32,803 nt of DNA from an uncultured Polaribacter sp. (GTDB lineage: Bacteria > Bacteroidota > Bacteroidia > Flavobacteriales > Flavobacteriaceae), in NCBI GenBank assembly GCA_913020555.1, contig CAJWAC010000021.1:1-32803 (forward strand). The letters run 5' to 3'. Positions 1 to 32,803 of this stretch are shown piece by piece. The notes beneath the pieces were generated by a model, which was not told the origin of the DNA, searched no databases, and worked only from the letters and a program-made list of their open reading frames with translations. Every line of letters begins with the position of its first letter. Position 1 is the stretch's first letter. The position numbers and the translations under genes are program-made.

Positions 1-877
1 TTCCAGCTGTTATAATTCCGAATTTATCGTGATTGCCCTGAACGGTTATCTTATTAATAGGGTTACTAGCTAAAAAATGTTTAGCAGCTGTAATACGACC
101 TAGATGAATTTCTTTTTCTGTCGGTAAACTATGGTGTCCTACTAATTTAGCATTTTGTGTATGCTTCCATGGTTGGCCATTATAAGTAAAATCAGGTATA
201 GTAATATTGACTCGTTGCGAATCCACAAAAGCACTACCAAATCCATCAGCAATATCTGTGACGATTTTAAATCCAGACCATAGACCAGAGTATCTTGACA
301 TTTCATAGGCATAACGACCTAAATCAAGAATTTCTTGTACATTACCTGGATAAAATATAGGCATCATCGCATCAAATAATGCCGGCTCAGATTGTGAAGG
401 TAGTGTAGACGATTTACAAGATGGATCATCCCCTGCTACTGCAAGCACTCCACCATTTTTACCTACTCCCAAGAAGTTGGCATGTCTAAATATATCTCCA
501 GATCTATCAACGCCAGGTGCTTTTCCATACCACATACCTAAAACACCATCATATTTTACATTGGATACCATCCCAGCCATTTGACTTCCATAAATTAAAG
601 TGGCTCCTAAATCTTCATTAACACCAGGAATAAATTTGACATTATGTTCATCCAACAGTTTTTTATTTTTTACAAGATTGATATCTAAGGTTCCAACTGG
701 AGAGCCACGATACCCAGATACTAATGTTCCAGTGTTAATACCTTTAATAAGGTCTGCTCTGTGTTGGTCAAGAAGCAATCTGACGAGTGCTTGTATACCC
801 GATAAAATCACTCTACCTTCAAATAGAGTATATTTGTCATTGAGACTAAAATTAGTCTTTAGCATTTGTCCTGTCAT
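1..877 (-). CDS. Indolepyruvate:ferredoxin oxidoreductase family protein, N-terminal part (runs off left edge)
   Basis: An open frame reads from an ATG at 877 to the window edge without a stop, giving 292 residues. Family members oxidatively decarboxylate aryl-pyruvates to aryl-acetyl-CoA using thiamine diphosphate and iron-sulfur clusters. Visible landmarks match the start of the long fused form of the family: YTLFEGRVILSGIQALVRL (residues 16-34), SGYRGSPVGTLD (54-65) and the GMWYGKAPGVDRSGD segment (114-128), followed by GDDPSCKSSTLPSQSE (149-164). The remaining domains (2-oxoacid-binding gamma domain and the rest) would lie beyond position 1. An in-frame ATG at 865 is an alternative start. 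The hydrolase gene upstream ends only 24 bases away on the same strand, so the two are probably cotranscribed. Substrate is not known from sequence. If the 3150 junction is an assembly error, this gene may not belong to the same chromosome position as the rest of the window. Confidence 0.85.
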   Translation of the reverse strand, partial: MTGQMLKTNFSLNDKYTLFEGRVILSGIQALVRLLLDQHRADLIKGINTGTLVSGYRGSPVGTLDINLVKNKKLLDEHNVKFIPGVNEDLGATLIYGSQMAGMVSNVKYDGVLGMWYGKAPGVDRSGDIFRHANFLGVGKNGGVLAVAGDDPSCKSSTLPSQSEPALFDAMMPIFYPGNVQEILDLGRYAYEMSRYSGLWSGFKIVTDIADGFGSAFVDSQRVNITIPDFTYNGQPWKHTQNAKLVGHHSLPTEKEIHLGRITAAKHFLASNPINKITVQGNHDKFGIITAG

Positions 878-901
878 ATAAGTTGTGTAATAATTGCCTA
901 G

Positions 902-1801
902 TTACTTGCTAGTCAATTTAAAGATTTTTTTCATGGATTCTACAACTTTTTCGGGTGATTCTTGTTGAACAAAATGACCAGCATCAGTTTTCACCGTTTT
1001 AGCTTGAGGTAATAATCTTTCTGTCCTTCTTCTCAACTTCCACATCACTGGGTCATTCATTCCCCAAACAATCTCAGCTGGTCCTTTGTATGACTGTAAA
1101 AACTCTTCCACTTCTTTTTCTATAGGAACACTGGGATGGAGCATATTATTAGGAACCATACGAGCTAAAGCAAGTGGTGCTGTATTATCTCTGAATTTTC
1201 TTAATGGATACTTATAGCTCTTTAAATCTTCTTTTGAATAAGAATTAGGAATACCTTGGAATTGCTTTAAAGCAGATAGTGGAAAATTAAAAACTCTAAA
1301 CAATAAATCGCTTATAATAGGAGCCTGAGACAGTCCATGAAACCAAGTCGGAGTAAATCCGTCTTTTGGCGCCGTTACTGATGTATTCATTATTACTAAT
1401 CCGTCAATTTTTTTACCTGCTCTCATCGCACCAGCAACACCAATCATACCGCCCCAATCATGAATTACCAATCCAACAGAGTCTTCTTCAATTGTTTTAA
1501 AAAAACTAGTCATCCATTCTGTATGAGCTTCCAAAGAATGTTCATTAATTTTAATTTTATCAGAAAATCCAAATCCAATTAAGTCTGGTACAATCAATCT
1601 AGCAGAAACATTATCAAGCTGATCTAATACTTTTTTATATAAATATCCCCACATAGGATTACCATGAACAAGAACAATAGGTTTACCGCTTCCCTTCTCC
1701 ATAACATGCATCTTTTTTGTACCTACACTAATATCATAATGATTATAAGGCAATTGTTGTAAAAGCCATTCAGGAATTTGGTTATAAGATTGCTTATTCA
1801 T
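902..1801 (-). CDS. Alpha/beta hydrolase, haloalkane dehalogenase-like
   Basis: A 299-residue single-domain alpha/beta-fold hydrolase. With the start at 1801 (MNKQSYNQIPEWL), it carries the oxyanion/halide motif HGNP (46-49), a nucleophile elbow HDWGG with Asp115 in place of Ser and Trp116 beside it, a beta-7 Asp250 in WGMNDP, and catalytic His276 in GHFVQQESPE. Asp-His-Asp plus an Asn48/Trp116 pair is the pattern known for haloalkane dehalogenases (subfamily III type), which release halide from alkyl halides via an alkyl-enzyme ester. Related hydrolases with other substrates share much of it. The frame is open upstream to 1885, but those 28 codons read through a poly-T stretch and do not resemble family N-termini, so the inner ATG is preferred. 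The gene lies 24 bases ahead of the indolepyruvate oxidoreductase-like gene, suggesting one transcription unit. Actual dehalogenase activity is inference. Confidence 0.8.
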   Translation of the reverse strand: MNKQSYNQIPEWLLQQLPYNHYDISVGTKKMHVMEKGSGKPIVLVHGNPMWGYLYKKVLDQLDNVSARLIVPDLIGFGFSDKIKINEHSLEAHTEWMTSFFKTIEEDSVGLVIHDWGGMIGVAGAMRAGKKIDGLVIMNTSVTAPKDGFTPTWFHGLSQAPIISDLLFRVFNFPLSALKQFQGIPNSYSKEDLKSYKYPLRKFRDNTAPLALARMVPNNMLHPSVPIEKEVEEFLQSYKGPAEIVWGMNDPVMWKLRRRTERLLPQAKTVKTDAGHFVQQESPEKVVESMKKIFKLTSK

Positions 1802-2010
1802 ATGATTATAAAAAAAATAATAAAAAAAAGTTTTTAAAGCTTGACTAAAATGAAAAAAATTAAATAATTTACCGGTGCCAGCCAATCAGCTTTTCGAAAG
1901 CTTAAAGTATTTGCAAACAGTCTCTTTATTAGAGAGAAAATATACAATTATTACGTATAACTGTGTATTGAATTAATTAATTAACAAGGGTAAGAGTATT
2001 ATTTAGAATT
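1802..2010. promoter_or_regulatory. Divergent intergenic region between hydrolase and RNR-like start
   Basis: This 209-base gap separates two divergent genes and must hold promoters for both, assuming it is correctly assembled. A small perfect inverted repeat (AGCTTT, 1888-1893, and AAAGCT, 1897-1902, around a 3-base loop) and an AATTAATTAATTAA run near 1970-1983 are visible. No strict Bacteroidota -7 element (TAnnTTTG) was found on either strand, so promoter positions are not assigned. No cobalamin riboswitch was recognised ahead of the B12-type RNR. Confidence 0.3.
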
Positions 2011-5000
2011 ATGGCAGAAGAAATTAAAATAAATTTTCCTACGGAAAATGAAGCGAATCCGAATATCGATTCGGATCTTAAAAATAAAATCTTAGGATTC
2101 AATATCAAAGAATCAATGGATGAATCAAATCAAACAGACATAGATGTATGTCCAAAAGAATTTGAAATCGATAGATATTATAAAGATGACGATCTAGGCA
2201 AAAGTGTACTAGAAATGAAATATTTAGCACCATGGGAAAAAAATCCATGGGATTTATGGAAACGTCAAGCTAAGGCACTAGCTAGTGTAGAAAAAACAAA
2301 AGAGCTTCAAGAAAAATGGGAAGCTGCATTCTTTGATGCACTGAAAAATTTTAAATTCGTACCAGGTGGAAGAATTATGCATGGTGCAGGTAGAGAAGAT
2401 ATTACCACAACATTAAACAATTGCTATGTTGTAGGGATTAAGACAGATTCTATTAAATCTATATATGATTGTGTTGTACAAGAAGCTATGACATATAAAT
2501 ATGGCGGTGGATGTGGACATGACTTGTCTATCTTAAGACCTTCAGGAGATGCTATCCTAGGTACGGGTGGTGACTCTTGTGGTCCTGTTGGTTTTATGAA
2601 CCTATTTAGTGAAAATACAAATACTATAGCACAGCATGGTAGACGTGGTGCGAATATGCAAACGTTACGAGTTGACCATCCTGATATTCAGAAGTTTATT
2701 GAAATCAAAACTGGTGATATCGATATGGTTAAATATTCCAATATATCTGTATTTTTAACAGATGATTTTATGGAAGCAGTTCAAACTGATTCTGATTTTA
2801 ATCTGCAATGGGGTGGCAAAGTTTATGAAACGGTAAACGCTAAAGAGCTTTGGATGAAGATTATCACACATGCTCACGCTAGCGCAGAACCAGGGCTACT
2901 CTTCTGGGATACAATGAAAAAATATCATAATGCAGAGTATTGTAGTCCTCTAATCTCAACTAATCCTTGTGCAGAACAACCTCTTCCTGATGGTGGATGT
3001 TGTAATCTTGGGGCTTTAAACCTAGAACGTTTTGTTGATGATAGCGGTAATTTTGATTTTGAAGGATTTCGTGAAACAACTGCTGTTGGAGCAAGATTCT
3101 TAGATAATGTAATAGATTACAATATTAATCGTCATGCACTTGAAGATCAAAAACAAAATGCAATCAATATTGCAAAAGAAAAAGGATGGAAAACCAAATT
3201 TACGACTAAAGATGGTCGCACGTTAGAACTTCAAAAAGTAGTTAACGGTAAGCCTATATACTACACTACTTTTAATGTAGCTGCTGCAAAATCTACAAGA
3301 GTAGATCATTTAAACTCTGGAGGATCTTTAGGCTTAAATTTAGATGGTCAAAACATGACTGCATACGTTTGGGATGGCGGTATTGCAAGAGCATCACATC
3401 AAGAATATGACGGAGCTGGAGGAAGCAATAGGTTTTCTAGCGGAGATTCTGCTTCTCTAAATTATCATGCTGCCCACGTAACGGGAACCATTATTGCATC
3501 TGGAGTTGTAGCGAACGCAAAAGGTATGGCGCCTCAAGCTAAAGCAATAGGTTATGATTGGAACAGTGATTTAGCAGAAGCAACATCGGCCGCTGCAAAT
3601 GGAATGTTAATTTCAAACCACTCTTATGGTTATGCTGCAAGAAATCAACAAGGACAGGTTCAGTTACCTCAATATTTCTTTGGTGGTTATATCGCTGATT
3701 CTAGAGACTGGGATAATTTAATGTTTAATGCTCCAAACTATTTAATGGTAGTAGCTGCGGGTAATGATGGCTCCGATAACACTGCAAATAACAATCCAAC
3801 TGGTGGATCTGGATTTGATAAACTAACAGGGCATTCAACGTCAAAAAACAACTTAGTTGTTGCGGCTGCCAATGATGCAAATATTGATTCAAACGGAAAC
3901 TTTATAAGCACTACAATTGCTAGTTTTAGTAGTGAAGGTCCTACTGATGATTTTAGAATCAAGCCAGATATTGCTGGAAATGGAGTTTCAGTATATTCTA
4001 CCTATGACTCAAGTAATACAGCATATAATTCAATTTCTGGAACATCAATGGCTTCTCCAAATGTAACTGGATCTTTAGTTTTATTACAACAGCATCATAA
4101 TAATCTTAATAACTCATACATGAAGGCTGCAACCTTAAAGGGATTGGCACTTCACACAGCGGATGATTCTGGTGTTTCTGGTCCAGATGCTGTCTTTGGA
4201 TGGGGTTTACTAAATACTAAGGCTGCTGCCGAAGCAATTTCAAATGAAGGAAATGAATCAAAAATAGAAGAATTGACATTAACTTCAGGACAAACTTATA
4301 GTATTACTGTTGATTCTGATGGAATAAACCCTTTATTAGCGTCTATTTCTTGGACAGATAGAGCAGGAACTGCAAATACTGGAACTGTAAACCTTACAAC
4401 TCCAGTATTAGTTAATGATTTAGATATTAGAGTAACCAAAGGAGGAACTGCATATTTGCCTTATAAATTAACTGGAGCTACCTCAAGTGCTAAACAAGAC
4501 AACAATGTAGATCCTTTTGAAAGAGTTGATATAGAAAATGCTTCAGGAACTTACACAATTACAGTAACAAACAAGGGTTCCTTAGTTGGTGGAAGCCAAA
4601 ATTATTCATTAATTGTAACAGGTTTAACTGGAACCCCTGTGGTTTGTAACGCAACAACCCCTAATGGACTTGCTATTGATGGTTTTGGATCTTCAACAGC
4701 TACAGTTTCTTGGAATGCAGTAACAGGGACTTCTTATGATTTTAGAATTCGTCAAACAGGAACTTCTTCTTGGACTAATTTAGCTGCTTCAGGAACTTCA
4801 ATTTCTTTAACAGGATTATCTCCTCAAACCTCTTATGAGGTTCAAGTAAGAAGTAAATGTCCAAATAATACAACCTCTTCATATTCTAATTCTGTTAGTT
4901 TTACAACTACAGAAGTTCAATTAAACTACTGTACTTCCAATGGAAATAGTGTGGCTGATGAATATATTAGTAACGTTGCTCTTGGTAGTATCAATAATAC

Positions 5001-6663
5001 AACTGGAGCGTCTTCGAGTGGTTATGCAGATTATACTTCGCAATCTACAAACTTAATAAAAGGAACTTCTTCAACAATATCTATAACTCCAACTTGGACA
5101 GGAACTTTATATAATGAGGGCTATGCTGTATTTATAGATTATAATAAAGATGGAGATTTTGCAGATAGTGGAGAAACAGTTTGGACAAGATCAGCTTCAC
5201 AAAGTAATCCAGTTAGTGGTTCTTTTACTGTACCAACATCTGCAATTGCAGGAACAACTAGAATGCGAGTTGTAATGCAATATAATGCAATTCCTAATTC
5301 TTGCGGCTCTTATAATTATGGAGAAACAGAAGATTATACTGTAAATATCACTGCGGGTGTAGCAGACACAACAGCGCCAATAATTACTTTATTGGGTAGC
5401 TCAACAATAAACTTGGAGGTGGGTGATTCATTTTCTGATCCAGGAGCAACAGCATCGGACAATATAGATGGAAACTTAACAGCTAATATCGTAGTTACAG
5501 GTACTGTAAATACAGCTATTGCAGGAACGTACACCTTAAATTATAATGTAAGTGACGCAGCAGGAAATGCAGCAACAGAAGTTTCTAGGTCTATAAATGT
5601 TGAAAGTACTGTTGATACTCAAGCACCAACAGCTCCAACAAATTTAACAGCTTCAAATATAACAGAAACAACAGCCTCTTTATCTTGGAGCGCCTCAACA
5701 GATAATGTTGGTGTAACAGCGTATGAGGTGTTTAGTAGTGGAATAAGTATTGGATCGGTAACCTCTACAGGTGCAAATATTACTGGTTTGGTTGCTAATA
5801 CAACCTATTCTTACACAGTTAGTGCAAAAGATGCTGCTGGAAATGTATCCTCTACAAGCAATACAGAAACATTTACTACTGCTGGAGGTTCTCAAGGTTC
5901 TACAACTACATTACACGAAGGCTTCTTTGAATCTGGATGGGATGGTTGGTCTGATGGAGGATCTGACTGTTTTAGATATAGTGGTACGCGCTCATATGAA
6001 GGAAATTACTCTATACGTATAAGAGATAATTCTGGAACTGCTTCCGCAATGACATCTCCAACATTTAACTTAACAAGTTATGATGCTGTTGAGGTTGAGT
6101 TCTATTTTTATTCATATTCTATGGAAAATAATGAAGATTTCTGGTTGCGATTCTACAACGGTTCATCATGGTCTACTGTTGGGACTTGGGCAAGAGGAAC
6201 ATCCTTCGAAAATAATAACTTTTATTCTGCAACTGTTACGTTAAACAGTTCTGATGTGAATTTTGCTTCAAATTCAGCATTTAGATTTCAAAATGATGCC
6301 AGTGGAAATGCAGATCATATTTATATTGATCAGGTTAAAATTAGAGGTATTATTGGTAATGGAGGTACCACAAATTCTATTAATTTAGTGTCTTCTTATA
6401 ATACTACTTTTACCTCAAATAGTAATTCATTTAATGGAGATGCAATGGTGTATCCAAACCCTGCTGTTAATGTTTTAAATATTAATTCTAATTTTGGAAC
6501 TATAAAATCTAAATATAGAATTACAAATCTTTTAGGTCAGGTAATTAGCGCTGGAACTATTCAAAATAATTCTGTTGATATTACTAATTTAAAACGAGGA
6601 ATTTATTTAATTGAACTTACAGATGAAGAAGAAACATTCACTCAAAAGTTTATTAAACAATAA
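2011..6663 (+). CDS. Chimeric ORF: N-terminal class II ribonucleotide reductase joined to a T9SS-secreted S8 peptidase
   Basis: Residues 1 to about 384 are the first half of a class II, adenosylcobalamin-type ribonucleotide reductase: Cys138 in TLNNCYVV, the QHGRRGAN loop, and NPCAE with Asn318, Cys320 and Glu322. The rest of the radical barrel and the C-terminal cysteines are absent. From about residue 381 the frame is a subtilisin-like (S8) peptidase with Asp455 (VWDGG), His486 (YHAAHVTG), oxyanion Asn585 (AAGNDG) and Ser679 (GTSMASP). After this come a beta-sandwich region (about 750-870), FN3 (about 881-970), a GEVED domain (about 973-1113), a DUF5011/HYR-like domain (1119-1200), a second FN3 (about 1205-1290), a MAM-like jelly roll (about 1301-1448) and a type IX secretion sorting domain (1480-1550, starting VYPNPAVN). 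A T9SS cargo needs a Sec signal peptide and none is present, because RNR sequence replaces it. I read this as two genes falsely joined, not a working fusion. The peptidase itself is presumably extracellular or cell-surface. Confidence 0.9.
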   Translation: MAEEIKINFPTENEANPNIDSDLKNKILGFNIKESMDESNQTDIDVCPKEFEIDRYYKDDDLGKSVLEMKYLAPWEKNPWDLWKRQAKALASVEKTKELQEKWEAAFFDALKNFKFVPGGRIMHGAGREDITTTLNNCYVVGIKTDSIKSIYDCVVQEAMTYKYGGGCGHDLSILRPSGDAILGTGGDSCGPVGFMNLFSENTNTIAQHGRRGANMQTLRVDHPDIQKFIEIKTGDIDMVKYSNISVFLTDDFMEAVQTDSDFNLQWGGKVYETVNAKELWMKIITHAHASAEPGLLFWDTMKKYHNAEYCSPLISTNPCAEQPLPDGGCCNLGALNLERFVDDSGNFDFEGFRETTAVGARFLDNVIDYNINRHALEDQKQNAINIAKEKGWKTKFTTKDGRTLELQKVVNGKPIYYTTFNVAAAKSTRVDHLNSGGSLGLNLDGQNMTAYVWDGGIARASHQEYDGAGGSNRFSSGDSASLNYHAAHVTGTIIASGVVANAKGMAPQAKAIGYDWNSDLAEATSAAANGMLISNHSYGYAARNQQGQVQLPQYFFGGYIADSRDWDNLMFNAPNYLMVVAAGNDGSDNTANNNPTGGSGFDKLTGHSTSKNNLVVAAANDANIDSNGNFISTTIASFSSEGPTDDFRIKPDIAGNGVSVYSTYDSSNTAYNSISGTSMASPNVTGSLVLLQQHHNNLNNSYMKAATLKGLALHTADDSGVSGPDAVFGWGLLNTKAAAEAISNEGNESKIEELTLTSGQTYSITVDSDGINPLLASISWTDRAGTANTGTVNLTTPVLVNDLDIRVTKGGTAYLPYKLTGATSSAKQDNNVDPFERVDIENASGTYTITVTNKGSLVGGSQNYSLIVTGLTGTPVVCNATTPNGLAIDGFGSSTATVSWNAVTGTSYDFRIRQTGTSSWTNLAASGTSISLTGLSPQTSYEVQVRSKCPNNTTSSYSNSVSFTTTEVQLNYCTSNGNSVADEYISNVALGSINNTTGASSSGYADYTSQSTNLIKGTSSTISITPTWTGTLYNEGYAVFIDYNKDGDFADSGETVWTRSASQSNPVSGSFTVPTSAIAGTTRMRVVMQYNAIPNSCGSYNYGETEDYTVNITAGVADTTAPIITLLGSSTINLEVGDSFSDPGATASDNIDGNLTANIVVTGTVNTAIAGTYTLNYNVSDAAGNAATEVSRSINVESTVDTQAPTAPTNLTASNITETTASLSWSASTDNVGVTAYEVFSSGISIGSVTSTGANITGLVANTTYSYTVSAKDAAGNVSSTSNTETFTTAGGSQGSTTTLHEGFFESGWDGWSDGGSDCFRYSGTRSYEGNYSIRIRDNSGTASAMTSPTFNLTSYDAVEVEFYFYSYSMENNEDFWLRFYNGSSWSTVGTWARGTSFENNNFYSATVTLNSSDVNFASNSAFRFQNDASGNADHIYIDQVKIRGIIGNGGTTNSINLVSSYNTTFTSNSNSFNGDAMVYPNPAVNVLNINSNFGTIKSKYRITNLLGQVISAGTIQNNSVDITNLKRGIYLIELTDEEETFTQKFIKQ
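3142..3171 (+). other. Probable chimeric junction between RNR and S8 peptidase
   Basis: Protein similarity changes here from RNR (ending ...NRHALEDQKQNA) to S8 peptidase propeptide (QNAINIAKEKGW...). Codons 380-384 (QKQNA, bases 3148-3162) could belong to either parent: class II RNRs usually read roughly QxxNA here before a conserved RR-GLG stretch that is missing, and flavobacterial S8 propeptides commonly have QKQxAI followed by an AKEKGW-like stretch. A short A-rich stretch shared by both parents would allow a false overlap during assembly, or an illegitimate recombination. Confidence 0.75.
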
Positions 6664-6717
6664 TCAAATGACATAAATAAATTATCCCCAATTAATAGTT
6701 TAACTATAAATGATCCT

Positions 6718-6746
6718 AAAAACCCAAGTTAACCCTTGGGTTTTTT
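6718..6746 (+). terminator. Rho-independent terminator after S8 peptidase
   Basis: Inverted repeat AACCCAAG (6721-6728) and CTTGGGTT (6735-6742) enclose a 6-base loop, with flanking A residues that pair into the T run. The stem is followed at once by TTTT G TTT. It sits 55 bases past the peptidase stop and just ahead of the ABC-F start at 6771, so it should insulate the two genes. Confidence 0.85.
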
Positions 6747-6770
6747 GTTTCTTTGTAAAAAATAAAACTT

Positions 6771-8633
6771 GTGAATTATTTATCTGTAGAAAATATTTCT
6801 AAATCTTATGGAGAACGCATCTTGTTTCAAGATATTTCTTTTGGAATTAATAAAGATCAAAAAATAGCTTTTGTTGCCAAAAACGGTACAGGAAAAACCT
6901 CTATATTAAATATAATTGCTGGCTTGGATAGCACAGATACAGGACAAATTGTAAGTAGAAAAGATATTTCTATTGCTTACTTGGCTCAAAAAGATGATTT
7001 AAACCCTAATTTAACCATAGAGGAAACTATTTTTGCTACTGATAATAAAATACTTTCGATAGTAAATCAATATGAAAAGGCATTAGAAAACCCAGAAGAA
7101 GCAGAAGCTTATCAAGCTGCTTTTGATTTAATGGATCAGTACAATGCTTGGGATTTTGAAACCCAATACAAACAGATTTTATCAAAATTAAAACTTGATG
7201 ATTTATCTCAAAAAATCTCATCACTTTCTGGAGGTCAAAGAAAGAGACTTTCTTTAGCTATTGTGCTAATTAGCAAACCTGACTTATTAATTCTAGATGA
7301 GCCTACAAATCACCTAGATTTAGAGATGATTGAATGGTTAGAATCTTTTTTTGCTAAAGAAAAAATAACCCTATTTATGGTTACGCACGATCGTTATTTT
7401 TTAGAACGTGTTTGTGATGAAATTTTAGAGTTAGATCAAGGGAAAATATATAAATATAAAGGAAACTACTCCTATTATTTACAAAACAAGGAAGAACGTT
7501 TAGCGCTAGAAGCTACAAATTTAAGCAAGGCAAAAAGTCTGTTTAAAAAAGAATTGGATTGGATGCGAAAGCAACCAAAAGCAAGAACTACCAAATCTAA
7601 ATCTAGAATTGATGATTTTTTTCAGATTAAAGAAAAAGCACATCAGCGAAGAAAAGACCATACAGTTCAATTAGAAATAAACATGGAGCGTTTAGGAAGT
7701 AAAATTCTTGAACTACATAAAATTTATAAATCATTTGATGATAAAAAGATTTTAGATGGCTTCGATTATGTCTTTAAACGTGGGGAGCGTATTGGGATTA
7801 TTGGTAAAAACGGAACTGGAAAATCATCATTTTTAAATATTATAACACAAAAAAATCCTGTTGATGCAGGAAAAGTTGTGGTTGGAGAAACCATTAAATT
7901 TGGTTACTACACACAGGCAGGAATCAACATAAAAGAAGGTCAAAAGGTTATAGAAGTAATTAAAGAATTTGGCGAATTTATTCCACTTACAAAAGGCAGA
8001 AAAATATCTGCTTCTCAGCTTTTAGAGCGCTTTTTATTTGATAAGAAAAAACAATATGACTTTGTTGAAAAACTTTCTGGAGGAGAACAAAAACGTTTGT
8101 ATTTATGTGCAGTTCTTATTCAAAATCCTAATTTCTTAATTTTAGATGAACCTACCAACGATTTGGATGTAGTTACACTAAATGTATTAGAAAACTTCTT
8201 GTTAGATTATCCTGGAAACTTGTTAGTAGTTTCTCACGATCGTTATTTTATGGATAAAATCGTAGATGCTTTATTCGTTTTTAGGGGTGAAGGTATTGTA
8301 GAAAATTTTCCTGGTAATTACTCTGATTTTAGAGCTTATGAAAACTCAAACCCTTATGAAAAAGTTGAAATTACAGCACAAAAAGTTGAGAAACCTGCAG
8401 AGAAAACAATAAAAACTACTTTAAGCTATAATGAAAAACGTGAATTTGGGGCATTAGAAAAAGAAATTGAAAGACTTCAAAATCAAAAAAAAAGAATTGA
8501 AAAACAATTTTTAAATGTTGAAATTGCACCTGATGACATTTCTAAAAAATCTGAAGAACTAGAAAAAATTATTAAATCTATTGATGTAAAAGAAGAACGT
8601 TGGTTTGAACTTTCTATGAAAATGGAAAATTAA
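6771..8633 (+). CDS. ABC-F family ATPase, Uup type
   Basis: A 620-residue soluble protein with two tandem ABC ATPase cassettes and no membrane segments, the hallmark of ABC-F proteins that act on the ribosome or in DNA transactions rather than in transport. Cassette 1 has Walker A AKNGTGKTS (36-44, with Ala in place of the usual first Gly), signature LSGGQRKR and Walker B ILDEPTNHLD. Cassette 2 has GKNGTGKSS, LSGGEQKR and ILDEPTNDLD. The inter-cassette linker carries ELDWMRKQPKARTTKSKSR, diagnostic of Uup, and the last 70 residues or so form a charged coiled coil as in Uup. The start is GTG at 6771, since no upstream in-frame ATG exists and family members start at this point. Uup is linked in E. 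coli to ribosome assembly and suppression of precise transposon excision. Its stop overlaps the convergent exonuclease stop by four bases. Confidence 0.93.
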   Translation: MNYLSVENISKSYGERILFQDISFGINKDQKIAFVAKNGTGKTSILNIIAGLDSTDTGQIVSRKDISIAYLAQKDDLNPNLTIEETIFATDNKILSIVNQYEKALENPEEAEAYQAAFDLMDQYNAWDFETQYKQILSKLKLDDLSQKISSLSGGQRKRLSLAIVLISKPDLLILDEPTNHLDLEMIEWLESFFAKEKITLFMVTHDRYFLERVCDEILELDQGKIYKYKGNYSYYLQNKEERLALEATNLSKAKSLFKKELDWMRKQPKARTTKSKSRIDDFFQIKEKAHQRRKDHTVQLEINMERLGSKILELHKIYKSFDDKKILDGFDYVFKRGERIGIIGKNGTGKSSFLNIITQKNPVDAGKVVVGETIKFGYYTQAGINIKEGQKVIEVIKEFGEFIPLTKGRKISASQLLERFLFDKKKQYDFVEKLSGGEQKRLYLCAVLIQNPNFLILDEPTNDLDVVTLNVLENFLLDYPGNLLVVSHDRYFMDKIVDALFVFRGEGIVENFPGNYSDFRAYENSNPYEKVEITAQKVEKPAEKTIKTTLSYNEKREFGALEKEIERLQNQKKRIEKQFLNVEIAPDDISKKSEELEKIIKSIDVKEERWFELSMKMEN

Positions 8634-9346
8634 ACACTTACAATGTTTTCTTTTGATAAAAGTGGCTCGTTATTAAAACGCAATAGAATTTGAGCAACTG
8701 CTATAGTATCTTTTTCACAATACGTTACAATGCGCTCTATATTTTTCTCTTGATAAAAAACTTTTGAAACTTCACTCCCATCAATATCATCTTTTGGTGA
8801 CGGAATCCCCAAAATTGAAGTCAATAATTTTAAAGAAGTGTAGTGTTTGTAATCTCCAAACTTCCATAGTTCTAAAGTATCTATATGAGGCACTTCCCAA
8901 GGTTTTTTACCAAATAAATTTAGATTTTTAGGCAATTCTATTTGATGAACAATCATTCTTCTTGCTATAAACGGAAAATCGAATTCCTTCCCATTATGTG
9001 CACATAAAATATGTGTTTTTTTAGCAAAATGATTATCTAATAAGATTTTAAAATCAGATAACAATTGATGTTCATCATCACCATAAAAAGAGGTGACCCT
9101 TAATTGTTTTTTATTATCAATGATAACAAAATAACCAACGGAAATACAAATTATTTTTCCAAACTCTGCCCAAATTCCTGCTTTTTCATAAAATTCTTCA
9201 GCTGTAAATTCCTCTTTACGTTGATATTTAGTTTTGGCTTCAAAAAGTAGTTTTATTTCTTCAGAAACATTACCCCAATTTTCTTCTTGAGGAACGGTTT
9301 CTATATCCAAAAAAAGGATGTTATTTAATTTATAAGTAAGATTCAT
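8630..9346 (-). CDS. PolB-like 3'-5' exonuclease (DEDDy)
   Basis: A 238-residue protein that is essentially a single RNase H-fold exonuclease domain. The four DEDDy motifs are present: Asp14 and Glu16 in FLDIET (Exo I), Asp123 in AHNGKEFDFPF (Exo II), and Tyr209/Asp213 in YCEKD (Exo III). This matches the predicted 3'-5' exonuclease family related to the proofreading domain of family B DNA polymerases (PF10108-like), expected to degrade DNA or RNA 3' ends with two metal ions. No polymerase domain follows. It is convergent with the ABC-F gene; the two stop codons interlock over 8630-8633. Upstream it faces the two-component operon. A TATATTTA element at 9379-9372 on its strand, about 25 bases ahead of the ATG, differs by one base from the Bacteroidota -7 consensus TAnnTTTG. 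Physiological substrate is unknown. Confidence 0.9.
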   Translation of the reverse strand: MNLTYKLNNILFLDIETVPQEENWGNVSEEIKLLFEAKTKYQRKEEFTAEEFYEKAGIWAEFGKIICISVGYFVIIDNKKQLRVTSFYGDDEHQLLSDFKILLDNHFAKKTHILCAHNGKEFDFPFIARRMIVHQIELPKNLNLFGKKPWEVPHIDTLELWKFGDYKHYTSLKLLTSILGIPSPKDDIDGSEVSKVFYQEKNIERIVTYCEKDTIAVAQILLRFNNEPLLSKENIVSV

Positions 9347-9456
9347 AGCAATACAATTTCTTTTTCGAACATAAATATAGTGAAAAAGAGAAAGCTCTTA
9401 AAAACACACTGGTAATAATGTAAATAATTAGTGAAATTAAGTTGTACTTAATTCCT

Positions 9457-9485
9457 TAACATTAAGAATTTGGTTCTAACATTAA
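9457..9485 (+). promoter_or_regulatory. Direct repeat TAACATTAA x2 ahead of the response regulator, candidate operator
   Basis: The 9-mer TAACATTAA occurs at 9457-9465 and again at 9477-9485, starts 20 bases apart, which is about two helical turns. It lies 69-97 bases upstream of the regulator ATG at 9554. OmpR/PhoB-type regulators bind tandem direct repeats as head-to-tail dimers, so this could be an autoregulatory site. PhoB boxes usually have 11-base rather than 20-base spacing, so the match is not exact. Confidence 0.4.
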
Positions 9486-9553
9486 ATGATTGTAAAGAAT
9501 TTGCTTCTTTATTACAATTATCATTATTTTTGGTATATTCCATAAATATAAGT

Positions 9554-10252
9554 ATGAATAAAAAAGATATTAAAATTTTACTAGTTGACGATGAGCCAGA
9601 TATTTTAGAAATTATTGGATACAATTTAAGAAATGAAGGCTATCAAATTTTTACTGCAGAAAATGGTTTAAAGGCAATAAAATCTGCTAAAAAAAATCTT
9701 CCTCATCTTATTTTATTAGATATTATGATGCCAGAAATGGATGGCATAGAAGCTTGTGAAAAAATTAGAAAGATAAAATCTTTAGAAAATGTAATTATCT
9801 CTTTTTTAACTGCTAGAGGAGAAGACTACTCTCAAGTAGCCGGTTTTGAAGCTGGTGCTGATGATTACATTACAAAACCTATAAAACCAAAAGTTTTGGT
9901 TAGTAAGATAAAATCTTTACTTAGAAGATTAAAAACGGAAACTGAAAATAAAGAAACCTTAAAACTTGGAGACATCGTTATAGATAGAGACGAGTATGTT
10001 GTTTTTAAAGCTGGTAAAAAAATTGCTTTACCTAGAAAAGAATTTGAACTTTTTTCACTATTAACTTCAAAACCAGGAAAGGTTTTTAAAAGGGAAGTTA
10101 TTTTAGATACAGTTTGGGGAAATGAGGTTGTAGTTGGCGGCAGAACAATTGATGTTCATATTAGAAAATTGAGAGAAAAAATTGGAGACGATCACTTTAA
10201 AACTGTTAAAGGAGTTGGTTACAAATTTGTTTTATTGGGCACAGACCTTTAA
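9554..10252 (+). CDS. OmpR/PhoB-family response regulator
   Basis: A 232-residue DNA-binding response regulator. Receiver domain residues 5-122 contain the acidic pocket Asp12/Asp13 (LVDDEPD), phosphoacceptor Asp56 (LLDIMMPEMDG), Thr86 (FLTARGED) and Lys108 (DDYITKPIKP). The C-terminal winged helix (about 130-228) includes LPRKEFELFSLL, VWGNEVVVGGRTIDVHIRKLREKIG and TVKGVGYKF, typical of OmpR/PhoB. The frame is open from a TTG at 9470, but the ATG at 9554 gives the canonical MNKKDIKILLVDDE start and the longer version would translate the repeat-bearing upstream region. The kinase gene starts 21 bases after the stop, so the two form one operon and a cognate pair. Bacteroidota homologues are called PhoB- or RprY-like; the stimulus cannot be told from sequence. 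Confidence 0.93.
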   Translation: MNKKDIKILLVDDEPDILEIIGYNLRNEGYQIFTAENGLKAIKSAKKNLPHLILLDIMMPEMDGIEACEKIRKIKSLENVIISFLTARGEDYSQVAGFEAGADDYITKPIKPKVLVSKIKSLLRRLKTETENKETLKLGDIVIDRDEYVVFKAGKKIALPRKEFELFSLLTSKPGKVFKREVILDTVWGNEVVVGGRTIDVHIRKLREKIGDDHFKTVKGVGYKFVLLGTDL

Positions 10253-10272
10253 TGATATAAACTTATTACTAT

Positions 10273-11313
10273 TTGAAACTTAAAAAAACATACTCTTATG
10301 CATTGTTGTCTGCTATGTATTTAACTGCGCTAGCAATTGCCATAAGTTTAATTTCATATTTTATAATTAGTAAACATCTTGGTTTAGGTACTGTCATAGT
10401 TTCTGTAATTACTTTATTTATAATTTCCTTTTTTATCATTCAATATAGAACAGAACACTTTATATATAGAAGATTAAAAAAGTTATATGAAGAAGTTTCC
10501 ATATTAGATATTAATGATTTAAGAAGAGATTCTGCAAATACCGATATCGAGAAACTTTCTAAAAGCATGCAAAGCTTTGTAGAAGGAAAGCGCTTAGAAA
10601 TTAAAAGCTTAACGGATATAGACTCTTTTAGAAAAGATTTTTTAGGCAATGTTGCTCATGAATTAAAAACCCCTTTATTTACTGTACAAGGTTATATTTT
10701 AACATTGTTGGAAGGAGCAATTAATGATAAACAAATACGAATGAAGTATTTAGACAGAGCCAATAAGGGTGTTGAAAGACTTTTAGCTGTTGTTAAAGAT
10801 TTGGATATGATTACCAAGTTAGAAAATGAAGGAACTAAACTAAATATCGAAAATTTTAATATTCTAGAATTGGTTCAAAATATATTTGACTTGTTTGAGA
10901 TGAAAGCAAAAAAGAGAAATATTTCTTTATCTTTTGATAAAATCTATGAATTTCCGGTTTTTGTAAAAGGAGATGTTGAAAAGATTGAGCAAGTACTCAT
11001 TAATTTAATTGTAAATTCTATTAAATACGGAAAACCAAATGGAAATATAGTTTTTAGTGCAGAAAACTACTCTGATAGTAAGTTTATAATTAAAGTGGTG
11101 GATGACGGAGAAGGCATAAAAAAAGAGCACTTACGGCGTTTATTTGAACGTTTTTACAGGGTAGATCAAAGTAGATCTCGTGATCAAGGAGGATCTGGAT
11201 TAGGACTTTCAATAGTAAAGCATATTATTGAGGCTCACAACGAAAATATCTTCTTAAAAAGTACTTTTGGCAAAGGTTCTGAATTTTCATTTACTTTAGA
11301 AAAATCCAAATAA
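10273..11313 (+). CDS. Membrane sensor histidine kinase, PhoR-like, partner of the preceding regulator
   Basis: A 346-residue histidine kinase. Two closely spaced transmembrane helices (about 9-32 and 38-57) leave only a few residues outside the membrane, so there is no periplasmic sensor domain. A short linker follows, then HisKA with phosphoacceptor His129 in GNVAHELKTPL. The ATPase domain shows N-box Asn248 (LINLIVNSIKYG), G1 box VDDGEGI (277-283), F-box LFERFYRVDQ and G2 box GGSGLGLSIVKHII. The start is TTG at 10273; the next ATG (codon 15) would cut into the first membrane helix and the upstream ATG at 10253 runs into a stop at once. PAS and full HAMP domains are not apparent. The signal may be sensed within the membrane or through a partner protein such as a phosphate transporter, as PhoR does; this is inference. 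It converges on purD with 17 bases between stops. Confidence 0.9.
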   Translation: MKLKKTYSYALLSAMYLTALAIAISLISYFIISKHLGLGTVIVSVITLFIISFFIIQYRTEHFIYRRLKKLYEEVSILDINDLRRDSANTDIEKLSKSMQSFVEGKRLEIKSLTDIDSFRKDFLGNVAHELKTPLFTVQGYILTLLEGAINDKQIRMKYLDRANKGVERLLAVVKDLDMITKLENEGTKLNIENFNILELVQNIFDLFEMKAKKRNISLSFDKIYEFPVFVKGDVEKIEQVLINLIVNSIKYGKPNGNIVFSAENYSDSKFIIKVVDDGEGIKKEHLRRLFERFYRVDQSRSRDQGGSGLGLSIVKHIIEAHNENIFLKSTFGKGSEFSFTLEKSK

Positions 11314-11330
11314 AATAGACAGTAATTGAC

Positions 11331-12605
11331 TTAAACTAAATCGAAACCGATATCTTTTCTGTAATTTATTTTATCAAAATCAATTTTACTGATACTTCTG
11401 TAACTCTTCTCTAAAGCTTCCTCTATCGTATCTCCAAATGATGTAATAGCCATAACTCTACCTCCATTAGTAACAACTTTATCGTCTTTTAAAACAGTAC
11501 CTGCGTGAAAAACAATGGATTCCTCTACATTATCAAAACCATTAATTTCTTTATCTTTTTGATAAGCTTCGGGATAGCCGCCTGAAACCAACATTACTGT
11601 TGTTGCCGTTTTTTTAGTTACTGAAAAAGACTTTTCGTGTAATGTTTGATTCGCCACACCCTCAAATAAATCAAATAAATCAGATTCAATTCTTGGTAAA
11701 ACAACTTCGGTTTCTGGATCTCCCATTCTAACATTATATTCCACTACTGACGGATTCCCCTTATCATTCATTAGCCCTATAAAAATAAAACCTCTATAAT
11801 CAATTCCGTCTTTTTGTAAACCGTTAATTGTTGGTTTTATAACGAGTTCTTCAACTTTATCCAAAAAAGAATCATCTGCAAATGGTACTGGAGAAATTGC
11901 CCCCATTCCACCAGTATTTAAACCAGTATCTCCCTCTCCAATTCTTTTATAATCTTTTGCTGATGGCAATATTTTATAGTTTTTCCCATCAGTTAATACA
12001 AATACAGATAACTCAATCCCTTTTAAAAACTCTTCTACAACAACTCTTGATGAAGCTTTACCAAATTTTTCATTAGACACCATTTCCTTTAACTCCATTT
12101 TAGCTTCATTTAGAGAATCTAAAATCAACACACCTTTACCTGCCGCTAAACCATCTGCTTTTAATACAAAAGGAGGCTGTAACGTTTCTAAAAAAACAAA
12201 ACCTTCTTCTAAGTTGTCTTTTGTAAATGATTGGTATCTTGCTGTAGGTATATTATGCTTTTGCATAAAATGTTTGGAAAAATCTTTACTCCCTTCCAAT
12301 AATGCGCCATCTTTCTGAGGTCCAATTACAGGAATGTCCTTTAATAAGCTATCTGCTAAAAAAAAATCGTGAACCCCTGCTACTAGTGGAGCTTCAGGTC
12401 CAACCACAACCATTTTAATATTGTTGTTTACAACAATATTTTTTATTGCTTTAAAATCTGTTGGGTTTATATTGATATTTGTTGCTAATTGTTCTGTACC
12501 CGCATTTCCTGGAGCTACAAAAAGCTGTTCTACTTTTTTACTTTGAGAAAGTTTAAGTGCAAAAGCATGTTCTCTTCCTCCGGAACCTAAAATAAGTACA
12601 TTCAT
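11331..12605 (-). CDS. purD: Phosphoribosylamine--glycine ligase (GAR synthetase)
   Basis: PurD joins phosphoribosylamine and glycine with ATP to make GAR, the second step of de novo purine synthesis, in the cytoplasm. The 424-residue length is normal. The N-terminal nucleotide-like fold opens MNVLILGSGGREHAFALKLS (motif GGREHA at 9-14), followed by VVVGPEAPLVAGVHDFF. The ATP-grasp core shows FVLKADGLAAGKGVLI, GEGDTGLNTGGMGAISPVPF and FIFIGLM...VVEYNVRMGDPETEVVLPR. The C-terminal domain includes ATTVMLVSGGYPEAYQKDKEI and NGGRVMAITSFGD. The ATG at 12605 is the family-typical start. The gene stands alone between the two-component operon and the polysaccharide locus, with its own likely promoter directly upstream. 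Confidence 0.97.
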   Translation of the reverse strand: MNVLILGSGGREHAFALKLSQSKKVEQLFVAPGNAGTEQLATNININPTDFKAIKNIVVNNNIKMVVVGPEAPLVAGVHDFFLADSLLKDIPVIGPQKDGALLEGSKDFSKHFMQKHNIPTARYQSFTKDNLEEGFVFLETLQPPFVLKADGLAAGKGVLILDSLNEAKMELKEMVSNEKFGKASSRVVVEEFLKGIELSVFVLTDGKNYKILPSAKDYKRIGEGDTGLNTGGMGAISPVPFADDSFLDKVEELVIKPTINGLQKDGIDYRGFIFIGLMNDKGNPSVVEYNVRMGDPETEVVLPRIESDLFDLFEGVANQTLHEKSFSVTKKTATTVMLVSGGYPEAYQKDKEINGFDNVEESIVFHAGTVLKDDKVVTNGGRVMAITSFGDTIEEALEKSYRSISKIDFDKINYRKDIGFDLV

Positions 12606-12624
12606 TATGATATAATTGGGACTG

Positions 12625-12632
12625 CAAATATA
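12625..12632 (-). promoter_or_regulatory. Candidate Bacteroidota -7 promoter element for purD
   Basis: On the minus strand TATATTTG exactly fits the Bacteroidota primary-sigma -7 consensus TAnnTTTG, 19 bases ahead of the purD ATG. That would give a very short leader. No clear TTG -33 element was found at the right distance, so the call is tentative. Confidence 0.4.
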
Positions 12633-12715
12633 TTCAAAATGTTTATAAAAATGCTTTTGGTGTAAAGCTTCTTTTAATTCTTAACCCATGAAGTTGCTTT
12701 TGAATTTGTTTAAAT

Positions 12716-14068
12716 CTAGTACGCCTTTTCTTCTTTAATGAATACATTTATAAAGGTTCGTACTATAATTTTAACATCTAAAATAAAAGACCAATTTTCG
12801 ATATAAAAAATATCTAATCTAACTCTATTTTTAATATCTGATGCCTTTATAACTTCACCTCTGTAACCACTAATCTGTGCCAATCCAGTAATACCAGGTT
12901 TTACCGAATTTCTTAACAGATAGTTTTCTACTTCTTTTACATATTTTTGAGTTTGTGCATTCATATGAGGTCTTGGCCCAACAATGCTCATATCGCCTAA
13001 TAATACATTAAAAAATTGCGGTAGTTCGTCTAAACTAGTTTTTCTTAAAAATGCGCCTACCTTTGTGATCCTTTTATCGTTTTTTGTTGCTGAAACCGTA
13101 TCCGCATTATTGTTCACCTTCATAGATCTCAATTTATAACATAAAAATTGGTTTCCATCAACACCATCTCTTTTTTGTTTAAAAAACAACGGGCCTTTTG
13201 AATCTAACCTAATAATTATCCATAGAATTGGAATTAACCAAGATAGTATAGTAATACATACGAGTAAAGAAAATACTATATCTAATATTCTTTTTTTGAT
13301 ATGAGTTTCTCTTTTTTCAAATGGTAACGGTTTTGGTTTTAATACTGGAATATTGCCCAAATATTCTAAAACAAAATCCTTACTGTAAATAGCCCTACTC
13401 TCAGGTAAAAAAGTAAGTTCTATATTATTCTCTTCAACAAACATCCTGATATTGCGTAGTTGTTTTTTTGAAATAGTTGCTGGATTGCAATAAATTTCGT
13501 CAATTTTATTGTCTTGTACATATTGTAAACCGTCTTTTGTTTTACCCAGATAGTATTGAGATTTATACTTTTCTTTTGAAAAAAAACCAATAAAACGAAT
13601 ACCAAATTTATTTTTTTCATAAAATAACTTTTCAAGTTTATCTGCTGAATTTATCTCACCAAAAAGAATAATATTTTTTAATTCTTCAGTATATAATTTT
13701 CTTGTTTTAAAAATATAAAAGCTTGTAAGTTTAAAGAAAGAAACAAAAAACACAATTAATGTGAAGATTTGAACTTGATCCCCAATAATTTTGCCTTCTT
13801 TGAAAAAACTAAAAAAACTTAAAAAGCCTAATAAAACTATAAAAAAATGAGAAGACAAAAGTAAAAGAACTTTACTAAAACCGTAATATTTTTTAACATT
13901 ATAGAAACCTGTATTATATGCAGAAAAAAGCCAGAAAAAAGTTATGTATACTAAAAAGTATACATCTAAATAATTCTTATTAGAAATAAAATATAGAATA
14001 ACATAAATAATTAGCAAATCTAAAATGATCTGAAAAAGCTTTCTAAGTAAAAATTTATCTTGTTTCAC
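12716..14068 (-). CDS. Polyprenyl-phosphate sugar-1-phosphate transferase (WcaJ/WbaP type), copy 1
   Basis: A 450-residue polyisoprenyl-phosphate hexose-1-phosphate transferase that would load the first sugar phosphate onto undecaprenyl phosphate in the inner membrane. The N-terminus has about four membrane helices, then a Rossmann-like middle region (about 130-250) and a membrane-anchored catalytic bacterial sugar transferase domain (about 258-450). Conserved elements are FKQKRDGVDGNQFLCYKLRSM, KTSLDELPQFFNVLLGDMS with the catalytic Asp-Glu, VGPRPH and VKPGITGLAQISGYRGE. It is the last gene of the locus, 171 bases after the GT2 gene, the only sizeable gap in the operon. It is clearly paralogous to the protein at 15015-16370, and both end EEKAY. 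The start is probably GTG at 14068, inside a tandem 9-base repeat; an in-frame TGA lies a little further upstream. Sugar specificity is unknown. Confidence 0.88.
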   Translation of the reverse strand: MKQDKFLLRKLFQIILDLLIIYVILYFISNKNYLDVYFLVYITFFWLFSAYNTGFYNVKKYYGFSKVLLLLSSHFFIVLLGFLSFFSFFKEGKIIGDQVQIFTLIVFFVSFFKLTSFYIFKTRKLYTEELKNIILFGEINSADKLEKLFYEKNKFGIRFIGFFSKEKYKSQYYLGKTKDGLQYVQDNKIDEIYCNPATISKKQLRNIRMFVEENNIELTFLPESRAIYSKDFVLEYLGNIPVLKPKPLPFEKRETHIKKRILDIVFSLLVCITILSWLIPILWIIIRLDSKGPLFFKQKRDGVDGNQFLCYKLRSMKVNNNADTVSATKNDKRITKVGAFLRKTSLDELPQFFNVLLGDMSIVGPRPHMNAQTQKYVKEVENYLLRNSVKPGITGLAQISGYRGEVIKASDIKNRVRLDIFYIENWSFILDVKIIVRTFINVFIKEEKAY

Positions 14069-14086
14069 TTGTTTTACTTGTTTTAC
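14060..14086 (-). repeat. Three tandem 9-base units at the start of the sugar transferase gene
   Basis: On the minus strand the unit GTAAAACAA is present twice perfectly and a third time as GTGAAACAA, spanning 14086 to 14060. The third copy holds the GTG start codon. The unit length is a multiple of three, so copy-number change would alter the sequence around the start without shifting frame. Confidence 0.7.
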
Positions 14087-14095
14087 TTTTAAATA

Positions 14096-14120
14096 TTTCA
14101 GTCAAAATAAATAACTGAAA
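14096..14120. repeat. 7-base inverted repeat in the gap ahead of the last locus gene
   Basis: TTTCAGT (14096-14102) and ACTGAAA (14114-14120) flank 11 bases. No T-run follows on the minus strand, so it does not look like a terminator. It may be an operator or an mRNA hairpin ahead of the sugar transferase start, or chance in an AT-rich gap. Confidence 0.3.
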
Positions 14121-14239
14121 ATAATTCTTTTCTTAGCAATAAATATTTTTTGCAACGTAAAAATAATCTTTTAAATATAATTATCACAAAAAATATAATT
14201 GCAATTTTTGTAAATTAAACACTCTAAAATTACAATATC

Positions 14240-15010
14240 TTAAAAACCCCATTTTAAAAAGTATTTTATGGCAGAGAACGAATGTCTAATTAATAACTTA
14301 ATACTTTTTGAAGAACCTTGCTTTAAAATATGTCTAATTTCTTCTTTTGGATAGTACAACTTCTTCTTTCCAAGTAAGTCAACTTTTCTACAAATATCAA
14401 CGTCTTCCATATATAAAAAGTAACGTTCATCAAAACCATTTAATTGAATAAAATGCTCCGTTTTATACAAATGAAAACACCCTGCCAAGTATTCAGCATA
14501 AAATGAATCTGTCAAATCTTTATCTCTATATTGGCCTTTATATATTGCTGGTTTAAAAAACGAATTTAAAAAATTAAACCTCCTTCCTATTAGTTCTAAA
14601 AAATGAGGATATCTCCTACAAGAATATTGGTGCTCTCCTGTTGGAAATAAAACTTTTGGTGAAATCATTGCAAGATCTTCATCCTTTTTTAGTTGTTTAA
14701 TCAAATTAGGGATTACTAACTTATCAAAGGTAACATCTGGATTAAGTATAAGGTGGAAATTAGATTTGTTTTTAATCCTATCAATTACCCTATTTTGCCC
14801 GGCGCCGAAACCAATATTCTTACCTACACCAATATATTCTACTTCTTCTTGATGGAAAATATTTTTATAAAGTTGTTCTCTTGTATTATCTATTAAATAT
14901 AATCTTTTTGTTAAAGCCACATTTAAAAATGAATTTACCGTTTTTGTAAGCTCTCCTAAATCTTCATTATAAAGAACAATAGAAGCTGTAATCTCTATTT
15001 TTTCTTTCAT
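14240..15010 (-). CDS. Glycosyltransferase family 2, WbbL (rhamnosyltransferase)-like
   Basis: A 256-residue GT-A glycosyltransferase expected to add one sugar to the lipid-linked repeat unit on the cytoplasmic face. Visible elements: TASIVLYNEDLGEL near the N-terminus, VGKNIGFGAGQNR (62-74), the metal/nucleotide motif LNPDVTF (89-95), RRYPHF (132-137) and the acceptor-activating MEDVDICRKV (201-210). This arrangement is seen in WbbL-type dTDP-rhamnosyltransferases, and rfbA/rfbC lie at the head of the same locus, so a rhamnosyl or related dTDP-6-deoxyhexose donor is plausible but unproven. No membrane helix is obvious. The ATG at 15010 follows the preceding sugar transferase stop by only four bases. 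Confidence 0.87.
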   Translation of the reverse strand: MKEKIEITASIVLYNEDLGELTKTVNSFLNVALTKRLYLIDNTREQLYKNIFHQEEVEYIGVGKNIGFGAGQNRVIDRIKNKSNFHLILNPDVTFDKLVIPNLIKQLKKDEDLAMISPKVLFPTGEHQYSCRRYPHFLELIGRRFNFLNSFFKPAIYKGQYRDKDLTDSFYAEYLAGCFHLYKTEHFIQLNGFDERYFLYMEDVDICRKVDLLGKKKLYYPKEEIRHILKQGSSKSIKLLIRHSFSAIKYFLKWGF

Positions 15011-15014
15011 TTCA

Positions 15015-16370
15015 TTAATATGCTTTTTCCTCTCCTTTAAAAATATTTAAAACAGTCTGAATAATTATTTTTATATCTAAAAAGAAAGACCAATTTTCAA
15101 TATAAAAAATATCTAAGCGTACTCTATTTTTAATATCAGATTTCTTTTTAATTTCTCCTCTATATCCGCTAATTTGGGCTAAACCTGTAATCCCTGGTTT
15201 TACGATATGCCTTTTTAAATAATCATTTACATCTTTTTGGTATTCTAAAGATAGTGTTTCTAGGTGTGGCCTTGGGCCAACAACACTCATGTCTCCAAAT
15301 AAAACATTAATAAATTGAGGCAATTCATCCATGCTAGTTTTTCTTAAAAAAGCTCCAATTTTAGTAATTCTAACGTCATTTTTAGTTGCGTGTACTTTAT
15401 CAGACTGAGAATTAATTTTCATAGATCTAAATTTGTAACAAACAAATTCGGTCCCATTAATACCTTCTCTTTTTTGTTTAAAAATTAAAGGTCCTTTAGA
15501 CTCTAACTTAACTATAACCCAAAGAATAGGCATTAACCAAGATAAAATAAATATGGATATAACTAATGAAAAACAAATATCGAAAATTCGTTTCTTGTAG
15601 AAATTCTCTGCAAAATCAAAAGGTAATTTTTGAACGTTTAACACCATTAAAGCATCGTCATAATACTCTATAGTTTGATTTTTACTATATAATTCAATGG
15701 TGTTAGGTATTAATTTTAGTACAATGTTTTTTTCTGTAGTAAATTTCTTAATAATATTAACTTGTTCTCTAGAATGTCCTTTTAAACTCAAGTAAATTTC
15801 ATCCACTTGATTATTTCTTGCATAATCCATGACATCGTAAAAATTTCCTCTGCGCTCAGTATTTTTGAAAACATTATCAGAAAAAAAACCCAGATATTTA
15901 TATCCTAAATTAGATTTACTTTTAAAGAGCCTTATAATATTTTTTGCAGATTCATCAAACCCCAATACAACTGCAGATCTAAGATTGTTGCCTAAAGCTC
16001 GGTATTTTTTAAGAATAAAAAACCATAACAACTTTACTACAGATATAACTAATAAAATCGATGAAAGAACTAATAAATCATCTTGAACAATATTACCTTT
16101 TCTAAAAACTCCAAAATATGCATAATATCCCAATATAAATATTACAAATTGTTTAAATAATAGATTAACTAATCTTAATATTCTTGTATGGCGATATACA
16201 TTGTAAAACCCTATAAAGTAAGATGTTAAAATCCAGAAAATTGATATATATTGTAAGAAATAAAAATTAAGGTAATACTTATTGTAAGTAAAATAAATAA
16301 TAAGAATAATTAATAATAAATCTATTATTAATTGTATAGGTTTCATAAATGAAGAATATCTTTTTTTCAA
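15015..16370 (-). CDS. Polyprenyl-phosphate sugar-1-phosphate transferase (WcaJ/WbaP type), copy 2
   Basis: A 451-residue paralogue of the protein at 12716-14068 with the same layout: about four N-terminal membrane helices, a Rossmann-like central region and a C-terminal catalytic domain. Key segments are FKQKREGINGTEFVCYKFRSM, KTSMDELPQFINVLFGDMS, VGPRPH and VKPGITGLAQISGYRGE, nearly identical to copy 1. The first halves differ much more than the catalytic halves. The listed TTG start at 16370 overlaps the GT4 stop (TTGA), suggesting translational coupling; an ATG at 16346 is an alternative. It should start repeat-unit synthesis by transferring a sugar-1-phosphate to undecaprenyl phosphate. 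Why the locus keeps two initiating enzymes is unclear: different first sugars, two glycans, or a redundant duplicate. Confidence 0.88.
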   Translation of the reverse strand: MKKRYSSFMKPIQLIIDLLLIILIIYFTYNKYYLNFYFLQYISIFWILTSYFIGFYNVYRHTRILRLVNLLFKQFVIFILGYYAYFGVFRKGNIVQDDLLVLSSILLVISVVKLLWFFILKKYRALGNNLRSAVVLGFDESAKNIIRLFKSKSNLGYKYLGFFSDNVFKNTERRGNFYDVMDYARNNQVDEIYLSLKGHSREQVNIIKKFTTEKNIVLKLIPNTIELYSKNQTIEYYDDALMVLNVQKLPFDFAENFYKKRIFDICFSLVISIFILSWLMPILWVIVKLESKGPLIFKQKREGINGTEFVCYKFRSMKINSQSDKVHATKNDVRITKIGAFLRKTSMDELPQFINVLFGDMSVVGPRPHLETLSLEYQKDVNDYLKRHIVKPGITGLAQISGYRGEIKKKSDIKNRVRLDIFYIENWSFFLDIKIIIQTVLNIFKGEEKAY

Positions 16371-17488
16371 TTATTTTTTGTTAAAAAATTATTCACTTGG
16401 GTTTTAAAGTTTTCAAGAAAGACTTTTTCTTCGAAACCCTTGGAATGATTTCTTATCCATTGAGGATCAAATTTATCTTCGATAGTAAAAAAATAATCCA
16501 AAGCTTTTTGCAAAGAAAAAACATTTTGTTCTTTAAAAAAAATTCCTGAGGATTTAGATATGATTTTTTTGTTCTCAACTACGGTCTCCAAGGCGCCTCC
16601 TTTTTTATATGCGATAATAGGTATTCCTTGGGTCATAACCTCTAGAGGTATCATTCCAAAATCTTCTTCACCAGGAAACAACAACCCTCTTGAATTTTGA
16701 ATATAATATTGTAATTCTGAATCTTCTAAAAATCCTTTAAATTGAATATTTTTATTCGATTTCTTTTCTAATCTGTCTTTTTCTGAGCCATTGCCAATAA
16801 CAATTAATTTCTCTCTGTTTTTATTAAAACAATCTACCAATAAATCAATTTTTTTATATGGTGTTATTGCTCCAAAACTCAAAAAATACTCTTTAGAATT
16901 AGTTTCTAAAAGCGGAGTATCAAAAAGTGATGATTCTATTGGAGGGTAAATAACTTGTGCTTTTCTATTGTAGAACTTTTTTACTCGTTTTGCGACATTT
17001 ACTGAATTAGCTATATATAAATCTACATTATCAACAGTGGTTTTATCCCATTTTTTTAGCTTTTTGAAAAAAAAATTTGCAAACGGCCTCAATAATGGGC
17101 TCATAGAATTAAGATATTCATTTGTAAAACCCCAACAATACCTCATTGGGCTATGAATATAACATATGTGTTTTGCATTGTTAGTAATCTTTATGCCTTT
17201 AGCTGGACCTGATTCTGAAGAAATTATTAAATCATAATCTTTCTTTAAAGTCAAAGAATCTATCGCTTTAGGGTATAACGGGAAAAATTTTTGATAGTGT
17301 TTTCTAAAAAAGGGGGTATTATATTTTGAAGTAAAAATCTCGTGATCATTTAAAAAATCTCCATAATTATTTTTATCATAAAAAAGAGTATAAATATCTG
17401 CTTGGGGATATAACTTTAAAATAGATTCCACAACTTTTTCTCCTCCTCTTCTTGTAATAAACCAATAATGAATTATAGCTACTTTCAC
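16367..17488 (-). CDS. Glycosyltransferase family 4 (WbaZ/mannosyltransferase-like)
   Basis: A 373-residue GT-B retaining glycosyltransferase. The N-terminal acceptor half opens MKVAIIHYWFITRRGGEKVVE and includes CYIHSPMRYCWG (109-120). The C-terminal donor half has FGAITPYKKIDLLVDCF (205-221), the glycine-rich VIGNGSEKDRL, and the EX7E motif with Glu275 and Glu283 in PGEEDFGMIPLEVM. Relatives are often annotated WbaZ or mannosyltransferase, but donor specificity cannot be fixed here. The start is GTG at 17488, overlapping the polymerase stop as GTGA; the next gene starts within its own stop, so three successive genes are coupled. It should extend the lipid-linked oligosaccharide in the cytoplasm. 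Confidence 0.9.
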   Translation of the reverse strand: MKVAIIHYWFITRRGGEKVVESILKLYPQADIYTLFYDKNNYGDFLNDHEIFTSKYNTPFFRKHYQKFFPLYPKAIDSLTLKKDYDLIISSESGPAKGIKITNNAKHICYIHSPMRYCWGFTNEYLNSMSPLLRPFANFFFKKLKKWDKTTVDNVDLYIANSVNVAKRVKKFYNRKAQVIYPPIESSLFDTPLLETNSKEYFLSFGAITPYKKIDLLVDCFNKNREKLIVIGNGSEKDRLEKKSNKNIQFKGFLEDSELQYYIQNSRGLLFPGEEDFGMIPLEVMTQGIPIIAYKKGGALETVVENKKIISKSSGIFFKEQNVFSLQKALDYFFTIEDKFDPQWIRNHSKGFEEKVFLENFKTQVNNFLTKNN

Positions 17489-18741
17489 TTATTTTTTATA
17501 AATAATTTATTACACAAAGAAAGACTTAAAATAAAAGCAAAACAAACAACTAATATATAGGTCCCAAGACCTTTTAGAAAATTAAAAGTTAGCATAAAAA
17601 AGTTACAAAATAACAAGAAAAAAAATAGCGGTAAGTAGCTGCTATTTCCAGAAAAAACATTGATAGATACTATTTTCTGTAAACACCCGTATAAAAAAAT
17701 CACTATTAAACCCAACCATCCAAAATCTATGTAAAGACCCCCGAAAAAAGTGATAAATGTAAGGATTCGTGGATGTGTAGCTTGAACCTCATCTTGATTG
17801 ATATTAGTAAAACCATATTTATTTGTAAACTTATTTAAAATAAAAAAAGTAAATTTCCCATATTGTTTTTTTAAAGGTTTCTTTTGGTAATATTTGACCA
17901 AATTATCAAATTCAAAAACTCCGTGAACATAATATTGTGCAATTTGAAAACCAGATACCATCAATTTTTTCACATTAGGATTTTTTGTTGAATGTATTAC
18001 TTTAAATACTTCAGGACTTGGCTCTAAAAACTCATTTAAGAAAAAATCTGTAGTAAATGATGAATGATTAGCGTCTGAGTCACTAGACTCTCTTTGCATG
18101 ATAATTGAAGTAGCCGTTAAAAATAAAAAGGAAAAAACCGAACAGATTATTAAAATATGTTTTCTAGTAAAACGTATTTTTCCAAAATACATTAATATAA
18201 TAAATAGTAAAACTGTTGGTATGAAAAAAGAATTCCTACTTGCTCTAATGTAGCCTTCAACAAATGGCAGTAAAAATAACAACAGTGATATAATAATTAG
18301 TTTTTTACTCTTTATTTTATTTTTTAATACAAAAATAATTGGCATGAAATAAAGCTGAGAAAATATAGCACAAATAATAAAAATTAAATTTGTTTTGGGA
18401 GCTGCCAATAATCTTCTGTTCTCCCAAACATCATATTTAAAACTTACATTTCTGTATAAAAACAAATCTACATATCTAACCAAATAACTTATTAAAGTGG
18501 TCAGAATAATCACATATAAGACCTTTTTAGAAATGATTGAAAAGCCCTTGTTTTCAGTTTTTGGAGTTGGAAAAATAATATATCCGAGAATTAAAAAGAG
18601 ATATGAAAGAAAAATAAACCAAAATGATTCGTTTGCAAAAGGGAAAACAATTTTAGCAGGAAATAAAATAAAGATAAAAATCCAAACAAAAATACCCCCA
18701 AAAATACTTGTAATAAAAGGAAAGTGTTTTGATTTAATCAT
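17485..18741 (-). CDS. Wzy-like oligosaccharide repeat unit polymerase, copy 1
   Basis: A 418-residue, mostly hydrophobic protein with about ten or more membrane helices, resembling O-antigen/oligosaccharide repeat unit polymerases that join repeat units at the periplasmic face. A long extracytoplasmic loop in the second half includes AQYYVHGVFEFDNL, followed by TFFGGLYIDFGWLGLI. The same two landmarks occur in the protein at 23932-25257 (YYLHGAFEFGYL, TFFGPIFIDFGWFSLI), so the two are paralogues. The frame stays open upstream to 18969, but that would overlap the flippase gene by 226 bases; the ATG at 18741 starts two bases past the flippase stop and gives a normal membrane-protein N-terminus. 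Polymerase function is inferred from topology, paralogy and context. Confidence 0.8.
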   Translation of the reverse strand: MIKSKHFPFITSIFGGIFVWIFIFILFPAKIVFPFANESFWFIFLSYLFLILGYIIFPTPKTENKGFSIISKKVLYVIILTTLISYLVRYVDLFLYRNVSFKYDVWENRRLLAAPKTNLIFIICAIFSQLYFMPIIFVLKNKIKSKKLIIISLLLFLLPFVEGYIRASRNSFFIPTVLLFIILMYFGKIRFTRKHILIICSVFSFLFLTATSIIMQRESSDSDANHSSFTTDFFLNEFLEPSPEVFKVIHSTKNPNVKKLMVSGFQIAQYYVHGVFEFDNLVKYYQKKPLKKQYGKFTFFILNKFTNKYGFTNINQDEVQATHPRILTFITFFGGLYIDFGWLGLIVIFLYGCLQKIVSINVFSGNSSYLPLFFFLLFCNFFMLTFNFLKGLGTYILVVCFAFILSLSLCNKLFIKNK

Positions 18742-18743
18742 CC

Positions 18744-19991
18744 CTAATTCATTAAAATTAACATTATACAAGATGTAATATAAAGAAACGTAAGAGAAAT
18801 AAATGACCTTTTGAAAATAATATTCTTTGATCTTAATACTATATACTGAGTAATATTGGCAATAAAGAAAATAGAATATAGAATAAATGTAAGACTTAAT
18901 AAATCGAGGTAGTTTCTGTAGAAATACAATACAACTATTGAAATGATAAAAAGCAACAAAAAATACCAATTATTAGCTTTTGCCAAACCTTCCCTATCGA
19001 CAATACTAGAGTTCAACGCTGAAGAAATCCACATAGTCATTTGACAAAATATAATAAAAAACACAATGCTATTATCTGAATAAGTTTCTTTGAAATAATT
19101 TGATAAATAAGGCATTACGTATGGTGAAAGAAAGTAAATAAAAATTGATAAAATAAAAATAAACAAATAAAATAAAGAAAAATAGAAATCTAATTTACGT
19201 GTACTCTTAGTATATAAATCTTTAAAATACCTTACTGAAATTACTTGGTATATTAGCACAACAATTGCTGCTAGTCTATAATAAAAACCATAAACTCCCG
19301 TAGTTTCGTAATCAAAAAAATATTTTGAAAGAATTCTTCCAGACACCGTTAATAAAAATAAAAAAGAAGAAGAAATTAACAAATGAATACTAAATGATAT
19401 AATTTTTCTATACTTAATAAAAATTTGATGTTTATTTACTTTAAGAAAAGCATATATGCTGTAACAAACCCAAAATAAAGCATAAATCAGTATTAAAATA
19501 TTTATATTTAGTATATTAGGTTGAGTTGTTTTAAAAAAATAGCCTAATAAAAAACATAATAATAACAAATAAATTCCTGCCTCTAGAAGTACAGCTTTAT
19601 TTATTTTTTCTTGACTTTTTAAAATTGTAGAATAAAATTTTTGTACAGCAATTATGTAAGAGATATTGGCAGCCATATAAATTTCTAATCCATAAAAATT
19701 AAAACAGTAATAAAACAAAAGATTTAAAAGAAAAGCAAACAACAGCCATAATGGATGTAAACTAAAGCCCTCTTTGATACTCATATCTTTCTTTCGTAAA
19801 ATAAAATAAGGATATGCTCCTGGCACACCTAAACTTATTATCGAATTTAAAAGTACACCTACACCAGCCAATGCATACTCCAAAATCCCAAAATCATTTT
19901 TTGTTAGCAGATCTGCCAAAAAAATTGGCACTAGAAAAGTTATTCCTTTAGCAATTAAAAAAGAAAATAAGAAGAAAATATTTTTTTTCAA
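18744..19991 (-). CDS. Wzx-type oligosaccharide flippase
   Basis: A 415-residue integral membrane protein with about twelve predicted helices and an N-terminus typical of the polysaccharide/oligosaccharide flippase family (FSFLIAKGITFLVPIFLADLLTKNDFGILEYALAG). It would move undecaprenyl-PP-linked repeat units from the cytoplasmic to the periplasmic face. SGRILSKYFFDYETTGVYGFYYRLA at mid-length is also usual for this family. The start appears to be TTG at 19991, eight bases after the ligase-like stop; no ATG gives the expected first helix. It is the only Wzx-like protein seen, although two Wzy-like polymerases flank it, suggesting one export route for the glycan. Confidence 0.88.
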   Translation of the reverse strand: MKKNIFFLFSFLIAKGITFLVPIFLADLLTKNDFGILEYALAGVGVLLNSIISLGVPGAYPYFILRKKDMSIKEGFSLHPLWLLFAFLLNLLFYYCFNFYGLEIYMAANISYIIAVQKFYSTILKSQEKINKAVLLEAGIYLLLLCFLLGYFFKTTQPNILNINILILIYALFWVCYSIYAFLKVNKHQIFIKYRKIISFSIHLLISSSFLFLLTVSGRILSKYFFDYETTGVYGFYYRLAAIVVLIYQVISVRYFKDLYTKSTRKLDFYFSLFYLFIFILSIFIYFLSPYVMPYLSNYFKETYSDNSIVFFIIFCQMTMWISSALNSSIVDREGLAKANNWYFLLLFIISIVVLYFYRNYLDLLSLTFILYSIFFIANITQYIVLRSKNIIFKRSFISLTFLYITSCIMLILMN

Positions 19992-19999
19992 AAATTTAA

Positions 20000-21247
20000 T
20001 TATTTAATATGTTTAACGCTTTGATGATTTATATATAAAATTGGAATAAATAAAGTGAAAAGGATAACACCATGTTGCCGTTCAAAAACACTCTCAAACA
20101 CTAAAAATAATGAAAAACTAATAATAACTATGAGTAGATATTTATTTCTTGAATTAATAGCGTCTATTATAATTTTGATAATAAATATAATAAAGAAAAG
20201 ACCTCCAATCAATCCAAATTTCACGAACTCTTCTAAAAACTGATTATGCGTATTGTACCTATATGCCATTCCTTTTTTAAAATCAATTTTAGTATACTTC
20301 TTAACAAGTTCAATTTCAAAATCTCCTGTGCCAACCCCTATTAAAATATTCTCTTTTAAAATTTGTATTGCACAATACCATTTAATTAAACGTAATTCTA
20401 AACTGTTTGAATTAACCTCATCATACTCAAAACTAAAAACTTGATGATTATAAATATTTTTTTCTATGTTCCATTCTATTTTAGAAAGTCTTCCAAATTT
20501 ACCTATAAAATTGGTTTGTTTTACAACAAAATAAGAGACTAAAACAATAGAGCATATAACTAATAACTTTTGCTTTTTAGATGAAATAATTATTTTTTTT
20601 ATTAAAAAGAAAATGACATAAAGCAGTATCACCCCAGAAATAATTCTCGAACCCAATAAAATAATGAAAAACAATATATACCCTAATTCTAAGTAACCAT
20701 AAAGCATTTGGATTTTTTGATTTTCAATTTGATAAATTAAAAAACCTACCATTGGAACATAGAATAAAGAAAAATATGCATGATGTATCCCTGTAATAGG
20801 GTTTAACGAATATGTTGGTAAAGTAAATAAGGGGCCACCAATAATAAACATTTTGTGGTATAGTAAAAAAAGAGAAAAAACTATTAACCAATATTTAAAA
20901 GCATTAAAAAAATAAAAAAGTTTTTGCTTGCTAATTTCTTCTGTAAAAACAATAATAGGTAATATTAAAAAGCTAAGTTTAACAGTAACTTCAGCCTTGC
21001 CTTTTATGAAATCTTCTGTGTACAGAAGACCTAACAAATTAACTATAAAATAAGCTACAAAAAAATAAACAATAGTGTTATTCTTTAAACGTTTTAGTTT
21101 TTGAAATAACTTTTTATCCGAAAAAAAAAATATCGTTAAAAAAATAATGGAAATAGAACTTAATTTATAACCTATACTTAAAGAGAAGGGTGCAAAAAAA
21201 AGCAATATCGCATAAATGTTTTCTCTTTCTATTTTTAAAATATTCAT
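20000..21247 (-). CDS. O-antigen ligase / Wzy_C family membrane protein
   Basis: A 415-residue polytopic protein with about eleven helices. The segment IGVGTGDFEIELVKKYTKI followed by YNTHNQFLEEFVKFGLIGG is the conserved periplasmic-loop signature of the Wzy_C (O-antigen ligase, WaaL/RfaL-like) family, including the His-Asn pair just before a helix. Members attach polymerised glycan to lipid A core or polymerise repeat units, and sequence alone does not separate these roles. It differs from the two Wzy-like paralogues in this locus, so a ligase role is a reasonable guess. The ATG at 21247 shares a base with the stop of the beta-helix lipoprotein gene (TAATG), indicating coupling. Confidence 0.85.
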   Translation of the reverse strand: MNILKIERENIYAILLFFAPFSLSIGYKLSSISIIFLTIFFFSDKKLFQKLKRLKNNTIVYFFVAYFIVNLLGLLYTEDFIKGKAEVTVKLSFLILPIIVFTEEISKQKLFYFFNAFKYWLIVFSLFLLYHKMFIIGGPLFTLPTYSLNPITGIHHAYFSLFYVPMVGFLIYQIENQKIQMLYGYLELGYILFFIILLGSRIISGVILLYVIFFLIKKIIISSKKQKLLVICSIVLVSYFVVKQTNFIGKFGRLSKIEWNIEKNIYNHQVFSFEYDEVNSNSLELRLIKWYCAIQILKENILIGVGTGDFEIELVKKYTKIDFKKGMAYRYNTHNQFLEEFVKFGLIGGLFFIIFIIKIIIDAINSRNKYLLIVIISFSLFLVFESVFERQHGVILFTLFIPILYINHQSVKHIK

Positions 21248-22317
21248 TACTCTATTTCATTATATTTTTGAACCAATACTCCTGTATTTTTTGAAAAATA
21301 AACAGGTAATGTTCTGTCAGCATTTTTAATTTCTAATTCTTCTATATTAACTGGTCTTAACGAATCTCCTTCATCAAAGTTTGCAATGAAATATCCTTTC
21401 GAGTTTTTTGCGTTAATAGTTATCTTTCCAATTTTAGAATTATAACATCTATTAATCCAAATTCCTGCAAACAATTTATACTCAATATCAGATGCGTCTT
21501 GCATTGGAGACATTTCTTCATCACTACCAATACCAAACTGTTCTATAATAACATCTTTAATTGCATGGTTTTGACCTGTTAAATAAATTCCGTGCCTATC
21601 AGAAGATTTAATATATAATTTATCTATAGTTACATTCTCCGGGTTATTACCCCACCCATCTAATGCTAGTGCAGCATGACTGTTATGATAGCGCTTGTCA
21701 CCAGAACCAAGGTCATCAATTATTAAATGCTTAATTGTAATAAATTTACTACCGTGATAAATATGACATCCTCGAGAACGCATTTTTCGAATACTTTTTG
21801 TTGTATTAGATTTTAAAAAAACAGTATCTATTTCTATATTGGTTGCCTCGGTTATTCCTAATCTATCGTAAGAAATAACAGTGCCCTTTAATGAAATATT
21901 TTTAGGTTTCTTTTTTGTTTTTACATCTTGTGTAATATGGATAAGATCAAATTCTGCATTATCAAACTGAATGGATAAATTTGTTCTTCCGTCAAGGATT
22001 AATGCAGTTTTATAGTATCCTTTAGGAAAAAATAATGTAATATTATTATTCTCTGCTAAATCTAATGCAGTAGTTATTTTAGGCTTTTTACTTATTGGGT
22101 GTATGTAGGTATAAGATGAATCTGGAAAAATACCGTATCTTCTTACATCTCCTATATTATATGCTTTATTTAAAGCATATATGTCTTCTTTAAGGTTACT
22201 CTTATTTTCTTTAGTTACTTGTTCTTTTAATGGTTTTAGCTGAATTTCCTTTTTTTTACAAGTAGAAAGAAAAAAAATAAGAAAGGAAAATGCACATATT
22301 AACTTTAAGTATTTCAT
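21247..22317 (-). CDS. Lipoprotein with right-handed parallel beta-helix (pectate lyase-like fold)
   Basis: A 356-residue protein with a lipoprotein signal: charged start, hydrophobic run and LSTC lipobox with Cys20, followed by KKKE. The mature part contains repeated short beta-strand rungs of the pectate lyase-like type (for example NLSIQFDNAEFDL, NVTIDKLYIKSSDRHGIYL, IKDVIIEQFGIG, SKIGKITINAKNSKGYFI). Such folds occur in polysaccharide lyases, epimerases and glycan-binding proteins. Candidate acidic/basic groups (DGWGNN, SSDRHGIY, GSDEE) are visible but no family active site could be fixed. Its place between acyltransferase and ligase genes, with ATGA and TAATG overlaps, suggests it acts on the exported glycan in the periplasm or on the surface. 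Function is unknown. Confidence 0.75.
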   Translation of the reverse strand: MKYLKLICAFSFLIFFLSTCKKKEIQLKPLKEQVTKENKSNLKEDIYALNKAYNIGDVRRYGIFPDSSYTYIHPISKKPKITTALDLAENNNITLFFPKGYYKTALILDGRTNLSIQFDNAEFDLIHITQDVKTKKKPKNISLKGTVISYDRLGITEATNIEIDTVFLKSNTTKSIRKMRSRGCHIYHGSKFITIKHLIIDDLGSGDKRYHNSHAALALDGWGNNPENVTIDKLYIKSSDRHGIYLTGQNHAIKDVIIEQFGIGSDEEMSPMQDASDIEYKLFAGIWINRCYNSKIGKITINAKNSKGYFIANFDEGDSLRPVNIEELEIKNADRTLPVYFSKNTGVLVQKYNEIE

Positions 22318-23060
22318 TTCTTAATTTTATTTTTTGAATATACTTTGTCTAAAAGACCTGGAGTTTCTACTTTTTTTAGTTTAGCCTTGGTTGTTTCAAT
22401 ATCCATTTTTATATATCTTAATGGTTGATTTACATACATGCCAGAAATTTTCAAATCTTTAGAAATAGAAGAATTCCCTCCAATATTAATAGCATTAGCA
22501 ACACTTACTCCAGGATTAAACAAACAACTGGTACCTATATATACATTATTTCCTATTGTAATATCACCATCAACTCTAATTCTATCAACACCTTCTTTTG
22601 CGTGCACGTAACCATGTGTCCAAAATTGACTTCCCATACCAGCTACTTGACTATGATTTCCAAAAGTAATACTGCAAGTAAGATCTAAAAAATTGCTATA
22701 AGTTATAACTGTTCCAGTACCTAACTTTAAAAATGATTTACCATAGGTGATAGAAGAAAACCCGCGGGTAATTTTATTTAGCCTACCAATAACACTTTTA
22801 TCCCCTAAACAAACCGAAATTGGTCCTTTAAAATAATTTAAATTTTTTATAATTGATCCTTTATCCATTTTTAAAGATGTAACCTTGATGAAATTAAAAT
22901 GACCAATACTCGAAAATTTATTTAGTTCTAGTTTATCTACAAATAAAATGGAAAAACCAATTTTTGATTTCCAGCTAATTTTATGTCCAAGTATCTTTAA
23001 AAATAGATTTGAAGACTTGCTGGGAAATAGGCAAAAAAAAGCCGTGAGAAACTTCTTCAT
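22314..23060 (-). CDS. Hexapeptide-repeat (left-handed beta-helix) acyltransferase
   Basis: A 248-residue protein of the LbetaH acyltransferase superfamily, probably O- or N-acetylating a sugar of the repeat unit with acetyl-CoA. Imperfect hexapeptide rungs run through much of the protein, most clearly DITIGNNVYIGTSCLFNPGV (166-185) and AINIGGNSSISKDL (190-203). QFWTHGYVH (145-153) supplies His149 and His153, one of which is the likely catalytic base. The first 30 residues are hydrophobic and basic, perhaps membrane-associating. The ATG at 23060 follows the dioxygenase stop by six bases, and its TGA overlaps the lipoprotein ATG. The modified sugar cannot be told from sequence. Confidence 0.82.
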   Translation of the reverse strand: MKKFLTAFFCLFPSKSSNLFLKILGHKISWKSKIGFSILFVDKLELNKFSSIGHFNFIKVTSLKMDKGSIIKNLNYFKGPISVCLGDKSVIGRLNKITRGFSSITYGKSFLKLGTGTVITYSNFLDLTCSITFGNHSQVAGMGSQFWTHGYVHAKEGVDRIRVDGDITIGNNVYIGTSCLFNPGVSVANAINIGGNSSISKDLKISGMYVNQPLRYIKMDIETTKAKLKKVETPGLLDKVYSKNKIKK

Positions 23061-23066
23061 TAAAAC

Positions 23067-23930
23067 TTATTTTTTTAAAATTAGTCTATTGACATATTTG
23101 TTATAATTATGGGTCTCAAATGCTATAGGCTCGTAATTTTCGATACCTATAGGGTTCAAAGAATATTGTACTTGAAATAATAACCTTTTGTTTTGCTTTG
23201 GAAGTAAACCTTTGTGAAAACCATAAGTGTCTACTAAAAAGGCTGATCCTTTAGGGCTAATAAAATGTTTTATTGCTTTTTCACCAAATACCTTTATTAT
23301 TTCCTTATCACTATACCTTTTTATTTTTCTTAATTTTGGGGAAGACGAACTCCCTTCTACATATACATGGGGACCATCTTCCATCTCTACATCTGTAAGA
23401 TAAACAAAAAGCTTACAGAACTTATAATCATCCACGTCTCTATGAAATAATTGAGCCTGTTCAGCTTGCTCTTTGCCAGGAATAGACCACCACATATTAA
23501 TATTGCTAATAGTTGGGGTTGCACCTAAAAAATCCTTAACAGCATTTAAAATATCTGAGTTATTCGCAATATCCAGTAATTCTTTAATACCTGAAATATC
23601 CTTTCTCCTGTAATTAGCAACATGAACCTGGGCGGGTATTTCATTACTTTTAAACTCCCCTAAATCTTTCCTAAATGGATCAAAACATTTAAATTCTGTG
23701 ATTTTTTTAAGTATATTGTCAATTTCTTCGCTTGAAAGAAACAGACCAATTTCAGTATAACCCTTTGTATTTAATTCATTATTTTTTATTAAAACTAACT
23801 TTCCATTATTTTTTGGTAAATCAATCTTTGGTATTTTTTTGATTTCTTTTTGAACAAAAAAATCTCTCATATATTTGGCTTTTATCATTCTCATAAAATA
23901 AAAACCCATTATTTTCTTAAACTTCTTCAT
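23067..23930 (-). CDS. Phytanoyl-CoA dioxygenase (PhyH)-family Fe(II)/2-oxoglutarate oxygenase
   Basis: A 287-residue cytoplasmic protein with the double-stranded beta-helix metal triad: His163 and Asp165 in QLFHRDVDDY, distal His239 in TYGFHKGLLP, and Arg249 (NKRLLFQVQYSL) ten residues later as the likely 2-oxoglutarate anchor. NMWWSIPG (145-152) upstream of the first His and LTDVEMEDGPHVYVEGS after it also fit PhyH-like enzymes. These hydroxylate or otherwise oxidise small molecules. In the middle of a glycan locus the natural inference is oxidation of a nucleotide sugar, lipid-linked sugar or an N-acyl group, but the substrate is unknown. It lies one base after the polymerase copy 2 stop and is surely cotranscribed. 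Confidence 0.83.
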   Translation of the reverse strand: MKKFKKIMGFYFMRMIKAKYMRDFFVQKEIKKIPKIDLPKNNGKLVLIKNNELNTKGYTEIGLFLSSEEIDNILKKITEFKCFDPFRKDLGEFKSNEIPAQVHVANYRRKDISGIKELLDIANNSDILNAVKDFLGATPTISNINMWWSIPGKEQAEQAQLFHRDVDDYKFCKLFVYLTDVEMEDGPHVYVEGSSSSPKLRKIKRYSDKEIIKVFGEKAIKHFISPKGSAFLVDTYGFHKGLLPKQNKRLLFQVQYSLNPIGIENYEPIAFETHNYNKYVNRLILKK

Positions 23931-23931
23931 A

Positions 23932-25257
23932 TCATTTTAAAATTCGCACATATTGTGTTTTTCCATTTTCTTTAGAGATTTTTAATTTTCCTGTTAAAAT
24001 TATATAGAGTAAAATAAAAATTAAAAATGAACATATTGTATATATACCTTGGGCACCATTTATAAAATTAAAAACTGGCATAAAAAAATTAATAATCAAC
24101 ATGTAAAAAAGTAGTGGTATAAATTGAAATCTACCCTCTAGTGTTCGGTTAAATATTAATTTCTGTAATACTCCAAAGAAAAACATAAAAATAAGAGAGA
24201 ACCATCCAAAATCAATAAATATGGGGCCAAAAAAAGTAGTATAGACACCTGTTCTTGGTGGTGCATTCTGTATTTCTTTTAAATCAAAATTTGTTCTAAA
24301 AATTATATTTATAAATTTCACAAGAATATTAAAAGTGTAAGCTCCGTAATAATGATTTTTATTGTAATTATTGTAAAGGTAACCAAACTCAAATGCACCA
24401 TGCAAATAGTATTGTGCAAAATTAACAGTTGTTAACCTTGCTGCTTGTAAGGTTTTATTACTTGATTTTATAATTTTAACTTTAGTTTCTTCTTTAGGGG
24501 TTATAGTAAAATTATAATTAGATCTTTTTAAAATATGTTCAATGGCTACCTTATCTGTCTTTGCAAAATCTTTTGTTCGTTCTATAAACAATTGTGTAGA
24601 AAAAATTCCTAAAAAACAAAGTATCCCTATACCTGTTAAAAATTGTATTGGTGTGATTTTAATCTTTTTAAAATAAAACAAATATGCACTAAACAAAATT
24701 ATAATTACAAATAAGCCTGACCTAGAGCCCAACATTATAAACTCAAATCCAGCAGAAAAAAACAATAATACACTCAACCAAAACAAGATTCTATTTTTAG
24801 GTTGAATCATGTAATATATAAAAAGAGGTAAAAAACAAAAAGCATTTGTTATCGCAGAAATAATACTTATTACAGATGCTCCTGACCTTTCTAATAAAAA
24901 TCTATTGTAAGAAATAGAATTGCTAAAAGATGCCTCACGTATATAAAATTTATCTAATATTTTTAAAAAAAGGCCAATAGAGGCTATAAAAATAACAATA
25001 TATAGTATTCTCCAGAGAATTCTTTTGTTTGTAGTATAAGTTAGTTCTTTTTCAGATTTAGTTTGACTAATTATTTTTAATCCCAAAAAAAAGAAGATAT
25101 AATTGGTTATAAGATAAACAAAAGGCATAAGACCAATCTGTAGTTTTATTCTTAGTGGTATTAAAAAAAAAATAAACACCCAAAAAAGCAACCCAATTAA
25201 ACTAACTTTTAAAGGATTATTTTTTTTTAAAAAAGATACATTAGCTATATTAATCAT
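23932..25257 (-). CDS. Wzy-like oligosaccharide repeat unit polymerase, copy 2
   Basis: A 441-residue polytopic membrane protein with about ten or more helices, homologous to the protein at 17485-18741. Shared landmarks are the N-terminal FWVFIFFLIPLRI (compare FVWIFIFILFPAKI), NFAQYYLHGAFEFGYLYNNY, and TTFFGPIFIDFGWFSLIFMFFFG. The extracytoplasmic loop between the central helices is the most divergent part, as expected if the two copies recognise different repeat units or linkages. The ATG at 25257 overlaps the upstream stop by eight bases. It probably polymerises repeat units in the periplasm, but a non-polymerase role for one of the two copies is possible. Confidence 0.8.
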   Translation of the reverse strand: MINIANVSFLKKNNPLKVSLIGLLFWVFIFFLIPLRIKLQIGLMPFVYLITNYIFFFLGLKIISQTKSEKELTYTTNKRILWRILYIVIFIASIGLFLKILDKFYIREASFSNSISYNRFLLERSGASVISIISAITNAFCFLPLFIYYMIQPKNRILFWLSVLLFFSAGFEFIMLGSRSGLFVIIILFSAYLFYFKKIKITPIQFLTGIGILCFLGIFSTQLFIERTKDFAKTDKVAIEHILKRSNYNFTITPKEETKVKIIKSSNKTLQAARLTTVNFAQYYLHGAFEFGYLYNNYNKNHYYGAYTFNILVKFINIIFRTNFDLKEIQNAPPRTGVYTTFFGPIFIDFGWFSLIFMFFFGVLQKLIFNRTLEGRFQFIPLLFYMLIINFFMPVFNFINGAQGIYTICSFLIFILLYIILTGKLKISKENGKTQYVRILK

Positions 25258-26566
25258 TAGTATTTATTATCGCTTCAAAAGCTTCCACTAAATCTTTGAT
25301 ATTTCTTTTTGAAATACAAGATTTATCTGTAAACGGGTCTGATACTTTTCCACGATAACTTGTGCTATTTAATATGTTAATAAAAGTTATTTTTTCTTGT
25401 TCGTTTAAAGTTTTAAACTTCTTGTTTTCAACTAAATAAATAATACTTTTTAGGTCTTTTTTTAAGTCTTTTATATAAATGCAGTTTTCTGCTAAATTAT
25501 TTATCGTTTTTATTAATGTTACTACGGGTTTATTGCTAAATATACATTCAATTGCAATTGTTCCCGTGACTGTAATTACTAAATCAACTTTTGGCAATAC
25601 TACATCCATTTTAACAGAATGATGAAGAGCTTTTATCTTATCTTGTTTATGGACATAAGATATTAATTCATCTGTTAATTCATATTTAGATTTTGGATTT
25701 GGCTTTAGATATAGAATAGCATTAATTGGTAAAGCTTCATATATTTCTTGAATTAATTTTTTTTGATTCCGATGCTTCTTACCCCACACATCTATATTTG
25801 CCTCTGGTTGCATTTGCAATGGATAAAGTAACTTAAAGGTAGAATTATCTTCAATTTCAATTTCTGCACTCTGGTTCCAAAATTCTATATTTTTCCTTTT
25901 TTGTCGTTCTATCTTATATTTTAAAATTGGGCTAGGTGTGTTGTACTTTTCACCAGAAAAATAAGAGTATATTTTTAATATTTTATCTTTTGCTTTACTT
26001 TTATCTGAAACACTAATTGGTTTCATATAGTCTGGTACAATTTTTCTGTCAACTACCTGATTGATAGTTTCAACCGCTTCTTCTTTCTGTAATATCTCTT
26101 TACTGCCAAGATAAGGCTCTAAAGTGTTGTATTTATAAAATGAAAATCGCCCAATAGGGAACCTAGAAGTTGATGGGTTTAGATAAAGTATATTTAATTT
26201 TTTACAATTGTAGATTGTTAATAGCTCATGAAAAGCTGTAGATTCTCCAAAAACAAAATCTGGTTTTATTTCACTTAAATATTTTTTAATTTTATCATTA
26301 TAATAATAAAAATAAGATGTATTTGTTTTGTTAAAATGATTTACTTGCCTGTCGCTTTCAATTACCTCTTCAACTCCTTCATCTTTTCTAAATCCATTCA
26401 AATTATATGAAGGATAATCTATAATTAAATTTTTAAACCTATCTGATGGTAAGAATTGTTTATTCTGTGTAAGCCAATAAATATCATGATCTTTTTTAGC
26501 CAGTTGATTTGCTATAGCTTCAAAAAAATAAGTTTTATGTCTATTCTCAATAAAAAGTAATTTCAT
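25250..26566 (-). CDS. Capsule_synth / KpsS-like GT-B protein, candidate nonulosonate transferase
   Basis: A 438-residue soluble protein with a GT-B-like pattern. The N-terminal half opens MKLLFIENRHKTYFFEAIANQL and has KPDFVFGESTAFHELL. The C-terminal half contains LLYPLQMQPEANIDVWG, then LYLKPNPKSKYE, then LVITVTGTIAIECIFSNKPVV. This order (YPLQ-QPE, K-P-NP, TGT..E...KP) resembles capsule synthesis proteins of the KpsC/KpsS (PF05159-like) group. Its position immediately after pseI suggests it could transfer pseudaminic acid from CMP-Pse; KpsS-related proteins are proposed for this in Acinetobacter capsules. The frame is open to a TTG at 26581, but ATG 26566, four bases past the pseI stop, is preferred. 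It is not obviously PseG. Confidence 0.68.
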   Translation of the reverse strand: MKLLFIENRHKTYFFEAIANQLAKKDHDIYWLTQNKQFLPSDRFKNLIIDYPSYNLNGFRKDEGVEEVIESDRQVNHFNKTNTSYFYYYNDKIKKYLSEIKPDFVFGESTAFHELLTIYNCKKLNILYLNPSTSRFPIGRFSFYKYNTLEPYLGSKEILQKEEAVETINQVVDRKIVPDYMKPISVSDKSKAKDKILKIYSYFSGEKYNTPSPILKYKIERQKRKNIEFWNQSAEIEIEDNSTFKLLYPLQMQPEANIDVWGKKHRNQKKLIQEIYEALPINAILYLKPNPKSKYELTDELISYVHKQDKIKALHHSVKMDVVLPKVDLVITVTGTIAIECIFSNKPVVTLIKTINNLAENCIYIKDLKKDLKSIIYLVENKKFKTLNEQEKITFINILNSTSYRGKVSDPFTDKSCISKRNIKDLVEAFEAIINTND

Positions 26567-26570
26567 ACTC

Positions 26571-27614
26571 TTAGCTTTCAATCATATTAATTCTCAGTGG
26601 CTCTCCTCTTTTAGTATCCACAGAGAATTTCTTTCCTAAAATATCTTCATAATATTTTGGATGCAAACCATATCCTGGTCTTATAGAACGAATATTTTCT
26701 TTTGTAATAATTTCTCCTTTTTTCACAGTTTTACAAACAAATAACGATCGAGCAAACTTTTTATTGTTTTTTACCTTTTCTGAAATTTCGTAGGATACTG
26801 TACCAAGTAATTTTTCAGCATCTCTTATCTTGGAGACCATTTCCGAAAATTCAGTAATATCAAGCGAAAAATCTGCATCTGGACCACCAATAGATTTGTC
26901 AAGAATAAAATGCTTTTCAACAACCCTTGCACCTAAACTAACTGCAACCGTTGGAGCAAGAGAACCATAGGTGTGATCACTGAAACCCACTTCAACTTCA
27001 AAACGCTTTTTCAAATCAGGGATTGTATTGAGATTTGCTAATTCTAAAGGAGCAGGATAGGAAGAAGTACACTTTAATAGGATAATTTCATTATTACCTT
27101 CTTTTCTGCAAGTGTTAACGGCTAATTGTATATCTTCTTCTTCAGCTATTCCTGTAGAAATGATAATAGGTTTCATTTTTGATGCCGTATATTTTATAAG
27201 TGGAATGTCTTGAATTTCAAAAGATGCAATCTTATAAGCAGGAACATTTAAATTTTCTAAAAAATCTACAGCTGTAAAATCGAAAGGTGACGAAAAGCAA
27301 ATTAACCCTTCTTCTTTGGCTACCTCAAAAAGTTGTTTATGCCATTCCCAAGGTGTATATGCTTCGCCATATAACTCATATAATGTTTTACCATCCCAAA
27401 GTGTACCTCCTTCTATTTTAAAGTGTTTATTGTCGCAATCTATGGTTAATGTATCTGGCGTATATGTCTGAAGCTTAATGGCATCTGCTCCTGCCTTTTT
27501 AGCAGCTCTTATTGTTTCGATTGCAACATTTAAATCCCCATTATGATTAGCTGATAACTCTGCGATGATAAAACATGGGTTACTCTCTCCAATATGTCTA
27601 TTTGCTATCTTCAT
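26571..27614 (-). CDS. pseI: Pseudaminic acid synthase
   Basis: A 347-residue NeuB-superfamily enzyme that condenses the free 2,4-diamino-2,4,6-trideoxy hexose (L-altro in the Pse pathway) with phosphoenolpyruvate to make the nine-carbon acid. The TIM barrel shows IAELSANHNG (17-26), AIKLQTYTPDT (46-56), CFSSPFDF (106-113), KIASFEI, KCTSSYPAPLE, VGFSDHT (209-215), VVEKHFILDK (231-240) and DADFSLD (246-252). The C-terminal antifreeze-like SAF domain (about 285-347) contains RSLFVCKTVKKGEIIT and RPGYGLHP. This motif set (SDHT, EKHFILD, GPDADFS) fits PseI better than NeuB or LegI. The start at 27614 overlaps the formyltransferase stop by 17 bases. Confidence 0.92.
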   Translation of the reverse strand: MKIANRHIGESNPCFIIAELSANHNGDLNVAIETIRAAKKAGADAIKLQTYTPDTLTIDCDNKHFKIEGGTLWDGKTLYELYGEAYTPWEWHKQLFEVAKEEGLICFSSPFDFTAVDFLENLNVPAYKIASFEIQDIPLIKYTASKMKPIIISTGIAEEEDIQLAVNTCRKEGNNEIILLKCTSSYPAPLELANLNTIPDLKKRFEVEVGFSDHTYGSLAPTVAVSLGARVVEKHFILDKSIGGPDADFSLDITEFSEMVSKIRDAEKLLGTVSYEISEKVKNNKKFARSLFVCKTVKKGEIITKENIRSIRPGYGLHPKYYEDILGKKFSVDTKRGEPLRINMIES

Positions 27615-28476
27615 AATATAAAATTTGTCCTAATTCAAAAGTACAATTTTTAGTTCTTATTTCATCCAATCTAAGAACTCCATCCTGTGTCTTGACTAAA
27701 ATATTATTTTTGACATTTACTATAGTTCCCGGTTTATCGTTATCAAAAGTTTTATCAATTATTAACTCAACCTTATCAATTATTAATTTCTTTTTTTTGC
27801 AGTATGTAAAAGCACCAGGATAAGGATAGGCTTGAGCTCTAATCCAATTTAAAATTTTTTCAGAACTCCAATTCCAATTTATTTGCCCGTCTTCTGGGGT
27901 TCTTTTACCGTTATAAGTAGAATCAGTTTCATTTTGAACAACAAAATTTAAAGAATTATTCTTACAGCTTGAGATAACCTCTTCAATTAAAGGATAATAT
28001 AAATTTTTATATTTATCAAGAATAGTGGCTCCAGTATCATCCTTATCTATAGCAACCTCAATTTGACTTATTATAGCTCCAGTATCACATCCATCATCAA
28101 TAACATGTGCAGTAATACCTGTTTTAGTCTCTCCATTAATTATAGCCCATACATGAGGTGTTCTTCCTCTATTTTTTGGCAATAATGAGCCATGAATATT
28201 AAAAGATAATTTTTTTGCATGATTAAATAGATCTGCTTCTATTAAAAACAAATAATTCACTGAAATTAATATATCAATTTCAATATTTTTTATAAATGAA
28301 TAACCCCTTCCATTTCTTGGGTTTCCTGAAAAACAAGCAATCCCTTTAGTTCTTGAAAAATTACTAATATTTATGGATTTTTTATCGGTTAAAACAAATT
28401 CAATATTATAAGATTTATATATCTTTTTTAAAATTTCAAAACCAAGGTTACCACTACATAAAACTCCAATTTTCAT
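27598..28476 (-). CDS. Sugar N-formyltransferase (methionyl-tRNA formyltransferase fold)
   Basis: A 292-residue formyltransferase-family protein. The N-terminal Rossmann domain ends in the catalytic segment FNIHGSLLPKNRGRTPHVWA, with Asn93 and His95, and Asp131 in DDGCDTGAI completes the Asn-His-Asp triad of N10-formyl-tetrahydrofolate-dependent enzymes such as Fmt and the ArnA formyltransferase domain. A C-terminal Fmt_C-like domain follows (about 200-292, with NWIRAQAYPYPGAFTY). Location between the acetyltransferase and pseI indicates that the substrate is a UDP-amino sugar of the pseudaminic acid path, giving an N-formyl group in the final sugar (N-7 if it acts on the C4 amine made by PseC). 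N-formylated Pse is known from Pseudomonas glycans. It is not the housekeeping Fmt, judging by context. Confidence 0.83.
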   Translation of the reverse strand: MKIGVLCSGNLGFEILKKIYKSYNIEFVLTDKKSINISNFSRTKGIACFSGNPRNGRGYSFIKNIEIDILISVNYLFLIEADLFNHAKKLSFNIHGSLLPKNRGRTPHVWAIINGETKTGITAHVIDDGCDTGAIISQIEVAIDKDDTGATILDKYKNLYYPLIEEVISSCKNNSLNFVVQNETDSTYNGKRTPEDGQINWNWSSEKILNWIRAQAYPYPGAFTYCKKKKLIIDKVELIIDKTFDNDKPGTIVNVKNNILVKTQDGVLRLDEIRTKNCTFELGQILYYEDSK

Positions 28477-28484
28477 TATTGAAT

Positions 28485-29054
28485 CTATTTTATGTTTTTA
28501 AATTTAGAGTAAATTAAGACATCAATAAATCTGCCATTAAAAAAACAATGTTCTTTTAATGTAGCGTCTAATTTATAATTTACGGCCTCTATAGCCGAAT
28601 AAAGATGGGGTCTAACATCAAATGCATAAACATATATTTTGTGCAAGTCTAACTCTTTAAAAGATACTCTTTCTATTAAACTTAAAAATGTAGCCCAATG
28701 ATAATCGAAATATTGTTTTTCTAAGGAAGTTTTCATGATAAATGAAATTTCTGCATTTTTATCCACCCAATTAATATGTACTAGTCCACCATAACCAAAA
28801 CATTCGTTATTTTTTAAAAGGGAAAATAGAATTTGATTTGGTTTTTCTTGCTTAAAAAGCTCTGCGACCACATTTTTAAAATAATAATCCTGATCAGAAA
28901 TCGTTAAAGGTTTGTCTTGTCTTAAATGATAAATTTGTTCATTTCTCCAAGTCATTATATCCAATCTATCCTCGTATCTTATTGGCACAATAGCATATCC
29001 ACCTGACTTCAGTTCATTAATTTCAAGACACTTATACGTTTTAGGGAATATCAT
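28485..29054 (-). CDS. GNAT-family acetyltransferase, PseH-like
   Basis: A 189-residue single-domain GNAT acetyltransferase. RYEDRLDIMTWRNEQ (22-36) with the Trp-Arg-Asn motif near the N-terminus and FGYGGLVHINWVDKNAEISFIM in the core are typical of amino-sugar acetyltransferases such as PseH, which acetylates N-4 of UDP-4-amino-4,6-dideoxy-AltNAc. YAFDVRPHLYSAIEAVNYK fits the acetyl-CoA binding end of the fold. It overlaps the pseF end by 14 bases and is followed by the formyltransferase. Because both could target the same amine, either one of them acts at a different position or they compete; sequence cannot decide. Confidence 0.75.
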   Translation of the reverse strand: MIFPKTYKCLEINELKSGGYAIVPIRYEDRLDIMTWRNEQIYHLRQDKPLTISDQDYYFKNVVAELFKQEKPNQILFSLLKNNECFGYGGLVHINWVDKNAEISFIMKTSLEKQYFDYHWATFLSLIERVSFKELDLHKIYVYAFDVRPHLYSAIEAVNYKLDATLKEHCFFNGRFIDVLIYSKFKNIK

Positions 29055-29736
29055 TAATCAATTTATATTTTAATTCAGCTAGCCTCCAATCTATGATATT
29101 ATCTATATCTTGTGCCTCTAAATTACTTATTTTTACAACCCCAGTATTCTCTGTCCATAACTTCTTTTTAATTTTGAACTTTTTAGCGTTAAGTGCATAA
29201 AACTGTCCTGCATCGTGATAAGAAGTTTTTAAATCTTGGGAGCGTGTATTTTCTTTAGAAGGGTCAATCATTTCAATTCTATTATCTTCATTAAGCCTCA
29301 AAGCTCTTTGTATAGGATAACCGTATTCTAAAACTGGAAAAACAGAATATAAATCAAAATCAATCAATTTATTTATTGCTTCCTCTAAAATATTGATTGA
29401 CAATAATGGTGCTGTTGGGTAAATACAGACACAATAGTCAAAACTATTGCCTATTTTTTTATAATCTAATAAAACCTCATCAATAACATCTGCAGTAGTT
29501 GCAAAATCATCAGAGTTTATTTCACTCCGTAAAAAAGGTACTTTAGCTCCAAAACTTTCTGAAATTTCTTTAATTTCTTTGTCATCTGTAGAGACCATTA
29601 CTTCATCAAATAAGTTGCTCTCTAAAGCAACTTCTATAGAATACGCTAATATTGGTTTTCCAAAAAAATATTTTATATTTTTCCTTGGAATTCTTTTGCT
29701 TCCTCCCCTAGCTGGTATTATTGCGAGTTTACTCAT
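29041..29736 (-). CDS. pseF: Pseudaminic acid cytidylyltransferase
   Basis: A 231-residue nucleotidyltransferase that activates the nonulosonic acid with CTP to the CMP-sugar. It opens MSKLAIIPARGGSKRIPRKN, carrying the CTP-binding motif, followed by VMVSTDDKEI (47-56), CVCIYPTAPLL and TSYHDAGQFYA. These fit PseF/NeuA-type enzymes, and the Pse context decides the specificity. The frame is open ten codons further upstream (to 29766), but the ATG at 29736 places the Rossmann strand at the usual distance from the N-terminus; it still overlaps the pseC end by eight bases. No PseG domain is fused to it, although such fusions occur in other bacteria. Confidence 0.92.
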   Translation of the reverse strand: MSKLAIIPARGGSKRIPRKNIKYFFGKPILAYSIEVALESNLFDEVMVSTDDKEIKEISESFGAKVPFLRSEINSDDFATTADVIDEVLLDYKKIGNSFDYCVCIYPTAPLLSINILEEAINKLIDFDLYSVFPVLEYGYPIQRALRLNEDNRIEMIDPSKENTRSQDLKTSYHDAGQFYALNAKKFKIKKKLWTENTGVVKISNLEAQDIDNIIDWRLAELKYKLINDIP

Positions 29737-30880
29737 TTGTAAATTCAAGTACTTTTTCAATAACAAAACTTTGTTCTTCTTCAGTCAAAGATGGATACAT
29801 AGGAAGACTCAAACATCTAGAATAATAATTTTCCGCATTTTTTAATTCAGCTCCTTCATAACCAATTTCTTTATAATATGGTAATGTGTGAATTGGAATA
29901 TAATGAATTTGAGTAAAAATATTGAACTCTCTCAAATAGTCATATAATTCTCTTCTTTTATTAACTTCAATCACAAAAAGGTGATGTGCATTATATCTTC
30001 CTTTTGGTAAATTTTGATATTTAACCTTATTGCCAAAAGCTTTTTTGTAGATACTGGCTATTTCATTTCTTCTTTTTACACCATTATCATTCTTAGCAAG
30101 TTGAGTAATACCTAAAGCGCTCTGAATGTCAGTCAATCTATAATTATAACCTAATTCTTGCATTTCATAAAACCAACCCCCATGATTTTCACTCATATTA
30201 TCTTTTGTAATACCATGAGTTCTTAATTTGGAAATTTTAATGTATAACTCTTTTGAATTTGTGGTAATCATGCCCCCTTCACCACAAGCAATATGTTTAA
30301 CAGGATGAAATGAAAAAACACTTATTTCTGAATAATTACTTGATCCGCATTTTTGCTTATTTTCTCTTGAATCAACATAATATCCTCCAGGAGCATGGCA
30401 AGAATCTTCTATAAACCATAAATTATGTTTGATTGCTAATTCTTTAAATTTTTCAGAATTTATTGGCAAACCTGCAAAACTTACCGGGATGATACCTTTA
30501 AAAAAACCAACAGGCTTACTTTCTATTAATTCTTTTACCTTTTCAAAACTTAACAAATAAGTATCTGGATCAATATCTGCAAACCAAACTTCTCCTCCTG
30601 CATATCTCACACAGTTTGCTGATGCTGCAAAGGTTATTGGAGTAGTAATTACTCTATCTCCTTTTTTTAATCCGAGAGACAAAACTGATAAATGTAACCC
30701 TGATGTTGCATTATTTAAGGCTACAGCATATTTTGCTCCTACATACTCTGCGAATTTCTTTTCAAAATCAATAACTTTTGGTCCTTGAGTCAAAAAATCA
30801 GATTGTAAGACTTGAACAACAGCATCTATATCATCTTGTTCTATTTTTTGTTTTCCATATGGAATATGAAACTTATTCAT
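29729..30880 (-). CDS. pseC: UDP-4-amino-4,6-dideoxy-N-acetyl-beta-L-altrosamine transaminase
   Basis: A 383-residue PLP-dependent sugar aminotransferase (DegT/DnrJ/EryC1 family) that aminates C4 of the 4-keto sugar made by PseB. Features: PYGKQKIEQDDIDAVVQVL and FLTQGPKV at the N-terminus, ALNNATSGLHLSV (54-66), EDSCHAPGG with PLP-pairing Asp159, and SFHPVKHIACGEGG with Schiff-base Lys195. LGYNYRLTDIQSALGITQL and the HIPYG/HIHYIPIHTLPYY elements agree with PseC. Its ATG shares one base with the pseB stop (TAATG), so translation is coupled. Confidence 0.94.
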   Translation of the reverse strand: MNKFHIPYGKQKIEQDDIDAVVQVLQSDFLTQGPKVIDFEKKFAEYVGAKYAVALNNATSGLHLSVLSLGLKKGDRVITTPITFAASANCVRYAGGEVWFADIDPDTYLLSFEKVKELIESKPVGFFKGIIPVSFAGLPINSEKFKELAIKHNLWFIEDSCHAPGGYYVDSRENKQKCGSSNYSEISVFSFHPVKHIACGEGGMITTNSKELYIKISKLRTHGITKDNMSENHGGWFYEMQELGYNYRLTDIQSALGITQLAKNDNGVKRRNEIASIYKKAFGNKVKYQNLPKGRYNAHHLFVIEVNKRRELYDYLREFNIFTQIHYIPIHTLPYYKEIGYEGAELKNAENYYSRCLSLPMYPSLTEEEQSFVIEKVLEFTNE

Positions 30881-31911
30881 TACACTTCAAAATTTGAATC
30901 TACATGTTTTTTTACCAAAGATCGCAATGATTCTAATGTTTCCCATGTTTTATTGTTGCCAGAACTATAACTAAAACCCTCTTCTACTTTTGTAGCATTA
31001 AACGCTTCCTTATAATCACTTAATGTATAAAACGAATAAGGCGATTGTTGTGGTAAAATAGCATAATACTTACCTAAATCAATTGTGTTATATGAGTCTG
31101 AAGCAGTAATCATTTCTTCGTGCAGCTTTTCACCAGGTCTAATTCCTATAACTCTTTGTTCTAATTCTGGTGCTATTGCCGTAGCTACGTCAGTAATTCT
31201 ATAAGAAGGAATTTTAGGTACAAAAACTTCTCCTCCCCATGCATTTTCAATTGCATAAAATACCATTTCACAGCCATCCTCTAAAGAAATATTAAAACGT
31301 GTCATATTTGAATCTGTTATTGGTAAAAATGATTCTCCAGCTCTTTTTTTCTTTAAAAAGAAAGGCATAACTGAACCATTAGAACCCATTACGTTTCCAT
31401 ATCTAACTACGGAGAATTTTATATCTCTTTTCCCTTTAATATTATTTGCTGCTATAAATAGCTTATCGGAAGCTAATTTTGTAGCTCCGTATAAATTAAT
31501 AGGTGCTGCTGCTTTATCCGTAGAAAGAGCTACCACATTTTTTACATCGGTATTTAATGCTGCCCTAATTACATTTTCTGCTCCGTTTATATTTGTTTTC
31601 ACACATTCCATAGGATTATATTCTGCTAAATGAACATGTTTCATTGCTGCAGCATGAATTACAACATCTATTCCTTCAAAGGCACTTTCTAAACGCTTTA
31701 AATCTCTAACATCTCCTATTAGATATCTTATTTGAGGAAACCTATCCTCAGGGAAATCTTGAGCCATTTGGTAATGTTTTTGCTCATCTCGAGAAAAAAT
31801 CACCATTCTATTTACCTTAGGAAATTTTTCCAAAATCAATTTTGTAAACATTTTACCAAAAGAGCCTGTACCCCCTGTAATAAGAATTGACTTATTATTT
31901 AAATCTAACAT
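30880..31911 (-). CDS. pseB: UDP-N-acetylglucosamine 4,6-dehydratase (inverting)
   Basis: A 343-residue extended short-chain dehydrogenase that converts UDP-GlcNAc to the 4-keto-6-deoxy L-arabino sugar, the first step to pseudaminic acid. NAD(P) site TGGTGSFG lies at 12-19, with FSRDEQKHYQMA just after the second strand, HAAAMKHVHLAEYNP (86-100), STDKA (130-134, catalytic Asp132/Lys133) and Tyr141/Lys145 in YGATK. NVMGSNGSVMPFF and MTRFNISLEDG further support PseB rather than the retaining PglF type, which is longer and membrane-bound. The start shares a base with the rfbC stop. Confidence 0.95.
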   Translation of the reverse strand: MLDLNNKSILITGGTGSFGKMFTKLILEKFPKVNRMVIFSRDEQKHYQMAQDFPEDRFPQIRYLIGDVRDLKRLESAFEGIDVVIHAAAMKHVHLAEYNPMECVKTNINGAENVIRAALNTDVKNVVALSTDKAAAPINLYGATKLASDKLFIAANNIKGKRDIKFSVVRYGNVMGSNGSVMPFFLKKKRAGESFLPITDSNMTRFNISLEDGCEMVFYAIENAWGGEVFVPKIPSYRITDVATAIAPELEQRVIGIRPGEKLHEEMITASDSYNTIDLGKYYAILPQQSPYSFYTLSDYKEAFNATKVEEGFSYSSGNNKTWETLESLRSLVKKHVDSNFEV

Positions 31912-32444
31912 TAACGGAAACTTTTATAAATTTTATCTTTTTCAGAAATAATCATTTCTTTTTCTTTTAATAACCAATCTATATTTAAACTTTCATCATT
32001 ATACATAATTCCATCTTCAAAATTTGGTGCATAATAATTATCACATTTGTAAGCAAATATAGTATCCTTTTTTAAGGTTAAATAACCATGTGCAAAACCT
32101 TTAGGAATAAATACTTGTTTTTTATTGTCTGATGAAAGTAAAATAGAAATATAATTGCCATATGTATTAGAATCTAATCTCATATCCACAACTACGTCTT
32201 GAACTTTTCCTTTTAGAACTCTTACTAGTTTAGCCTGAGCAAATTCTCCTTTTTGAAAATGCAAACCTCTTAAAACTCCCTTCAATGATTTCGCTTCATT
32301 ATCCTGAACAAAATTAACTCTTTCTCCAGTTAAATCATAAAATTCTTGAGAATTAAAACTCTCAAAAAAATACCCCCTATTATCTTTATAAACTTTGGGT
32401 TCTAGAATAAAACATCCTTTCAATTTCGTTTCAATTATTTTCAT
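31911..32444 (-). CDS. rfbC: dTDP-4-dehydrorhamnose 3,5-epimerase
   Basis: A 177-residue RmlC cupin that epimerises C3 and C5 of dTDP-4-keto-6-deoxyglucose on the way to dTDP-L-rhamnose. Present are YKDNRGYFFESF (19-30), NEAKSLKGVLRGLHFQ with the base His62, VVVDMRLDSNTYG, FIPKGFAHGYLTL (113-124) and the active-site tyrosine in CDNYYAP (134-140). Its ATG overlaps the rfbA stop (TAATG), so the two genes are coupled. The rfbB and rfbD partners are not in the window and may lie beyond the right edge. A 5-epimerase for another dTDP-sugar is a less likely alternative. Confidence 0.93.
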   Translation of the reverse strand: MKIIETKLKGCFILEPKVYKDNRGYFFESFNSQEFYDLTGERVNFVQDNEAKSLKGVLRGLHFQKGEFAQAKLVRVLKGKVQDVVVDMRLDSNTYGNYISILLSSDNKKQVFIPKGFAHGYLTLKKDTIFAYKCDNYYAPNFEDGIMYNDESLNIDWLLKEKEMIISEKDKIYKSFR

Positions 32445-32803
32445 TAATCTGATAAATTTTTACCATAACCACTTTTTAAAAGGGGTTTTGCTAATCTTTG
32501 CAATTGTTTTTTATTTATAAATCCTCCTTTAAATGCTGCTTCTTCAATTGAACCAATTTTTAATCCTTGTCTTTCTTCAATTAATTGTACAAATTGCCCT
32601 GCTTGCATTAAAGATGAAAAAGTACCAGTATCTAGCCAAGCTGTGCCCCTGTCTAAAATTCTTACTGATAAATCATTTTCATTTAAATATGCTTTATTAA
32701 TATCTGTTATTTCAAGTTCGCCTCTTTCACTAGGAGTGAGCTTTTGTGCTTTTTCTATAACTGAATTATCATAAAAATAGATGCCAGGAACAGCAAAATT
32801 AGA
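32444..32803 (-). CDS. rfbA: Glucose-1-phosphate thymidylyltransferase, C-terminal part (runs off right edge)
   Basis: The last 119 codons of RmlA enter from the right edge in frame and stop at 32444-32446. The enzyme makes dTDP-glucose from glucose-1-phosphate and dTTP. Recognisable family segments are [18 protein letters not shown] (2-19), [38 protein letters not shown] and the C-terminal helices with [14 protein letters not shown]. The N-terminal nucleotide-binding half lies outside the window. It is the first visible gene of the polysaccharide operon, so the promoter is further right. Confidence 0.93.

Follow-up and report, generated by a model that had tools for sequence, protein, structure and literature searches.

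Is an open frame that reads as half a ribonucleotide reductase (RNR) followed by an exported protease a real fusion gene, or does it owe its existence to the joining of DNA from two organisms? The frame occupies positions 2011–6663 of the window, by which we mean the whole 32,803-nucleotide stretch analysed here, and it is single and uninterrupted (1550 codons, no stops). The contig belongs to a draft genome of 141 contigs that is 76.5% complete. We conclude that the 1550-aa ORF is almost certainly an artefact of a chimeric contig. On this reading, a Candidatus Neomarinimicrobiota cell that shared the sample or library would have supplied the first 3168 bases, and the T9SS-bearing host of the draft genome the remainder of the contig. 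The features are collected in Table 1.

Table 1. Features of the window and the evidence for each; positions are those of the window.
Feature	Position	Strand	Evidence
Foreign segment, Candidatus Neomarinimicrobiota DNA	1..3168		gapless alignment to L079 (NZWP01000012.1) 3991-7158
Indolepyruvate ferredoxin oxidoreductase-family gene, 5' part	2..877	-	NF009589, E 7e-105, profile positions 12-294 of 1170
Alpha/beta hydrolase, haloalkane dehalogenase-like	902..1885	-	same-length ORF at L079 4892-5875
Class II (B12-dependent) RNR gene, 5' part, Marinimicrobia	2011..3168	+	TIGR02504, residues 66-384; 98% protein identity to L079
Predicted false join, bases alike in both parents	3149..3168	+	19/20 to L079, 16/20 to L049 of G029
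S8 peptidase with T9SS sorting tail, start missing	3169..6663	+	Pfam/NCBIfam; DNA identity to G029
Native flank, four genes	6771..11313		collinear with G029 L115

Profile searches delimited the two parts of the ORF. The NCBIfam profile NrdJ_Z (TIGR02504, class II, B12-dependent) covers residues 66–384 at profile positions 4–346 of 606, and the Pfam RNR barrel domain is matched at positions 2–272 of 523. Because these matches end in mid-barrel, the rest of the barrel is absent from the ORF; with a TIGR02504 score of 303 bits, below the cut-off of 400 (399.95), the frame has neither the whole barrel nor the above-cut-off score by which a class II RNR is recognised. S8 peptidase sequence starts at about residue 387. 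It includes Peptidase_S8 (PF00082) at residues 480–732, above cut-off, then GEVED, Ig-like and fn3 domains on its C-terminal side, and finally a T9SS tail (TIGR04183) at residues 1480–1550, also above cut-off. Both the catalytic and the C-terminal sorting domain of a T9SS-exported S8 peptidase are therefore in the ORF, and export is predicted from sequence; an N-terminal export signal is lacking, the N-terminus being RNR and the peptidase's own start being absent. A sequence-only reading of this DNA had described residues 1 to about 384 as a class II RNR without the rest of its barrel, the remainder as an S8 peptidase with a T9SS tail, and both parts as incomplete. The profile matches agree with it, and both genes are whole elsewhere, the RNR in L079 and the peptidase in the same-genus genome G029.

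The relatives of the RNR half lie in another lineage. A pattern scan of a genome collection (84,980 species) with residues 1–384 found 81 stretches, 36 of which encode a relative; the best, L079 (NZWP01000012.1), is 98% identical across all 384 residues. Twenty-four of the 36 fall at 68–98% identity and the other 12 at 32–47%. By record title, the close 24 comprise 17 Marinimicrobia or Neomarinimicrobiota, one Legionellales, one Thaumarchaeota and five described just as bacteria. The Legionellales record (L088, NZJM01000055.1) and the Thaumarchaeota record (L097, DAHJ01000009.1) hold a Marinimicrobia-like RNR at 83–84% protein identity to the piece in the window, and they may be mislabelled or contaminated.

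At the DNA level, the likeness to L079 extends from the first base of the window to position 3168 as a single gapless block of 3168 bases with 98.58% identity (BLAST). The block recurs in L082 (94.6%), L081 (88.4%) and L080 (85.8%), where it reaches the first base of the window or stops at most two bases from it; the alignments of the last two contain small gaps. The sequence-only reading had suggested different origins for the two halves of the ORF, which holds, but the foreign piece is the whole of 1–3168: it consists of the front part of the RNR gene and the two genes to its left. The ferredoxin oxidoreductase-family gene is cut by the contig start and is whole in L079 (ORF 1340–4867, 1175 aa), where the RNR gene is whole too (794 aa). 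For the alpha/beta hydrolase, identity reaches at most 36% among the matches listed from 58 relatives (own genome excluded).

Two other sources of the RNR half were considered and rejected. A native RNR of the host genus does not fit, since across 58 genomes from the genus and order of the host the class II RNR matches reach just 35–41% identity, the remaining matches being lower or shorter. A phage source is contradicted by the 98% identity to Neomarinimicrobiota, against which phage matches are far weaker: a phage collection yielded 1573 records, the best place of each below 60% identity and at most 41.7% among the matches listed, and a scan of viral contigs, sensitive to close relatives only, gave no match. 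The draft itself yielded no further RNR large-subunit match at its 76.5% completeness. Searched with a 13-kb Marinimicrobia locus, it returned the window piece and four matches of 67–75% on contig C6, among the 40 of 239 candidates that were scored. A class I RNR native to the host is suggested by contig C102 (L125), where a class I small subunit is encoded at 3–1094, running off the contig end. At its N-terminus this subunit is extended by about 106 residues, which we take to resemble an ATP-cone.

The peptidase part follows the host's own genus. Its DNA is 80% identical to G029 across window positions 3149–5601, the protein is 87% identical over residues 7–390 of a 390-residue query, and seven genomes besides G029 carry it at 75–79% identity. 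In G029 the gene is whole (L115 9035–13228, 1397 aa) and starts 55 codons ahead of the first position homologous to the window. The order of genes behind the peptidase is the same in the window and in G029, with DNA identities of 80.5% (6718–9397) and 77.2% (9476–11313). From their translations, we assume that the four flanking genes encode an ABC-F-like protein, an exonuclease-like protein, a response regulator and a histidine kinase. Further along the window, the ORFs at 12717–13298 and 15016–15597 are 72% identical to each other in DNA across 582 bases and are likely a duplication; judging by their translations, they presumably resemble polysaccharide sugar transferases.

Neither parent was seen fused to the other in any of the relatives covered. 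RNR C-terminal sequence continues after the N half in all 36 loci of the pattern scan, across nearly all 410 C-terminal residues in 32 of them and partially in four distant ones (L111–L114), and no peptidase match lies beside the RNR half at any of the 36. In all 29 RNR loci kept from the host's relatives, RNR likewise continues and peptidase is absent. Conversely, the RNR half is absent from all 24 peptidase loci tested, with flanks of up to 1.5 kb (29 were fetched, the window's own apart). We also searched 199 genomes of the family, own included, with the protein of window 2911–3462, in which the join lies near residue 86. Some match was obtained in 114 of the 199, and among the matches listed none is end to end but the window's own. 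The others lie on one side of the join, which they overshoot, among the matches listed, by at most 28 residues to the left (a match over residues 58–182) and at most 10 to the right (residues 16–96). The sequence-only reading had proposed searching the two halves separately and looking for the same fusion in related genomes; the halves fall in different lineages, each with a whole gene, and the fusion did not recur among the loci tested and the matches listed. Within the literature library searched, no paper combined ribonucleotide reductase, fusion, subtilisin-like protease and type IX secretion.

These results bear directly on the idea of a working fusion enzyme, in which the RNR half would serve as a new N-terminal domain of the exported peptidase. 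The single open frame and the recognisable domains on either side are what such an enzyme would show. Yet the RNR half ends inside the barrel, at profile position 346 of 606, the N-terminus seen in the G029 peptidase is missing, and no second example appeared in the 36 and 29 RNR loci, in the 24 peptidase loci or among the matches listed from the 198 other genomes of the family. We give this idea practically no credence, and the existence of an RNR–peptidase fusion protein is unlikely.

The two parents meet within 20 bases. In BLAST alignments, the window matches its Marinimicrobia parent up to 3168 and its peptidase parent from 3149 on. Window positions 2901–3161 equal L079 base for base, a single mismatch follows at 3162, and the match then resumes to 3168. 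Seen from the other side, the window is like G029 at 3 of 20 positions in 3129–3148 and at 20 of 20 in 3169–3188, where only 6 of 20 agree with L079. Within 3149–3168 the likeness among 11 peptidase relatives is 11–16 of 20, versus 3–10 of 20 in the preceding block. The stretch is A-rich, so that part of this likeness may be a matter of composition; for that reason, and because the peptidase relatives are only 11–16 of 20 alike, it is not a proven exact overlap. Since our searches turned up no other genome of the host species, G029 is the nearest host-side comparison at the join, and the host's own sequence probably fits 3149–3168 even better than G029 does. The sequence-only reading had placed an A-rich join at 3148–3165, within a few bases of our location, and had held that it fits both parents; the likeness to L079 and G029 agrees with this, although composition may contribute.

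Base composition offered no help in locating the join. Values of 0.36, 0.32 and 0.35 were obtained for GC per kb ahead of it and of 0.38, 0.35 and 0.38 after it, with no change at the join itself. The mild difference in arginine codons that had been reported was confirmed (6 CGN of 12 in the RNR part, 7 CGN of 27 in the peptidase part). The k-mer comparison proposed alongside it failed, as neither GC nor 4-mers separate the two parts; composition being alike on either side of the join, this check carries no weight.

To see what lies on the far side of the gap, we turned to the host's own contig C13 (L124). To the left of the peptidase, G029 has a gene that, from its translation, presumably resembles a nucleotidyltransferase; an 88% identical counterpart lies on C13, at 3358–4371. 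C13 tracks G029 from its base 3345 outwards, up to L115 8668, and the window does so from L115 9201; because both track G029 on either side, C13 and the window contig are neighbours across 532 G029 bases, and these bases contain the peptidase start. The C13 end facing the gap consists of about 3 kb of foreign-looking DNA (from 1 to about 3025–3345). The border with native DNA falls within about 3025–3345, and GC in this end is 0.34–0.41, compared with 0.26–0.34 further in. On the opposite strand this end encodes an AddA/RecB-like helicase (434–3025). This helicase seems to lack its N-terminus, as the match begins near AddA profile position 350 at ORF residue 125–135. Among 38 relatives, the match that scores best reaches 32% identity, and short pieces reach up to 41%; a separate helicase frame of 1075 aa on draft contig C32 matches the C13 helicase at 31–36%. 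Both contig ends that should meet thus appear, by their sequence, to carry foreign-looking DNA. We further compared by composition both ends (24 in all) of 12 contigs out of the 141, picked because they had already been encountered in our searches. At the start of C76 (L145), GC is 0.46 in the first kb, 0.41 in the second and 0.31–0.34 thereafter, with a short ORF, maybe a truncated gene, beside positions 1–2000; on GC, it is possibly a third foreign contig end. This survey does not amount to a count of all foreign ends, because a foreign end such as that of the window goes unnoticed by composition.

The neighbouring contig also helps to weigh a real and very recent horizontal transfer, in which a Marinimicrobia chromosomal piece of at least 3.2 kb would have inserted in the peptidase gene of the T9SS-bearing host. 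Both genes would be broken by such an event and the fused frame would probably be dead. The frame is open and the assembly continuous across the join, as a transfer would leave them. However, a gapless DNA identity of 98.6% would require the event to be very recent, and for none of the three genes of 1–3168 did Pfam or NCBIfam give a match to a mobile-element family. The foreign piece runs off the contig start, so no second border with host DNA is visible, and the neighbouring C13 is interrupted at that very point, again with an end that looks foreign. No match spanning the join is among those listed from the 198 other family genomes. We regard a transfer as very improbable.

Collectively, these findings favour a chimeric contig. 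It is the best reading because the two sides belong to different lineages (Neomarinimicrobiota for 1–3168, same-genus genomes from 3149 onward), each gene occurs complete and on its own in the lineage it comes from (794 aa in L079, 1397 aa in L115), a short stretch of 20 bases is alike at the join (the host side judged by G029), no second example was found, and C13 has a foreign-looking end. The two sources would have been joined at the A-rich stretch, similar in both, probably while the library was made or the reads were assembled rather than inside a living cell. Such a join would keep the frame by chance, and the two truncated genes would therefore read as a single ORF. Speaking against a chimera, the frame is kept across the join (1 chance in 3), base 3162 differs from L079, the A-rich stretch is not a proven exact overlap, and composition is constant. 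The false assembly overlap suspected by the sequence-only reading is nonetheless supported by the two lineages, the whole parent genes and the short likeness now located. If the host is taken as Bacteroidota from its T9SS tails, the chimera would be one between phyla.

Read as an artefact, the ORF describes no new biology and is not a real feature. There is a risk that a 1550-aa ORF enters protein databases as an RNR–protease fusion, and that the draft is credited with a class II RNR belonging to another lineage. Because the end of C13, and possibly that of C76, looks foreign, the contig ends of this draft need checking before claims are made about its gene content.

Each part of the ORF can be compared with a known protein, and the contig with a known type of error. 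The GUNC paper (PMC8201837) presents misassembly that yields chimeric contigs as a known source of error in MAGs, relatively rare compared with mis-binning; like the chimeric contigs described there, the window would unite fragments of two sources on a single contig. As in class II NrdJ (TIGR02504), residues 66–384 fit the profile, and they are 98% identical to a Neomarinimicrobiota RNR; unlike the parent RNR, which is whole, the version in the ORF ends inside the barrel. With the G029 S8 peptidase bearing a T9SS type A sorting domain, the window shares the catalytic, GEVED, Ig-like and fn3 domains and the T9SS tail, whereas it is without the first ~55 residues.
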